Below, piece by piece: positions 1 to 64,000 of a stretch of 64,000 nt of DNA (position 1 is its first letter; the number at the start of each line of letters is the position of its first letter). The notes under the pieces were generated by a model, which saw nothing but the letters and a program-made list of their open reading frames with translations, did no database searches and was not told where the DNA came from. The translations under genes and the position numbers were made by a program. This DNA comes from Clostridium sp. BJN0013 (GTDB lineage: Bacteria > Bacillota > Clostridia > Clostridiales > Clostridiaceae): assembly GCF_040939125.1 (NCBI RefSeq), contig NZ_CP162495.1, positions 248,001 through 312,000 on the forward strand. Direction: 5' to 3'.

Positions 1-401
1 ATAAAAAAGCTCTTGAGGAAAATAATTTAAAAGTTGATAAAGATAGGACTTATTTTAGTAATCTGAAAGCAAAAGATGGATATGAGGGTATAAATAAAAT
101 ACTAGATAAGGTAGAGGTGGATTCAATATTTTGCAGCAGTGATGAAATTGCTATGGGAGCCATAAACGCGCTAAGGGACAGGGGTATCAAAGTACCTGAA
201 GATGTAGATGTTATGGGGTTTGATAATATATATTCAGCGTCTATATTTTATCCTAAATTGACTACTGTAGCTCAGCCTATTTATGACATGGGCTCTGTGG
301 GTATGAGAATGCTTATAAAATTAATAAACAATCAGAAAATGGATAATACAAATTATGTATTACCTCATCAACTAATTGAAAGAGACTCTTGTAAAAAATA
401 A
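1..401 (+). CDS. LacI/GalR-family transcriptional regulator, C-terminal part
   Basis: The reading frame is open from the first base of the window, so only the last ~133 residues are seen; the DNA-binding domain lies upstream. The visible part resembles the C-terminal lobe of the periplasmic-binding-protein-like effector domain: FCSSDEIAMGAINALRDRG, then VPEDVDVMGFDN, then LTTVAQPIYDMG, and an ending of the type LPHQLIERDS. These are standard LacI/GalR family landmarks. The family represses sugar or nucleoside genes and is released by a small ligand. The ligand and target genes cannot be told from this fragment. No partner gene follows on the same strand within 130 bases. Confidence 0.85.
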   Translation, partial: KKALEENNLKVDKDRTYFSNLKAKDGYEGINKILDKVEVDSIFCSSDEIAMGAINALRDRGIKVPEDVDVMGFDNIYSASIFYPKLTTVAQPIYDMGSVGMRMLIKLINNQKMDNTNYVLPHQLIERDSCKK

Positions 402-536
402 TATACAAAATTAAGTGTAGTTGGTTTTGATAAACTTAGTACTAACACTGTTTATAGAAAATTAATACAAAAATTCCGGGATATAATATATAATAGAGTA
501 TAAATAAAATACATATTTTTCGTGGGAAAGGAACGT

Positions 537-1148
537 ATGATGATAGAAAGAATAATTGATGTAGTTATTTTTGTCCTGGACAAAACAGGTTATGTAGGTA
601 CATTCATAGCTATGGCCTTAGAAAGTGCCTGTATACCTATCCCAAGTGAAGCTATATTACCTTTTGGGGGATATTTAAGCTTTACAGGAAGATTAAATTT
701 AACTCTTGTTATAATTTTTGGAACGCTTGGAGGAACAGCAGGTTCCATAGGGGCGTATTATATTGGTAAAATAGGGGGAAGACCTTTAGTTGAAAAATAT
801 GCTGATAAGCTTAGGCTATCGAAGTCCCATATTGAAAAAAGTGATTATTACTTTAATAAATATGGAGAAAAAATAGTATTTTATTCCAGGCTTTTACCTA
901 TAATTAGAACATTTATTTCTCTTCCTGCAGGTATAAGTAAAATGGATGTTAAAAAATTTACCATATATACTTTATTAGGATCGACTATATGGAGTATAAT
1001 TTTAGGATACGCTGGTTATAAAATGGGAGAAAATTGGACTATTATACGTGAATGGTTTCACTTTGCAGATATAGCCTTAGTGATTTTAATAGTTGCATTT
1101 ATTCTTTATAAGTTTATATCTAAAAAGGTGCAGACAGAAAATTCATAG
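537..1148 (+). CDS. DedA/SNARE-associated family membrane protein
   Basis: This 203-residue integral membrane protein belongs to the DedA (VTT/SNARE-associated) family, whose members act as lipid flippases or transporters of undecaprenyl phosphate and phospholipid. Family landmarks seen are an early IPSEAILPFGGYLSF segment, a glycine-rich GTAGSIGAYYIGKIGGRP stretch, and an FYSRLLPIIRTFISLPAG re-entrant motif with the conserved Arg and Pro, followed by C-terminal hydrophobic helices. A GTG at 522 would add five residues, but GGAAAGGA at 524-531 is well spaced for the ATG at 537, so I chose that start. It looks monocistronic and is followed by a strong inverted repeat. Confidence 0.85.
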   Translation: MMIERIIDVVIFVLDKTGYVGTFIAMALESACIPIPSEAILPFGGYLSFTGRLNLTLVIIFGTLGGTAGSIGAYYIGKIGGRPLVEKYADKLRLSKSHIEKSDYYFNKYGEKIVFYSRLLPIIRTFISLPAGISKMDVKKFTIYTLLGSTIWSIILGYAGYKMGENWTIIREWFHFADIALVILIVAFILYKFISKKVQTENS

Positions 1149-1188
1149 GCATGTGTCTAAATATCATTTGATTAAAAAAATATTAATG

Positions 1189-1233
1189 TTACTTTGAAAG
1201 ACCAGCAATTAATTTGCTGGTCTTTCAAAGTAA
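1189..1233. terminator. Bidirectional terminator hairpin
   Basis: A stem of about 20 bp (1189-1208 with 1214-1233, core ACCAGCAA/TTGCTGGT) lies between the convergent DedA and rph genes. On the minus strand it is followed by a T-rich run, so it best suits the end of the rph transcript. Confidence 0.75.
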
Positions 1234-1326
1234 TATATGAATAAGGCATGAAATTCGTATTTAAAGCTTTCTTACCTCTTTTCATAAGGCCGTCCTCCCT
1301 TAGCATTTCATATTTTAACTTGTTCA

Positions 1327-3951
1327 TCACAGAATTTCTACATATCCTTCTTTTCCATTTATCCTTATTTTCTGTCCGTCTTTAATCAATTTTGTAGCAT
1401 TCTCCACGCTTACCACTGCAGGTAAGCCATATTCTCTTGCAACGACAGCCCCGTGGGTCATCATCCCCCCTACTTCGGTAACCAAGCCCTTAATCGATAC
1501 AAATAGCGGAGTCCAACTAGGATCAGTAAATGTTGTGACCAAAATATCTCCTTTCTCTATATTGGCATCCTCCATTTTTAAAACAACTCTTGCACGTCCT
1601 TCCACAACACCTGAGGAAACAGGTACTCCTGCTAATGCTCCATGAGGTATGCTGCTGGTATCATATTCACCAGATATAATCTCTCCTTCAGATGTTATCA
1701 CACGAGGAGGTGTAAGCTTTTCAAAGATTTCATATTCTTCTTTCCTCTTAATTATAATACTGTAATCCAGCCTATTTGTTTTAACAACATTCCTAAGTTC
1801 ATCAAAAGTCAGGTAATATATATCCTCTTTATGACCTATTATACCTTTATAAACTAAAATATCAGCTTCTTTCATTAACGCCTGTTTGATAATCCAATCA
1901 AACCATATGAGGATATATTTATTGAATTCACGGTAACCAGCATAGTTACGTAAAACACTGATTGCTTTTTTGGCCTTCTTGGCTTTTCTTTTTCCACCAG
2001 GCAATTTCTCAAGGCTACTTAGGATTTCCTGCTCCTTCTGCTTTGCGTCCTTCAGTCCCTGTTCAAACTTAATACTGTGTGCATTTGGTCCAAAAGCTTT
2101 GATATTACTTAGAATAGCAGGAACAAGTATGGTTGACCTTTCATTCCATCTCGTTCTTGTTATATCAATTTCCGCAGAACAACGCATACCATATTTCTTA
2201 AGATATGCTTTAATTGAATTAGTAACAGCCAAGCCACCTTCTAGTTTGCTTAAATCTTTAAAAAAAGTAGCTTCTTTCGGCTGCTGGAAATATTCAATCA
2301 CTTCTGGATATTGCCTGACAACATCCGCTACATCCAAAAGCTCAAGTCCCATTTCAGATGTAACATTATTAGATACAGATTGAGCAAGGATATCAGCTGC
2401 ATTTTTTTTACCCAGCCATTTTTGAATATTCTTGTTTATCCAATAAGAGGCATAGGCTCCCGCAAAAACCACTCCATAGCTATCAAAAATAGTATCCATT
2501 ATTTGCTTCATACTCTTTAGAATAAAATCAAACAGTTTATCTCCCGAAACTTTAGCAATACTTTGCTCCATTTCCAGCATCAGAGCCTTATTATTATTCA
2601 TTAGTCTTTCCACTATAGCTGGATCGTTTGCCCTATAGTCTTTTATGGTAAGGTTTAACCATTTCAGCCACATTGATTTTGGAGGCATGACTGTCTTTCC
2701 CTTATACAGAGTTTTCATAAAATTCTTTCTTTTCGTCAGATTAATAATAGCACTCTTCATTAGAACATCCACCGTATCAAGACCTTTTATAAATGTCATC
2801 CTGCCAAAGGGTGAAGAAATCTCACGAGATACATCTATATAAAGTCTTCCACCCATCTCACTCATGACGCCGCTGATCATCTGTTTGAATAAAGTCTGGA
2901 AAAGAGACATTCCCAGTGGCCTCATGGCTTCGGTCATCATCTGCCGGTGTCCAAATGAGATATATACATGATTCTTCCCATCCTTAGTTTCCGGAGGTAT
3001 AGGATATAATGTAGTGATAGGGCGACTTTGAACAATATAGAATTTATCTTCATAAAAGCACCATTCTATATCTTGTGGACATCCAAAATACGCCTCAATC
3101 TTTCTACCCATACTCTCTAGTTGCAAAATCTGATCATCCGGAAGTGTTTGCTTATTCTGCTGTGTAGCTTCAATCTCTTGCTCCTTTGTGCCGCCTGTCT
3201 CTAGTGCATATATGGCCGATTTCTTGGTGGATATCTTTTTATCTAGTATACTGCCTTGCCGCACTTTATAGATATCTGGATTTACTAGACCGGATACGAG
3301 AGCCTCCCCGAGCCCAAAGCTTGCATCAATGGATACAACCTTTCTGTTGGAGGTAACAGGATCTGCAGTAAACATTATTCCTGAAGCCTGTGGAAAAACC
3401 ATCTTCTGTATTACTACAGATAGATAAACTTTGCGGTGGTCAAAATCATTTTGTATACGATAAATTACTGCTCTGTCTGTGTAAAGTGATGCCCAGCACT
3501 TTTTGATATACTTCAGTATGTTATCTTTTCCCATAATATTCAGATAGGTATCCTGCTGACCTGCAAAGGAAGCCAGGGGCAAATCCTCTGCTGTGGCACT
3601 TGAGCGCACGGCATAGGCATTTTTTTCCCCAAGCTTTAAAATATATTGTGATACCTCTTTTGCAATATCCTTTGAAATGTCCATACTTTCTATAACCCCG
3701 CGAATTTTTTTGCTGAGCTGGCCGATTTTTCCCCTGTCATCTACCTTTAAAAGGGATAATTTATCAATTAATACATTAAATTCGGGATTGTTGTCAACAA
3801 TTCTTTTATATGCTTCAGTAGTTATGCAAAAACCATCTGGAACGGCTATTCCCTTAATTTTGGACAATTCTCCAAGATTGGCACCTTTGCCTCCTACTAC
3901 CGGAAGTTTTGATTTATCAATTTCTTGAAAACCTAACACATATGAACTCAT
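1327..3951 (-). CDS. rph: Rifampin phosphotransferase-like (PEP synthase-related) enzyme
   Basis: The 874-residue protein has the PPDK/PEP-synthase architecture. An N-terminal ATP-grasp domain (~1-320) carries VGGKGANLGELSKI, AVRSSATAEDLP, SFAGQQDTYLN and DIEWCF. A central domain (~330-755) follows. A C-terminal swivelling domain has the phospho-histidine loop GGMMTHGAVVAREYG, with His near residue 833. The N-terminus and the central and C-terminal sequences match my memory of Listeria rifampin phosphotransferase closely, more so than PEP synthase. That family moves the beta-phosphate of ATP onto the ansa-bridge hydroxyl of rifamycins. GGAGG lies just before the ATG at 3951. An IS110 element begins 13 bases upstream and separates the gene from its apparent native promoter. 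The resistance function is inferred, not shown. Confidence 0.82.
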   Translation of the reverse strand: MSSYVLGFQEIDKSKLPVVGGKGANLGELSKIKGIAVPDGFCITTEAYKRIVDNNPEFNVLIDKLSLLKVDDRGKIGQLSKKIRGVIESMDISKDIAKEVSQYILKLGEKNAYAVRSSATAEDLPLASFAGQQDTYLNIMGKDNILKYIKKCWASLYTDRAVIYRIQNDFDHRKVYLSVVIQKMVFPQASGIMFTADPVTSNRKVVSIDASFGLGEALVSGLVNPDIYKVRQGSILDKKISTKKSAIYALETGGTKEQEIEATQQNKQTLPDDQILQLESMGRKIEAYFGCPQDIEWCFYEDKFYIVQSRPITTLYPIPPETKDGKNHVYISFGHRQMMTEAMRPLGMSLFQTLFKQMISGVMSEMGGRLYIDVSREISSPFGRMTFIKGLDTVDVLMKSAIINLTKRKNFMKTLYKGKTVMPPKSMWLKWLNLTIKDYRANDPAIVERLMNNNKALMLEMEQSIAKVSGDKLFDFILKSMKQIMDTIFDSYGVVFAGAYASYWINKNIQKWLGKKNAADILAQSVSNNVTSEMGLELLDVADVVRQYPEVIEYFQQPKEATFFKDLSKLEGGLAVTNSIKAYLKKYGMRCSAEIDITRTRWNERSTILVPAILSNIKAFGPNAHSIKFEQGLKDAKQKEQEILSSLEKLPGGKRKAKKAKKAISVLRNYAGYREFNKYILIWFDWIIKQALMKEADILVYKGIIGHKEDIYYLTFDELRNVVKTNRLDYSIIIKRKEEYEIFEKLTPPRVITSEGEIISGEYDTSSIPHGALAGVPVSSGVVEGRARVVLKMEDANIEKGDILVTTFTDPSWTPLFVSIKGLVTEVGGMMTHGAVVAREYGLPAVVSVENATKLIKDGQKIRINGKEGYVEIL

Positions 3952-3978
3952 ATATATTCCTCCTCGTATAATATAGTT

Positions 3979-4240
3979 GTACCAATCAATAGAGATTAGA
4001 TCATCTCTACTAACGGATATTTATAAATATAAATTAATTATTGTTCGTACATCTCAAGTTCCGTTCTGGAAATTGCAATATCCTTTAGTAAGTCTAAAAA
4101 TAATAAGAGTGTATCTTCCACAAGGGTAACTTGATTAATAGTTAAATCATTGTATAATATCTTCTGAATAGAGGTTAGATGTTTAGCTGGTTGAGTTTCT
4201 TCCCTTGCGGAAGAATTACTCGTGTCACAAACGAGGTTGT
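3979..4240 (+). ncRNA. Candidate bridge RNA leader of IS110 copy 1
   Basis: The non-coding leader holds several clear hairpins: AGAGAT/ATCTCT (3991-3996 with 4003-4008), TTCTTCC/GGAAGAA (4197-4203 with 4209-4215) and CTCGT/ACGAG (4219-4223 with 4231-4235). It also repeats both element ends: GTATAATAT at 4152-4160 equals the left end at 3966-3974, and TAGCTGGT at 4184-4191 equals the right end at 5769-5776. Known IS110 bridge RNAs carry donor-pairing guides of this sort. The start is set about seven bases after the TATAAT at 3967-3972; the 3' end is a guess. I could not assign the target-binding loop. Confidence 0.6.
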
Positions 4241-4306
4241 TAGCTCACTGTTAGGTATGGATACTCTGTTCTATCTTCAAAAATATATGAAAAGGAGATA
4301 TTTACA

Positions 4307-5605
4307 ATGTCAAAATTTTTTAATTTACCTGTAGTAGGTATCGATGTTTCTGCTGATTATTCTATGGTTGCAATACTAGCCCCTGATGGAGCAGTTTATA
4401 GAAAGGCTTTCAAGATAATGCACACTTCTGATGGTTTCTCTTATCTTCTCAAAGAAATGAGAAAAGTGGAAAAAGAGTTCTCCATGAAACCATCACTTTT
4501 CATGGAATCAACTGGTGTTTACCATTTAACTCTTTTCCACTTCCTAAAGAATAACGAATTAGAAACTTTCGTTATAAATCCTCTTATTACTAATAGTAAC
4601 AAAAATTTAGGAATAAGAAAAGTGAAAAATGATAAAATGGATGCCTTAACTATTGCAAACATAGCAAAATTTCAAAATATAAAAATGTCTGATTATTTAG
4701 ATATCCCAATATTTGCTGTAAGATCACTTTGTCGTGATTACTACAGCCTTATAGATAACCGTTCCCAGTTCAAGAAAAAGTTATCTTCTGATCTTAGAAC
4801 GTTTTTTCCTGGATATCATAATGTTTTTTCTGACGTAGCTGGTGTTACTTCATTAGCAGTTTTAAGTAAATTTTCATCCCCTAAAGCAATTGTTGATGCA
4901 CCAAAAGATGATTTAATTGCTTTACTAAAGGAAAATTCTTGTAAATCAATTGACTGGTGTACAAACACATATAACAAACTTTTAAACGCTGCACTAAGTG
5001 CTGTACAAATAGGAATAACCAATAATTCCTTTAAAGTAACTATAGGCATAAATATAAAGCTTTTAAACATCATTAATGAACAAATTGAAACTCTAGTAAA
5101 TGAAATAGAATCAGCAGTTAAAAATGACTCAACACCTGCTTCATTTAAGAACAACATAGCATTGCTTCTTTCTTTCAAAGGTATAGGCTTTATTACAGCT
5201 GTAACCATAATGAGTGAAATAGGCGATCCTACAAGGTTCAAGCATCCAAAAGAAATGGTTGCTTTCTTTGGAATTGACCCTTCAGTTAGTCAATCCGGGA
5301 AATTTAATAGTGACCAAAATAAAATGTCCAAGCGTGGTACACGCTTTGGTAGAAGAGCACTTTATGCTGCTGCTCTTGCATCAATAAGAAAATCCAAAAC
5401 TGGTAAACCAATTAACAGTGTTCTTTACCAGTATCGCAATAAAAACTTAAATGGTAAGAAGAAGAAAGTTGCTCTTTGTGCAATTATGCACAAACTTGTA
5501 AAGTACATATTTGCAGTTCTTAGAGATCAAAAGCCTTATGAAATTCGTGAACCAAAACTGCACAACCAAATGTATGTTACTAATTTTTCAAGATCAGTTT
5601 CTTAA
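4307..5605 (+). CDS. IS110-family DEDD transposase/recombinase
   Basis: This 432-residue recombinase has the two-domain IS110 plan. The N-terminal RuvC-like DEDD domain (~8-165) shows VVGIDVSADYS, then LFMESTGVYHLTL, then VINPLITN and VKNDKMDALTIANIA, which supply the acidic residues. The C-terminal Tnp_IS116/IS110/IS902 domain (~285-375) shows LLSFKGIGFITAVTIMSEIG, FFGIDPSVSQSG and KRGTRFGRRALYAAA, with the nucleophilic-serine region of the family. AAAAGGAGA lies at the right distance before the ATG. The second copy at 48549 encodes the same protein, so both copies look intact and recently moved. Confidence 0.93.
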   Translation: MSKFFNLPVVGIDVSADYSMVAILAPDGAVYRKAFKIMHTSDGFSYLLKEMRKVEKEFSMKPSLFMESTGVYHLTLFHFLKNNELETFVINPLITNSNKNLGIRKVKNDKMDALTIANIAKFQNIKMSDYLDIPIFAVRSLCRDYYSLIDNRSQFKKKLSSDLRTFFPGYHNVFSDVAGVTSLAVLSKFSSPKAIVDAPKDDLIALLKENSCKSIDWCTNTYNKLLNAALSAVQIGITNNSFKVTIGINIKLLNIINEQIETLVNEIESAVKNDSTPASFKNNIALLLSFKGIGFITAVTIMSEIGDPTRFKHPKEMVAFFGIDPSVSQSGKFNSDQNKMSKRGTRFGRRALYAAALASIRKSKTGKPINSVLYQYRNKNLNGKKKKVALCAIMHKLVKYIFAVLRDQKPYEIREPKLHNQMYVTNFSRSVS

Positions 5606-5767
5606 CCACTTAGACAAATTAATTATGGTCCAAATTGGATAAATTATTTCCAATTTAGTTTTAGTAAAAATTTGCCATAGTTCGTATTTTTTTATGGTTT
5701 GTTTGCCATGCTCTTTTTTGCTCTTAAATTTAGTAAATAAATTTTTTAAATTAACTATTGACTTTTA

Positions 5768-6376
5768 CTAGCTGGTCTTATAAAAATTGTTTTTAAGTAA
5801 ATCCATGCATTCCTCAAATTCTTTTAAAAAGCCTTCATAATCAATCTCTGTCTTACTTGATAATTGATTCATATACCCATCAGTAAGCCAGAGAAGCATT
5901 TTCATAACCAGCTTTGGATCAATACCTTCTTTAAATTTTGAACAGTCCATACCATCAAAAGCAATTTTGTTTCTGAAACCCTCTCCTTTCGCTAAAATGC
6001 TTCTTATGTCTTCTTTTACTTTCTCATCATTTTCAAAATACATACTTGTTAAAAAGGCCGGAATTGCATTATGTTTTCTCATAATCGCAATTTCAATATT
6101 AGATGAAAGTTTAATTCTTTCAAAGAAATCAGTAATGGTATAATCAAATTTTTCATTAACTTCCTTCGTAATAATATTGCCGCATAGCTCAATTAAATAA
6201 AGATATAAGGCTTTCTTTGTACCGAAGTAATGAAATACCATTGCTTTTGAAATTCCCGCAGCAGCAGCAATGTCGCTTACGGAGGTTTTCTTATAACCAT
6301 TGGCAGCAAAAGATTTAAGTGCAGCATCTATAATTGTCTTTTGTTTCTTTACAGGCAAATTAAAAAATTTTTCCAT
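5768..6376 (-). CDS. TetR-family repressor, C-terminus altered by IS110
   Basis: The 202-residue protein has a TetR N-terminal helix-turn-helix (~10-57: IIDAALKSFAANGYKKTSVSDIA, then AGISKAMVFHYFGTKKALYLYL; shown in two parts) and a helical ligand domain. A GTG at 6385 is possible, but GGGGTGA sits five bases before the ATG at 6376. The last two codons and the stop lie inside the IS right end. Removing the IS restores an ending in Lys-Glu-Glu-Tyr-Ile with a TGA that overlaps the rph ATG as ATGA. So this was probably the first gene of a tetR-rph operon. Two operator-like palindromes flank its promoter, which suggests autorepression. Confidence 0.87.
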   Translation of the reverse strand: MEKFFNLPVKKQKTIIDAALKSFAANGYKKTSVSDIAAAAGISKAMVFHYFGTKKALYLYLIELCGNIITKEVNEKFDYTITDFFERIKLSSNIEIAIMRKHNAIPAFLTSMYFENDEKVKEDIRSILAKGEGFRNKIAFDGMDCSKFKEGIDPKLVMKMLLWLTDGYMNQLSSKTEIDYEGFLKEFEECMDLLKNNFYKTS

Positions 6377-6400
6377 AGAACTCACCCCACAAAGTTTACC

Positions 6401-6454
6401 GACCGAATCGGTTCACGATGATATAATTATATTACTATAAACCAATCCGGTCAA
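6401..6454 (-). promoter_or_regulatory. tetR promoter with two TetR-type operators
   Basis: Reading leftwards, TTGACC (6454-6449) and TATAAT (6431-6426) are 17 bases apart. A palindrome-like site GACCGGATTGGTT (6452-6440) overlaps the -35 box, and a related site AACCGATTCGGTC (6413-6401) lies just after the -10 box. The GACCG-N3-CGGTT pattern is typical of TetR operators. Binding at both would block the promoter, so the regulator likely controls itself and, before the IS insertion, rph. Confidence 0.75.
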
Positions 6455-6591
6455 TAATATTTTCACGAATAATTTTAATCATTATATTTTATTTAATAAC
6501 TATTCTAAATAACCATCTTAAGCTCTTTTCTATATTTAGACATTATGAAAAAATATTGTCGCAGATATCTGAATTTTGTTTAACGAATTTT

Positions 6592-6620
6592 TTGAAATTT
6601 TTTCTAAATGGTGGTATAAT
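6592..6620 (+). promoter_or_regulatory. Sigma-A promoter of the helicase-nuclease gene
   Basis: TTGAAA (6592-6597) and TATAAT (6615-6620) are separated by 17 bases, and the -10 box is extended (TGGTATAAT). It lies 51 bases before the ATG at 6671, so this gene has its own promoter. Confidence 0.7.
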
Positions 6621-6670
6621 TTAACATAAAAGTAAATATAATTATTGTTTGCCATTATAGGAGGGGAATT

Positions 6671-9600
6671 ATGAATTATAGGGATAAGGTAAAAAGGATA
6701 TTTTATTACTTGCTAAATTTAAAAGAACTAAATCAAAAATGCATAAAGAATATTTATGATTGTGATAAGTTATACTGGGAAGAAGAATTTTGCCACACAC
6801 CCAATAGTGAATCTTGGGTAGAAATAAATAAGAATAATAATAAGCTATACAGAGAATTTTTTAACTTATATCAAGAAAATGAAAAAAATGGAGAGAACTT
6901 TGAGATAGTTTTTGGGCACGGATTAATAGTATGGAAGCTAGAAAACGATAAAATTATTTATCCAGTTTTAACAACTAGGATGAAAATAGAGTTTAATAAG
7001 ATAAAAGGAAATTTTATGCTAATTCCTTCTGCTAAAACTACTTTGGAGACTTTTCTATTTGAAGATTTAAAACAATGTGATGTGGCTAATATTTTTAAGT
7101 TGGAAGATAAAGTGAATGAGAGTAATTTAGATCCTAAAAATATGGGGGAAATTGAGAATATATTTTTAGAGTTACTTTCTAATATAGATACTAGGGGAGT
7201 GGTTAATAAAAATAAATTTTCAAGGAAAAAAATTAATTTTGAAGAATTTCCGGTTATCTATAATACTTCTGTTATTTTAGCAAGAAAAAATAGTATGAAA
7301 TTATGGGAAATTGAAATTAATAATATAATAAAAGGAATAGATAATGGGTGTAAAATACCTGAAACTATTAAAGCTTTAGTAGATGAAAAAGATATAAATT
7401 ATAGTGAAGAGGATATAAATCAGTGGAGAAATGTTGGACAAGACTTACTTTTTCCATTACCGGCAAACTCAGATCAAAAGGAAATAATAAAACGTATATC
7501 AGAAAATTATGGGGTAGTTGTACAGGGACCTCCAGGTACCGGTAAAAGTCATACTATAATAAATTTAATATGTCATCTTCTTGCCTATGGGAAAAGGGTA
7601 TTAGTAACAAGCCAGACAAGCAGGGCGCTTAAAGTGTTAACGGAAAAAATACCTGATGAAATAAAACCATTGTGTATCAGTATATTAGGTAATGATGCTA
7701 ACTCTTTAAATAACCTTAATGAATCTATAAGAAAAATAACAGATAATTTATCTGAAGATCCTGAATTGATGTATAGTGATATTAAAATACTAGAACGAAA
7801 ATTGAATCATTGCAGAAAAAATCAACAGATTTTATATGAAAAGCTTAAGCATGTAGAAAAATTAGAAAACTACAGTGTAAATTACAAAGGGAAAAATTAT
7901 GATACTATGTATATGGCAAAATGGGTAAAAGATAATAAGGACAAGTATAATTGGATAAATGATAGAGTAGATATTAATGAAAATATACCTATTTCAGAAA
8001 AAGAGTTTGAGTTATTAATTTATTTGTTAAGAGAATTAGATAAAACTGAAAAATGCCGTTTTGATAGCATAAAAAATATAGTAACCAGGCTACCTGATGA
8101 AGAGGAATTTTGTGAAAAAATAGAAGAATACAAACAATTAACTATGGAATATGAAAAATGCATTGAAACAGTAGAGGGATGGCATATACCTTATAATGAC
8201 AGATGTGATTATGATAAACTATTAGAATTAATTGAAGAGTGTAAAAATAAAATTTCATATCTTGGAGAAGGTATGTGGGGAAACATGATGTATAATTATT
8301 ACAATAGCAATATAACAAAGGAAGCACTTAAGGATTTACTATATAAAAGCAATAACTATATATTAATGCTTGGTAGGATTAGAAATCAACTTAGAAATCA
8401 CAAGGTGGAAATTCCTAAAGATATTAATATGGACAAGTTTATAGAAAAGTTTAATGTATTATACAATGCTTTAAATGATAATGGGAAAATAAGCAAATTT
8501 TTTATTATGCTTCATTCAGAATATAACTATATATTGGACAATTGTAAGATAGATGGTAAGCCTTTAAAAACTATGAACCAAGCTATGACAGTTAAGCTCT
8601 ATACACAGCAGGAACAAATATTCAAAGAATTAAAAGCTATTTGGAATAACACTGTAAAAGATTATGGTGGGAAAATAATAAGCTCCAATCTAAAAGAAGC
8701 TGACCTTATTTCTATTGAAAAAAATTTAGAACATTTGAGCGAAATTGTAAATTGGGATGCGAAGTATAAAAAACGTATTATGGAAAGTTTTGGGAGAATA
8801 TCAATTCCTCCATATATTAATTGGCATAAAAAAGAAACTTATGAGTATTTAATTAAATGTGTAAAAGCCATAAAAAATATAAATAAATATAATCAGGCTA
8901 AAGCGTATATAGAAGTATTTAAGAAGACAATAAATAATTCAGAAAGATTAAAAGGTCTTTATAAAGCTATAGAAGAGCTTAATACGGATAAGGTTAAAAA
9001 GACATTAGAAAGATTGAAAGAAATGAGTGCTATAAAAAATAAATCTGCCAAGATAGATGAGTTATTAAGCAGAATAAGTAAAGTATGTCCCAACACTGCT
9101 GAAAATATAATGGACAATTGGAATTTAGCAGGAGAGAAATTTAAAGATTGGGAACAAGCATGGAGATGGGCTCAATGGAATAGTTTCCTGAGTGATATGT
9201 ATAGTTTAAATTCAGAAGCCTTAGAAGAAAGTATAGAAGAAGAAAAAAATAAGGAAAAGGTAATTATAAAGGATATAGTTTCAAAAAAAACCTGGTATAA
9301 TGAAATACGTCAAACTACTGAAAATCAAAAAAGAAGTTTATTTTCATGGCTGCAGGCAGTAAAGAGAATTGGCAAGGGCCGAGGTAAAATGGTACCTGAA
9401 TATAGAAAAATAGCTCAAAATGAAATGGAGAAATGTAAAGAAGTAATTCCAGTATGGATTATGCCTCTAAATAGAATTATTGAGAATGTAAAGTTGTCTA
9501 AAAATATGTTTGATGTAATAATATTTGATGAAAGCAGTCAAAGTGATATATTCTCATTATGTGCACTTATGAGAGCCAAAAGGGCAGTAATAGTAGGAGA

Positions 9601-10729
9601 TGACAAACAGATAAGTCCGGAAACTGTTGGAATTGATCAAAGTAACATATATGACTTAATAGATAAATATCTAAAAGATATACCTCAAAAAGAATGGTTT
9701 GATCTTCAAACGAGTCTTTATGATACAGCTCTTAGAGTATTTCCAAGCAGATTAATGTTAAAAGAGCATTTTAGATGTATTCCTGAAATAATAAATTTTA
9801 GCAATGATTTAAGTTATTCTGGGGAAATAATACCTTTAAGGTATCCTAAGAACTGTGAGAAATTTTATCCTCCTATAAACACTATTAAAGTCAACGATGG
9901 AGCAAGAGATCCTGTTAAGCCTATTAATGTAAAAGAAGCAAAGTGTCTGGTGGAGAAGGTCGTATCTTGTTGTAATGATACCAAATATTCTGATATGACT
10001 ATGGGGGTTATATCTTTACTTGGAGAAGCTCAAGGGCATCTAATAGCAGGCATGCTCAGGGAAAAGATAGGCGTAGAAGAAATGATAAAAAGAAAGCTGA
10101 TATGCGGGGATGCCTATTCTTTCCAGGGAGATGAAAGGGATATAATGTTCTTGTCTATGGTAATTTCAAATGATGTAAAATTTGCTCCTCTTATGAGAGA
10201 AAATGATATTAGAAGATTTAATGTAGCAGCTAGCAGAGCTAGAAATCAAATGTGGTTATTTCATTCAGTAGAATTAGAAGATTTAAATGTAGAATGTGCA
10301 CGTTATTATCTTTTAAACTATTGTTTAAATTATGATAAATATTATGCCAATAATAAAAATGTAGATTATATATTCCAATCTAGGTTCCAAAAAGATATCT
10401 ATAATATTATAAAAAATAAAGGATATAATGTAATACCAGATGTAAAAATAGGCAAATATAAAATAGATTTTATAGTAGAAGGATCTAGAAATAGAGTAGC
10501 TATTATATGTGATGGAGATATGTCTTCAGAGAAATATAATTGGAAGGAGAATATAGAGAGACAATTGGATTTAGAAAGGGTGGGGTGGATATTTTATAGG
10601 ATTAGAGGAAGTGAATTTTATTATAATCCAGAAAGAGTTATGAATAAATTATGGGAAAAATTAAGTGATATAGGAATAGAGCAGTATAAAACAGAAGAAA
10701 TTGATGCCAAAAATCTCAGAGTAGTATAG
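6671..10729 (+). CDS. SF1 helicase with C-terminal Vsr/MTES_1575-like nuclease domain
   Basis: This 1352-residue protein is a large Upf1/DNA2-like superfamily 1 helicase. Walker A is GPPGTGKS at residues 286-293, then LVTSQTSRALKVL (motif Ia). A long charged helical insert fills ~350-880. Walker B is IIFDESSQSD (~950), motif III is GDDKQISP (~975), followed by LKEHFRCIPEIINFSND and the C-terminal motifs AYSFQGDERDI and NVAASRARNQMW. A Vsr-like PD-(D/E)XK domain occupies ~1235-1345 (YKIDFIVEG, then VAIICDGD). Relatives of this helicase-nuclease plan are often linked to anti-phage defence. In the usual IECDG motif the Glu is replaced by Ile, so nuclease activity is uncertain. It stands alone with a good SD. 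Confidence 0.85.
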   Translation: MNYRDKVKRIFYYLLNLKELNQKCIKNIYDCDKLYWEEEFCHTPNSESWVEINKNNNKLYREFFNLYQENEKNGENFEIVFGHGLIVWKLENDKIIYPVLTTRMKIEFNKIKGNFMLIPSAKTTLETFLFEDLKQCDVANIFKLEDKVNESNLDPKNMGEIENIFLELLSNIDTRGVVNKNKFSRKKINFEEFPVIYNTSVILARKNSMKLWEIEINNIIKGIDNGCKIPETIKALVDEKDINYSEEDINQWRNVGQDLLFPLPANSDQKEIIKRISENYGVVVQGPPGTGKSHTIINLICHLLAYGKRVLVTSQTSRALKVLTEKIPDEIKPLCISILGNDANSLNNLNESIRKITDNLSEDPELMYSDIKILERKLNHCRKNQQILYEKLKHVEKLENYSVNYKGKNYDTMYMAKWVKDNKDKYNWINDRVDINENIPISEKEFELLIYLLRELDKTEKCRFDSIKNIVTRLPDEEEFCEKIEEYKQLTMEYEKCIETVEGWHIPYNDRCDYDKLLELIEECKNKISYLGEGMWGNMMYNYYNSNITKEALKDLLYKSNNYILMLGRIRNQLRNHKVEIPKDINMDKFIEKFNVLYNALNDNGKISKFFIMLHSEYNYILDNCKIDGKPLKTMNQAMTVKLYTQQEQIFKELKAIWNNTVKDYGGKIISSNLKEADLISIEKNLEHLSEIVNWDAKYKKRIMESFGRISIPPYINWHKKETYEYLIKCVKAIKNINKYNQAKAYIEVFKKTINNSERLKGLYKAIEELNTDKVKKTLERLKEMSAIKNKSAKIDELLSRISKVCPNTAENIMDNWNLAGEKFKDWEQAWRWAQWNSFLSDMYSLNSEALEESIEEEKNKEKVIIKDIVSKKTWYNEIRQTTENQKRSLFSWLQAVKRIGKGRGKMVPEYRKIAQNEMEKCKEVIPVWIMPLNRIIENVKLSKNMFDVIIFDESSQSDIFSLCALMRAKRAVIVGDDKQISPETVGIDQSNIYDLIDKYLKDIPQKEWFDLQTSLYDTALRVFPSRLMLKEHFRCIPEIINFSNDLSYSGEIIPLRYPKNCEKFYPPINTIKVNDGARDPVKPINVKEAKCLVEKVVSCCNDTKYSDMTMGVISLLGEAQGHLIAGMLREKIGVEEMIKRKLICGDAYSFQGDERDIMFLSMVISNDVKFAPLMRENDIRRFNVAASRARNQMWLFHSVELEDLNVECARYYLLNYCLNYDKYYANNKNVDYIFQSRFQKDIYNIIKNKGYNVIPDVKIGKYKIDFIVEGSRNRVAIICDGDMSSEKYNWKENIERQLDLERVGWIFYRIRGSEFYYNPERVMNKLWEKLSDIGIEQYKTEEIDAKNLRVV

Positions 10730-10932
10730 AGTTATTTACAAAAATTATAGTTTTGTACTGTATTTTTCAAAGAAATGTCTGGTTAATTATAAAGTGAAAA
10801 GTGTTTCAAAAGTATTTTTGGAATGCTTTTTTCTAATGACATACTTTAGGATTCAATTACCATATTACATTTCACACTTATAACAATCTATACATAGTAT
10901 AAAGCATAGCAAGCATTTTTGGAGTGAAGTTA

Positions 10933-12000
10933 TTGTTATATGCGCTAATTCTTGCAGGTGGTAAAGGAACAAGATTATTTCCATTATCAAGGGCTAAAAA
11001 TCCTAAACAGTTTCTAAAAATTATAAATAATAAAAGTTTTTTAAGAAATACTGTAGATAGAATTAAGCCTTTAGTCAATGAAAAAAAAATATATATAATT
11101 ACTAATAAAGAATATATAGATAAAGTTCAAGAAGAACTTCCGGATATAAATGAAGAGAATATATTTGCAGAACCGGAAAACAAGGAAACTGCTACATGTA
11201 TAGGATTTTCTGCAGTAAAATTGTTAAAAAAAGACCCTGCTGCTACTATGATAATTTTACCATCGGATCATTATATAGAAAATGAGAAATTATTTATAGA
11301 TACTATTTTTCAAGCAGTAGAAATAGCAGAAAGAAGAAAAGGGCTTGTAACTATGGGAATTAAACCTTCCAGACCTGAAACAGGGTATGGCTATATAAAT
11401 ATGGGAGAAAGGATAAATGCTAGAATTGCTACCTTTAAAGTAGAAAGATTCCTAGAAAAACCTAATTTAGAGGTTGCCAAAGATTTGATATTTAAAGGTA
11501 CTTATCTATGGAACAGTGGTATATTTGTGTGGAGAGCAGATGTATTTTTGCGAGAAATGCAAAAATATCTTCCTAAAATGTATAAGTGTATGCTTTCAAT
11601 ATATAAAAATTTGGATACAGAACAAGAAGAAAAAGTAATAAAGGAACAATATAGTCTTATAGATGGAATATCTGTAGACTTTGGAGTAATGCAAAAAACT
11701 AGGAAAGCTTATGTAATTAAATGTGAGTTCTTATGGGATGATATAGGAACTTTTAATGCTTTAGGAAGATTTCTCAAGGATTTTAATGGTAATAGTGTAA
11801 AGGGCAATGCAGTATTGGAATCCAGTGAAAGCTGCACTGTATATGGAGATGATAAGCTTATTATAGTATTTGGAGTAAAAGATTTAATAGTAGTAGACTG
11901 TAAAGATGTACTTTTAATCATGGATAAGAATAAAGATCAAGAGATAAAATATTTAGTCGATGTTCTAAAAAATAGAAATGATTTAAAAAAGTATTTATAA
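10933..12000 (+). CDS. manC: Mannose-1-phosphate guanylyltransferase
   Basis: The 355-residue nucleotidyltransferase has the family signature LILAGGKGTRLFPLSR near its start, then PKQF, EPENKETATCIGF, ILPSDHYI and PETGYGYI, and the FLEKP motif. It makes GDP-mannose from mannose-1-phosphate and GTP for surface glycans. It lacks the C-terminal phosphomannose isomerase cupin of two-domain ManC proteins. I chose TTG at 10933, because GGAG at 10921-10924 is eight bases away; a GTG at 10924 would overlap that SD. No other GDP-mannose gene is adjacent, so the final product is unknown. Other nucleotidyltransferases of the same fold are a less likely alternative. Confidence 0.83.
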   Translation: MLYALILAGGKGTRLFPLSRAKNPKQFLKIINNKSFLRNTVDRIKPLVNEKKIYIITNKEYIDKVQEELPDINEENIFAEPENKETATCIGFSAVKLLKKDPAATMIILPSDHYIENEKLFIDTIFQAVEIAERRKGLVTMGIKPSRPETGYGYINMGERINARIATFKVERFLEKPNLEVAKDLIFKGTYLWNSGIFVWRADVFLREMQKYLPKMYKCMLSIYKNLDTEQEEKVIKEQYSLIDGISVDFGVMQKTRKAYVIKCEFLWDDIGTFNALGRFLKDFNGNSVKGNAVLESSESCTVYGDDKLIIVFGVKDLIVVDCKDVLLIMDKNKDQEIKYLVDVLKNRNDLKKYL

Positions 12001-12083
12001 TAAAAGTCTGAATATGTTCTCTAAGTTTTGGAAATAAATGTAAATATGTTTTATGCAAATTTAAGTAGATTTTGTTACATTTA

Positions 12084-12335
12084 TTATCTCTTTTTAAATG
12101 ATTTAATTAAATTCAATTTATTTTTTCTGGTCATCTTTTTTATAATATATTCTCTATGTAGAGCATCTTTTTTGGAATTATATTTCTCAAAATATACAAG
12201 TTGCACAGGGAGCCTACCTTTAGTGTATTTGGCTCCTTTTTTGTTGTTATGAGCTTGTATCCTTTTTTCTAAATTATTAGTATAACCTGTGTATAATGTT
12301 TCATCACTACATTTTACTATATAAACGTAATCCAT
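12084..12335 (-). CDS. GIY-YIG nuclease-superfamily protein (UPF0213/YhbQ type)
   Basis: This 83-residue protein is a single GIY-YIG domain. YVYIVKC and LYTGYTNNLEKRIQAHN give the two tyrosine motifs and the conserved Arg, then GAKYTKGRLPVQLVYFEKY and a downstream Glu (HREYIIKKM). The length and spacing match the small UPF0213 proteins, which have weak or nick-directed nuclease activity. I took the ATG at 12335 over a TTG two codons earlier. It lies 21 bases after the DNA glycosylase gene on the same strand, so the two are likely co-transcribed and related to DNA repair. Confidence 0.85.
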   Translation of the reverse strand: MDYVYIVKCSDETLYTGYTNNLEKRIQAHNNKKGAKYTKGRLPVQLVYFEKYNSKKDALHREYIIKKMTRKNKLNLIKSFKKR

Positions 12336-12356
12336 ATACAATTCACTTTCTTAAAT

Positions 12357-12971
12357 TCATTTTATAGATACATAAGGATTATCTTCTATATAAAATCTCC
12401 AGAGGTAATCTGCTGCATCCCCTGCATAGTCTACACCTATTCTTTTTGCACTTTTTATTTTAAAGTTTTTAAAGTCATCATCTTCAATGTAGAGATTACT
12501 ACTATAAAGATCTTTTTTATTTTGGTTCTTATCTATAAGTAGTGCTTTACATAATTTACCAGGGCCATTGGTCAAGTTTTTTATTTCATTCTTATTTAAA
12601 TAGACAAATTTTTTTTTATATCTGTTAAAAGATATCTCATCTATACAATGAAGAGGCTCTATAGCTCTTACAAGTACTGCTTCGGGTATGCCTTCATCTT
12701 CAGTTACAATATTAAAACAATGATACATACCGTATATCATATATACATATGAAAATCCGCAGGGACCATACATTACTTCTGTTCTTTTTGTTCTCTTATT
12801 CATATAAGAATGGGCAGCTTTATCTTTAATTCCCTTATAAGCTTCTGTTTCAACTATTCTACCAGATAATTTTTTACCTTTTATTTCATGAACCAATATT
12901 TTTCCCAGAAGATTTTTGGCAATTGATAACGTATCCTTACTGTAAAAGTTCCGATGTAATCTTTTCAACAA
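12357..12971 (-). CDS. 3-methyladenine DNA glycosylase (AAG/MPG family)
   Basis: The ~204-residue protein is an AAG/MPG-type glycosylase that removes alkylated and deaminated purines. Family motifs are LLGKILVHEIKGKKLSGRIVETEAY (given here as one run in two parts: LLGKILVHEIKG and KLSGRIVETEAY), with the catalytic Glu in ETEAY, AAHSYMNKRTKR, MYGPCGFSYVYMIYGM, then NLTNGPGKLCKAL and RIGVDYAGDAADYLWRFY. AAAGGA sits eight bases before TTG 12971; a GTG at 12977 is only two bases from it, so I prefer TTG. It heads a probable two-gene operon with the GIY-YIG gene. Confidence 0.9.
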   Translation of the reverse strand: MLKRLHRNFYSKDTLSIAKNLLGKILVHEIKGKKLSGRIVETEAYKGIKDKAAHSYMNKRTKRTEVMYGPCGFSYVYMIYGMYHCFNIVTEDEGIPEAVLVRAIEPLHCIDEISFNRYKKKFVYLNKNEIKNLTNGPGKLCKALLIDKNQNKKDLYSSNLYIEDDDFKNFKIKSAKRIGVDYAGDAADYLWRFYIEDNPYVSIK

Positions 12972-13176
12972 TAACACAATCCTTTAATATTTAAATTTAA
13001 TAATAATTATATATGAATAAGATATTTTGTCAAACCGCAGTAGTAATTAAATATATTACTAGTAAATGGATTAATGGTCGCTTTATAGAATAAAAATTAA
13101 TTTATTGAATATATATCAAATAATAGAGAAATACTAGATGGAAATAGTTTCATAAAATGATTGGGAGGAATAGCAT

Positions 13177-14559
13177 ATGAAAACCACTGAAATCTTGGAA
13201 AAAACGGCTAAAGATGCTTTGGTTAAAACAGGCATAGAATTGCTTAATAGAAATCCTGAGGAAAATATTGACAGACTATTTACTCTTATTAAAAAAGCAA
13301 TAAAAAAAGATGAAGATAATTTAACTAAAATTCAAAAGGTGGAAGAATTATATAAAACCAATCCTACAGTTCATGAACTTGTTATAAATATTATTAAAGA
13401 TTCAAATAAGAAATGCAAAAATAAATTTTTTGCAAATTTTTTTGGAAATGCAGTTTGGTATGGAATGCCAAAGAGAAAAAAATTTTTTAACGAAAAGGGT
13501 ACAAAGATACCTTTTACTATTCTTATAAGTCCATCTATGAGATGTAATTTGAGATGTAAAGGATGTTATGCTTCCAGCTATAGTAAGAAAGATGATATTC
13601 CAGAAAAAGAAGTAGATAGAATTATCAAAGAAGCTAGAACACTTGGAATCTATTTCTTTGTAATTCTTGGAGGAGAGCCCTTTATAAATGATTATATGCT
13701 GAACATATATAAAAAATATAATGACTGTATGTTCGTACCTTTTTCAAATGGCACACTTTTTAATGAAAAGTTAGCAGATAAGATAAAAGAACTTGGCAAT
13801 GTTCTTCCTATGTTTTCTCTTGAAGGGTTTGAAAAAGAAACTGATATGAGAAGAGGAAAAGGTGTATTTAATTCAGTTATGAATGCTATGGATCTCTTAA
13901 AAGACAGGGGAGTTTTATTTGGAGTATCTACTGCCGTTAGCAGATATAATATAAATAAGGTGATATCAAATGAATTTATAGATATGCTTGTACAAAAAGG
14001 AGCAAAAATGGGATGGTATTTTATATTTATGCCAGTAGGTAGAGAACCTGATATAAATTTAATGCTTACTCCTAAACAAAGAATATATCTAGGAGAGAGA
14101 ATACGGGAAATAAGAAATACAAAACCATATTTTGTTATAGACTTTTTTAATGATGCACCATATGTGGGAGGATGCATTGCAGGGAAATATTATTGTCACA
14201 TAAATTCCAAAGAGGATGTAGAACCTTGTATATTTGCTCATTTTTCAGTAGATAATTTAAAGGGGAAAAAACTTGTGGATGTATTTAATTCAAACTTTTT
14301 TAAAGAGCTTAGACATAGACAGCCTTATAATTCTAATTTGTTATTACCTTGTATGATGATTGATAATACAGATGAAATTAGAAATATTGCGGAGAAAACA
14401 GGAGCAAGGCCTACAGACGAAGGAGCAGAGATGATGCTTCAAGATTTAGAATTTCAAGAAAAACTTAGTAAAATATCACAGGAATTTAAGCCCTATGCGC
14501 AAAAAGCATGGGAAGAAAACTTCAAATCTCAAGGCAATTATAAGATGTCTAAAGGTTAA
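13177..14559 (+). CDS. Radical SAM protein with SPASM-like cysteine tail
   Basis: The 460-residue protein has a helical N-terminal region (~1-110) and a radical SAM core opening with MRCNLRCKGCYASSY (CxxxCxxC, about residues 124-131). GGEPF (~167) is the usual SAM-binding glycine motif. Downstream cysteines in YVGGCIAGKYYCHINS, DVEPCIF and LLPCMM resemble a SPASM or twitch domain for extra FeS clusters. Proteins with this core modify peptides or make cofactors. No precursor peptide or partner is evident next to it, so the substrate is unknown. GGGAGGAA lies before the ATG. An unrelated solute-binding protein follows 100 bases later. Confidence 0.83.
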   Translation: MKTTEILEKTAKDALVKTGIELLNRNPEENIDRLFTLIKKAIKKDEDNLTKIQKVEELYKTNPTVHELVINIIKDSNKKCKNKFFANFFGNAVWYGMPKRKKFFNEKGTKIPFTILISPSMRCNLRCKGCYASSYSKKDDIPEKEVDRIIKEARTLGIYFFVILGGEPFINDYMLNIYKKYNDCMFVPFSNGTLFNEKLADKIKELGNVLPMFSLEGFEKETDMRRGKGVFNSVMNAMDLLKDRGVLFGVSTAVSRYNINKVISNEFIDMLVQKGAKMGWYFIFMPVGREPDINLMLTPKQRIYLGERIREIRNTKPYFVIDFFNDAPYVGGCIAGKYYCHINSKEDVEPCIFAHFSVDNLKGKKLVDVFNSNFFKELRHRQPYNSNLLLPCMMIDNTDEIRNIAEKTGARPTDEGAEMMLQDLEFQEKLSKISQEFKPYAQKAWEENFKSQGNYKMSKG

Positions 14560-14661
14560 ATATTATATTCAAGTACGTCTTCCAAATAACATATTGAAAG
14601 ATAAAATTATATTTGTTAGTATAAAATATATATATTAAGTTTAAATAATAGGAGAATTTTT

Positions 14662-15930
14662 ATGAAGATATACAGAAGAATAGTATCATTTTTAATACTG
14701 GCAGTTATTATAGTATTATCATTTTTTTATTATAATCAAAAAGAAAATGGGGAAACAAGTAAAGAAGCATTAAAAGGAAAGATTGAAATTATCACTGATG
14801 AAATTCATAAGCCCCAGTTAAAATTAGCTGCAGATAGGTTTAAGTTATTACATGAGAAGGTTAATATAGATATTATAGTATTAAATGATATAGAAAATAA
14901 TGTTAAATCTATATTAAATAATTCTCAATATGATGCAGATATAATAACGGTAAATGATAGTTATATAAAATATGTGCTTTCTGAAAATACAGGTAAGTTT
15001 TTAGAAGTTACAAACCTGATTAATCCCTATAAGAGTATACTGTTAAATAATAAAATTAATAATAATAGTATAAAAGGAAAAGTGTATGCTATGCCTTGGG
15101 ATACTTATCCTAAAGCTGTAATATATAGAAAAGACATATTTTTAGATCAAGGTATAGATGCAGAAACTATAAAAACCTGGAGTGATTATATAGAGGTAGG
15201 TAGAAAGATAAATAAAAATACGGGAAAGATATTTGCAGCTAATGCTTTAGATGGTAATAGTGATATATATTTACTACTTGCCAATCAATTAGGGACTAGC
15301 TATTTTAATGAAAAAGGAGAATTAGATTTTCAATCTTCAAATTGGAGTAGGTTGGTTGAAGTAATTAAGATTTTATATGGAGAAGGATTAATTAAAGATT
15401 TTAATTCTAAAAATGAAATTGTGGCTAAAGCACAAACAAATGAAATAGTTTCATTTATAGGTGATCCTGTTTATGTTATAGATTTAATGAAGTATTCCCA
15501 AAATTCAGATAAGTGGGGAATAATAAAGTTACCAGCTTTTGAGTCAGGTGGAAATAGGGATGTGTCCCTGGGAGGAGTAAATTTGCTTATAAACAAAAAC
15601 ACATCATCATCTAATCTAGTACAGGAATTTATAAAATTTACGCTTACAGATGATAAATTGCAAATGGATTTGTTAAATCAATATGGTAGATTTCCAGTAA
15701 ATATGAATGTGTATAATTTTGTAGATTTTAATAAGAATGTTTCCTATTTTAATAACGAGATATGGAATTTATTTGCCAGCATAGAAACAGGAGCTTTTAG
15801 TATAAATTACACTAAAGAATTTCCAAAAGTAAGGAAAATAACAGAGAATACCCTAACTAGTTATAACATAAAAATTCAAGATTTTAAAACTATAGTTGAA
15901 AGTATAGAAAGTTCTGTAAAGCACAAGTAG
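14662..15930 (+). CDS. Family 1 extracellular solute-binding protein, orphan
   Basis: The 422-residue protein has one N-terminal hydrophobic segment (~7-25) without a lipobox cysteine, then a type 1 solute-binding fold. Landmarks are KLAADRFKLLHEKVNIDI, YDADIITVND, KVYAMPWDTYPKAVIYRKDI and SLGGVNLLINKN, as in sugar-binding proteins of ABC importers. No permease or ATPase gene is nearby. It may serve a remote transporter or act as a sensor part. GGAG lies before the ATG. Its stop codon overlaps a truncated copy of the intergenic repeat, so the C-terminus may have been reshaped by that element. Confidence 0.8.
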   Translation: MKIYRRIVSFLILAVIIVLSFFYYNQKENGETSKEALKGKIEIITDEIHKPQLKLAADRFKLLHEKVNIDIIVLNDIENNVKSILNNSQYDADIITVNDSYIKYVLSENTGKFLEVTNLINPYKSILLNNKINNNSIKGKVYAMPWDTYPKAVIYRKDIFLDQGIDAETIKTWSDYIEVGRKINKNTGKIFAANALDGNSDIYLLLANQLGTSYFNEKGELDFQSSNWSRLVEVIKILYGEGLIKDFNSKNEIVAKAQTNEIVSFIGDPVYVIDLMKYSQNSDKWGIIKLPAFESGGNRDVSLGGVNLLINKNTSSSNLVQEFIKFTLTDDKLQMDLLNQYGRFPVNMNVYNFVDFNKNVSYFNNEIWNLFASIETGAFSINYTKEFPKVRKITENTLTSYNIKIQDFKTIVESIESSVKHK

Positions 15931-16013
15931 AACTTATCTAGGAGTAGAGCGGTACTTATCTCTCATTTTGAATGATTTTGGGATATTAATATAGCAGTAG
16001 CCTTCAGATAAAA
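15928..16013 (+). repeat. Intergenic repeat, right half only
   Basis: AGAACTTATC through GCCTTCAGATAAA matches the right half of the ~150-bp repeat found elsewhere in the window. The left hairpin is missing. It starts within the stop codon of the solute-binding gene. Confidence 0.7.
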
Positions 16014-16040
16014 TTATTTTAAAATAAGTGCTATAAAACG

Positions 16041-16157
16041 TTTACAAAATTTTAAATTTAAGGTATAATAAACATAGGGATTAATCATATAGGGAATTTT
16101 AACATATAAGCAAAGCCTTTTAACTAGGAGCGTAAATAGTTAAAGGGTTTTGCTTAT
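16041..16157 (+). ncRNA. Candidate small RNA with promoter and terminator
   Basis: A consensus promoter, TTTACA (16041-16046), 17 bases, TATAAT (16064-16069), is followed about 35 bases after the predicted start by a long hairpin (16106-16125 with 16138-16157), which also separates the converging genes. No gene follows on this strand. The implied transcript is about 80 bases. Whether it is a functional RNA or only a promoter remnant plus terminator is unknown. Confidence 0.4.
16106..16157. terminator. Bidirectional terminator hairpin
   Basis: ATAAGCAAAGCC pairs with GGGTTTTGCTTAT at the outer edges, with TTTTAACTA/TAGTTAAAG inside. The stem is nearly 20 bp with G-T pairs. It sits between the solute-binding gene and the converging GT4 gene and can serve both. 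Confidence 0.7.
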
Positions 16158-16189
16158 ATCAAGTAAGTTTATTACAGCCTTCAGATAAA
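16157..16189 (+). repeat. Tiny relic of the intergenic repeat
   Basis: TATCAAG, the left end of the repeat, is separated by about 13 bases from CAGCCTTCAGATAAA, its right end. This looks like an internally deleted copy. Confidence 0.4.
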
Positions 16190-16193
16190 TTTC

Positions 16194-17312
16194 TTATTTG
16201 TTTAAAACTTTCTTGTAAACTTCAATGGTTTTTTCAGAGGTTTTTTCCCAAGAAAATTTAGCTGCTTGTTTTAGGGCCTTTGAGCTTAATTCTTTCCTTA
16301 TATTGACGTCATTAATTAAAGCTTCCATAGAATACATAAAGCTTTCCATATCAAAGGGATTTATAAGAATCCCACCATCTCCTACCACTTCTGGAATGGA
16401 TGAAATATTGGAAGCTATTACAGGAGTACCGCAACTCATAGCTTCCAGGGGAGGAAGTCCAAAACCTTCATATAAAGATGGATATATGAATATATCACAG
16501 GCATTATAAAAAAGAGGCATCATTTTTTCTTCTACAAATCCTGTAAATTTAATATTTTTATCTATGTTCAAATCTGTACTTAAATTTTTTAACATATTAG
16601 AATCATCTTTATTAGAACCTACAATTATCAAATCATAATCTCTATCTAATTTTTTATGAATTTTAGAAAAGGCAGTAATTAATGAAGATACATTCTTTCT
16701 TGGGCTGAAGCCTCCTATATAGAGGATAAATGGATTCTCTATGTCATAATTAAGATGTAATTTATATCTACATTTATCTTTATCTAAGGGTTTATATTTT
16801 TTATCTGCAGCTAAAGGAGTCACAAATATTTTGTCTTCATTTATGGGGAAAAATTTTAGGATGTCTTTTTTTGAACAATCGGAAACAGTTATTATCCCAT
16901 CAACTGAACTAATAATTTTAGGCATTTCCTTCAAAAATTTTGATAAATATCCTTTTCCCACTGTTTCAGGAAGTATATAAGGTATCAAGTCATGGATGGT
17001 GACTACTTTTTTACATCCTATATTTTCGGATATGCCAATACCGTTTTGAGGAATATGGTATATATCTACGTTTTCTTTTCTTAAATTTACTGGAAAGTAG
17101 TACTGCTCGAAAAATCTATGTTGCCTTTTAGAGGCCATTATTATTTTAGTATTTTCTTGCTGTAATTTATCATAATTACTACCTGACCAGTATATGTGAT
17201 AAAAATTTTCTTTATGATTTCTTATTATATATTTTAATATTTTACTGGTATAAGTTCCTATACCGGTACCATTATACCAGTTAGCTCCCCTTGCGTCTAT
17301 GGCAATTTTCAT
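16194..17312 (-). CDS. GT4 glycosyltransferase of the spore-coat cluster
   Basis: This 372-residue GT-B enzyme opens with [26 protein letters not shown] (first residues only needed: AIDARGANWYNGTGIGTY) and has [22 protein letters not shown] and the GT4 nucleotide-sugar signature [19 protein letters not shown] with its two Glu residues. It is a close paralogue of the gene ending at 21386. It diverges from the CotS gene at 17495, as cotSA pairs with cotS in Bacillus, so I infer a role in glycosylating spore-coat components. Sugar and acceptor are unknown. A GGAGG lies before the ATG. Confidence 0.87.
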   Translation of the reverse strand: MKIAIDARGANWYNGTGIGTYTSKILKYIIRNHKENFYHIYWSGSNYDKLQQENTKIIMASKRQHRFFEQYYFPVNLRKENVDIYHIPQNGIGISENIGCKKVVTIHDLIPYILPETVGKGYLSKFLKEMPKIISSVDGIITVSDCSKKDILKFFPINEDKIFVTPLAADKKYKPLDKDKCRYKLHLNYDIENPFILYIGGFSPRKNVSSLITAFSKIHKKLDRDYDLIIVGSNKDDSNMLKNLSTDLNIDKNIKFTGFVEEKMMPLFYNACDIFIYPSLYEGFGLPPLEAMSCGTPVIASNISSIPEVVGDGGILINPFDMESFMYSMEALINDVNIRKELSSKALKQAAKFSWEKTSEKTIEVYKKVLNK

Positions 17313-17436
17313 TATTCATACCTCCACATTCCAGTAACTTTAAAGTAATTGAGATTGTTATATTACATATTATTAACATTACTATAAAAAGGTGACCATA
17401 ACTTTTAGATTAAGATTCAAGTAAACTTCTTTTATC

Positions 17437-17464
17437 ACATACATATATGATTAGTCATATACTA
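17437..17464 (+). promoter_or_regulatory. Candidate sigma-K promoter of the CotS gene
   Basis: CATATACTA (17456-17464) fits the sigma-K -10 pattern CATANNNTA, with AC at 17437-17438, 17 bases upstream. Mother-cell sigma-K control is expected for coat genes. The short motif makes this tentative. Confidence 0.4.
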
Positions 17465-17494
17465 CATATATAATAATTTTTGGAGGAAAAGCTT

Positions 17495-18502
17495 TTGGAT
17501 ATATTAAAAGTTCGAGAGTATGTTGAAGATGCTTATGATCTCCATATTGAATTTATAGAAAAAATAAAAAGTATATATAGAATTCATACTAACTGTAATG
17601 AATACTGTTTAAAGGTAATAAATTATGACTATGGGCACTTCTTATTTATAATTTCTGCTATAAAGCATCTCCAAAATAAAAAATTCAGAAGTATACCTAA
17701 AATAATCAAGACTAAGGATGAGAAAGACTATATGAAAATGGAAAATTCTTATGCTTATTTGTGTGAATGGATTACCTCTAGAGAGTGTAATTATGATAAT
17801 CCTTTAGATATTTTGGTAGCAACCTCTAAGCTGGGAGAGTTGCACAAAAAAAGCTGTAATTTTAAAGTTACTAAAGATATGAATCCAAGAATAGGATGGT
17901 TTAAATGGATAAACACCTTTAAGCATCGTCAAGAGGAAATGATGAATTTTAAAAAAGTAATACTGGGAAAAGAATCTAAGGGAGAATTTGATATATTATA
18001 TCTAAATTATATTGATGAGGAGATCAAATTGGCAGAAAAGTCTATAAAGCATTTAAAGAAGACCAATTATATAGATAATATGAAAAAAGAAATGGAAAAT
18101 ATGGGATTTTGTCACCATGATTATGCAAATCACAATATTTTAATAGATGTTAAGGGAGAAGTTAATATAATAGATTTTGATTATTGTATATTGGATACTC
18201 ACCTACATGATCTCTCAAGTTTGCTTCTAAGGAGAATGAAGAATGGAAGATGGAATATGAATAATGCACTTTTTATTATTGATACTTATAATTCCATAAA
18301 TGACGTAAAAGAAGAGGATATACTTATTATGGCTGCTTTTATGGAATTTCCTCAAGATTTTTGGCAACTTGGAATACAGTATTACATGGAAAAGCAGCCT
18401 TGGGGAAAAGATTTTTTTATAAAAAAATTAAAGAAGATACTTAAAGATAAAGAAGAAAAATTAGATTTTATAGATGAATTTAGAAATTGGAAATACAATT
18501 AA
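17495..18502 (+). CDS. cotS: CotS-family spore coat protein (kinase-like)
   Basis: The ~335-residue protein has the aminoglycoside-phosphotransferase-like fold of the CotS/CotI/YutH family. The catalytic-loop motif GFCHHDYANHNILID is near residue 205 and the metal-binding NIIDFDY near 225. A mid-protein GRECN-type segment (SRECNYDNPLD) and the C-terminal FPQDFWQLG are shared with its two intact paralogues here. These proteins sit in the spore coat and inner spore layers. GGAGG (17482-17486) is eight bases from TTG 17495, which I prefer to the TTG at 17480 that overlaps the SD. It heads a run of four coat genes. Confidence 0.87.
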   Translation: MDILKVREYVEDAYDLHIEFIEKIKSIYRIHTNCNEYCLKVINYDYGHFLFIISAIKHLQNKKFRSIPKIIKTKDEKDYMKMENSYAYLCEWITSRECNYDNPLDILVATSKLGELHKKSCNFKVTKDMNPRIGWFKWINTFKHRQEEMMNFKKVILGKESKGEFDILYLNYIDEEIKLAEKSIKHLKKTNYIDNMKKEMENMGFCHHDYANHNILIDVKGEVNIIDFDYCILDTHLHDLSSLLLRRMKNGRWNMNNALFIIDTYNSINDVKEEDILIMAAFMEFPQDFWQLGIQYYMEKQPWGKDFFIKKLKKILKDKEEKLDFIDEFRNWKYN

Positions 18503-18525
18503 AACATTTAAGGGGGAATTAATTC

Positions 18526-18723
18526 ATGTCACATAAAAAATCTCATGGTAAAAATGAAGAAGAAATTGAAAATAAAGATTTAGGTTATTATGATAATAAA
18601 GTGGAAAGTCTTAAAAAGACTGTTAAACATTTAGAAAAAATCAATAAAAGAAAAAAAGAAGTTATGAAACTTGAAAAGAAGAGGAGACGGATGTTAAAGG
18701 AAATGAAGAAGAAACACAGATAG
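18526..18723 (+). CDS. Small charged coiled-coil protein in the coat operon
   Basis: The 65-residue protein is almost all Lys, Glu, Asp, Arg and His. Heptad-like spacing from residue ~25 onward (VESLKKTVKHLEKINKRKK) suggests one long coiled coil. There is no membrane segment. AGGGGGAA lies before the ATG, and it is 23 bases after the CotS gene and 34 before the next coat gene, so it is very likely co-transcribed and a structural coat component. I do not recognise a named family. Confidence 0.65.
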   Translation: MSHKKSHGKNEEEIENKDLGYYDNKVESLKKTVKHLEKINKRKKEVMKLEKKRRRMLKEMKKKHR

Positions 18724-18757
18724 GATAGTGACAGTATAGGGGTGAGGTGGTTTAAAG

Positions 18758-19519
18758 GTGTATAGTGACAATGTTGAATTGTGTTTTGTAGAATATTTAA
18801 AATCAAAAGGAATATACGTAGTAAAGCAATTCAATAGGGATTTAAAACAAGAACACTTAACTTTAGATAGAATAAAAGAACAAATATCTATAATAAGTGA
18901 ATTTCATAAGAAAACTTTAGGTTATACAGGAGTTATGAATAAGCGTCTAGATAATAATATAGGAAAAGTAGTAGAACGCTATAAGATATATATAAAGAAA
19001 TTAAAAAAGTATTTAGAACAGATATCCAGTTACAAAAACAGAAGTAATTTTGAAGAAAAACTAAATAAAGTGGGAGAAGGATATTTAATTAGGGCTCAAA
19101 AATGTATGGACAATTTATATAAAAATAATTATATAGAGTTGATACTTAGAAGTATGAGTAGGGTAGAAATGTGTCTTACAGACACTTATTTCGATAATTT
19201 AAGGAAAGTAAAAGATATACAAATAATAAATATAAAAGATTGTTGCTATAATATGGTTGAAGTGGATTTAGTATATTTTTTAAACAAGATAAAAAGAAAA
19301 GGTATAGATATAGATTTTAGTGAACTTATAAAAATTTTTTGTATTGAAGAATCCTTAGATGATAATAGTGTGCAATTTATATTATCTATAATATCTTATC
19401 CCTATCAATTCATGAAATGTTGCAATAGGTATAGATATAATACAAAAAATTGGACAGAAGATGAATATTTACTTAGATTAGATAAATCCATTAATGAGGA
19501 TGGAGAAAGTTTAATTTAA
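18758..19519 (+). CDS. Degenerate CotS-like protein lacking the kinase motif
   Basis: The 253-residue protein aligns with its CotS neighbours in the second half. VEMCLTDTYFDNL stands where the others have FCHHD and the HN motif, VEVDLVYFLNKI stands near the metal site region, and ISYPYQFMKCCNRYRYNTKNWTEDEYL (short pieces: YPYQFMKCCNRYRY, NWTEDEYLLRL) matches the conserved C-terminus. The N-terminal lobe is short. The catalytic HxD is lost, so it is probably a structural pseudokinase. GTG start with GAGGTGG seven bases upstream. It sits between a small charged gene and an intact CotS paralogue. Confidence 0.7.
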   Translation: MYSDNVELCFVEYLKSKGIYVVKQFNRDLKQEHLTLDRIKEQISIISEFHKKTLGYTGVMNKRLDNNIGKVVERYKIYIKKLKKYLEQISSYKNRSNFEEKLNKVGEGYLIRAQKCMDNLYKNNYIELILRSMSRVEMCLTDTYFDNLRKVKDIQIINIKDCCYNMVEVDLVYFLNKIKRKGIDIDFSELIKIFCIEESLDDNSVQFILSIISYPYQFMKCCNRYRYNTKNWTEDEYLLRLDKSINEDGESLI

Positions 19520-19545
19520 ATAATAGTTAATAGGAGGCTTTCAGA

Positions 19546-20574
19546 TTGATAGATAGATATGGTGAAAAAAAATATTTAACTGGATATGATCTATGTGTAG
19601 AACTTTTCGATAGATTTGATTTAAAAGTATATGATGTAATACCTATTAGAAAAGTATATATGGTTTCTTCGGATAAGGGTAAGAAAATATTTAAGAAATT
19701 AGAGTATACTTTGGATGAGTTAAAATTTATAAATGAACTTTTAACTTATGTAAGAAGCAAATTTTCCAGAGTGGTCAATTTTGTAAAAAATAAAGATGGA
19801 GATATATATACCATATGGAATGGAGATATGTATTGCATAATGGATGTAGTTTATGGTAAGGAATGCAATTTTAGTAATCCTGTAGATTTGAGTATTGCAG
19901 CTGAAGGGTTGGGAGAATTTCATCTTGCATCTGAAGGTTTTAAGACAGATGTACGGAATAAATATAATAATGGAAAACTTATTGATACCTTTAATCGGAG
20001 AATTCAAGAAATGGAGTTTTTTCAAAATATAGCACATATACATGAAAAGAAAACGGAATTTGATGAAATATTTATAAAGAATTCAAACTACTATATAGAA
20101 CAAATAAAGAAAAGTGAAAGTATGCTTGAAGAATCTTATTATTATAAGTTATGTAGTGAGGAGGACAAAATAGTAGTATGTCACCATGATTTAGCTTACC
20201 ATAACATATTAATAAATAATAATGAAGCTTATTTTGTAGATTTTGATTATGCCATTATAGATCTCAAAGTACATGATTTATGTAATTTTATAAATAAAGT
20301 CATTAAAAATTTTGCTTTTGATATAGAAAAGGCAAAGCTGATAATAGATAATTATTGTAATAAGAATACATTAAGCAATAGGGAATTAGAAGTATTATAT
20401 GCTATGCTAAATTTTCCTAATGATTTTTATACTATATCTAGGGACTATTATACTAAGCGAAAAGATTGGAAGGAAGAAATATTCTTAGATAGGTTAAAAA
20501 GAAAAATCAGATATAAAGAGGATAGAGAAGAATTCTTAGAAGAATTTAGAAATAAAATTTTAAATAAAATATAA
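19546..20574 (+). CDS. CotS-family spore coat protein (kinase-like)
   Basis: This 342-residue paralogue keeps the kinase-like motifs VVCHHDLAYHNILIN (~residue 208) and AYFVDFDYAIID (~228), and the family segments YGKECNFSNPVDL and NFPNDFYTISRDYY. AGGAGG precedes the TTG start by eight bases. It ends the coat run, 26 bases after the degenerate paralogue, and a strong terminator follows. The role in coat assembly is inferred from family and context. Confidence 0.85.
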   Translation: MIDRYGEKKYLTGYDLCVELFDRFDLKVYDVIPIRKVYMVSSDKGKKIFKKLEYTLDELKFINELLTYVRSKFSRVVNFVKNKDGDIYTIWNGDMYCIMDVVYGKECNFSNPVDLSIAAEGLGEFHLASEGFKTDVRNKYNNGKLIDTFNRRIQEMEFFQNIAHIHEKKTEFDEIFIKNSNYYIEQIKKSESMLEESYYYKLCSEEDKIVVCHHDLAYHNILINNNEAYFVDFDYAIIDLKVHDLCNFINKVIKNFAFDIEKAKLIIDNYCNKNTLSNRELEVLYAMLNFPNDFYTISRDYYTKRKDWKEEIFLDRLKRKIRYKEDREEFLEEFRNKILNKI

Positions 20575-20597
20575 GATCATATTTGGTGTTATTAAAA

Positions 20598-20654
20598 TAA
20601 AAAATATACCCATCCAAGTAGTGTAAAGCTTATTTTGATGGGTATATTTTTTAT
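20598..20654 (+). terminator. Terminator of the coat gene run
   Basis: A 14-bp stem (20601-20614 with 20637-20650, core TACCCATC/GATGGGTA) is followed by a short T run. It lies 27 bases after the last CotS stop codon. Confidence 0.8.
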
Positions 20655-20669
20655 TGATTTAGATTCTGT

Positions 20670-21010
20670 TTATGCCGCCTGATCGTTTGGTTGTATAGCT
20701 TCTAAAATTCCAATCTGTTCAGGAGGGCCACCATCTCATGTTATGGTGCTGGTACAATCTTCTACTGTAGAATTATAAGTGTAGCCCGTGATGCTTCCCA
20801 CCGATTCAGAACCTCCGGTAATAATCCCAGTAGTGGGACAATCTTTAATTGCAAAAGAAGAAGGAATTGGCTCAGTGGAACTCTCTTTACTGCCGCTTAC
20901 TAGTCCGCTGACCCAGGTTGTGTTGTCTGACAGGTTAATGGTAATATTGGAAGCAGTTTGTTATTGAAATGGGTATGTCCCCTGACCTACGGACGGTAAA
21001 AAGGTGCTAT
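20670..21010 (-). pseudogene. Remnant of a repeat-containing surface protein
   Basis: This stretch is visibly richer in G and C than its surroundings and reads as protein on the minus strand, with two in-frame stops (TAA near 20965 and TGA at 20738-20736) and a final TAA at 20670. The translation has pieces such as SNITINLSDNTTWVSGLVSG, AIKDCPTTGIITGGSESVG and SITGYTYNSTVEDC. The alternating Gly, hydrophobic and NC/DC pattern resembles GLUG or beta-helix repeats of secreted proteins. No start, signal peptide or anchor remains. It appears to be a decayed, possibly acquired gene fragment. Confidence 0.5.
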
Positions 21011-21385
21011 TAGGATAGAAAAAGAAGATTATACATAAGTTAAATAAGTTACCAATGGAAAAGTGTAAAGAAATATAGCCAAGCTCTAAAATATAAGTTA
21101 AATTTATAGCAACTTATAAAATTTGTTTATATATTATATTTTCTTGGTTGGCATATGTCAATATATAGTGTTTGGTCTATTTTAGTCGCCGTACATTCTT
21201 AACCAAACCTTCTTCTTTTCTTTCAGCAGGCATATCTGACTTACAGAACCCTGAGCTATGATTAGTAAAATGAGAGATAGGAAGCAACAAGAAAAACCAC
21301 AAAAGCATAGTTTTTAAGCAGTTGCCCAATGTTTTATACGATTGTATGGAATAGGCTAGATCTTTTGAAATTGGCACAGAAAATA
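21011..21385. other. Intergenic stretch without a supported gene
   Basis: This region holds one 66-codon minus-strand frame (21177-21377) with no convincing SD and no recognised domain. Otherwise I see only AT-rich sequence downstream of the GT4 gene. Confidence 0.5.
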
Positions 21386-22513
21386 CTATTTTTTACCCGC
21401 AATTTTGTTATATATGTTTATAGTGTTTTTAGCAGTTTTCTTCCAACTTAGTTCGGAAGCTCTTTTGATACCAGAAGATATCAATTTATTTTTAAGAGTA
21501 TTATCTAATAGTACGTTTAACATAGCGTGACATAAATCAGTTTTATTTAAGGGATCTATAAGCAGGGCACCTTTACCAACTACTTCAGGAAGAGATGTAG
21601 TATTTGAAGTTATTACAGGTACGCCACAGGCCATAGCTTCTATAGGAGGAAGTCCGAATCCCTCATAAAAAGAAGGATATACAAATAATTTAGCTGCATT
21701 ATATATATAAGGAAGATGTTCTATGGAAATAAAACCAGGAAATAAAACTCTGTCAGATATATTTAGTTTTTCAGTATGTTCTTTATAAGTGCTATAAGAT
21801 TCACCTCTTTTGCCAGCTATTACTAAAGATAGAGGTTTTTTATATAAAGTTATAAGCTTATTAAAGCTGTCAATAAGTCCTAATATATTTTTACGAGGGC
21901 TAAATCCACCTACATAAAGTATATAATCTTCAGTGATGGAGTAGTATTTTTTAGCTACATATTTACTTACTCTTTTATCCATAGGTTTGTATATATCTTC
22001 ACTAGCTAAATGAGTAACATATATTTTATTTTCAGGAAAGTTAAAAGATTTAACTATATCTTTTTTAGAAAAATTAGAAACTGTAATAATACCATCACAT
22101 AGAGGTACTATTTTAGGTATATATTCTGAAAAAATTTTAAGATATCTATTGCTTACAGTTTCAGGCATTCTATATGGGATCACATCATGAAGTGTTATTA
22201 TGAATCTACAATTTTTATCAATAGGAAGTCCAACTCCGTTTTGAGGCACGTGATATAAATCTATTTTATTGTTTTTTATTATATTAGGTATAATAATTTC
22301 TTCCCAGAAATTAATTTTATCATTTTGCGGGGCACTGTCTAATTTGAAATTTTTTTTAAGATACATATCATTTCTAAAGCTTTCAGGCATGAAAAGTAAA
22401 TAATTATTTATATTATCCATATTATTTAAACATTTTATTAATTGATAAGTATAAGTTCCTATGCCAGTACCCCTGTACCATTTGGCAGCACGTCCATCAA
22501 TGCCTATTCTCAT
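21386..22513 (-). CDS. GT4 glycosyltransferase, paralogue of the 16194-17312 gene
   Basis: The 375-residue protein opens [20 protein letters not shown] and carries [41 protein letters not shown] and the GT4 signature [20 protein letters not shown]. It mirrors the first GT4 gene and likewise diverges from a CotS gene. An upstream extension of 11 codons is open, but AGAGAGGGA precedes the ATG at 22513, so I chose that. A role in spore surface glycosylation is inferred; its sugar donor is unknown. Confidence 0.87.
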
Positions 22514-22626
22514 AAAATTGTCCCTCTCTAAATTAATATATTTCATTATATTAATTTGAAGTTAAAAATGTTAATGTTCTTCTAAATTAATTTGGGTGTT
22601 CATATAAATATATAGGGGTGATTAGT

Positions 22627-23634
22627 ATGATGCGAGAATTTGAAATAGAAAGACAATTCAATGTAAAAATTGAAAATATAAAACCAAGTAGAGGAGTATA
22701 TTTATTAAAAACAAATAAAGGGATGAAATGTCTTAAAAAGATAAATTATGGAACTCAAAAACTTTTGTTTGTTTATGGGGCAAAAGAACATCTTACAAAA
22801 AATGGGTTTCCTTATGTGGATAAATATTCTGTTAATATAGATGGAAATCCATACGCAATTATTAATGAAGATATATATACGCTATCAGAATGGATTAAAG
22901 GAAGAGAGTGTGATTTTAAGAATAGGGAAGATGTTATAAATGCTGCTAAGTGTTTGGCAAATATGCATATAGCCTCTAAAGGATATGAACCACCTGAAAA
23001 TAGTAAATTAAAGACTGATCTTGGAAGATGGCATCACCTTATGGAAAAGAGAGTTAAAGCCTTGGATAAGATGAAAGATATGGGAAGAAAAAAAAATAAT
23101 AAGGGAAATTTTGATTTGAATTATATGAAAGTAGTTAAATTTTATAAAGATTTCGGGAAAAAGGCTATTGAAGTATTACAGGATTCTAAATATGATGAGT
23201 TATGCAGTATTACCGAAGGAGAAAAGGGGTTTTGCCATCATGATTTTACCTATCATAATATAGTAGTAGATGGGAATGATACATTCAATGTAATAGATTT
23301 TGATTATTGCAAAAGGGAAATACGATCTTATGATATTTCATCTTTTATGATTAAAGTTTTAAAAAGATCTAATTGGAATGTAGAAAATGCACAACTTATT
23401 ATTGATTCATATAATGAAGTTAGTCCGATTAAAGAAGAGGAGTATAAAGTGATATATGCCTTCTTATTATTTCCTCAACGTTTTTGGAGACTGGCAAATA
23501 GATATTATTATAATGAGGTCAACTGGCCAACAAATACTTTTAATAAAAAATTGGAAGAATTAATTGCTGAACAGGAGAAATATATTGACTTTATTAAAAA
23601 GTTTAAAGAAATTTATAGTGAAAAAAATATCTAA
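22627..23634 (+). CDS. CotS-family spore coat protein (kinase-like)
   Basis: The 335-residue protein has KGFCHHDFTYHNIVVD (~residue 203) and FNVIDFDYCKRE (~223), the HxD-N and DFD motifs of the CotS fold, plus KGRECDFKNRED and LFPQRFWRLANRYYY. It is the third intact CotS paralogue in the window. AGGGGTG sits six bases before the ATG at 22627; a GTG at 22618 overlaps that SD. It diverges from a GT4 gene and is closed by a strong terminator. Coat function is inferred from family. Confidence 0.85.
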   Translation: MMREFEIERQFNVKIENIKPSRGVYLLKTNKGMKCLKKINYGTQKLLFVYGAKEHLTKNGFPYVDKYSVNIDGNPYAIINEDIYTLSEWIKGRECDFKNREDVINAAKCLANMHIASKGYEPPENSKLKTDLGRWHHLMEKRVKALDKMKDMGRKKNNKGNFDLNYMKVVKFYKDFGKKAIEVLQDSKYDELCSITEGEKGFCHHDFTYHNIVVDGNDTFNVIDFDYCKREIRSYDISSFMIKVLKRSNWNVENAQLIIDSYNEVSPIKEEEYKVIYAFLLFPQRFWRLANRYYYNEVNWPTNTFNKKLEELIAEQEKYIDFIKKFKEIYSEKNI

Positions 23635-23640
23635 ATTCAA

Positions 23641-23694
23641 AAATAAGGTCTATACTGGATTAATTTAAAATCCAGATATAGTCCTTATTTTTTG
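23641..23694 (+). terminator. Terminator of the third CotS gene
   Basis: A stem of about 18 bp with mismatches (23641-23659 with 23671-23690, edges AAATAAGG/CCTTATTT, core CTGGA/TCCAG) ends in a T run. Confidence 0.8.
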
Positions 23695-23695
23695 C

Positions 23696-23723
23696 ACTTT
23701 AAATGGCATGTAATCATAATATA
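23696..23723 (+). promoter_or_regulatory. Candidate sigma-K promoter of yabG
   Basis: CATAATATA (23715-23723) fits CATANNNTA, with AC at 23696-23697, 17 bases upstream, the same layout as the site before the first CotS gene. yabG is sigma-K dependent in Bacillus. The motif is short, so this is tentative. Confidence 0.4.
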
Positions 23724-23758
23724 TATCATGACTTTTTATATATGGGGATGTATAGAAT

Positions 23759-24646
23759 ATGAAAATAGGTGATGTAGTAGTAAGAAAATCCTATAATAAA
23801 GATATAACTTTTAAAATAATAGATTCAAAACAAACTAAAGAAGGTGTTCTATATAGTTTAAAAGGAGTAAATTTAAGGATAATTGCAGATTCTAAAGAAG
23901 ATGACTTAGAAATTGTTCCTGAAAACACCCTTACAAAAGAGGAAATAGTATTTAATAAACAAGTGAATGAATCAATTAAAAACATATTAATGAATAGAGG
24001 TGGATTTAGATATAAAGATAATTTTAGACAAGAATATAGTGTAACAAAATTTGCATCCCATAATTCTAAAAATGAATTGGCTTTTGGAAGACCTGGGAAG
24101 ATTCTTCATATAGATGGAGATGCAGAATATTTAGATGTATGTATTAAAGTGTATAAACAACTTTTATTGGATGTAGTTGGCAAAAATATAGTGGAGAAGG
24201 AACAACCTACAAAAGTGATAGAATTAGTAAAAGAGGTCAAACCAGATATAATTGTAATTACAGGGCATGACGCTATAGTGAAGGATACCCAGGATTATAT
24301 GGATCTAAATAACTATAAAAATTCTAAATATTTTGTTCAAACAGTATCAGAACTTAGAAATTATAAATCTAATTATGATGATTTAGTAATATTTGCAGGA
24401 GCCTGTCAATCCTGTTATGAAAAAATTTTAGATTCAGGTGCAAATTTTGCAAGTTCACCTAGTAGAGTACTTATACATTGTTTAGATCCAGTATTCTTGT
24501 GTGAAAAAATAGCATATACTAATATAGAAAAGGTTGTGTCAATTCAAGAAGCCCTGCAAAATACAATAACAAGAACCAATGGTATTGGAGGACTACAGAC
24601 AAGAGGAAAGTATAGAGAGGGATTTCCAAAATCACCGTATGTATAA
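23759..24646 (+). CDS. yabG: Sporulation-specific protease YabG
   Basis: The 295-residue protein matches YabG (peptidase family U57) over its length: an N-terminal MKIGDVVVRKSY segment, PGKILHIDGDAEYLDVC, VKPDIIVITGHDA, DLVIFAGACQSCYE with the family's conserved Cys, and a C-terminal RTNGIGGLQTRGKYREGFP. YabG trims coat and cortex-lytic proteins such as SpoIVA or CspBA during spore maturation. A GGGGATG region lies before the ATG at 23759. It follows the coat cluster, which fits mother-cell expression. Confidence 0.93.
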   Translation: MKIGDVVVRKSYNKDITFKIIDSKQTKEGVLYSLKGVNLRIIADSKEDDLEIVPENTLTKEEIVFNKQVNESIKNILMNRGGFRYKDNFRQEYSVTKFASHNSKNELAFGRPGKILHIDGDAEYLDVCIKVYKQLLLDVVGKNIVEKEQPTKVIELVKEVKPDIIVITGHDAIVKDTQDYMDLNNYKNSKYFVQTVSELRNYKSNYDDLVIFAGACQSCYEKILDSGANFASSPSRVLIHCLDPVFLCEKIAYTNIEKVVSIQEALQNTITRTNGIGGLQTRGKYREGFPKSPYV

Positions 24647-24794
24647 AAATCATAAAAATTGTAAATATTATTATATAGATGAGGCACTTAGAGAAATAAT
24701 CATATCTAACAGTATAAATAAAGGTAAGTTAAGTTTGTTAACAAAGATTTAATATTGACAAAGTAATTTATTAAGGATATACTAAAGTGTTTAG

Positions 24795-24823
24795 TTGACA
24801 TAAACTCATTTAAAGTGTATAAT
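24795..24823 (+). promoter_or_regulatory. Strong sigma-A promoter of veg
   Basis: TTGACA (24795-24800) and TATAAT (24818-24823) are exact consensus boxes separated by 17 bases, 28 bases before the veg start. The Bacillus veg promoter is also known to be very strong. Confidence 0.85.
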
Positions 24824-24850
24824 ATAAGTTGTAGAAAGAGGGTGTTTGGA

Positions 24851-25087
24851 ATGGATGGTTCGAACGTGTTAGCTTCTATAAGAGAGAATATAGAAAATCA
24901 TGTAGGAGATAAGGTAACCTTAAAAGCAAATGGAGGTAGGAGAAAAGTTTTTATAAATAAAGGAATAATAGAAAAAGCTTATCCTAGTATATTTGTAATT
25001 AGGCTAGAGAATGACACCCAAAGGAAAGTGACATATAGTTATTCGGATGTTTTAACTAAAACAGTTCAATTGGTTTTCTCAGTGTAG
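24851..25087 (+). CDS. veg: Veg protein
   Basis: The 78-residue protein matches the Veg/DUF1021 family: VLASIRENIENHVGDKVTLK, ANGGRRKVFINKGIIEKAYP and VTYSYSDVLTKTVQLVF. Veg stimulates biofilm formation in B. subtilis by working against SinR. An in-frame codon at 24815 lies inside the promoter, so the ATG at 24851 behind GAGGG is the start. In Clostridia veg lies near ispE and sipL, as here. Confidence 0.93.
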   Translation: MDGSNVLASIRENIENHVGDKVTLKANGGRRKVFINKGIIEKAYPSIFVIRLENDTQRKVTYSYSDVLTKTVQLVFSV

Positions 25088-25543
25088 AGTGATATTCAAT
25101 TTAATGAAACTGCTATTCTTTTTATCTCAGTGATGATCATTTAGTTTAATCAGTAATTTTTAGATATAAAGTTTACCGGTATAGAATTATGACAAAGTCA
25201 TTATTTATATAAGGTATTAAAATTTTATAATTTAATTTAGAAGTAGTATGTAGAGCCATAATTGTTCTGGATGCTACTTTTGTTTATGAATTTTGGTATT
25301 AAAATATTAAATATACCTTATAGGGTAAGAAGAAAGATGGCAAGCTTCCATCTTTCTTCTATGGTATAAAAGGGTATTGAGAATTTATGAGAGGTTATAT
25401 GGTTAACAACCAATTTAATATTACGTCAAAACTTTATAAATGTCAATATTAATAGACATTATAAAATTATTCATAATGTTAGCATATTTTTTACTTTCAA
25501 TTTATATATATAAATAGTAGGCCTTATGGGGAGGTAAATAAAT
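25088..25543. other. veg-sipL gap with two hairpins
   Basis: No gene is seen. Two hairpins are present: 25241-25284 (AAGTAG/CTACTT edges, with T-rich tail, a likely veg terminator) and 25328-25360 (perfect 13-bp stem, AGAAGAAAGATGG with its complement, loop of seven). The remainder is AT-rich and should contain the sipL promoter, which I could not fix. Confidence 0.6.
25328..25360 (+). terminator. Perfect 13-bp hairpin upstream of sipL
   Basis: The stem 25328-25340 pairs fully with 25348-25360 around a seven-base loop. It is followed by only a weak T run, so it may be a terminator or another RNA structure. Confidence 0.5.
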
Positions 25544-27097
25544 ATGGATGTAGACTTTATTAAGGAAAATATAGAATGTGAACAAATGTTAGCTGAAAAT
25601 TTCTCTGATACTATTATAAAAGAGGAATATGTAATACCAGATACTCATCCCGATGTAACAGATATCTTAATTCTTGAAGCAAGACCTGTTATAACTAATA
25701 AGGAAGTAATGGATGATAAAGTATTTTTAGAAGGGAAAGTTGAATATACTATACTTTATCGTGCCAAAGAAGATGAAGATATGGGTCTTTATAGTGTAGT
25801 TTATACCGGGAATTTTTCTAATTATGTGGAAATGCCGGGAGCAGAACATATAATGTCTTGCGATTCTAATTGTTATGTGGAGCATATGAATTGTACAGCT
25901 GTAAATGAAAGAAAAGTATCCATTGAAGGGATCATAAAATTAAAGGCAGAAGTATATAAAAAATATAACTTTGAGGTTATAAAAGATATTACCGGCTCTG
26001 AAAATGTGCAAATGTTAAAAAATCCTGCTACTATAGATAAAATAATAGGTACGGTTTCAGGGGATTTAGTAGCAAAGGCTGAGATACCAATACCTATGGA
26101 TAAACCTCAAGTGGGAAGTATATTGCAGTATGATGTGAATGTGCATAAAAAGAATGTAACAATACTAGAAAACAAGTTAGCTATAGAGGCTTATGTACTT
26201 ATAAGATTTCTTTATAGGGGAAAAGATACCAAAGATATTGTATGTGTAGAAAAGGATGTGCTTGTAAATAAGGAACTTTCACTAGAGGGAGCACTTCCTT
26301 CCATGGAAAGCTATACTGATTTTAATATAAGTGAAGTAGAACGGAATATTAGAGAAGATGATTTAGGAGAAAATAGGATCATTGAAGTAGAGGCCCTTAT
26401 AACAGCTAATACCAAGGTTATGTATAAAGAAGACATTGATATAATAGAAGATGCCTATTCTCCATCTAATTTTATGCAAATGGATAGAAAAGATTATGGA
26501 TTAAATGTAGTTCATGGACAAAATACTGTCCCTAGTATAATTAAATCTAACATAGAATTAGATAGCAAATCTAATCCAGCGGAGATACTTATGTGTTATG
26601 GAGATGTATGTATCACTGATAAAAAAATAGTAGAAGATAAAGTTATTGTTGAGGGAGTTTTGAATGTAAAGGTATTGTATAAAGATTCGGATAATCAAGT
26701 AAATAAGATTTGCGATGAAATACCTTTTAGTTGTAGCGTAGATGTACCTGACAGTAAAATTGATATGCAGTGTATATCGAAAATATCTTTAGAAAGTATA
26801 GAAGCAAGTATAGAAATAGATACCATAGCTGTAAAAGCAGTAGTTGAAGTTTATGCAAGAGTAAATTATGTTACCAGAAAAGAATTTTTAGTAGATATAG
26901 AAGCTGTTGAGGGGGAATTTCCTGCTAAAAAATCTAGTTTGACTATATATGTAATTCAACAGGATGATACTTTGTGGAAAATAGCAAAGAAGTACTATAC
27001 TACTATAGAAAATTTAATAAAATTAAATAACATAGAAGATCCAGATATTATAAAAGTAGGAGAAAAGCTTATTATACCTGGAAGAGCCATAATATAA
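25544..27097 (+). CDS. sipL: SipL-like SpoIVA-interacting coat protein
   Basis: The 517-residue protein has repeated DUF3794/SPOCS domains (~20-140, ~170-290, ~320-440; for example EYVIPDTHPDVTDILI and KVEYTILYRAKEDE) and a C-terminal LysM (~465-515: YVIQQDDTLWKIAKKYY, then LIKLNNIEDPDIIKVGEKL). This is the domain order of Clostridioides SipL, which binds SpoIVA and anchors the coat around the forespore, doing the job of SpoVID/SafA. GGGGAGG precedes the ATG. Its position between veg and cyanophycinase is close to that seen in other Clostridia as I recall. Confidence 0.9.
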   Translation: MDVDFIKENIECEQMLAENFSDTIIKEEYVIPDTHPDVTDILILEARPVITNKEVMDDKVFLEGKVEYTILYRAKEDEDMGLYSVVYTGNFSNYVEMPGAEHIMSCDSNCYVEHMNCTAVNERKVSIEGIIKLKAEVYKKYNFEVIKDITGSENVQMLKNPATIDKIIGTVSGDLVAKAEIPIPMDKPQVGSILQYDVNVHKKNVTILENKLAIEAYVLIRFLYRGKDTKDIVCVEKDVLVNKELSLEGALPSMESYTDFNISEVERNIREDDLGENRIIEVEALITANTKVMYKEDIDIIEDAYSPSNFMQMDRKDYGLNVVHGQNTVPSIIKSNIELDSKSNPAEILMCYGDVCITDKKIVEDKVIVEGVLNVKVLYKDSDNQVNKICDEIPFSCSVDVPDSKIDMQCISKISLESIEASIEIDTIAVKAVVEVYARVNYVTRKEFLVDIEAVEGEFPAKKSSLTIYVIQQDDTLWKIAKKYYTTIENLIKLNNIEDPDIIKVGEKLIIPGRAII

Positions 27098-27136
27098 TTT
27101 TAAAAAAGTTTTAAATTTATATTTTGAGGAAATTAT

Positions 27137-27170
27137 ACTTCAGTAGTAATCTGCTGAAGTTTTTGTTTTA
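27137..27170 (+). terminator. sipL terminator
   Basis: ACTTCAG (27137-27143) pairs with CTGAAGT (27154-27160), followed by a T-rich run. Confidence 0.8.
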
Positions 27171-27269
27171 TTAAAGATAAGTTATGGTTGTTTATTTTCA
27201 TGTATACTACGCATAATAATTAAGAATGTGGAAAAAATATAAAATATCCACAAAAGAAGGTGTATAACT

Positions 27270-28070
27270 TTGGAAGAAAAATTGGAAGGAAATTTGATAA
27301 TAATAGGAGGGGCAGAAGATAAAACTGGTGATAAAAAAATATTAAAAGAAGTTTGTAGCAAATTAGAAAAAGATAGAGATATACTTGTAATTGCTACTAT
27401 TGCCTCTGAAGTACCTGAGGAGTTAGGAAATGAATACTACAAAATATTTACGAAACTGGGTATAAAAAATGTAAAAATATTAAATATAGTAGATAGAAAA
27501 GGTGCTTTTGATATAAATAGTATAAAGACAATAGAAAATGCTTCATTAATATTTTTTACGGGAGGAGACCAGCTTAGAATAACAAGTCTTATAGGGGGAA
27601 CACCTTTATATTCAAAAATTCAAGAATTATACGAAAATGGATGTACTTTTGTTGGAACTTCTGCAGGGGCCTCTATTATGAGTGATACTATGATAATAAC
27701 AGGTCCTAATGATGAATCACCAAAAAAATGCACTTTGAAGATGGCGCCTGGATTGGGATTTATAAAAGGCGTAATTATTGATCAGCATTTTGCACAAAGA
27801 GGAAGAATAGGAAGGCTTTTAGTGGGAATAGCGGAAAATCCACAAAGCTTGGGTATTGGAATAGATGAGGATACAGCTATTATAGTTAAAGATAATGGGA
27901 AATTTCAGGTAATGGGTTCTGGAGCTGTATACATAATAGATGGTTCTGATATAACTTATAGTAATGTATCAGAACAATATCCGGATGAGATATTATCTAT
28001 ATTTAACGTAAAAGTACATGTACTTAAACAGGGAAATAGTTTTAATTTTACAACTAAATTACCTTTATAA
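27270..28070 (+). CDS. cphB: Cyanophycinase
   Basis: The 266-residue protein is a peptidase S51 cyanophycinase that cuts the Asp-Arg storage polymer cyanophycin to beta-Asp-Arg dipeptides. It shows NLIIIGGAEDKTG, IFFTGGDQLRITSLIGGT, the nucleophile elbow VGTSAGASIMSD (Ser 131) and VIIDQHFAQRGRIGRLL with the conserved Asp-Gln-His. The start is TTG at 27270 behind AAGGTG. cphA follows in the same direction after a 295-base leader with a structured RNA, so polymer breakdown and synthesis are paired. Confidence 0.92.
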   Translation: MEEKLEGNLIIIGGAEDKTGDKKILKEVCSKLEKDRDILVIATIASEVPEELGNEYYKIFTKLGIKNVKILNIVDRKGAFDINSIKTIENASLIFFTGGDQLRITSLIGGTPLYSKIQELYENGCTFVGTSAGASIMSDTMIITGPNDESPKKCTLKMAPGLGFIKGVIIDQHFAQRGRIGRLLVGIAENPQSLGIGIDEDTAIIVKDNGKFQVMGSGAVYIIDGSDITYSNVSEQYPDEILSIFNVKVHVLKQGNSFNFTTKLPL

Positions 28071-28150
28071 TAGTTTTATGAATTATTATAAGTTACATTA
28101 TTGATAAAGTTTAAATTATATAGATATTAATAAAAGGTCAAATAGATATA

Positions 28151-28157
28151 AGGGAGG
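28151..28157 (+). promoter_or_regulatory. Displaced Shine-Dalgarno sequence of cphA
   Basis: AGGGAGG is a strong ribosome-binding site with no start codon at a usable distance. The cphA ATG at 28366 is 208 bases away and has no SD of its own; the group I intron-like RNA lies between. It may be brought nearer by splicing. Confidence 0.5.
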
Positions 28158-28159
28158 AG

Positions 28160-28345
28160 TCTGAAAAAACCGTTAAATCAGTAAGTAGCATATAAATAGA
28201 TGCTGATATACCGTGAATTAAACGGGATTTTAAGCCCTTGGAGTATCAGACCAAACGAGGTAGCAGCATGTGTGCGAAATCGGATACTATGAATGGGGAA
28301 GTAAACAGGGTTTTTATGAAAATTTAAAAATTAGATTGTTTACGT
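28160..28345 (+). ncRNA. Small group I intron-like RNA in the cphA leader
   Basis: The pairing order fits a group I intron core. P2: 28187-28191 with 28200-28204 (AGCAT/ATGCT). P3: TACC-GT at 28209-28214 with AC-GA-GGTA at 28255-28262. P4/P5: GGG 28224-28226 with CCC 28235-28237 around ATTTTAAG. P7: AGTATC 28242-28247 with GATACT 28283-28288. P8: GCA/TGC at 28266-28275. P9-like: GTAAAC 28301-28306 with GTTTAC 28338-28343. CCGTT at 28170-28174 can pair with AACGG at 28346-28350 as P10, placing the 3' splice site after G28344. The 5' splice site is unclear. It has no endonuclease gene. Confidence 0.6.
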
Positions 28346-28365
28346 AACGGGCAATATACACAAAA

Positions 28366-30990
28366 ATGAGAATAGATGATTTTATAGTTTTTGAGGGAAG
28401 AAATATATTTGCTCATAAAAAGTGCATAAAAATGTCTGTAGATTTGGAAGGATATAGTGAAACTCCAACTAATAAAATACCAGAATTTAATGAAAAATTA
28501 TTAAAGGTCATACCGCAATTAGAGGAACATAGGTGTGGTATAAATGAAAGTCATGGCTTTAAAAAGAGATTAATGGAAGGAACCTATCTAGCCCATGTTT
28601 GTGAGCATATTATAATTGCTATTGAAAATAATTTAGGTATTGATGTGTCTTATGGAAAATCAAGAGAAATAAAAGGAAATAAGTATTATATAATATATGA
28701 ATACCTATATAAAAATACAGGGGTGGAAACTGGCAAAATAGCTGTGAATTTAATAAATTCTTTTATAAAGGAAACAGATTATAATTTTAGTGAGGCTATA
28801 TGTCATTTGGAAGAAATATTAAAATATGAAAAGATAGGATCTAGTACATTATGCATATTATCAGAGGCTAAGAGAAGGGGAATACCTGTAGCTAGGATCG
28901 GAGATGAAAGCATTTTCCAATTGGGGTATGGCAAATACAGTAAGATTATAGAAGCTACTATATCTTGTAATACAAAAGCTGTAGGTGTAGATATATCCTG
29001 TGACAAAATGTTGACTAAAGAAATGCTTAAAAATCAATGTTTGCCTGTAGCTGAAGGGGGAAGAATAAAAAATCCATTAGAATTATTTATAAAAGCTAAA
29101 GAAATAGGATATCCTATAGTGCTGAAGCCTTGTTATGGAAATCAAGGTAGAGGAGTATTTATAAACATACAAAATGAAAAACAAGCCCTGGAAGCTTATA
29201 ATATATTATCTAAAAATTTTAGAGATATAATGATGGAAAAGAACATATATGGTAAAGATTTTAGAGTATGTGTGGTTAATGGCAAAGTGGTAGCTGTATC
29301 TGAAAGAATACCTCCTTACGTTATAGGTGATGGAGTAAAGACCATAGTAGAATTAATAGAAGATATAAACAAGGATACTATGAGGGGAGAAGATCATGAA
29401 AAACCTTTAACTAAAATAAAAATAGATGAGGAATTAAAAACGTATATAAATAAAAATAATTATACTTTAAGTAGTATACTTCCAAAGGATAAAAAACTTA
29501 CACTAAGAGAAAATGGAAATTTATCTACAGGAGGAAAATCAATAGATTGTACAGATTTAATATGTAAGGAAAATATAGATATTTGTGAAAGGGTAGCAAG
29601 TACTATTGGCTTAGATATATGTGGTATAGATATCTGTTGTAATGATATTGGTAAGTCTTTATTTGAAAGTAGTGGGGCCATAATAGAAGTAAATGCAGCA
29701 CCAGGTATTAGAATGCATCATTATCCGGGAAAAGGTAAGAGTAGAAATGTAGCAGGAGCCATACTAGATATGTTATTCCCTAAATCTAAATCTATACCAT
29801 TAGTTTCAGTTACAGGAACTAATGGCAAGACTACTACCACCAGACTTATTGCTCATATTTTAAATAAGGCAGGATATAAAGTGGGTATGACTACCACAGG
29901 AGGAATATATATAGATAATAAATGCATATGTAAAGGAGATACCACAGGATACTTAAGTGCTAAAACTATTTTAGGAAATGAAAAAGTAGAGGCGGCAGTA
30001 CTAGAAACCGCAAGAGGGGGTATAATAAAAAAAGGGCTTGCCTATGATTTGGCGGATGTGGCAGTAATAACTAATATAACAGAAGATCATTTAGGTATGA
30101 ATGGAATAGATAGCCTGGAAGATTTAGCATATGTAAAAGCTTTAGTTGGAGAGGCAGTAAAGAAAAAAGGATATGTGGTATTAAATGCAGATGATTTAAT
30201 AAGTAAAGATATAATTAGTAGAATGAAAAGTTGTATTATAATGTTTTCAAAAGATAAGAATAATTTAATTCTCAGGAACAATATAAATATGGGCGGATAT
30301 GGCGTATATATTGATCAATCTGTTATGTATTTAGAGAAAAAAAATAAAATTATACCTATTATATCCGTAGAGGACATAAAGATATCCTTAGATGGAAAAT
30401 TAGTTTACAATATAGAGAATGCTATGGCTGCTTCTGCAGCTGCAATTGGGCTCAATATAGATTATTCGGTTATAAAGGAAGGATTGAAAAGTTTCTATTG
30501 TGATGCTTATTCTAATCCTGGAAGGTTTAATATATATGACTTAAATGGAGTGAAAGTGATTTTAGACTATGGTCATAATGCAGAAGGGTATAAAGCAGTA
30601 ATAAACGCAGTTAAAAATTTTAATTATAGAAGATTAGTTGGAATAATTGGAGTACCAGGTGATAGAAGTGATGAAAGTGTTGAGAAAGTTGGAAAAATTG
30701 CAGGAAAAAGTTTTGATTATATATATATTAAAGAAGATAAAGATAGAAGAGGTAGAAAACCGGGAACCATAGCTTCTATTCTAAAAAAAGGTATAATAAA
30801 GACAGGTTTTAGCATAAAGAAAGTAGAAACTATATTAAACGAAAAAGTGGCTCTGGAAAAGGCAATAAATACTGCTAAAGAAGGAGATTTTATAATAATA
30901 TTTTTTGAAGAAATGGAATCTTTGGTAGAATTATTAGACAATAAATTAGATGAAATAAATAAAAAATTAAATTCCATAGCTATGATATAA
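28366..30990 (+). CDS. cphA: Cyanophycin synthetase
   Basis: The 874-residue protein has the three-part CphA plan: an N-terminal domain (~1-160), an ATP-grasp domain (~215-470, with YPIVLKPCYGNQGRGVF and VEVNAAPGIRMHHYP) and a Mur-ligase domain opening with VTGTNGKTTTTRLI near residue 487, then ETARGGIIKKGLAYD, ITEDHLGMNGI and LDYGHN. It polymerises Asp and Arg without a ribosome, using ATP. The start is ATG at 28366, with no SD in the 20 bases before it, which is odd for this genome; the good AGGGAGG lies beyond the intron-like RNA. Cyanophycin would store N and Arg. Confidence 0.93.
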   Translation: MRIDDFIVFEGRNIFAHKKCIKMSVDLEGYSETPTNKIPEFNEKLLKVIPQLEEHRCGINESHGFKKRLMEGTYLAHVCEHIIIAIENNLGIDVSYGKSREIKGNKYYIIYEYLYKNTGVETGKIAVNLINSFIKETDYNFSEAICHLEEILKYEKIGSSTLCILSEAKRRGIPVARIGDESIFQLGYGKYSKIIEATISCNTKAVGVDISCDKMLTKEMLKNQCLPVAEGGRIKNPLELFIKAKEIGYPIVLKPCYGNQGRGVFINIQNEKQALEAYNILSKNFRDIMMEKNIYGKDFRVCVVNGKVVAVSERIPPYVIGDGVKTIVELIEDINKDTMRGEDHEKPLTKIKIDEELKTYINKNNYTLSSILPKDKKLTLRENGNLSTGGKSIDCTDLICKENIDICERVASTIGLDICGIDICCNDIGKSLFESSGAIIEVNAAPGIRMHHYPGKGKSRNVAGAILDMLFPKSKSIPLVSVTGTNGKTTTTRLIAHILNKAGYKVGMTTTGGIYIDNKCICKGDTTGYLSAKTILGNEKVEAAVLETARGGIIKKGLAYDLADVAVITNITEDHLGMNGIDSLEDLAYVKALVGEAVKKKGYVVLNADDLISKDIISRMKSCIIMFSKDKNNLILRNNINMGGYGVYIDQSVMYLEKKNKIIPIISVEDIKISLDGKLVYNIENAMAASAAAIGLNIDYSVIKEGLKSFYCDAYSNPGRFNIYDLNGVKVILDYGHNAEGYKAVINAVKNFNYRRLVGIIGVPGDRSDESVEKVGKIAGKSFDYIYIKEDKDRRGRKPGTIASILKKGIIKTGFSIKKVETILNEKVALEKAINTAKEGDFIIIFFEEMESLVELLDNKLDEINKKLNSIAMI

Positions 30991-31006
30991 GAGAAAAGCT
31001 ATACCT

Positions 31007-31160
31007 TATTAAGTGATTTTCAGGTTTAGGTGGAGTTTGCTTATGAAGAATGCTTTTTGTCCATCTGAATACTAGAAGAACTTATTCAGGGGCATAGCAG
31101 TATTTATTCCTCACTTTGAAGAAACTGGGGGGCGTTAACTAATTGCCGCCTTCCGATAAA
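31007..31160 (+). repeat. Intergenic repeat, full copy
   Basis: This copy follows cphA by 17 bases. It has the left hairpin (GGTTTAGGTGGAG with CCATCTGAATACTAG region) and right part TTATTCAGG through TTCCGATAAA of the ~150-bp family. Confidence 0.75.
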
Positions 31161-31253
31161 TATAATAATTATAAGAGTATAGCTTTAATTTTAAAATAGT
31201 ATTATACTATTTTAAGAAATATATTGTGGTGAAATAATTTTGGAGGAATAGTA

Positions 31254-32096
31254 ATGTTAATAAAAGCCTATGCCAAGATAAACCTTTCATTAGATGTAAT
31301 AGGAAAAAGAGAAGATGGATATCATCTTTTAAAAATGATAATGCAAACTATAGATTTATATGATCTTTTAAATATAACTCCAGTTGAAAAAGGAATACAG
31401 ATAAAATGCAATAAGTCATATATTCCATGTGATAAAAGAAATTTAGTATATAGGGCAGTAGAATTATTTGCAAGCAAATATGACATAAAAAGTGGAATGA
31501 GCATAGATATAATTAAAAATATACCTGTAGCAGCTGGCCTTGCAGGAGGAAGTTCAGATGCAGCGGCAGTATTAAGGGTTATGAGAGAGATATACACACC
31601 TGAATTACAATATAAAGATTTAATTGAATTAGGAACAAGCATAGGTGCAGATGTGCCTTATTGTATAATAGGAGGGACTGCTTTATGTGAGGGAATAGGA
31701 GAGAAAGTTACATCTATTTCTCCTTTTAAAAATCATGTCTTGGTATTAGTCAAACCGTTTTTTGGCGTAAGTACTACAGAGGTGTATAAAAATTTGGATA
31801 TAAATAGAATAAAGATTCACCCAAACACGGATATATTAATAAATGCCATAAATTCAGGATCGCTACTGAAGGTAAGTAGAAATATGAAAAATGTATTGGA
31901 AAATGTAACCTTGAAAAAGCACCCTTTATTACGAAAAATAAAAAATGAGTTAATTAATTTTGGCGCATTAGGTACTTTGATGAGTGGAAGTGGGCCAAGT
32001 ATCTTTGCTTTTTTTGATGATATGCTGAAAGCGCAAATATGTTATGATAAAATGAAAAGTAAGTATAAAGAAGTGTTTATTACAAGAACTATATAA
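31254..32096 (+). CDS. ispE: 4-diphosphocytidyl-2-C-methyl-D-erythritol kinase
   Basis: The 280-residue GHMP kinase carries out the ATP-dependent step of the MEP pathway to isoprenoid precursors. It shows AYAKINLSLDVIGKREDGYH at the N-terminus, the ATP-binding PVAAGLAGGSSDAAAVLR near residue 91, IGADVPYCIIGG, and TLMSGSGPSIFAFF at the C-terminus. TTGGAGGAA precedes the ATG. A short repeat relic and a terminator follow. Gene order veg-sipL-cph-ispE-ger is a sporulation neighbourhood with ispE as the housekeeping member. Confidence 0.96.
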   Translation: MLIKAYAKINLSLDVIGKREDGYHLLKMIMQTIDLYDLLNITPVEKGIQIKCNKSYIPCDKRNLVYRAVELFASKYDIKSGMSIDIIKNIPVAAGLAGGSSDAAAVLRVMREIYTPELQYKDLIELGTSIGADVPYCIIGGTALCEGIGEKVTSISPFKNHVLVLVKPFFGVSTTEVYKNLDINRIKIHPNTDILINAINSGSLLKVSRNMKNVLENVTLKKHPLLRKIKNELINFGALGTLMSGSGPSIFAFFDDMLKAQICYDKMKSKYKEVFITRTI

Positions 32097-32111
32097 ATAT
32101 TTAATATATAA

Positions 32112-32136
32112 TATCAAGTGATTCTTAGGTTCAGGT
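32112..32136 (+). repeat. Intergenic repeat, left end only
   Basis: TATCAAGTGATTCTTAGGTT and five further bases match the left end of the repeat family, then the match stops. It lies 15 bases after the ispE stop. Confidence 0.65.
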
Positions 32137-32148
32137 AAAATTGATTTA

Positions 32149-32180
32149 CTGTTGGCAGATATATTGTCAGCAGTTTTTTA
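32149..32180 (+). terminator. ispE terminator
   Basis: CTGTTGGCA (32149-32157) pairs with TGTCAGCAG (32165-32173), followed by six T residues. Confidence 0.8.
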
Positions 32181-32254
32181 TGTATAAATAGCCTTTAATA
32201 GGCAAAGAATAATTTAAGATTATTCTACAGTAATGAAGGAAAGAAGGAAAAAGT

Positions 32255-32449
32255 GTGAGGTTGATTCACTTGTTTAATAAATATTTTTTTATACTTATGA
32301 TAGTTCAAGGAATTTTTTTGGTATTTATTGATCCTAAAAAGTTTAAAAGAGATAAATTAAAAAAAACAGCCTTAAAATCTAAAGCAATTGGGATAATTTT
32401 TATAATATTTTCAACTGCACTATATATTTTTTCCATGTATTCTTTTTAA
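32255..32449 (+). CDS. Small membrane protein (CLC_0170-like)
   Basis: The 64-residue protein has two hydrophobic helices (~9-25 and ~43-61) split by a charged loop (DPKKFKRDKLKK). It resembles the small clostridial CLC_0170 family, whose function is unknown. The start is GTG with AAGGA nearby. It is 15 bases before gerKA and so may be part of the germinant receptor operon, like the small D-type subunits known in some ger operons; that link is inference. Confidence 0.6.
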   Translation: MRLIHLFNKYFFILMIVQGIFLVFIDPKKFKRDKLKKTALKSKAIGIIFIIFSTALYIFSMYSF

Positions 32450-32464
32450 AAGGAAGTGACTAGG

Positions 32465-33922
32465 ATGAAAGAAGAAGTAAAGAGTTCCATATATCCCCAA
32501 GTAGATAAAAATATAAACTACTTAAAAGAATTATTTGAAGATAATTCAGATGTAGTTTTCAGAGAATTTTATATAGGGGATGTTAAATGTGCTCTAGTAT
32601 ACATAGATGGAATGGCAGATAAAATACTTTTAAGTGATTTATTAAGAGGGCTAATGACTAGAGCTCGATATGTACAACATGCAGAGGGCATAAAGGATAA
32701 ATTAATAACTATATCTGATGTAAAAGAATTAGAAGATTTTAAAAAAGGGATAGATTTAATGCTATCAGGTGATACTTTGATGGTACTTGAGGGATTGAAA
32801 AGCTTTTATATACTTTCAACAAGGTTATGGCCTGCAAGAGGGGTATCGGAACCTTCAGGAGAAACTGTTTTAAGAGGGTCTAGAGATGGATTCACAGAAA
32901 CTATTAGATTTAATACAGCATTAATAAGGAGAAGAATAAGGGATACAAGACTTAAAATTGTATCTAAACCCTTAGGAGTAAGATCTAAGACTGATTTAGT
33001 AGTAATGTATATAAATGATATAGTTAACACCAAAGCATTAGAAGAACTTATAAAAAGATTAGATAATATAAAGATAGATGCAATTTTAGATAGTGGATAT
33101 ATAGAGCAGCTCATAGAGGATAATAAATGGTCTTTTTTCCCTCAGGTCCAAAGTACTGAAAGGCCTGATGTGGTATCATCTGCATTATATGAGGGAAGAA
33201 TTGCCGTATTAGTAGATAATTCTCCTTTTGCTATTATAGTACCTACTACGATGCCAAATTTATTTCAATCACCGGATGATTATTATCAGAGGTGGATATA
33301 TGGCTCAACTATAAGGGTAATACGATTTATATCTATTATAATTGCACTTATAATGCCTGCTCTTTATGTAGCAGTTACTTCTTTTCATACAGGAATATTA
33401 CCTACTAAATTGGCATATTTTATTGCAGCTTCTAGAGAAGGAGTCCCTTTTCCGGCATTTATTGAAGCTATAATTATGGAAGTGAGTTTGGCATTATTAT
33501 TAGAATCCATAGCTAGATTACCTAAAGCTATAGGTGCTACTACAGGTATAGTAGGAGGCTTAATTATAGGCCAGGCAGCAGTTCAAGCTGGAATAGTAAG
33601 TCCTATAATGATAATTATAGTTTCTATTACTGCTATAACTAGTTTTACTACTCCTAATTACGAAATGACTTCAGCATTTAGGATGATTAGATTCTTACTT
33701 ATAATTCTTGCAGCAATAGCAGGTTTCTATGGAATTATGATTGGACTTATATTTACTTTAATACATTTAGTTAGGCTAAAAAGTTTTGGTATACCCTATT
33801 TATCTCCAATGGTAAATGAAAATACTAATGATTTTAAAGATATGTATTTAAGGTTACCTATTAATTTTCTAAAAAAAAGACCCCAATATATGCACACTCA
33901 AGATAAAGTAAGACAAAGATGA
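32465..33922 (+). CDS. gerKA: Spore germinant receptor subunit A
   Basis: The 485-residue protein is a GerA-family A subunit: a soluble N-terminal region (~1-240, with FREFYIGDVKCALVYIDGM, SEPSGETVLRGSRDGFTE and RRRIRDTRLKI) and a membrane part (~285-455, with ALIMPALYVAVTSFH and REGVPFPAFIEAIIME). A subunits form channel-like oligomers in the inner spore membrane that open on germinant binding. I chose ATG 32465 over GTG 32456, which is one base from AAGGA. The B and C subunits follow in a fused gene 55 bases on. Confidence 0.93.
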   Translation: MKEEVKSSIYPQVDKNINYLKELFEDNSDVVFREFYIGDVKCALVYIDGMADKILLSDLLRGLMTRARYVQHAEGIKDKLITISDVKELEDFKKGIDLMLSGDTLMVLEGLKSFYILSTRLWPARGVSEPSGETVLRGSRDGFTETIRFNTALIRRRIRDTRLKIVSKPLGVRSKTDLVVMYINDIVNTKALEELIKRLDNIKIDAILDSGYIEQLIEDNKWSFFPQVQSTERPDVVSSALYEGRIAVLVDNSPFAIIVPTTMPNLFQSPDDYYQRWIYGSTIRVIRFISIIIALIMPALYVAVTSFHTGILPTKLAYFIAASREGVPFPAFIEAIIMEVSLALLLESIARLPKAIGATTGIVGGLIIGQAAVQAGIVSPIMIIIVSITAITSFTTPNYEMTSAFRMIRFLLIILAAIAGFYGIMIGLIFTLIHLVRLKSFGIPYLSPMVNENTNDFKDMYLRLPINFLKKRPQYMHTQDKVRQR

Positions 33923-33977
33923 AATATTTTTAATTATGTAAATTTTGAACTAAAAGAAGGAGGTGGATATATTAGAT

Positions 33978-36233
33978 ATGCAGCGTGAAAATTCTATAAC
34001 GGAATTTGGGGTATTTAGTACTATTATAGCAACTATTATAGGGGTGGGAATATTCTCTTATCCAAGACAATTGACAAGCGAAGTAGGTACTGATGGATGG
34101 ATTGTCACTATAATAACGGGAATAATAATTTATTTTATATTTTATATTTGCCATAAGAGTATAAAAGCTAATGAATATAATAAATTTAACATTATACTTG
34201 AACAAAACTTTGGTAAAATATTAGGGGGTATTTTAGCTCTTATTTTTGTTATATATAATGTGTTCTCTATATCTTTGGGCATGAGAATATTTGTAGAGGT
34301 TATAAAGATGTATTTGCTTGAAAAAACTCCTACAGAATTTTTGATAATCATAACTATATTTGCAGGAATTTATCTTGTGAGAAATGAAGTAGCTACTTTG
34401 ATAAAATTTAATGAAGTTTGTTTTTGGGTAATGTTTATACCTATAATTTTAGTTTTATTATGTGCTTTGAATAAAACGGACTTTACTAATATTTTGCCTG
34501 TATTTGATAATAGTATTTATAATCATTTAAGTGCATTAAAGAGTTCTATATACAGTTTTGCAGGTATAGAAATAATATATTTAATTGGACCTTTTGTAAA
34601 AAACAAATCAAATATAACTAAAACAGTTTTAAAGAGTATTGTGTTTATAACTTTATTTTATATTATAATTGTTGTTTTTGTTTTAGCTATTTTCTCTAAA
34701 GAACAAACTAAAATATTGTTATGGCCCACTATAACCATGATAAATTCTATAAATATACAGGGAGCTTTTATAGAAAGATGGGAAGGAATAATAATGGCCA
34801 TTTGGATTATATTTTATTTTACTACCTTTTCTAATGTGTATTATTTATCCTCTGATGTGATAAAAGATGTATTTAAATTAGACGATATAAAACTTTCATC
34901 TGCCATAATAGCTCCTGTAGTATATGTAATATCTTTATATCCTCAAAATATAGCAGAAGTATATAATGTGGGAGATAGATTTATACCTATATTATTTTTA
35001 TATAGTTCAGTTATACTTCCTATAATTATACTTTTAGCAGGAAAATTAAAAAAAGGATCAAATAGTGGAAAAGTAGTATCTCTACTTTTAATTTGTGTGC
35101 TTTTAACTGGATGTTGGGATAAAGTTGAAATAGAGAATACTGAATTAGTTTCTGTAGTTGGAATAGATGCAGGAGAGGATATAGGAAAAAGAAAAGAACT
35201 TAAAAATGTTAAACCAACAGATCCTTTAACAGATATAGATTTAAAAAAACTTCATGTAACTTTTGGAACTCCAGATTTAAGTAAATTAGGTCCGGATAAA
35301 GGGGGTATATCTGGAGATAAATATATAGATGTAGATGCATACTCAATACAGGATGCAATAAGTAGTGCTATGCTTAAAAGCAGTAGAGCCGTAAGATTCA
35401 GTCATACAAAATTATTAGTATTAGGACAAAATCTGATGATGTATCCTGATGTGGTAAAAGAAGTTATTGATTATCTTCAGAGAGAACCATCTTTAAACAG
35501 AAATATGTATATAGTTACTTCACAAGGAAGTTCACAAAAGTATATAAAATTTAAAACTTCAGTAGAGAAAAGTGTTGAGAGTTATATATTGGGCTTAATA
35601 GAGAATGATGCTAAAAGTAGTGAAATTATACCTGTTACTTTAAATGATTTTTTAATTCAAATGAGTGAAAATGGAAACAGTATATTGCCTAAGATTGTTA
35701 TAGATGATGATAATAAAAATATAAAGATTGTAGGTACAACTGCAATTAAAGATTTTAAACGAAAAGGAAGTTTAAATGAAGTAGAAACTGCTAATATAGA
35801 ATTGTTAAGAGGCAATTTAAGGGGCGGAAAAAAAATGATATATATAGATAATCATCCTGTAGATATAACAATGGATAATATAAGAAGAAAGATGGGAATG
35901 TATCAAAATAAAGGCAAACTGTCATTTTATATAAATTTAGATATAGAGGGACAGATAAAAAACTACTATACTAACAATAATATTTTATCTACAGATAAAT
36001 TAAGTTATATTGAGAAAAGTTTTAATGAAGCTATATCTAAAGAATGTGAAGAAGTAATAAAATTAACTCAGAGGGATTTAGAGATTGATCCTATAGGATT
36101 TAGAGAATATGTGGAGAAATATCACCCTTATATATGGAAACAGGTAAAAGGTAACTGGGAAGAGATATATAAGAGTATAGTTGTAAATGTAAATGTAGAT
36201 ACAAAAATAAGAAGAATCGGAGTAGTAAAATAA
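33978..36233 (+). CDS. Fused germinant receptor subunits B and C
   Basis: This ~751-residue protein joins two receptor subunits that are normally separate. Residues ~1-365 are a GerAB permease of the APC superfamily (TIIATIIGVGIFSYPRQL, about ten membrane helices). Directly after come a short basic link and the lipoprotein signal SLLLICVLLTGCWDKVEIEN, with the lipobox Cys near 379, then the whole GerAC domain (SAMLKSSRAVRFSHTKLLVL onward). There is no stop and no in-frame ATG, GTG or TTG suitably placed at the junction, so separate translation of C is unlikely. AAGGAGG is 13 bases before the ATG; an overlapping GTG at 33963 is less likely. Confidence 0.88.
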   Translation: MQRENSITEFGVFSTIIATIIGVGIFSYPRQLTSEVGTDGWIVTIITGIIIYFIFYICHKSIKANEYNKFNIILEQNFGKILGGILALIFVIYNVFSISLGMRIFVEVIKMYLLEKTPTEFLIIITIFAGIYLVRNEVATLIKFNEVCFWVMFIPIILVLLCALNKTDFTNILPVFDNSIYNHLSALKSSIYSFAGIEIIYLIGPFVKNKSNITKTVLKSIVFITLFYIIIVVFVLAIFSKEQTKILLWPTITMINSINIQGAFIERWEGIIMAIWIIFYFTTFSNVYYLSSDVIKDVFKLDDIKLSSAIIAPVVYVISLYPQNIAEVYNVGDRFIPILFLYSSVILPIIILLAGKLKKGSNSGKVVSLLLICVLLTGCWDKVEIENTELVSVVGIDAGEDIGKRKELKNVKPTDPLTDIDLKKLHVTFGTPDLSKLGPDKGGISGDKYIDVDAYSIQDAISSAMLKSSRAVRFSHTKLLVLGQNLMMYPDVVKEVIDYLQREPSLNRNMYIVTSQGSSQKYIKFKTSVEKSVESYILGLIENDAKSSEIIPVTLNDFLIQMSENGNSILPKIVIDDDNKNIKIVGTTAIKDFKRKGSLNEVETANIELLRGNLRGGKKMIYIDNHPVDITMDNIRRKMGMYQNKGKLSFYINLDIEGQIKNYYTNNNILSTDKLSYIEKSFNEAISKECEEVIKLTQRDLEIDPIGFREYVEKYHPYIWKQVKGNWEEIYKSIVVNVNVDTKIRRIGVVK

Positions 36234-36305
36234 TATAAGATGAATATAAAAAAAATATATGGTAATAATTACTAATACAAAGATTAGAAAATGGGGGTAT
36301 AATCT

Positions 36306-36950
36306 ATGAAAAAATTTGTATTAGTATTTATTATAAGTATTATAAGTATATTTACTGTATGTTCTTATTTAATTAGAGTAAAGAGCAATAATCTACAAGG
36401 TGACGTAGCCTCTAAAATTATAAGATTTCATGTTATAGCAAACAGTAATTCAGAATATGATCAAAATCTTAAATTAAAAGTTAGAGATGAAGTATTAAAA
36501 TATATGATACCTAAATTAAAGGATTGTAAAAATATAGATGATTCTAGAAAAGTTATAAAAGAAAATAATAAAATAATATTGAATATAGCAGATAGGGTAA
36601 TAAAAGAACAAGGTTATAATTATGAAGCTAAGGGTAGTTTATCTTGGGTTAATTTCCCTATAAAGAGTTATGGTAACATAACTCTTCCACAGGGGACATA
36701 TGAAGCTTATAGAATAATTATAGGTAATGGAAGAGGTCAAAATTGGTGGTGCGTTATGTTTCCTCCTTTATGTTTTGTAGACATTACAAAAGGACAAGTA
36801 TCTTATAAAAAGGTATCGGATGAAATGAAAAAAGTTTTAACACCAGAAGAATATGATATGATTAATAATAATGCATTAAACATGAATAAGACAAAGAATA
36901 TAAAAGTTAAATTTAAAATATTAGAGTTATTAAAAGATATGGGAATATAA
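36306..36950 (+). CDS. spoIIR: Stage II sporulation protein R
   Basis: The 214-residue protein has an N-terminal membrane or signal segment (~4-22) and the SpoIIR domain: SKIIRFHVIANSNSEYDQNL, LKVRDEVLKYM, LPQGTYEAYRIIIG and GRGQNWWCVMFPPLCFVD. SpoIIR is made in the forespore under sigma-F and triggers SpoIIGA to process pro-sigma-E in the mother cell. GGGGGT region precedes the ATG. It is 72 bases downstream of the receptor gene, and a perfect hairpin follows. Confidence 0.95.
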   Translation: MKKFVLVFIISIISIFTVCSYLIRVKSNNLQGDVASKIIRFHVIANSNSEYDQNLKLKVRDEVLKYMIPKLKDCKNIDDSRKVIKENNKIILNIADRVIKEQGYNYEAKGSLSWVNFPIKSYGNITLPQGTYEAYRIIIGNGRGQNWWCVMFPPLCFVDITKGQVSYKKVSDEMKKVLTPEEYDMINNNALNMNKTKNIKVKFKILELLKDMGI

Positions 36951-36954
36951 AGAT

Positions 36955-37008
36955 ATGATCTATAGCATAAAAATTCAATTATAGAATTAAGAGTTATAGA
37001 TCATTTTA
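36955..37008. terminator. spoIIR terminator
   Basis: ATGATCTATA (36955-36964) pairs perfectly with TATAGATCAT (36995-37004), followed by TTT. It lies between spoIIR and the converging glycosyltransferase gene. Confidence 0.65.
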
Positions 37009-37124
37009 CCATAGTTTTAAATGTTCACTCTTAATTCTAAACTTAAAATGTAGTATTAATTTAAATGGAAACCTGTACAATATACAACTTAACTAAATAA
37101 TATAAAATAACTTTAATACAGCTT

Positions 37125-38333
37125 TTAGAAAATATTTTTCTGAGCATTTAGAAAATGCTTCAATGTTACCTTCAACATGGATTTTTTTGGCTTTAAAAAA
37201 GAAGGTTCAACTAATTTTTTTTGTACAAGTCTGTTAATTAAATTAAATATGTGATCACTAGCATAAGGTTTAGAAAATTTATAGCAATTTTCAGTCATAA
37301 TATTCAGGATATCTTTAGAATTTAATAGTTTTTCTATGTTTTCCTTGAATTTTTCTATGTCAGTTAAATCTATAGCAAGGTTATGTTTTAGTAAGAATTC
37401 TGCATTTTTTTCCTCTTGACCAGGTATGGGAGAAAGTAGACCCATAGGTATTTTACATATTAAAGCCTCGGTAATAGTAAGTCCTCCTGGCTTAGTCAAA
37501 AGAAGATCACTAGCTCGCATGTATTTGTTTACATGTTGAGTAAAACCTATAATTACTGTGTTCTTAAGAGAACTTTCTTTGATTTTTAAAAGTTCTGAGT
37601 AAAGTTTTTTATTTTTACCTGTTATAATTACTATTTGAATATCTGCAGTAACTTTATCTAGTTGTTTGTATATATTTAGTATTTTCCCCATACCTAAACT
37701 CCCACCCATGATTAATATGGTGAATTTAGAAGGAGATAATTGTAAACTTTTTAAAATATCCTCTTTACAATAATTTATACTAAATTCAGGTTTAACGGGT
37801 ATTCCTAAATTATAAATAATATTTTCCGGGATACCTTTAGATATCATTTTGTCAATCATATCTTCGTTAGAAACTACATAGGCATCTAAATAGGGATGAA
37901 GCCAGGAGTTATGAGGATAGTAATCAGTAATTATACACATACAAGGTATAGTCATATTATACTTTGATTTCAACACTGACAACATTTCAGCAGAAAACGA
38001 ATGAGTAGCTATTAATATATCCGGATTAAAATCATTAATAAGTGGAAGTAATTTATAAGTCATAGCTTCAATAAGTCTTGAACTTATAACGTTTGTAATT
38101 GTATAATCATGTTCCGAATATGTATATAATTTTCCATATAAATAAGGATATACTTTCAAAGACTTCAAATATCCCCCTATTATTACTTTATCTATTATAG
38201 GATTTATATATTTAAGAGTATCAATAATCTGTATTTCTGATTGCGGTGCTCTTAGAACTATGTAATCTTTTAGGGCTTCTGCAGCAGTTCCATGCCCACC
38301 GCCAGCAGAAATTGAAAGAATTAAAACTTTCAT
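37125..38333 (-). CDS. Processive diacylglycerol glucosyltransferase-like (MGDG synthase family)
   Basis: The 402-residue GT28-type enzyme starts LILSISAGGGHGTAAEALK, the glycine-rich acceptor motif of MGDG synthase and UgtP. It also has PDILIATHSFSAEM, CIITDYYPHNSWLHP, FTILIMGGSLGMGK and LLTKPGGLTITEALICKIP with the nucleotide-sugar PGG motif. Such enzymes glycosylate diacylglycerol at the membrane to give glycolipid and lipoteichoic acid anchors. The donor sugar cannot be told here. A GGTGATTAA region precedes the ATG. It stands alone on the minus strand. Confidence 0.85.
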   Translation of the reverse strand: MKVLILSISAGGGHGTAAEALKDYIVLRAPQSEIQIIDTLKYINPIIDKVIIGGYLKSLKVYPYLYGKLYTYSEHDYTITNVISSRLIEAMTYKLLPLINDFNPDILIATHSFSAEMLSVLKSKYNMTIPCMCIITDYYPHNSWLHPYLDAYVVSNEDMIDKMISKGIPENIIYNLGIPVKPEFSINYCKEDILKSLQLSPSKFTILIMGGSLGMGKILNIYKQLDKVTADIQIVIITGKNKKLYSELLKIKESSLKNTVIIGFTQHVNKYMRASDLLLTKPGGLTITEALICKIPMGLLSPIPGQEEKNAEFLLKHNLAIDLTDIEKFKENIEKLLNSKDILNIMTENCYKFSKPYASDHIFNLINRLVQKKLVEPSFLKPKKSMLKVTLKHFLNAQKNIF

Positions 38334-38611
38334 TTAATCACCTTCTGATTCAATGTGTAACTTTATTATATAGAATGTAGTAAAAATAATAAACTAGTTT
38401 AACAAACATTTAAGAAAAAGTTAATAATAAAAAATATTAGTAAAAGTTAAATATAATAGTAGTATTAGCGTTTATCATATATATTAATCAAATAATACAT
38501 AACAATTAGATAAATGTAGATAATATAATATATAGACTAATTTATAGATATATTAAAAGTATTTTTATTGTAATTACTATAAAAATGCTTGTAAGAAAGA
38601 GGTGTAAATTC

Positions 38612-39982
38612 ATGAGAATTACTAAAAAGAGAATAATATATACTGCTTTAGTAACACTTATTGTAGTATTTTCAAGTACCTTTGCAATTTTAATGACTCT
38701 TGAAAGAAATGATTATAGAAATTATTTACAAGGTGAATACGGAAAAAATATGTATGAATTAATAGATGCAGTTGAAAATATAAGGGCAAATTTAACTAAA
38801 GCAGCTATAGTTGGTTCAAGAGAACAAAAAATAGCTGTTTTTGAAGAAATATTTAGACATTCTGCTGTAGCAAGCGATAAACTGCATTCATTACCGGTAT
38901 CACAGCCAACAATATCAGATACCAGTAAATTTTTGACTCAAACTGGAGATTTTTGCTATAGTTTAGCTAAATCCTCTACAGAAGGTAATCAATTAACTGA
39001 TGAAGATTATAAAAATATAGAAGGATTAAAAAAAGAATCTATTGTTTTAGAGAATCAATTAAAATCCGTATCGGATAACATAAATCAAGGGAAAGTACAG
39101 TGGGGAGAAATAAGAAAGAAGGTTACTGGAGTTCTTGCTAAGAGCAATGCAACATCTGTATCTCAGCAATTTGAAGGAATACAAAAGCAAATAGTTCAAT
39201 ATCCTGCATTAATTTATGATGGACCATTTTCAGACAATATACTTGAAATAACACCTAAAGTCAATTCACAAAAAGAAGTATCAAAAAGTGATGCAGAGAA
39301 AATAGTAAGAAAAGTTATAGGAAAAAGTAAAATAGAAAATTTGGAAGTATCAGAGGTTAACGGAAAGGCCAATATAAAAACTTATAGATTTACAGCTACA
39401 CTTAAAGATAGAACTAAAAAAGAAGATAGAGTGGTTTGTGAAATAAGTAAAAATGGAGGAAAAATATTTTATTTAATAAATGATAGAAGCATAAATAATA
39501 GTTCAATGAATGTAACAAAAGCAGTAGATATTGGTTTGAAATACTTGAATGACTTAGGATATCATAATATGATTTCTACATATTCTTTAAAATATGGTAA
39601 TGTGGCGGTTGTAAACTATGTGTATAGTCAGGATGGAGTTGTCATGTATCCAGATCAAATAAAGTTAAAAATAGCTTTAGATAATGGAGAAATTATAGGA
39701 GTGGAAGCAGAGAAATACTTAGTATCTCATGAAGATATTAGGCAAATATCTAATCCTAAAATAAGTTATGAAAAAGCTAGAGAGAAAGTTGGAAGTAGAT
39801 TAAATATATCAAACCAAAGACTTGTTGTGATTCCTACAGATACTAATAAAGAGGTATTATGCTATGAGTTTTCTGGTAACTATAATGATGATGATTTTAA
39901 GGTTTATGTAAATACGGAAACTGGCTATGAAGAAAGAATAATTCAGATAATCAATACTCCAAATGGTCAGCTTACTATATAA
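38612..39982 (+). CDS. ypeB: Germination protein YpeB
   Basis: The ~456-residue protein has an N-terminal membrane anchor (~9-27), a helical YpeB region and C-terminal PepSY-like domains (DAEKIVRKVIGKSKIENLEV, SVNVTKAVDIG-type repeats, KISYEKAREKVGSRL and NTETGYEERIIQI). YpeB stabilises or localises the cortex-lytic hydrolase SleB; no sleB lies next to it here. AGAGGTG precedes the ATG at 38612, which I prefer to an upstream codon at 38585. Two bases after its stop begins a short repeat copy. Confidence 0.92.
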   Translation: MRITKKRIIYTALVTLIVVFSSTFAILMTLERNDYRNYLQGEYGKNMYELIDAVENIRANLTKAAIVGSREQKIAVFEEIFRHSAVASDKLHSLPVSQPTISDTSKFLTQTGDFCYSLAKSSTEGNQLTDEDYKNIEGLKKESIVLENQLKSVSDNINQGKVQWGEIRKKVTGVLAKSNATSVSQQFEGIQKQIVQYPALIYDGPFSDNILEITPKVNSQKEVSKSDAEKIVRKVIGKSKIENLEVSEVNGKANIKTYRFTATLKDRTKKEDRVVCEISKNGGKIFYLINDRSINNSSMNVTKAVDIGLKYLNDLGYHNMISTYSLKYGNVAVVNYVYSQDGVVMYPDQIKLKIALDNGEIIGVEAEKYLVSHEDIRQISNPKISYEKAREKVGSRLNISNQRLVVIPTDTNKEVLCYEFSGNYNDDDFKVYVNTETGYEERIIQIINTPNGQLTI

Positions 39983-39984
39983 TT

Positions 39985-40062
39985 TATCAAGTGATTCTTG
40001 GACTTAGGTGGAGTTTGATCATAAAAAATAAGACTTCATCTTAATGTAAGAATCACTTGATA
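39985..40062. repeat. Short repeat copy with perfect 15-bp terminal inverted repeats
   Basis: TATCAAGTGATTCTT at 39985-39999 is the exact reverse complement of 40048-40062. The 78-bp unit keeps the left hairpin of the family and lacks its right half. It starts two bases after the ypeB stop and can fold as a transcriptional end. Confidence 0.8.
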
Positions 40063-40261
40063 ATACATTTAAATATGAAAATTACTTTGGTATAATATAG
40101 TATAATTAAAATATTTATTAATAGATATTAATATATAATGGAAGTGAAAGATGAAGTGATAGATTGGAAAATATGAAAATGTTAAGAAAGGAAGGTGAGA
40201 AATCTTATAGATTTACTAAGAATTAATTCTATATGTAATTTTAAATATACAGTGTAATATT

Positions 40262-40412
40262 TTATCCAAGCTCTAGAATTAGCTAATGCTCCCATCTTCT
40301 TCAATGTGGGAGATAAGCACTGCTATGCGCCTGGATAAGTTCTTCTAAGGTTCAGATGGAGAAAAGTATTTCTCATAAGCAAACTCCACCTGAACCTAAG
40401 AATCACTTGATA
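40262..40412 (-). repeat. Intergenic repeat, full copy, reversed
   Basis: This is a complete copy on the minus strand. TATCAAGTGATTCTTAGG is its left end (at 40412) and TTGGATAAA its right (40262). It lies 24 bases before the DUF1934 gene start, which may have lost its SD. Confidence 0.85.
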
Positions 40413-40435
40413 TCTTAGTAAAGTATAAGTATATT

Positions 40436-40849
40436 ATGAAAAAAAAGGCTATTATATCTGTATCTAGTAAGCAAATTGATAATGAAGTTATAGAAGTTGT
40501 TACTCCAGGTAATTTTTACAGAAAAAATGATTCTTATTATGCTGTTTATGAGGAAACTGAACTTTCTGGCATGGAAGGAACTACTACTACATTAAGAATA
40601 AAGGATGATAAATTTTCTCTTATCAGGATGGGAAGTACCAGTACTAAAATGGATTTTAACAAAGATAAAAAGAGCATTTCAATTTATAAGACACCCTATG
40701 GTACTATAGAATTAAAAATAAAAACTAGTAAATTAAATATAAATGTAAATGAAGCAGGAGGGGATGTATTTGTTAACTATAGTATGAGTGCTGCAGGACA
40801 AGCTCCCCAAGATACACAATTAAAGATAAATATAAAAACGCAGGATTGA
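40436..40849 (+). CDS. DUF1934 protein (YwiB-like)
   Basis: The 137-residue protein matches DUF1934: AIISVSSKQID at the start, YYAVYEETELSGMEGTTTTL, RMGSTSTKMDFNKDKK and YKTPYGTIELKIKT, which suggests a calycin-like small beta barrel. Function is unknown. No SD is visible before the ATG, and a reversed repeat copy ends 23 bases upstream, so its expression signals may be altered. In many Firmicutes it lies just before argS; argS is not here. A terminator follows. Confidence 0.85.
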   Translation: MKKKAIISVSSKQIDNEVIEVVTPGNFYRKNDSYYAVYEETELSGMEGTTTTLRIKDDKFSLIRMGSTSTKMDFNKDKKSISIYKTPYGTIELKIKTSKLNINVNEAGGDVFVNYSMSAAGQAPQDTQLKINIKTQD

Positions 40850-40866
40850 ATTTCCTGTGTTTATTT
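40836..40866 (+). terminator. DUF1934 gene terminator
   Basis: ACGCAGGA (40838-40845) pairs with TCCTGTGT (40853-40860), then a T-rich tail. The 5' arm overlaps the stop codon region. Confidence 0.75.
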
Positions 40867-40902
40867 ATGATTAAAAATATTAATATATGGGAACTAATTA
40901 AA

Positions 40903-41050
40903 TATCAAGCAATTTTTAGATTCAGATGAAGTTTGATATAAGTAGTTCTTTCCTCCATATGAATCTGAGAAAACTCATCCAAGGATCATGCAGTGATTAT
41001 CCATCATTTTGAAGAAGATAAGGATGTCAATAATGACAACTTTGGTATAA
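40903..41050 (+). repeat. Intergenic repeat, diverged full copy
   Basis: TATCAAG at the left and TTTGGTATAAA at the right bound a copy with many substitutions. The left hairpin still pairs (AGATTCAGATGAAG with CCATATGAATCT). Confidence 0.65.
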
Positions 41051-41071
41051 AATTTATAAGGAGAGTATACT

Positions 41072-41380
41072 ATGAAAAAATATTTTACAGATAAGGAAAA
41101 GGTATATTGCAAGATAATTGATATATTATGTGAGTATAAGGGATTGGATAAACAGGATTTACTTGAAATATTGAGAGATAAATCTTGCAGACATCTATAT
41201 TTTTTGCTTATTAAAAAATACAAATGTTGTGATTTGGAACTGATTCAAAAAGACTTTCCTTCATTAAATAAGAATAATATAAGAAATAATGTAAAAAAAG
41301 CAGAAGAAAAATTATTGTTAAACAAGCATATAAGAGAAATGTATTTTGAAGCAGAAGAGATAATAAATGAAGCAAAGTAA
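41072..41380 (+). CDS. Conserved hypothetical helical protein
   Basis: The 102-residue, all-helical and basic protein has no membrane segment. YFLLIKKYKCCDLELIQKDF followed by LNKNNIRNNVKKAEEKLL loosely recalls the helix-turn-helix of DnaA domain IV, so DNA binding is possible; I do not recognise the family with confidence. AAGGAGAG precedes the ATG. It stands between the DUF1934 gene and pyrG, where some Firmicutes have rpoE (delta), but the sequence does not look like delta. Confidence 0.6.
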   Translation: MKKYFTDKEKVYCKIIDILCEYKGLDKQDLLEILRDKSCRHLYFLLIKKYKCCDLELIQKDFPSLNKNNIRNNVKKAEEKLLLNKHIREMYFEAEEIINEAK

Positions 41381-41602
41381 AACAAATAATTTTCTAATTA
41401 AGGAAACAAAAAACTAGAATATAAATAAGAAATGTGCTATTATATTAAGTATGTTTTTCACAGAAACATACTATTCTGTATTATAAGGGTACTTTTAATT
41501 ATAAAACTAATTAAATATTTTGTCAATAGTTTTCAGAATTTTTATTTAGATGGTGTAATTAAAAGTTTATAAAGAATGAATTTTATTATGATAGAAATAT
41601 AG

Positions 41603-43386
<1,784 letters not shown>

Positions 43387-43617
43387 TTTAATTAAGATAT
43401 TTAATTAAACAACTAGATACTATCTAACATAATTTAGATGGTATTAAAGTTAATTAGATATAATGAGTTTTTGTCGAGAGAAAATAATATAATTATAGGT
43501 TATATAAAGAATTTTATGAAGGATTTTGATGATATTTATAGAAATTAAATATATAAACAGTTGTTTAGATGATTTAAAGTAAATACTATAATATATACTT
43601 AAATAATTCATTTGTAT

Positions 43618-43766
43618 TATCAAGTGATTGCTAGGTTCAGGGGGAGTTTGCTCATAAGGAATACTTTTCTTCATCTGAACCTTAGAAGAACTTATAAAAG
43701 GATGTAGTATTGCTTATTCCCATTGAAGAAGATGGAGATGTTAGCTAATTGCCGCCTTTGGATAAA
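43618..43766 (+). repeat. Intergenic repeat, full copy
   Basis: TATCAAGTGATTGCTAGG to TTTGGATAAA. Same orientation as the copy 230 bases upstream. The 542-base gap between pyrG and the next gene holds these two copies and AT-rich sequence with no gene. Confidence 0.85.
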
Positions 43767-43797
43767 AAGTTCAAGGTATAATTGAGGAGGTGAGGTT

Positions 43798-44142
43798 ATG
43801 ATATTTGAAACAAATAAGTGTATTGTTATAAAAACCCCGGAAGGAAATCATATTGTTAAAAATTTTTCTGCATTTAATCTAAATAAAATTAATGAAAATT
43901 CTACTTTCCTAAAAGTGAGCTTTTTAAATAATAAAATGGTGTCTTTAAAAGTAAAATGTATATTTTGTGAAAATACACATTATTATAGGTATAGCATAGG
44001 TGATCTTATTAAAAAAGATATGATAATCGGAGGATGTGATATATTAGGATTACCCATATTATATATAGGTAACTGTAAAATGATAGAAGATGAAATTTTA
44101 AAATACACTAAAGTTAACACCCGAATATATGCAATGATATAA
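43798..44142 (+). CDS. Conserved hypothetical protein between pyrG and rho
   Basis: The 114-residue protein has no membrane helix or signal. It has three Cys, two as KCIFCENTHYYRYSIGDLI, perhaps a metal knuckle with the following residues. I do not recognise a family. GAGGAGGTGAGG just before the ATG is a very strong SD, which supports real translation. It lies 31 bases after a repeat copy. Confidence 0.6.
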   Translation: MIFETNKCIVIKTPEGNHIVKNFSAFNLNKINENSTFLKVSFLNNKMVSLKVKCIFCENTHYYRYSIGDLIKKDMIIGGCDILGLPILYIGNCKMIEDEILKYTKVNTRIYAMI

Positions 44143-44340
44143 TTTTTTTATTATTTATGTAAAAAATATGGATTAAACTATAAAAAAAGGGTATAATGTA
44201 TCTTAAAAGTATCCTTTCTATATAAAATCTTTTTATTTGATTAAATATTATTCAATGTATGTATTTCAATATTTATTTTTAGTATTCCCTAATTAAAGTA
44301 TAGTATAATTTGAAATTAAATAATTGTGAGGTGTTACCTT

Positions 44341-45795
44341 TTGAAGGATAAAGATATAAATGACATGACAGTTACTGAGTTAAGAGAAGTTGCCAAAACT
44401 CTACAAATAAAAAATATATCAAAGTATAAGAAAATTGAATTAATTGAGGAAATAAAAAAAGTTTCTCCAGCACATATAAAAAAAGATGGAATTATACTTA
44501 GAGAAAAAATAAGTCCTAAGAATGAAACAGTAGGCAAGTGCAGAGAGATAGAACAGACTATAAAATTAGATGAAGTGAAACTTCAGGAACCCAAAATGGA
44601 AGAATCAAAAATAAACTGTGGTGAAAAAAAAGAAAAACTTAAAGAAATGATAAATGAATCAGATAGTGCAAGGGGAGTACTTGAGATAATTGAAAATAAT
44701 AATTATGGATTTTTAAGAGGGAAAAATTATTTAACAGGTCCTGATGATATATATGTGTCACCTTCTCAGATAAGGAGATTTAACTTAAAAACGGGAGATG
44801 AGGTTTGTGGAAAGGTTAGAACTCCAAAAGAAGGAGAAAAATTTAAGGCATTATTATACGTTGAGAGAGTAAATGGAGAGAATCCAGAAAGAGCAGTTAG
44901 AAGAAAACCTTTTGAAACCCTTACTCCCATATATCCCAATCAAAGACTAAGACTAGAAACTAATAGTTCAGATTTATCTACTAGGCTTATGGACATAATC
45001 TCACCTATAGGAAAAGGCCAGAGAGGAATTATAGTTGCCCCTCCTAAAGCAGGTAAAACTACTCTTCTAAAAAAAATAGCCCAAAGTATTTCAAAAAATC
45101 ATCCAGAAATAAAACTTATAGTTGTACTTATAGATGAAAGACCAGAAGAAGTTACGGATATGCAAAGATCTATAAATGGAGAAGTTATCTACTCAACTTT
45201 TGATGAGGAACCAGAACATCATACTAAAGTTGCTTATATGGTACTTGAGAGAACAAAACGCATGGTAGAACAAGGACAGGATGTAGTAATACTTTTAGAT
45301 AGTATTACACGGCTTTCAAGGGCATATAATTTGACTATAACTCCTACAGGAAGAACTCTTTCAGGAGGGTTAGATCCTGGAGCACTTGTAATGCCCAAAA
45401 AATTTTTTGGTGCAGCTAGAAATATAGAAGAAGGGGGAAGTCTTACTATATTGGCTACTGCCCTTATTGAAACTGGTAGCAGAATGGATGATATGATATT
45501 TGAGGAATTTAAAGGAACGGGTAACATGGAAGTTCACTTAGATAGAAAACTCCAGGAAAGAAGAATATTCCCCGCTATAAATGTATATAAATCAGGTACA
45601 AGAAGAGATGATTTGCTTTTTGAAAGCAGAGCAGAAAAAGAGACTGCTTTTAATATAAGAAAAGTATTATATGATGAAAATAAAAATCAAAATATTTTAG
45701 AACAATTAATAAGTTTAATGTCAAAAACAAAAAATAATATGCAGCTTATTAATATTGCTAATAAAATAGATATAGGAAAGTATGTGAATAAATAA
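44341..45795 (+). CDS. rho: Transcription termination factor Rho
   Basis: The 484-residue protein has the Rho N-terminal helix bundle ([19 protein letters not shown]), a charged insert (~60-105), a cold-shock RNA-binding fold (~115-180: [29 protein letters not shown]) and the RecA-like hexameric ATPase with Walker [14 protein letters not shown], then [29 protein letters not shown] and [14 protein letters not shown]-type ending. GAGGTG sits about eight bases before TTG 44341; the GTG at 44326 overlaps that SD. It is closed by a shared hairpin. Confidence 0.96.
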
Positions 45796-45803
45796 CCAAG
45801 GTA

Positions 45804-45836
45804 AAAACCTGTCTTTATTTTAGAAGACAGGTTTAT
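45804..45836. terminator. Bidirectional terminator between rho and rpmE
   Basis: AACCTGTCTT (45806-45815) pairs with AAGACAGGTT (45824-45833), with A-rich and T-rich flanks that suit both directions. Confidence 0.85.
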
Positions 45837-45853
45837 AAGTAAAGTAAAAAACT

Positions 45854-46066
45854 TTATTCCTCATTTTTTAAATTGAATTTCTTTAAGAATCTATCAACTC
45901 TTCCACCGGCATCTACTAATTTTTGTTTACCGGTAAAGAAAGGATGGCACTTAGAGCATATTTCCACTTTTAATTCTTTTTGTGTTGAACCAGTTATAAA
46001 AGTGTTTCCACATGCACACTTGACTACTGAATCATGATAGTATTCTGGATGTATGCCTTTTTTCAT
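45854..46066 (-). CDS. rpmE: 50S ribosomal protein L31
   Basis: The ~70-residue protein is a zinc-binding L31: [21 protein letters not shown], then [20 protein letters not shown], with CxC and CxxC forming the zinc site, and [21 protein letters not shown] lies before the ATG at 46066, six codons inside the longest frame. Its orientation is opposite to rho and to the genes after the IS, unlike the usual co-directed rho-rpmE order I know, so this small block may have been inverted. Confidence 0.96.
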
Positions 46067-46192
46067 AATATTCACCTCTTTCAAGTTTAAAGAGAACTTT
46101 AAATTTTAACCTCTGTATTATAGCATAGCTATAAAGTTAAGTCAAATTTACTTTCTATAATACTGTTGATATCTGAAAAAGTTACATTTAAG

Positions 46193-48193
46193 TTATAAAA
46201 TAAATTTATTTACTATATTGTTCAATTCATCATAGATATTTTTAAGTTCCTGCATATTTTCATTTATAGCTTCTATGGAATTATTCTGTTCTTCCACTGA
46301 AGCGGCCAATTGCTGACTTCCAGCAGAAGATTCTTGTGAAATGTCAGATATATTTTTTATAGCTTGTATAACAGAATTTTTATTTGATTCTACTTGATTA
46401 ATTTTTTCAGTCAATATATCTATATTTGGTAGCATATCATTTATAGAATTTTCAATCATTAAAAATAATTTATTGGATTGTTCCATACTTTCATTAGCTT
46501 CAGCATTAATTTTATTAGAATTAATAACATTTTTTTGCGTTATTTCGATTTCGTTCTGTATTTCTCTTATTACCTTTGAAATCTTATCTATGGCCTGTTT
46601 AGTCTGTTCTGAGAGAGCCCTTATCTGATCTGCCACTACAGAAAATCCTTTTCCAACTTCTCCGGCTTTGGCAGCTTCAATAGCAGCATTTAATGCCAGA
46701 AGATTAGTTTGTTCTGATACAGATGTTATAGTGATTACTATTTCACCTATAGATTGGGATTTTTGTATTAAATTACTCATGCTTTTTGAGACTTGGTTAG
46801 ATGCTTTGTTGTTGTTTTTTAATTTTAAGTTTAAAAGTTTTATTGTCTGTATTCCACGAGTACTAATATCTTTTATATTATAAAAGTATTTTTTAACTTG
46901 CTCAACAGCATTTGACACATCCTTAATTTCATAGGATAAATTATTTAATTTATTTACTCCATCGTTAGCGGTATTTACCTGAATAATTGAACCCTTTGCC
47001 ATTTTTTCTGTAGTCTTGGAAACTTCATCTATTGATTTGGAAGTTTCATTTAATGAAGTAGCTACACTGGATGAATGAGTTAATATATTGTTAGAACTAT
47101 TTTTGATATCTTTAATTACAGTAATTAAAATATTTGATAATGAATTTATATCTGCTGCTATTATACCTAGTTCATCCTTATTTTTAATTACAGTATTTAA
47201 TTTACTCTTGTCATATTTAAAATTTAATTTTTCTATTTCAGATATAACATATCTTATGTTTTTTATAGGTTTAGATATAATATTTGAAATATATCTAGAA
47301 ACTATAATAGCAGCGATTATACAGACAATGAAAATAATTGAATTTAAAATTATAAGTGAATTTAATTCTTTAGTAAATTCACTTTTAGGTACTGCAAATC
47401 CTACAGTCCAGTTGGATATTTTGATATTAGAAGATAAAAAATATTTATTTACACCGTCGTAGTCTTTTAAAGATAATAAGTTATTACTTTTATTTGCAAT
47501 TTGAATGTATTTTCCACCATTGAAAGTATCTAAATTTTTGAGTGTTTCACCTGAGGGTTTAAGTTCTTTATATGGATGAACAAGTACGTTGTTTTCTTCG
47601 TTTAATAAATAGCCATAACTATTTTTAACAGGAGTTGCTTTTTCTATTAAATTTATAATAACATCCATTCGTAAATCTTCTGCCATTACCCCTATAAGTT
47701 GACCATCTTCTTCTATAGGTATTGTTATAGATACAACTATTTTTTTAGTATACATATCAAAATATGGAATATATGATATTTTATTTTGTTCTATTGTTTT
47801 TTTATACCAAGATCTTTTTGTACTATCATAGTTTGCTGGAGGTATCCAGCCTGCTCCATCTAAGATACCTTTATTTGGAAGCCCCATGTATAAGTCAGAT
47901 ATGTTAGAATTTGATTTAAGCTTTTCTTTAAAATAGGCAAGTGATTTAGTATTATCACCTACAATATTGTTATCATACATAGTCTGTACAATTTGTTTAA
48001 ATAGAGCAGTTTCTTTATCTAACCAGCTGTTTACTATATTTGAATAGTTCTCTGATGATATGTTCATTTTGTCACTATATTGCTCTATAATAATATTTCT
48101 AGATACTAAATAGCTGCCTATAGATGAACAAAGTAGTAATAATATAGTTAGTGATAAAGTTAAAAAGGTCATTTTACTTTTAATACTTTTCAT
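46193..48193 (-). CDS. Methyl-accepting chemotaxis protein with Cache sensor
   Basis: The 666-residue receptor has a membrane helix (~7-29), an extracellular double-Cache-like domain (~35-270: [48 protein letters not shown]), a second helix (~280-300), a HAMP region, and a long coiled-coil signalling domain with the hairpin tip [21 protein letters not shown] (short part: [18 protein letters not shown]). Cache domains bind small metabolites; the ligand is unknown. GGAGG is nine bases before the ATG. An IS110 copy begins just upstream and cuts the gene off from its original promoter, so it may be silent. Confidence 0.92.
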
Positions 48194-48220
48194 AATGATT
48201 CCTCCTCGTATAATATAGTT

Positions 48221-48482
48221 GTACCAATCAATAGAGATTAGATCATCTCTACTAACGGATATTTATAAATATAAATTAATTATTGTTCGTACATCTCAAG
48301 TTCCGTTCTGGAAATTGCAATATCCTTTAGTAAGTCTAAAAATAATAAGAGTGTATCTTCCACAAGGGTAACTTGATTAATAGTTAAATCATTGTATAAT
48401 ATCTTCTGAATAGAGGTTAGATGTTTAGCTGGTTGAGTTTCTTCCCTTGCGGAAGAATTACTCGTGTCACAAACGAGGTTGT
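48221..48482 (+). ncRNA. Candidate bridge RNA leader of IS110 copy 2
   Basis: This is the same structured leader as in copy 1, with the end-matching segments at 48394-48402 (GTATAATAT) and 48426-48433 (TAGCTGGT). Identity of the leader in both copies fits both having the same target. Confidence 0.58.
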
Positions 48483-48548
48483 TAGCTCACTGTTAGGTAT
48501 GGATACTCTGTTCTATCTTCAAAAATATATGAAAAGGAGATATTTACA

Positions 48549-49847
48549 ATGTCAAAATTTTTTAATTTACCTGTAGTAGGTATCGATGTTTCTGCTGATT
48601 ATTCTATGGTTGCAATACTAGCCCCTGATGGAGCAGTTTATAGAAAGGCTTTCAAGATAATGCACACTTCTGATGGTTTCTCTTATCTTCTCAAAGAAAT
48701 GAGAAAAGTGGAAAAAGAGTTCTCCATGAAACCATCACTTTTCATGGAATCAACTGGTGTTTACCATTTAACTCTTTTCCACTTCCTAAAGAATAACGAA
48801 TTAGAAACTTTCGTTATAAATCCTCTTATTACTAATAGTAACAAAAATTTAGGAATAAGAAAAGTGAAAAATGATAAAATGGATGCCTTAACTATTGCAA
48901 ACATAGCAAAATTTCAAAATATAAAAATGTCTGATTATTTAGATATCCCAATATTTGCTGTAAGATCACTTTGTCGTGATTACTACAGCCTTATAGATAA
49001 CCGTTCCCAGTTCAAGAAAAAGTTATCTTCTGATCTTAGAACGTTTTTTCCTGGATATCATAATGTTTTTTCTGACGTAGCTGGTGTTACTTCATTAGCA
49101 GTTTTAAGTAAATTTTCATCCCCTAAAGCAATTGTTGATGCACCAAAAGATGATTTAATTGCTTTACTAAAGGAAAATTCTTGTAAATCAATTGACTGGT
49201 GTACAAACACATATAACAAACTTTTAAACGCTGCACTAAGTGCTGTACAAATAGGAATAACCAATAATTCCTTTAAAGTAACTATAGGCATAAATATAAA
49301 GCTTTTAAACATCATTAATGAACAAATTGAAACTCTAGTAAATGAAATAGAATCAGCAGTTAAAAATGACTCAACACCTGCTTCATTTAAGAACAACATA
49401 GCATTGCTTCTTTCTTTCAAAGGTATAGGCTTTATTACAGCTGTAACCATAATGAGTGAAATAGGCGATCCTACAAGGTTCAAGCATCCAAAAGAAATGG
49501 TTGCTTTCTTTGGAATTGACCCTTCAGTTAGTCAATCCGGGAAATTTAATAGTGACCAAAATAAAATGTCCAAGCGTGGTACACGCTTTGGTAGAAGAGC
49601 ACTTTATGCTGCTGCTCTTGCATCAATAAGAAAATCCAAAACTGGTAAACCAATTAACAGTGTTCTTTACCAGTATCGCAATAAAAACTTAAATGGTAAG
49701 AAGAAGAAAGTTGCTCTTTGTGCAATTATGCACAAACTTGTAAAGTACATATTTGCAGTTCTTAGAGATCAAAAGCCTTATGAAATTCGTGAACCAAAAC
49801 TGCACAACCAAATGTATGTTACTAATTTTTCAAGATCAGTTTCTTAA
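48549..49847 (+). CDS. IS110-family DEDD transposase/recombinase
   Basis: This 432-residue protein is identical to the one at 4307-5605, with the same DEDD and Tnp_IS110 motifs (GIDVSADYS, FMESTGVYH, KGIGFITAVTIMSEIG, FGIDPSVSQSGK). Its leader, SD and start are the same too. The lack of any difference points to recent duplication. Confidence 0.93.
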   Translation: MSKFFNLPVVGIDVSADYSMVAILAPDGAVYRKAFKIMHTSDGFSYLLKEMRKVEKEFSMKPSLFMESTGVYHLTLFHFLKNNELETFVINPLITNSNKNLGIRKVKNDKMDALTIANIAKFQNIKMSDYLDIPIFAVRSLCRDYYSLIDNRSQFKKKLSSDLRTFFPGYHNVFSDVAGVTSLAVLSKFSSPKAIVDAPKDDLIALLKENSCKSIDWCTNTYNKLLNAALSAVQIGITNNSFKVTIGINIKLLNIINEQIETLVNEIESAVKNDSTPASFKNNIALLLSFKGIGFITAVTIMSEIGDPTRFKHPKEMVAFFGIDPSVSQSGKFNSDQNKMSKRGTRFGRRALYAAALASIRKSKTGKPINSVLYQYRNKNLNGKKKKVALCAIMHKLVKYIFAVLRDQKPYEIREPKLHNQMYVTNFSRSVS

Positions 49848-50269
49848 CCACTTAGACAAATTAATTATGGTCCAAATTGGATAAATTATTTCCAATTTAG
49901 TTTTAGTAAAAATTTGCCATAGTTCGTATTTTTTTATGGTTTGTTTGCCATGCTCTTTTTTGCTCTTAAATTTAGTAAATAAATTTTTTAAATTAACTAT
50001 TGACTTTTACTAGCTGGTCTTTTTGCTATAATAAAAAATAAAGTATTTTAAAAGTACTTTTATATGAGATTAACTTTAATATTGTTTATATATCGGCGAT
50101 TATTTTAATAATTTGATATATTTTTTTATAAAATATATCAAGTTGGTAGGTATTTTTTCAATCTATAGCTTTTTAAGAAGATTAATGTTTAAATATGCAC
50201 TTTTATATATGCTAGGACTTTGTTAAAATATATTTAATAATTTAAAAGCTTTTAAAAGGTGGGATATTA

Positions 50270-51205
50270 GTGGCAAGAAATACATCGGTTGGAGGACAGG
50301 CAATAATAGAAGGGGTTATGATGAGAGGAATATGTGGCATAGCCACAGCTATAAGAAAATCAAATGGTGAAATTATTGTTAATATAGAAAAAAATATACC
50401 TTATAGTAAAAGAAATGTTTTTTTAGGGTTACCTATTATAAGGGGATTTGTATCCTTGATAGAATCTCTAGTCATAGGCATACGTACATTGAATTATTCT
50501 GCTTCTTTTTTTGAAGAATGTGAAGAACCATCTAAATTTGACAGGTGGTTTCAAAATATATTCAAAGAAAAAACTGAAAATGTGATCATGGTAACAACTT
50601 TATTTATATCTTTAGTTATTGCCACACTTTTATTTTTTATATTTCCCACTTTTGTGGCAAATATATTTAAAAAATTTTCAGTATATGATAGTATAGTTCT
50701 TAATATAATTGAAGGAGTAATTAGGGTAATTGTTTTTCTTATCTATTTGCTCTTAATAGGGAATATGAAAGATATAAAAAGAGTGTTTCAGTATCATGGT
50801 GCAGAACATAAAACTATTTTTTGCTATGAAAATTCAAGAGAGCTTACATCTGAAAATGCACAGAAGTTTACCAGACTCCACCCAAGATGCGGTACTAATT
50901 TTTTATTTTTGGTTATGATAATAAGTATAATATTTTTTTCATTGACAGGTTGGGGCAACATTTTGGAGAGAATTTTATACAGAATAATTTTACTGCCTGT
51001 AGTTTCTGGAGTTACTTATGAACTTATAAAATGGGTAGGAAAAAGTGATAATTTTTTATCTAAAATTATATCTTATCCTGGACTTATGCTTCAGAAAATT
51101 ACTACAAGAGAGCCAGATTATGAACAATTGGAAGTGGCAATTAGAGCCTTAAAGAGTGCAGAGGGAATAGACAAAAATCAAGGGGAAAGTAGAGAATTAC
51201 TGTGA
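50270..51205 (+). CDS. DUF1385 membrane protein
   Basis: The 311-residue membrane protein starts with TSVGGQAIIEGVMMRG, the DUF1385 signature, then has three or four hydrophobic helices (~100-130, ~145-170, ~215-250) and the conserved FQYHGAEHKTIFCYE and TRLHPRCGTNFLFLV motifs with His and Cys residues. Function is not established. GTG start behind AAAAGGTGGG. It overlaps prmC by one base (TGATG), and the DUF1385-prmC-prfA order is conserved in Clostridia, so translation factors and this gene form an operon. Confidence 0.9.
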   Translation: MARNTSVGGQAIIEGVMMRGICGIATAIRKSNGEIIVNIEKNIPYSKRNVFLGLPIIRGFVSLIESLVIGIRTLNYSASFFEECEEPSKFDRWFQNIFKEKTENVIMVTTLFISLVIATLLFFIFPTFVANIFKKFSVYDSIVLNIIEGVIRVIVFLIYLLLIGNMKDIKRVFQYHGAEHKTIFCYENSRELTSENAQKFTRLHPRCGTNFLFLVMIISIIFFSLTGWGNILERILYRIILLPVVSGVTYELIKWVGKSDNFLSKIISYPGLMLQKITTREPDYEQLEVAIRALKSAEGIDKNQGESRELL

Positions 51206-52068
51206 TGGTTAAATTTAATGATATTAATACACTTTTGAAATATGGTTATAAAGTTTTAAAAGATAAAAAAATTAGTAGTTATGTTTTAGATTCCCAGCTT
51301 TTATTAGGGAAGGCTATAAATAAGGATAGACTATTTATATTTATAAATGCAGATTATAAAGTTACCAAGGAAGAGTCCGAAAAATATTATTATTATTTGA
51401 AATTGAGATCAAAAAAAATGCCTGTAAAATATATATTAGGACAATGCGAATTTATGGGAATGGATTTCATAGTAAAGCCTGGAGTATTAATACCCCGGCC
51501 AGATACTGAAACTTTAGTAGAACAGGCTTTAGAAGAAATAAATAATAATAAATTTTATAATATATGTGATTTATGTTGTGGCACAGGAGCTATTGGAGTA
51601 TCATTAGCTAAGTTTATGGAACATATAAATGTAGTATGTTGTGATATATCAGATACAGCCTGTGAGGTGGCAGAACAGAATGTAAGAAGGTACAGTTTGA
51701 ATAAAAGAATAAGTATTGTTAAAAGTGATTTAATGGAGTATTTTATTTTAAACAAAATAAAATTTAATCTGATTGTATGTAATCCTCCTTATATAAAAGA
51801 AAGTGTTATAGATACTCTAATGGAGGATGTAAAGAACTATGAACCCCATGCAGCTTTAAGTGGAGGAGAAGATGGATTAGAGTTTTATAGGAAAATAGTT
51901 AAACAGAGTCTAAAAGTTCTAATTGAAAATGGTATGCTTATGTTTGAGATAGGATATGATCAGAAAAAAGATGTTACAAGTATACTAATGAGATATGGAT
52001 TTAAAAATATAACCTGTATAAAAGATTTGGCAGGAAAAGATAGAGTCATTAAAGCAGTGATTGTATAA
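51205..52068 (+). CDS. prmC: Release factor glutamine methyltransferase
   Basis: The 287-residue methyltransferase modifies the Gln of the GGQ motif in release factors. It has the N-terminal helical domain (~1-80) and a Rossmann fold with ICDLCCGTGAIGVSLAKF, then IVCNPPYIKE, the NPPY catalytic motif that binds Gln, at ~190. The ATG overlaps the stop of the DUF1385 gene. Its substrate gene prfA is next, 117 bases on. Confidence 0.95.
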   Translation: MVKFNDINTLLKYGYKVLKDKKISSYVLDSQLLLGKAINKDRLFIFINADYKVTKEESEKYYYYLKLRSKKMPVKYILGQCEFMGMDFIVKPGVLIPRPDTETLVEQALEEINNNKFYNICDLCCGTGAIGVSLAKFMEHINVVCCDISDTACEVAEQNVRRYSLNKRISIVKSDLMEYFILNKIKFNLIVCNPPYIKESVIDTLMEDVKNYEPHAALSGGEDGLEFYRKIVKQSLKVLIENGMLMFEIGYDQKKDVTSILMRYGFKNITCIKDLAGKDRVIKAVIV

Positions 52069-52185
52069 CATTTAAATGATATACAATAGATATTATTTTT
52101 TAGGATTATAACATTTATTGTGATGAGTAGAAATGATATGATATAATAATTAGTTGTGAAAATATTTATACGGAGTGATAAAATT

Positions 52186-53259
52186 ATGTTAGAAAGGCTT
52201 AATTTCATAGAAAATAAATATGAAGAACTATCTATTAAAATAAGTGATCCTATGATTATAGCAGATCAAAAAAAGTGGCAGAAATTATGCAAGGAACATG
52301 CAGAATTAGAAGAGATAGTTATCAAATATAGAGAATACAAAGAAGCTTTGCAAGATTTGGAAGATAATAAAGAAATGTTGCGAGAAGAAACGGATAAAGA
52401 TATGAGGGAGATGGAACAGGAAGAAATAAAAAGACTGGGGGATGTTATAGAAAAAAGAGAAAACGAACTTAAAATATTACTTCTTCCTAAAGACCCAAAT
52501 GATGATAAAAATGTATTTGTAGAGATAAGAGGAGGTGCAGGAGGCGAAGAGGCAGCTTTATTTGCAGCAAATCTTACAAGAATGTATACACGATATGCAG
52601 AGATTAAAGGATGGAAGGTAGAGACTATAAGTTTAAGTGCTACTGATATAGGTGGATTTAAAGAAATTGTATTTATGGTAAAAGGTAAAGATGCCTATAG
52701 CAGATTGAAATATGAAAGCGGTACTCACAGGGTGCAGAGGGTTCCAGATACAGAATCCAGTGGTAGAATTCATACATCAACGGCTACTGTAGCTGTACTA
52801 CCAGAAGTTAATGATGTGGATATAGTGGTTAATCCTAATGATATAAGGATAGATGTATTTAGGGCATCAGGCCATGGTGGACAGTGTGTTAACACTACTG
52901 ATTCAGCGGTGAGAATTACACATTTACCAACAGGACTTGTGGTATCCTGTCAGGATGAAAAATCTCAGCTTAAAAATAAAGAGAAGGCTATGAAGGTACT
53001 TAAATCAAGGCTTTATGAAAAAGCTCAGGAAGAAAGAAATGCCAGTATAGCAGAAGATAGAAAAAATCAGGTAGGCACAGGGGATAGAAGTGAACGAATA
53101 AGAACCTACAATTACCCACAGGGAAGAGTTACGGATCATAGAATAGGAATGACTTTATATAAACTTGATTCATTTTTAAATGGAGATATAGATGAAATAA
53201 TAGATGCATTGATAACAGAGGATCAAGCACAGAAGATGAAATCCATAGGTAACAGATAA
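52186..53259 (+). CDS. prfA: Peptide chain release factor 1
   Basis: The 357-residue factor ends translation at UAA and UAG. It shows [18 protein letters not shown], the PxT-type anticodon region, the catalytic [20 protein letters not shown] (GGQ near residue 233) and [21 protein letters not shown] precedes the ATG at 52186; the longer frame from 52156 has no SD. It follows prmC and is followed by a gene with an unusual leader. Confidence 0.96.
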
Positions 53260-53286
53260 GAATTATTGGAGGAATCCAGAAAGGAG

Positions 53287-53322
53287 ATGAAACCGTTAAG
53301 TTCTACTAACGGGAAAGTATGA
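53287..53322 (+). other. 11-codon leader ORF and hairpin before the 53319 gene
   Basis: ATG at 53287 opens an 11-codon frame (MKPLSSTNGKV) whose TGA overlaps the next ATG as ATGA. The hairpin CCGTTA/TAACGG (53293-53298 with 53307-53312) lies inside it. The SD AAAGGAG (53280-53286) touches this first ATG and is 32 bases from the main start. Either coupling from the leader or looping out of the hairpin could serve the main gene. Confidence 0.45.
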
Positions 53323-53954
53323 ATATAGATAAAGCCATTAGAAAGCAAAAAAAATCTTATAAGATATTTCTGCTATCGATGGTCTTTATTTTTTTTCTCT
53401 TACCAATAGTTTTTATTTTAAACAGAAAATTTTATATATTTTATATGTTCTATCTCATAGTTTTAGAGATTCTTATTTTTTTAGCAATTGTTGTTACAAT
53501 TAATAATGAATTTTTAAAATTCGAATATGACGGATATAGGTTAAAAATAAATATGGGAGTAAGAAATATTAAATTAAATATAATATGTAATAAAGTTGTA
53601 TTAGTACATGTAGAAAATTATGTAGTAAAAAATAATAAAGTAGTGGATTTTAGAATTATTTTTTTATCTACAGCTAAATTTAGAAATAATAGAATGATTC
53701 CTGTAAACAGAGAATTTTTAAAGAAACATCTTTATTTAGCTCATCAATATAATAAGCTTAAAATTTTACGTCCTAATACAAAATTTTATTATACTATAAT
53801 AAAAAATGGAAGGTTAAATAAATATCTTTTTTTGGATACTGTTTATAAAAGTTGTGTTTATGCCTATTTTACTGAAGAAACCATAGAAAAAATAAAATAC
53901 TATAGAGAAAATTCGGAAAATTATAATCTGTATAGAAAAAATATAACTACTTAA
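53319..53954 (+). CDS. Conserved clostridial membrane protein of unknown function
   Basis: The 211-residue protein has two N-terminal membrane helices (~15-33 and ~40-61) and a basic cytoplasmic part of beta and helix segments (YDGYRLKINMGVRNIKLNI, VVDFRIIFLSTAKF, EETIEKIKYYREN). I do not recognise a domain. It lies between prfA and a ZIP transporter. Its start overlaps an 11-codon leader frame. A repeat copy follows 44 bases after the stop. Confidence 0.65.
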   Translation: MNIDKAIRKQKKSYKIFLLSMVFIFFLLPIVFILNRKFYIFYMFYLIVLEILIFLAIVVTINNEFLKFEYDGYRLKINMGVRNIKLNIICNKVVLVHVENYVVKNNKVVDFRIIFLSTAKFRNNRMIPVNREFLKKHLYLAHQYNKLKILRPNTKFYYTIIKNGRLNKYLFLDTVYKSCVYAYFTEETIEKIKYYRENSENYNLYRKNITT

Positions 53955-53997
53955 AAATATAATTCATATATTATAGATTTCTGCAATAAATATTAAA

Positions 53998-54148
53998 TAT
54001 CAAGTGATTCTTAGATTCAGGTGGAGTTTGCTCATAAGGAATGCTTTTCTCCATCTAAATCTTAGAAAAACTTATCCAGGGATTAGTAATGCTCATCCCC
54101 CTACTTTGAACAAATTAGGGGCTTAGCTAATTACTGCCTTTGGATGAA
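53998..54148 (+). repeat. Intergenic repeat, full copy
   Basis: TATCAAGTGATTCTTAGATT at the left and CTTTGGATGAA at the right. The left hairpin is nearly perfect (AGATTCAGGTGGAG with CTCCATCTAAATCT). Confidence 0.85.
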
Positions 54149-54172
54149 TAAATAGATAAAGGTGATTTTATT

Positions 54173-54895
54173 TTGCATACAGATATGTTTTATATACTAA
54201 TAGTAGGAAGTATAGTATCCCTTTTGGGAACTATGATAGGTGCTTCATTAGGAGTAGCAGTGAAAAAACCTTCTAACAAATTATTGGGATTTATAATTGG
54301 TTTTGCAGGGGGGATAATGTTATCGGTAGTAGTATTTGATTTGATTCCGGAAGCCATTGGCAAATGGAGTTTTTTGCCTACTATAGTATTTGTGATTTTA
54401 GGAGTTATAATTATTGCTATAGTTGATGACAAAATAAATATAAATAACTCTAACAGACATATTAAAGCAGCATTTATGGCTTCATTAGGGCTTATGCTTC
54501 ATAACTTTCCAGAAGGTATAATAGTGGGATGTGGCTTTGCTGCAGGCAGTACACTTGGAATAAAAATGAGTATTATAATTACAATTCATGATATACCAGA
54601 AGGTATCGCAGTAGCAGCACCGCTTATGGCATCTAAAGTAAAAATTTCAAAGATACTTTTTTATGCCTTTATTACAGCCTTTCCTACTGCTATAGGAACC
54701 TTTATAGGTGCTTATATAGCAAATATTTCTACTGGGATATTAAATATATGTATTTCTATGGCCTCTGGAATAATGCTGTATGTTATATGTGGAGAAATGA
54801 TACCAGAATCTTCAAAACTTTGGGAAGGCATAACAAGTACATTGGGAACCTTAAGTGGCATTATTTTAGGGCTTGTAATAGTACAGGTATTATAA
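54173..54895 (+). CDS. ZIP-family metal transporter
   Basis: The 240-residue membrane protein has about eight helices and the ZIP metal motifs LMLHNFPEGIIVGCGFA in helix 4 and IHDIPEGIAVAAPL in helix 5. These His, Asn, Glu residues bind zinc or a similar divalent ion for uptake. The start is TTG behind AAAGGTGAT. It is 66 bases before tsaC on the same strand. The metal preference cannot be told by eye. Confidence 0.9.
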   Translation: MHTDMFYILIVGSIVSLLGTMIGASLGVAVKKPSNKLLGFIIGFAGGIMLSVVVFDLIPEAIGKWSFLPTIVFVILGVIIIAIVDDKININNSNRHIKAAFMASLGLMLHNFPEGIIVGCGFAAGSTLGIKMSIIITIHDIPEGIAVAAPLMASKVKISKILFYAFITAFPTAIGTFIGAYIANISTGILNICISMASGIMLYVICGEMIPESSKLWEGITSTLGTLSGIILGLVIVQVL

Positions 54896-54961
54896 ATCTT
54901 AGAGTCTAATAGAATAGCATATTAAAAATTTGTTTTAATTTTAAAGAAGGGATATTATTTT

Positions 54962-56014
54962 ATGAATACAAAAGTAAAAATTTTAGATGAAAATGATTTG
55001 GATCTAGAAATTATTAGAGAAGCGGGAAAAATAATAAGAGATGGAGGGCTGGTAACTTTTCCTACAGAAACTGTATATGGACTTGGAGCAAATGCTTTGG
55101 ATCCTGAAGCGGTAAAGAAGATATTTAAAGCTAAAGGCAGACCTCAGGATAATCCTTTAATTGTACATATAGCTGATATAGAAGATATGAAACCGTTAGT
55201 TGTAGATATATCACCTATGGCTCTCAAGTTCATAAAAAATTTTTGGCCTGGACCTATGACTATAATTCTTTCAAAATCATCTGTTATTCCAGATATTACA
55301 AGCGCATCTCTTGATAGTGTAGGAATTAGGATGCCATCTAATATTATAGCAAGGGAACTTATAAAGGCAGCAAAGGTTCCTATTGCAGCACCTTCTGCAA
55401 ATATATCAGGAAAACCAAGCCCTACTGATGTAGATAGATGTATAGAAGATTTAAATGGCAAAGTAGATATTATATTAGGGGGAAATATATGTGATGTTGG
55501 GTTAGAATCTACAGTTATAGATTGTACTGTAAGTCCTAGTTGTATATTAAGACCAGGTGGTATAACTTTTGAGATGTTAAAAGAAATAGAAAAAGAAATT
55601 TATATTGATCCAGCTATAATGAAAAAAACAGAGGGAAGTAACAGACCTAAATCCCCTGGAATGAAGTATAGACATTATGCTCCTAATGCTCCAGTAAAAA
55701 TAGTTAAAGGGGATTTAAATAAAACTATTGCAAAAATCAATGAAATGGTAGAAAATTATATAGATGAAAATAAAATTGTAGGAATAATTGCTACAGATGA
55801 GACAAGAAGATTTTATAAAAATGCATTGATAATATCGGTAGGAAGTAGACATAATATGTCAAGTGTGTCTAAAAATTTATTTGAAACACTTAGAAGTTTT
55901 GATGATAATAAAGTAGATATTATAATATCAGAGGCTTTTGAGGAAAAAGGCATTGGATTAGCAATAATGAACAGATTGAATAAATCTGCTGGTTTTGATA
56001 TTATAAAAGTATAA
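54962..56014 (+). CDS. tsaC: Threonylcarbamoyl-AMP synthase (Sua5 type)
   Basis: The 350-residue protein has the YrdC/TsaC domain (~14-205: GGLVTFPTETVYGLGANALD, KAKGRPQDNPLIVHI, PIAAPSANISGKPSPT, STVIDCT) and the C-terminal Sua5 extension (~215-350: RPKSPGMKYRHYAPNAPV). It makes threonylcarbamoyl-AMP from Thr, bicarbonate and ATP for the t6A tRNA change. A GAAGGGA precedes the ATG. The next genes, a phosphatase and rpiB, follow as in B. subtilis ywlC-ywlE-type order. Confidence 0.95.
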   Translation: MNTKVKILDENDLDLEIIREAGKIIRDGGLVTFPTETVYGLGANALDPEAVKKIFKAKGRPQDNPLIVHIADIEDMKPLVVDISPMALKFIKNFWPGPMTIILSKSSVIPDITSASLDSVGIRMPSNIIARELIKAAKVPIAAPSANISGKPSPTDVDRCIEDLNGKVDIILGGNICDVGLESTVIDCTVSPSCILRPGGITFEMLKEIEKEIYIDPAIMKKTEGSNRPKSPGMKYRHYAPNAPVKIVKGDLNKTIAKINEMVENYIDENKIVGIIATDETRRFYKNALIISVGSRHNMSSVSKNLFETLRSFDDNKVDIIISEAFEEKGIGLAIMNRLNKSAGFDIIKV

Positions 56015-56039
56015 TTTTTATTTTAAGGGAGGTTAGTTT

Positions 56040-56498
56040 GTGAAAAGTATATTATTTGTCTGTACTGGTAATACTTGTAGAAGCTGTATGGCAGAATCTA
56101 TATTTAATTTTAAATCTGATATAAAAAATATAAAAGCTGTTTCAGCAGGATTATCAGTAGTACCAAATAGTGTGACCTCTAAAAATTCAGTAATAGTGTT
56201 AAAGGAAAATATTGGTGTAGACATAAGTAACAGAAAGGCTGTACAGTTAAGTAGTTCCATGATAAAAGATTCAAAAATTATTTTAACTATGACTGCTTAC
56301 ATGAGAGATATATTAAGACAAAATTTTGTGGATTTTAAAAATAAAATATATACTTTAAATGAATTTATATCCTTAAAAGAAGATATAAAAGATCCCTTTG
56401 GACAGGATATAACTAAATATAGAACTGTTTATAATCAACTAGAAAATAGCATTTCATTGTTGATAAAGAAGTTAAAGGAAGATACGAGCATTAATTAA
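56040..56498 (+). CDS. ywlE: Low-molecular-weight phosphatase, YwlE arginine-phosphatase type
   Basis: The 152-residue protein has the catalytic loop LFVCTGNTCRSCMAES (CX5R; residues ~7-14) and the general acid in KDPFGQDITKY. Thr within CTGNTCR is the mark that sets arginine phosphatases like YwlE apart from tyrosine phosphatases. It would reverse McsB-type arginine phosphorylation. The start is GTG behind AAGGGAGG. It sits between tsaC and rpiB. Confidence 0.87.
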   Translation: MKSILFVCTGNTCRSCMAESIFNFKSDIKNIKAVSAGLSVVPNSVTSKNSVIVLKENIGVDISNRKAVQLSSSMIKDSKIILTMTAYMRDILRQNFVDFKNKIYTLNEFISLKEDIKDPFGQDITKYRTVYNQLENSISLLIKKLKEDTSIN

Positions 56499-56595
56499 AT
56501 GTTATTATCTTCTTTTTTTGCGAGATTATATCTTTGTTAAATTATTTGCAATATAATTTTAAATGATATATTATATACTTTTGGAGGTATTTTTT

Positions 56596-57045
56596 ATGAA
56601 AATTGCTTTAGGTAGTGACCATGCAGGGTTTCCCTTGAAAAGGGAAATAATAGAACATTTAAGAAATAAAGGTCTAGAGTTTGAAGACTTTGGAACTTTT
56701 TCAGAAGAGTCCTGTGATTATCCAGATTATGCATTAAAAGTTGGAGAGCAAGTTGTAAATAAAAATTATGATTTTGGAATATTGGTATGTGGAACTGGCA
56801 TAGGAATAAGTATAGCTGCAAATAAAATACCGGGAGTCAGAGCTGCACTTTGTGGAGACACCTTTAGTGCCCATGCTTGTAGAGAGCATAATAATGCTAA
56901 TATACTAGCTATAGGGCAAAGGGTAGTAGGTGTAGGACTTGCCCTTGATATAGTAGATAATTTTTTATTCACTAAGTTTCAGGGAGGCAGACATCAAAAA
57001 AGAATAGATAAAATAGGAGAAATAGAAAAAAAATATAACGGGTAA
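56596..57045 (+). CDS. rpiB: Ribose-5-phosphate isomerase B
   Basis: The 149-residue protein matches RpiB/LacAB: MKIALGSDHAGFPLKREI, DFGTFSEESCDYPDYA, ILVCGTGIGISIAANKIPG with the catalytic Cys, and CREHNNANILAIGQRV. It interconverts ribose-5-P and ribulose-5-P. GGAGG precedes the ATG at 56596; a longer frame from 56563 runs through that SD and is unlikely. It leads to upp, linking pentose phosphate and nucleotide salvage. Confidence 0.95.
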   Translation: MKIALGSDHAGFPLKREIIEHLRNKGLEFEDFGTFSEESCDYPDYALKVGEQVVNKNYDFGILVCGTGIGISIAANKIPGVRAALCGDTFSAHACREHNNANILAIGQRVVGVGLALDIVDNFLFTKFQGGRHQKRIDKIGEIEKKYNG

Positions 57046-57120
57046 TATGGGATTGAGTAGTTATAATTATTTACTACAAATTATTAAGGAATACCTTAAT
57101 GGAATTGGAGGATATATTTA

Positions 57121-57750
57121 ATGAGCAAAGTAATACAAATAACACATCCACTTATATTACATAAATTAGCTTTAATAAGAGATCAGCATACAGGTTCTAA
57201 AGATTTTAGGGAACTTGTAGAAGAAGTAGCTATGCTTATGGCTTATGAGGTAACTAGAAATCTTCAAACAGAAGAAGTGGAAATAGAAACGCCTATATGT
57301 AAAACAACCTGTAAGATGCTTTCAGGGAAAAAAGTGGCTGTAGTACCTATATTAAGGGCAGGGCTTGGAATGGTAGGTGGAATGTTAAAACTTATACCTG
57401 CAGCAAAAGTAGGTCATATAGGGCTTTATAGGGATGAAACTACACTAAAACCAGTAGAGTATTTTTGTAAGCTGCCCCAGGATATAGGAGAAAGAGAAGT
57501 AATTGTTACAGACCCTATGCTTGCTACAGGAGGATCAGCTATAGATGCTATAACTATGTTAAAACAAAAAGGTGCTAAGAATATAAGACTTATGTGTCTA
57601 ATAGCTGCAGAAGATGGTATAAAGTCAGTTACAGAAGTACACCCAGATGTTGATATTTATACAGCGGCTATAGATAAAGAGTTGAATAAAAATGGATATA
57701 TAGTTCCAGGCCTTGGAGATGCTGGTGATAGATTATATGGAACGAAGTAA
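57121..57750 (+). CDS. upp: Uracil phosphoribosyltransferase
   Basis: The 209-residue enzyme makes UMP from uracil and PRPP. It has [25 protein letters not shown] (short parts: [23 protein letters not shown]), [15 protein letters not shown], the PRPP loop [18 protein letters not shown] and the uracil-binding [21 protein letters not shown] lies before the ATG. A strong terminator follows. Confidence 0.97.
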
Positions 57751-57770
57751 AAATTATTTGAGTTTTTAGT

Positions 57771-57820
57771 AAGGAAAGCCCAACTTATAACAAGATGGGC
57801 TTTCCTTAAAGTATTTTTTA
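57771..57820 (+). terminator. upp terminator
   Basis: AAGGAAAGCCCA (57771-57782) pairs perfectly with TGGGCTTTCCTT (57796-57807), followed by AAAGTATTTTTTA. Confidence 0.88.
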
Positions 57821-57958
57821 TTATAATTCATTTTTACAGGAGTAAGATTTCAATATATAACTTAATAATACTAATGCGAAAGGAATTGTTTCAAAACATT
57901 ACCTAATAGTTTATAATATATAATGTATTATTATAGTTTAAGGAGATAATTGCTAATT

Positions 57959-58375
57959 ATGAGAAAAGATTGGGATAATTATTTTATGGATATTGCTTTT
58001 GAAGTTGCAGAGAGAAGTACATGCCCTAGATTACATGTAGGAGCAGTCCTTGTAAAAAACAAAAGAATAAAGGGTACTGGATATAATGGAAGTCCTAGAG
58101 GATTAGAACATTGTGATGAGGCAGGATGTTATATGAGGGATAACCATTGTATAAGAACTATTCATGCAGAAGTAAATTGTTTGCTTGAGGTATCACCGGA
58201 TGATAGAGAAAATTCTACACTATATGTAACTCATATGCCCTGTCCAGAATGCCAAAAGTTAATAATTAACTGTGGAGTTAAAAGGGTTATATATTATGAA
58301 GATTATACACCAGAAATCAATTGGTTCAAAAAAGTACCTGAAATTGAATTAATATGTATAAAAAGAGTAGAATAA
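57959..58375 (+). CDS. dCMP deaminase-family protein
   Basis: The 138-residue zinc enzyme has MRKDWDNYFMDIAFEVAERS, VGAVLVKNKRIKGTGYNGSP, the zinc and proton-shuttle motif RTIHAEVNCLLE and the zinc cysteines in HMPCPECQKLI. This matches dCMP deaminase, which gives dUMP for thymidylate synthesis; the related ComEB has the same plan. ATG 57959 fits the family start, but AAGGAG is 13 bases away and nearer a TTG at 57950, so three more residues are possible. A repeat copy follows. Confidence 0.9.
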   Translation: MRKDWDNYFMDIAFEVAERSTCPRLHVGAVLVKNKRIKGTGYNGSPRGLEHCDEAGCYMRDNHCIRTIHAEVNCLLEVSPDDRENSTLYVTHMPCPECQKLIINCGVKRVIYYEDYTPEINWFKKVPEIELICIKRVE

Positions 58376-58387
58376 TATAATATCTGA

Positions 58388-58529
58388 ATTAAGTGATTCT
58401 TAGATTCAGGTAGATTTTATATAAAATTTTTCACCCTCTGAATCTTAGAGGAAGTTATCTAAGGACATAGAAGTGCTTATCTTCTATTTTGAAAAAGATG
58501 GAAGTTAGCAATAGTAGCCCTTTGATAAA
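58388..58529 (+). repeat. Intergenic repeat, full copy, diverged
   Basis: AAGTGATTCTTAGATTCAGG at the left and CCCTTTGATAAA at the right. The left hairpin still pairs (TTAGATTCAG with CTGAATCTTAG). It lies 13 bases after the dCMP deaminase stop. Confidence 0.75.
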
Positions 58530-58556
58530 CAGAAGATATGATTAAGGAAGGTTAAT

Positions 58557-59585
58557 ATGAATAATTTATATCTATTTGCAATAGTATCGACAGTGTTTTC
58601 AGTTATACTTACACCAATTGTTAAAAAAATTGCTTTAAAGTTAAAGATTATAGATATGCCAGAGGGCAATAGAAGAATACACAGTAAACCTACACCACTT
58701 TTGGGGGGGTTGTCCATATATTTTTCCTTTGTGATTACTTTATTGTTGAAGAAAGGAAATCTTACAAGGGCAGAAATAGGGCTTATATTAGGTGCTACAA
58801 TAATAGTGATAGGTGGATTTTTAGATGATAAATTTGATATAAAACCTCGATATAAATTAATATTTCAAATTGTAGCTGCTTTAATTTTAATTATCTATGG
58901 GGTAAAGATAGTATTAATTACTAATCCCTTTAGCAGCGTATATCAATTTATCGATGTGGGAGTAATGTCTCTTCCATTAACTATAATTTGGGTGGTGGGT
59001 ATTACCAATGCTTTAAATTTGATAGATGGTTTAGATGGTTTAGCATCAGGGATTGGGTTAATATCCTCCTTGACTATTTTAATTATAGCATTATTAAATA
59101 AAAGATATGAAGCTGCAGTACTTGCCATTATATTGTGTGGGTCTATACTTGGATTTTTACCCTATAATTTTAATCCTGCTTCTATATTTATGGGAGATAC
59201 AGGGGCACAATTACTTGGATTTTTACTTGCATCTATATCCATTGAAGGAGCCGTAAAATCTGCGGCAGCATTTTCTATAGCAGTTCCTATTCTTGCACTT
59301 GGAATACCAATATATGATACTCTTTTTGCTATGATAAGAAGAAAGATAAATGGTAAACCTATTATGCAAGCTGATAGAGGGCATCTTCACCATAGACTTC
59401 TTGATATGGGATTTAGTCAAAAACAAGCTGTTGGGACAATGTATGCTATAAGTGCAGTACTAGGTAGTCTTTCTATAATAGCTATGGAAATAAAGGTACA
59501 GCTATCTTATTTTCTTCTAGTGATAATTATGGTGATTTTAGTATTTATAGCTTGGAAGGTTGGATTTTTTGAACATAAAGATTAA
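58557..59585 (+). CDS. tagO: Undecaprenyl-phosphate GlcNAc-1-phosphate transferase (MraY/WecA/TagO family)
   Basis: The 342-residue membrane enzyme has about ten helices and the family's cytoplasmic motifs: PLLGGLSIYFSF, GGFLDDKFDIKPRYKL (Asp pair), ITNALNLIDGLDGLASGIG, FMGDTGAQLLGF and the ADRGHLHHRLLDMG loop with the HxHH motif. It moves sugar-1-P from a UDP-sugar onto undecaprenyl phosphate to start teichoic acid or polysaccharide. AAGGAAGG precedes the ATG. wecB follows 45 bases on, which supports a wall polymer role. Confidence 0.92.
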   Translation: MNNLYLFAIVSTVFSVILTPIVKKIALKLKIIDMPEGNRRIHSKPTPLLGGLSIYFSFVITLLLKKGNLTRAEIGLILGATIIVIGGFLDDKFDIKPRYKLIFQIVAALILIIYGVKIVLITNPFSSVYQFIDVGVMSLPLTIIWVVGITNALNLIDGLDGLASGIGLISSLTILIIALLNKRYEAAVLAIILCGSILGFLPYNFNPASIFMGDTGAQLLGFLLASISIEGAVKSAAAFSIAVPILALGIPIYDTLFAMIRRKINGKPIMQADRGHLHHRLLDMGFSQKQAVGTMYAISAVLGSLSIIAMEIKVQLSYFLLVIIMVILVFIAWKVGFFEHKD

Positions 59586-59630
59586 GGTATCTTTCAATTA
59601 TATTAGATACCTAAAGATGGAGGTTTTAAT

Positions 59631-60779
59631 ATGGATAAACTTAAAATTATTACAATATTTGGAACAAGACCTGAAGCAATAAAAATGGCTCCCTTAATCA
59701 AAGAGCTTGAAAAAAGGCATAGCATAGAAAATAAGATATGTGTTACAGCTCAACATAGAGAGATGCTAGATCAGGTTCTAAAACTTTTTAATATTATACC
59801 TGATTTTGATTTAAATATAATGAAGAGCAATCAAACATTGACAGGTATAACTAATAAGGTACTTGAAGGTCTTGAAGAAGTATTTGATAAAGAAAATCCA
59901 GATTTGGTACTTGTTCATGGAGATACCACTACTACATTTGCAGGAGCACTAGCAGCTTTTTATAAAAAAATAAGAGTAGGTCATGTAGAAGCAGGTCTTA
60001 GAACTTATGATAAATATTTTCCTTTTCCAGAAGAAATGAATAGAAAACTTACAGGAGATATAGCCGATCTCCATTTTGCACCAACATCTGGTTCTAGAGA
60101 GAATCTCCTTAGGGAAGGAGTGCCTATGAATGAAATATTTGTTACTGGGAATACAGTAATAGATTCAATGGAATTTACTGTAGAGAAAGAGTATGTATTT
60201 AATACTGCTGAATTGAATAATATAGATTATCATAAAAGTAAAGTAATAATGGTAACTGCTCATAGGAGAGAAAATTGGGGAGAAGGCATTGAAAATATTT
60301 GTAATGCATTAAAAAAAATAGTAGAAGAAAATAAAGAAGTAGAAGTAATCTATCTTGTACATTTAAATCCTAAAGTGAAAGATATGGTATATAAAATACT
60401 TGGAAATGTTCCTAGAGTTCATCTATTAAATCCTCTGGATACTAAAGAAACTCATAATTTAATGGACAGATGTTATATGGTTATGACTGATTCTGGAGGA
60501 CTCCAGGAAGAAGCTCCACATCTTGGTAAACCTGTATTGGTGCTTAGAAATGTAACTGAAAGACCAGAAGCGGTAAAAGCAGGTACAGTAAAATTAGTTG
60601 GCACAAAGAAAGAGGATATAGTAAAATTGGCAAGTGAACTTATATTGGATTCTAGTAAATATGATATGATGAGTAAAGCTGTAAATCCTTATGGAGATGG
60701 CAAGGCATCAAGAAGAATAGCTGCAGCTATTTTGCAGTACTTTAACATAGAAAAAGGAGAATATGAGGAATTTATTTGA
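59631..60779 (+). CDS. wecB: UDP-N-acetylglucosamine 2-epimerase (non-hydrolysing)
   Basis: The 382-residue GT-B-fold enzyme interconverts UDP-GlcNAc and UDP-ManNAc. It has IFGTRPEAIKMAPLIKEL, TAQHREMLDQVL, VHGDTTTTFAGALAAFY, VGHVEAGLRTYDKYFPFPEE, VTAHRRENWGEG and TDSGGLQEEAPHLGKPVLVLR. ManNAc would feed linkage units or capsule. GGAGG lies before the ATG. It is the last gene of the run that starts at tagO; the thiolase promoter follows. Confidence 0.96.
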   Translation: MDKLKIITIFGTRPEAIKMAPLIKELEKRHSIENKICVTAQHREMLDQVLKLFNIIPDFDLNIMKSNQTLTGITNKVLEGLEEVFDKENPDLVLVHGDTTTTFAGALAAFYKKIRVGHVEAGLRTYDKYFPFPEEMNRKLTGDIADLHFAPTSGSRENLLREGVPMNEIFVTGNTVIDSMEFTVEKEYVFNTAELNNIDYHKSKVIMVTAHRRENWGEGIENICNALKKIVEENKEVEVIYLVHLNPKVKDMVYKILGNVPRVHLLNPLDTKETHNLMDRCYMVMTDSGGLQEEAPHLGKPVLVLRNVTERPEAVKAGTVKLVGTKKEDIVKLASELILDSSKYDMMSKAVNPYGDGKASRRIAAAILQYFNIEKGEYEEFI

Positions 60780-60873
60780 GTATACTATGTTTAGGTTAGT
60801 GAATTAAAAAAATATATAAAGTAATTATAGAAGCGTATAATAAAAAACTGAGATTTTTTCATATAAAAAAACT

Positions 60874-60891
60874 TTGTGTTTTTTTTAACAA
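60874..60891 (+). promoter_or_regulatory. Candidate Rex operator upstream of the first thiolase
   Basis: TTGTGTTTTTTTTAACAA agrees with the Rex consensus TTGTTAANNNNTTAACAA at 11 of 14 fixed positions, with one half-site perfect. It lies five bases before the -35 box, in a 23-base block (60869-60891) that is repeated exactly at 63239-63261. Rex is known to control thlA in C. acetobutylicum by the NADH/NAD ratio. Confidence 0.5.
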
Positions 60892-60896
60892 CAACA

Positions 60897-60925
60897 TTGA
60901 CAACGTTATGATTACTTAGTATAAT
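60897..60925 (+). promoter_or_regulatory. Strong promoter of the first thiolase
   Basis: TTGACA (60897-60902) and TATAAT (60920-60925) are exact consensus boxes 17 bases apart, about 85 bases before the ATG. Confidence 0.85.
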
Positions 60926-61009
60926 GAACTTGTTATTAGGTTAAAATGTTGACATCATGTAGGTTAAGTTTCAGTTAAAAAGAAAATAAACTTTTAGGAG
61001 GATTTACTT

Positions 61010-62185
61010 ATGAGAGAAGTAGTTATTGTAAGTGCAGTGAGAACAGCTATAGGAAGTTTCGGTGGAGCTTTGAAGGATGTTCCTGCAGTAGAACTAGGAG
61101 CTGTAGTTATAAAGGAAGCAGTAAAAAGAGCAAATATTAAACCAGAACAAGTAGATGAAGTTATATTTGGAAATGTAATACAGGCAGGTCTTGGACAAAG
61201 TCCAGCAAGACAGGCAGCTGTAAAAGCAGGTATTCCTGTGGAAGTGCCAGCATTCACATTAAATAAAGTTTGCGGTTCAGGCCTTAGATCAGTAAGCTTG
61301 GCAGCTCAGGTTATAAAAGCTGGAGATGCTGATGTTGTTATAGTTGGCGGAATGGAAAACATGTCTGCTGCGCCATATCTACTCCAAAAAGCTAGATGGG
61401 GACAGAGAATGGGAGATGGAAAGTTAGTTGATTCTATGATAAAAGATGGACTTTGGGAAGCATTCAATAATTATCACATGGGGATTACAGCTGAAAATAT
61501 AGCAGAAAAATGGAATTTAACGAGAGAAATGCAGGATGAATTTTCAGCAGCATCACAACAAAAAGCAACAGCGGCTCAAAAAGCAGGAAAATTTAAAGAT
61601 GAAATAGTACCAGTAGTTATTAAAACTAAAAAAGGAGAAAAAGTTTTTGATAATGATGAATATATTAGACCTGAAACAACTGTTGAAACATTAGCAAAAT
61701 TAAAACCAGCATTCAAAAAAGATGGAACAGTTACAGCAGGTAATGCTTCAGGAATAAATGATGCAGCAGCAGCATTGGTTGTTATGAGTGCAGATAAGGC
61801 AAAAGAACTTGGAATCAAACCACTTGCAAAAATTGTTTCTTATGGAAGTAAAGGATTAGATCCAACAATAATGGGATATGGACCATTCTACGCAACAAAA
61901 TTAGCACTTGAAAAAGCTAATATGTCAGTGGCAGATTTAGACTTAATAGAAGCAAATGAAGCATTTGCTTCACAGAGTTTAGCTGTAGCGAAAGATTTGG
62001 AATTCGATATGAGCAAAGTAAATGTAAATGGTGGAGCAATAGCTCTTGGACATCCTGTTGGTTGCTCAGGTGCAAGAATACTTGTTACATTACTTCATGA
62101 AATGCAGAGAAGAGATGCAAAGAAAGGTCTTGCAACATTATGTATAGGCGGTGGAATGGGAACTGCTCTAATAGTTGAAAGATAA
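61010..62185 (+). CDS. thlA: Acetyl-CoA acetyltransferase (thiolase)
   Basis: The 391-residue biosynthetic thiolase condenses two acetyl-CoA to acetoacetyl-CoA, the entry to butyrate and caproate formation. Catalytic Cys 88 lies in [12 protein letters not shown], the His in [12 protein letters not shown], and the second Cys in [30 protein letters not shown] is also typical. AGGAGG precedes the ATG. It has its own strong promoter with a Rex-like site and a strong terminator, so it is monocistronic. A near-identical paralogue begins 1354 bases downstream. Confidence 0.97.
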
Positions 62186-62202
62186 AATAAAGGATATTAT
62201 TT

Positions 62203-62240
62203 AAGTCACCTGTATGTAAAACAGGTGACTTGATTTATAT
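62203..62240 (+). terminator. Thiolase terminator
   Basis: AAGTCACCTGT (62203-62213) pairs perfectly with ACAGGTGACTT (62221-62231), then GATTTAT. Confidence 0.85.
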
Positions 62241-63238
62241 AGTTAGAATACTTATATCTATATGGTATAGATTCAAGAGACTTTTAATGTAGCTTATTTT
62301 TCCTTAAGATAATTTATATACTTTAAAATTGAAAATAAGCATAAAAATTATCTCTGTTTAAAATTAGACTTTATGTTTTTTTAAAATTGTTTTTCTTATA
62401 TTTATTGCAATATTTACACAACAAGAAAGAAACATAGAAAATTAAATTGTTCTAAGTATTTAGTTTATCTCAAATGGTTGTTAATATAGGGATTTATAGT
62501 AGCAATTACAGTAAAATAATGTTAGGTAAAATATTAAGGTGTGTAAAAAATTTTGTTTATTCTCTTTCTTTAGACGAAAATTTAAAACTAAGTTATTTGT
62601 AAAGTGATATTAAGTTTACCGGATAGAGTTTAGTTATATACCAGTATCATGAAGTACATTATATCTAGGTTTTGAGTATAATATACTTGCCAATGAAAAT
62701 ATAAGACAATCTTGAGGAATAACCTGAGCGATTATTAGTATTCTATGCAGAAACAAATAGGATTTGTTCTATCCACTTTGTAGTCATTAAATTTTCAAGT
62801 ATAGCATCTTCATTTACTGTTTCATAGATAAATTTTAGATTTCTTGTAATTTTTTTACTGAATATATCCAGTATATATTTCATAGTATACCTTAACTAAG
62901 GATATACTGTTTTTATTGTTTTTAAATCTATTATGTCTGTCAAACATGGAATGCAAAAATGTACTAAATATCTTTTTTTATGTATGAGGAAATTATTTTT
63001 AATAAAGTCCTTCTTTTTATTTATATATATATAAAGATTTTATGATGTCATTACTGTTATTTAATAAACTAATGAGACAAAAATTAGAATAATAAATAAA
63101 AAAAGTAAATATAAGTAATTTTTCTAATTTAAAATATCTTAAAATAAAGCATATTTGGTCATTTTAAGTTAATATACTTATATATAATTAAATAACTTAA
63201 GGAATAGTATGAAAACTTTCCATAAACGTGCGTTTATT
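62241..63238. other. Long AT-rich gap between the two thiolases
   Basis: I see no gene on either strand in this ~1-kb stretch. It does contain a second terminator-like hairpin at 62884-62908 with a T-rich tail, and a lone TATAAT at 62677-62682 without a good -35 box. This suggests a non-coding transcript or a decayed gene between them. Confidence 0.5.
62884..62924 (+). terminator. Terminator-like hairpin in the thiolase gap
   Basis: AGTATACCTTA (62884-62894) pairs with TAAGGATATACT (62897-62908) with one bulge, followed by GTTTTTATTGTTTTT. No gene ends upstream of it. Confidence 0.65.
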
Positions 63239-63243
63239 AAACT

Positions 63244-63261
63244 TTGTGTTTTTTTTAACAA
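63244..63261 (+). promoter_or_regulatory. Candidate Rex operator upstream of the second thiolase
   Basis: This is the same 18-base Rex-like site as at 60874-60891, inside an exactly repeated 23-base block, six bases before the -35 box. Confidence 0.5.
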
Positions 63262-63267
63262 GAGATA

Positions 63268-63296
63268 TTGATAAAAAATTAATTAGTTAGTATAAT
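63268..63296 (+). promoter_or_regulatory. Promoter of the second thiolase
   Basis: TTGATA (63268-63273) and TATAAT (63291-63296) are 17 bases apart. The layout copies the first thiolase promoter, but the leader to the ATG at 63540 is longer (about 240 bases). Confidence 0.8.
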
Positions 63297-63539
63297 TAAA
63301 ATGTATTAGAATTGTATGAATTAAATGAATTATTTTAAATAATGTTGTTTAAGTTATAAACTTAAATAATTGTGAAGTAATATCATACAATTTCATCATT
63401 TATAGAAATTTTCTTAATAAATTATTATAGTTTGTATTTAAAAATATAAGCACTAATATCTAAAACACTTGAAATTTGATTGATCTAGAGCTTTACGAAA
63501 TATTTAAGTTTAAATAAATTTATTAGGAGGGCTTGTTTT

Positions 63540-64000
63540 ATGAAAGATGTAGTTATTGTAAGTGCTGTAAGGACAGCTATAGGAAGTTTTGGAGGAACTT
63601 TAAAAGATGTTTCTGCTGTAGATTTAGGAGCCATAGTTATAAAAGAAGCAGTAAAAAGGGCAAATATTAAACCAGAACAAGTAGATGAAGTTATATTTGG
63701 AAACGTAATACAGGCAGGTCTTGGACAAAGTCCAGCAAGGCAAGCAGCTGTAAAAGCAGGTATTCCTGTAGAAGTACCAGCTTTTACACTAAATAAAGTT
63801 TGTGGCTCAGGACTTAGAACAGTAAGTTTGGCAGCTCAGATTATAAAGACTGGGGATGATGATGTAGTTGTAGTTGGTGGAACAGAAAATATGTCTGCTG
63901 CACCATATCTACTTCCAAAAGCTAGATGGGGATACAGAATGGGAGAAGGAAAAATAGTTGATTCCATGATAAAAGATGGACTTTGGGAAGCATTCAATAA
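63540..64000 (+). CDS. Second acetyl-CoA acetyltransferase, N-terminal part
   Basis: The frame runs off the window after 153 codons. The product is nearly the same as the first thiolase, with [12 protein letters not shown] holding the catalytic Cys 88; differences include Gly-Thr for Gly-Ala at 19-20 and Asp-Asp for Ala-Asp near 107. AGGAGG precedes the ATG. DNA identity is very high in parts (for example 63661-63720), which suggests recent duplication or gene conversion. C. kluyveri is known to have three such genes in tandem; a third would lie beyond this window. Confidence 0.95.

What the first reader, a model, noticed from the sequence alone, without database searches (positions are those of the whole stretch)
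3956..5779. IS110-family element whose insertion target is a Shine-Dalgarno sequence
Both copies of the element sit at the same 10-bp site, ATTCCTCCTT, split after the core CT. On the opposite strand this reads AAGGAGGAAT, and in both cases it is the ribosome-binding site of a gene (rph at 3951, the chemotaxis receptor at 48193). IS110 elements are known to choose targets through a bridge RNA. A target loop programmed to the SD sequence would give thousands of safe landing sites, and the insertion leaves the SD on the gene side intact. Two sites are a small sample, but chance agreement over 10 bp with the same function is unlikely.
Basis: partly seen in the sequence, partly recalled or inferred. 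Interest (0 to 1): 0.85.

Follow-up and report, generated by a model that had tools for sequence, protein, structure and literature searches.

The report
Transposon aimed at ribosome-binding sites
A bacterial jumping gene carries a small guide RNA whose aiming segment is complementary to the signal that tells ribosomes where to start, so most of its copies, and those of many relatives, sit just in front of genes.

Summary
Confirmed and extended. The window holds two copies of an IS110-family element (3965-5778 and 48207-50020), each at ATTCCTCCT|T, the complement of a Shine-Dalgarno (SD) sequence; the genome holds 12. A sister species has the empty site of one window copy, its flanks sharing exactly the 2-bp CT core. 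Ten of 12 copies sit at an SD, one in a coding gene, one intergenic. The likely cause is visible: the ten 1890-bp copies encode a canonical IS110 bridge RNA whose left target guide is TATTCCTCCT. Both window copies (1814 bp) have lost this target-binding loop (76 bp), so they probably moved with bridge RNA made elsewhere. Over 43 distinct left guides (103 sites) guide and target co-vary (0 of 100,000 permutations). Anti-SD guides recur in relatives from several families of the phylum; a few relatives are re-aimed at repeats or hairpin-like sites and sit there. Only 22% of guide-matching sites are SDs, so loss of coding insertions probably sharpens the pattern. Four of ten intact copies match the guide fully only if one target base is looped out. 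Nine searches of open-licence papers showed nothing like it. Targeting is inferred from sequence, not tested at the bench.

The parts
3965..5778 (+). IS110-family element, copy 1 (1814 bp; lacks the target-binding loop)
   Evidence: edges from 12 genomic copies
3956..3964 (+). Left half of the split target, ATTCCTCCT, core CT at 3963-3964; the right half starts with T at 5779. Other strand: AGGAGGAAT = SD of the gene 1327-3951
3967..3972 (+). TATAAT at the left end; in the circular form it would lie 17 nt after TTGACT (5758-5763) of the right end, a junction promoter
   Evidence: sequence; junction promoters described for IS110 in PMC11208160
4131..4158 (+). TTGATT-16-TATAAT, candidate internal promoter just before the bridge RNA; the TATAAT is conserved in most relatives of the alignment
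   Evidence: consensus match only; 7 promoter-like sites found where shuffles give 9.8
4175..4181 (+). TTAGATG scar of the 76-bp deletion that removed the target-binding loop (left guide TATTCCTCCT, hairpin, right guide GAAAAAG), present in the ten other copies
4182..4236 (+). Donor-binding loop: left donor guide TTTAGCTGGT (matches right end TAGCTGGT), right donor guide ACGAG (pairs with CTCGT at the junction)
   Evidence: matches read by eye
4307..5605 (+). IS110 recombinase, 432 aa (DEDD_Tnp_IS110 + Transposase_20)
1327..3951 (-). Gene whose SD carries copy 1 (PPDK_N + PEP-utilisers, 874 aa)
48207..50020 (+). IS110-family element, copy 2 (same 76-bp deletion)
48198..48206 (+). Left half of the split target ATTCCTCCT; right half starts with T at 50021; SD of the chemotaxis receptor gene
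   Evidence: empty site in G004
48549..49847 (+). IS110 recombinase of copy 2
46193..48193 (-). Methyl-accepting chemotaxis receptor gene whose SD carries copy 2

Best explanation
This is an IS110-group element that works by the bridge-RNA mechanism described for IS621, with a target-binding loop that encodes an anti-Shine-Dalgarno sequence. The left target guide (TATTCCTCCT) pairs with the SD-bearing strand, and the right target guide (GAAAAAG) pairs with the first bases beyond the CT core. The recombinase joins the circular element at CT, so its left end faces the gene. Shown by sequence: the edges, the CT core, the empty site, the guides, their co-variation with targets, and the SD positions. 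Inferred: that the RNA is made and loaded, that pairing drives target choice, that coding insertions are weeded out by selection, and that the loop-less window copies were moved by bridge RNA supplied in trans from intact copies.
For: Twelve full copies in the genome; all 12 left flanks end in CT. 10 of 12 lie at an SD. Guide in the ten 1890-bp copies. Bridge-RNA scaffold in 18 aligned RNAs, with the guides as variable islands and changes on both sides at 10 of 30 predicted pairs, 5 in the target-loop hairpin and 5 in the donor-loop stem. Guide-target co-variation: 19 elements/47 sites, left guide 5.65 of 8 matched against 3.95 permuted, 0 of 20,000; first base beyond the core as predicted in 43 of 46 sites, 0 of 20,000; 43 left guides/103 sites, 0 of 100,000. 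SD sites 62 of 84 when the guide ends in six pyrimidines, 6 of 21 otherwise, P = 2e-4 (split chosen after seeing the data). Empty sites in G004, which has no copy at E <= 1e-60. In named plasmids of Peptoclostridium and Thermoanaerobacterium an annotated start codon lies right behind the SD.
Against: No experiment. 2 of 12 own copies are not at SDs. With CCTCC-type guides, 20 of 73 sites are not at SDs after moving L004 by hand (19 of 73 by script); these include 2 of 8 copies in G147 and all three in G106/G107. Relatives with other guides still reach SDs in 15 of 32 sites; several of those guides (CCCCC, ACCTC, CTCCT) can also pair with SDs. The split by CCTCC alone gives only P = 0.013. The bases 5' of CCTCC match their own targets only modestly (1,149 of 100,000 permutations reach the observed value). 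Single-sequence folding of the RNA is only slightly more stable than shuffles (z = -1.3).
Confidence: 0.92

Rival explanations
1. The guide recognises just a C/T-rich word; the SD position is a by-product of selection, because insertions in coding sequence are lost and SDs are the commonest non-coding place with this word.
For: Guide-matching sites (>=8 of 10, then T) in a 464-kb sample: 148 coding, 49 SD, 23 intergenic; among non-coding sites SDs are 68%, against 10 of 11 non-coding copies observed, P = 0.09. One copy does sit in an RraA-like coding frame.
Against: It explains where copies survive but not why 22 of 43 distinct left guides contain CCTCC, nor why guides vary around this tract across families. 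It complements the main reading more than it competes with it.
Confidence: 0.35
2. Recognition of translation starts by something other than the guide, such as the ribosome, 16S rRNA or the mRNA.
For: The gap from AGGAGG to ATG is tight (7 nt in 21 of 46 ATG sites with CCTCC guides; gaps of 4-12 nt were searched).
Against: Targets follow the guide when it is not SD-like: TTTTTACCT, CAGCCCCT, CGCCCCT, TATATTC. Two own copies have a bulged full guide match at non-SD places (L004, L008).
Confidence: 0.03
3. The two window copies did not transpose in the loop-less form: an intact copy inserted at each site and both later lost the loop, by the same slip between TTAGATG repeats or by gene conversion.
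For: The deletion is exactly between 7-bp direct repeats, so recurrence is possible.
Against: Both copies share the identical deletion and lie 44 kb apart; 0 of the other 10 copies have it. Bridge RNA is known to act in trans (PMC11208160, passage seen).
Confidence: 0.35

Closest known systems
IS621 and IS110-group elements with bridge RNA (PMC11208160)
   Same: DEDD + Transposase_20 recombinase, long 5' non-coding end, CT core, target- and donor-binding loops, guides that include the core, junction promoter
   Different: IS621 targets REP elements; here the guide is complementary to the Shine-Dalgarno sequence, so targets are translation-initiation sites. Apparent tolerance of a looped-out target base is not in the passages seen (word 'bulge' 0 times in the main text).
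ISEc21 and IS110/IS1111 seekRNA elements (PMC11187229)
   Same: RNA from the non-coding region selects the target; natural re-aiming between relatives
   Different: Targets named in what I saw are REPs, attC sites and short linear sites; the passages and section 13 seen mention no SD or start-codon target.
IS elements targeting REP sequences (PMC1525189; search listings only)
   Same: Repetitive, mostly non-coding targets
   Different: REPs are lineage-specific repeats; the SD is set by the ribosome and shared across bacteria (general knowledge).

Membership tests
IS110 family (IS110 group) | DEDD RuvC-like domain PF01548 and Transposase_20 PF02371 with conserved serine | tested here: met
   (E 5e-28 and 5e-24); alignment to the ISCro4 chain with GIDVS, MEST, NDKMD and KMSKRG blocks, (which residues are catalytic is recalled)
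IS110 family (IS110 group) | Long non-coding region upstream of the transposase (IS1111: downstream, with subterminal inverted repeats) | tested here: met
   418 nt upstream in intact copies (342 in the window copies) against 173 nt downstream; inverted repeats not searched at this scale
IS110 family (IS110 group) | Dinucleotide core shared by both ends and the target; no duplication beyond it | tested here: met
   G004 empty site: the two flanks overlap by 2 bp, CT
IS110 bridge-RNA system | Target-binding loop whose two guides co-vary with the target | tested here: met
   absent in the two window copies
IS110 bridge-RNA system | Donor-binding loop matching the RE-LE junction | tested here: met
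   TTAGCTGGT and ACGAG against TAGCTGGT-CT-CGTATAA, by eye
IS110 bridge-RNA system | Promoter reconstituted across the circular junction | tested here: inconclusive
   TTGACT-17-TATAAT by sequence, same layout in relatives; activity not testable here
IS110 family (IS110 group) | Circular intermediate, scarless excision, RNA bound by recombinase | not testable with these tools
   -

The most novel reading that the evidence does not exclude
A bridge-RNA clade spread over several families of its phylum keeps an anti-Shine-Dalgarno guide, using the ribosome's own start signal as a landing pad that hosts cannot easily change. Pairing tolerates a looped-out target base, which widens the usable SD variants. 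Separately evolved IS110 families have arrived at translation starts too: in the same genome a 28%-identical family with 14 copies sits in TATTATG, in 9 of 14 at the ATG of an open frame.
Probability: 0.6. Interest if true: 0.88.

Novelty: new variant of a known kind. Interest (0 to 1): 0.82.

Why it matters
Known IS110 targets that I saw described are accidental repeats such as REPs or attC sites. An anti-SD guide would be an RNA-guided mobile element that uses a near-universal functional signal, explaining how one element finds many usable places in an SD-using host and why it lies head-to-head with the gene it precedes. It supplies 43 natural left guides with about 100 sites for working out bridge-RNA pairing rules (register, bulges, right-guide length), a candidate recombinase that inserts upstream of genes without cutting the coding frame, and naturally loop-less copies that could test trans-action.

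Tried and rejected
Phages at E <= 1e-60 and viral contigs (close relatives only): no match. One genome-contig scan gave one relative, L024, with the same flanks as G062's copy. The order search repeated the family result. Outward promoter that could re-drive the downstream gene: none in the left end 3965-4306; of 7 promoter-like sites (9.8 expected from shuffles) four point that way but lie inside the transposase gene. The second IS110 family, first taken as a negative control for SD sites, turned out to lie at start codons, so it is no control. One search's count (35 of 45 copies at SD positions; L066 dropped for a short flank) was too generous: L004 has an 83-codon frame but lies in an RraA-like coding gene, and was moved by hand. 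Rows dropped before the counts: 11 copies without a recognisable left end, of which three (as L157, L145, L154) came back, 8 RNAs without a recognisable left end and sites with under 60 bases of flank. L153, L159 and L208 may have mis-called left ends and are counted as non-SD. In one search the two window copies were left out because they carry no guide; they were given the guide of their sister copies. The pyrimidine-tract split was chosen after seeing the data. The masks of the two copies are about 8 bp off; one search uses wider masks.

Full report
WHAT IS THERE. The window carries two practically identical 1814-bp elements at 3965-5778 and 48207-50020. Each encodes a 432-aa protein with the IS110 domains DEDD_Tnp_IS110 and Transposase_20; the only solved relatives found at E <= 0.001 are ISCro4 and IS621 recombinases. 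Both are split from their flanks at ATTCCTCCT|T. On the other strand this is AGGAGG followed 7 nt later by the ATG of a PPDK_N/PEP-utilisers gene and of a chemotaxis receptor gene.

COPIES IN THE GENOME. A DNA search of the window's genome (4.10 Mb, one contig) found 12 full copies and a relic. All 12 left flanks end in CT, all elements start CGTATAATATAG and end ACTAGCTGGTCT, and all right flanks start with T. Ten of 12 lie at an SD before an open frame: the PPDK_N/PEP-utilisers gene, the chemotaxis receptor, and genes with weak phage-capsid, 4Fe-4S, QueT, ETF-alpha, MethyltransfD12, FapA and metallo-beta-lactamase-fold domains, plus a 65-codon frame without a Pfam match. L008 is intergenic (no open frame behind it). 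L004 lies inside a frame open for 191 codons up to the boundary, with an RraA-like domain.

EMPTY SITES. The window's second copy, with its flanks, was searched in G004, a sister species that has no copy at E <= 1e-60. The left flank matched up to its last base and the right flank from the element's terminal CT, with 2 bp overlap, the CT core. The empty site reads CATAATCAGTCCTCCTTTTTGCTATAATA. At the ETF locus (L009) G004 reads GATAAATTAAAGGGGGAAATAATTAAATG where ours is split. The other ten sites were not looked for in sister species.

THE GUIDE. The ten copies outside the window are 76 bp longer (1890 bp). The extra stretch lies between TTAGATG repeats in the upstream non-coding region and begins TATTCCTCCTGGGAGG. 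Relatives with 38-67% identical recombinases were found in 22 further genomes among 206 of the family (23 of 206 with our own), and in a class sample 6 of 391 genomes matched at a stricter limit, four of them already known. Their non-coding regions align to one scaffold: TAGATG, a variable 10-mer, GGG-hairpin-CCC, a variable stretch, GTATC, then TTTAGCTGGTTGGG...ACCCGTGTCACAAACAAGG, with variants. The consensus fold puts the two variable stretches on the two sides of an internal loop, and 10 of 30 predicted pairs (5 in the target-loop hairpin, 5 in the donor-loop stem) show changes on both sides in at least one of 18 sequences. This is the target-binding loop described for bridge RNAs, in which the left guide pairs with the bottom strand and the right guide with the top strand, both including the core (PMC11208160, passages). 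The second loop matches the element's own ends, as a donor-binding loop should.

CO-VARIATION. For 19 elements (47 sites) the left guide matches its own targets at 5.65 of 8 non-core positions against 3.95 after permutation, and 0 of 20,000 permutations reach it. The first base beyond the core agrees with the right guide in 43 of 46 sites. With more relatives, 43 left guides and 103 sites, scored at the better of two registers, give 0 of 100,000. Telling cases: guide TTTTTACCT at TTTTTACCT, TATATTC at TATATTC, CAGCCCCT at CAGCCCCT, AAACCTCCT at AACCTCCT (G015, 4 of 5 sites), TCACCTCT at TCACCTCT, and the relic's ATCTCTCCT at ATCTCTCCT. Among guides containing CCTCC, the bases 5' of that tract match own targets only modestly (1,149 of 100,000 permutations reach the observed value).

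HOW WIDESPREAD. A covariance model of the RNA matched 34 of 200 genomes of the family and 13 of 398 genomes drawn from the phylum, own genome included in both. Of 105 distinct sites, 73 belong to CCTCC guides. The script puts 54 of these at an SD; L004, moved by hand, leaves 53. Other guides: 15 of 32. Outside our genome: 43 of 61 with CCTCC guides and 15 of 32 with others. With guides ending in six pyrimidines, 62 of 84 are at an SD, against 6 of 21 otherwise (a split chosen after seeing the data). The gap from AGGAGG to ATG, searched from 4 to 12 nt, is 4-10 nt with mode 7. 22 of 43 distinct left guides contain CCTCC. Against the pattern: 2 of 8 copies in G147 and all three in G106/G107 carry CCTCC guides but are not at SDs. 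In the named plasmid records of Peptoclostridium acidaminophilum and Thermoanaerobacterium, an annotated start codon (TTG and ATG) lies right behind the SD.

SELECTION. In 464 kb of this genome, sites matching the guide at 8 or more of 10 positions and followed by T number 220: 148 coding, 49 SD, 23 intergenic. Observing 10 of 12 at SDs has P = 1.3e-5 under random use of such sites. Among non-coding sites alone, 10 of 11 against 68% is not significant, P = 0.09. So the sequence guide plus loss of coding insertions is enough; no separate recognition of translation starts is needed. Gene calls in this background are simple longest-frame calls of my own.

BULGED PAIRING. Of the ten intact copies, L004, L006 and L008 match the guide at only 6, 5 and 4 of 10 positions without gaps, but at 10 of 10 if one target base is looped out; L009 goes from 8 to 10 in the same way. 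In the background, 4 of 13,413 CT|T sites with ungapped scores of 4-6 have this property. Tolerance of a bulge is the simplest reading; it was noticed in the data, not predicted.

THE WINDOW COPIES. Both lack the target-binding loop. The same deletion in two copies 44 kb apart, and in 0 of the other 10, suggests that a loop-less copy moved with bridge RNA supplied by an intact one. Identical independent losses or gene conversion remain possible.

CONSEQUENCE FOR THE HOST. The AGGAGG stays with the gene, but everything upstream is replaced by the element. Its left end shows no outward promoter candidate, and terminator-like hairpins facing the gene were found at 4235-4219 and 4507-4480 (3 such sites on both strands, 0.7 expected, consensus matches only). 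The likely effect is loss of expression until the element leaves, unless transcription reads through; this is inference.

A SECOND FAMILY. Fourteen copies of a 28%-identical IS110 element in the same genome all lie at CATAATA, TATTATG on the other strand. In 9 of 14 a frame of at least 59 codons starts at that ATG (no null was computed). G003 and G004 hold the empty site TTATTCATAATATCATCCACC, consistent with a TA core. Its guide was not worked out.

LITERATURE. In nine searches no listed title or abstract start pointed to SD or start-codon targeting by IS110 elements. The library holds open-licence PubMed Central papers only, so this is weak evidence of absence. Four papers were seen in passages: PMC11208160, PMC11187229 (its section 13 whole), PMC3196728 and PMC7288454.

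VERDICT. Mechanism class: known (IS110 bridge RNA). Target class: apparently new (the ribosome-binding site), and common in the clade.

Noticed in passing
L038-L051 (own genome, 14 copies, 1669 bp): A second, 28%-identical IS110 family sits in CATAATA = TATTATG (9 of 14 with a frame of at least 59 codons from that ATG), often with SD-like complement in the right flank; empty sites in G003 and G004 fit a TA core.
   Followed up: partly
L023:1334-1645 (own genome): A relic of a related element, with no transposase match, keeps left end, bridge-RNA piece and SD site; its guide ATCTCTCCT equals its own target.
   Followed up: yes
L168, L178, L184 (G898), L173 (G689), L166 (G627), L175 (G717): Relatives with other guides, such as CGCCCCT or GCTCCCCT, several of them next to hairpin-like palindromes that may be terminators (seen by eye): re-aimed members of the same RNA family.
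   Followed up: partly
L164, L177, L183, L186 (G679): The left guide ATCACCTCCT has the same letters as the 3' tail of 16S rRNA (tail recalled, not from a call).
   Followed up: no
L064, L065, L079 (G106, G107): Three copies lie in the same repeated sequence context rather than at SDs, as if inserted in another repeat.
   Followed up: no
G071 loci (L200, L201, L203): G071 has 11 RNA matches, many at contig ends; possibly many copies that break the assembly.
   Followed up: no
L039:2946-3147: A stretch of about 200 bp with many copies in at least 9 of 13 genomes of the genus (79-96% identity; capped list).
   Followed up: no
window 28235-28300: RAGATH-18 RNA (Rfam RF03064, 52.9 bits).
   Followed up: no
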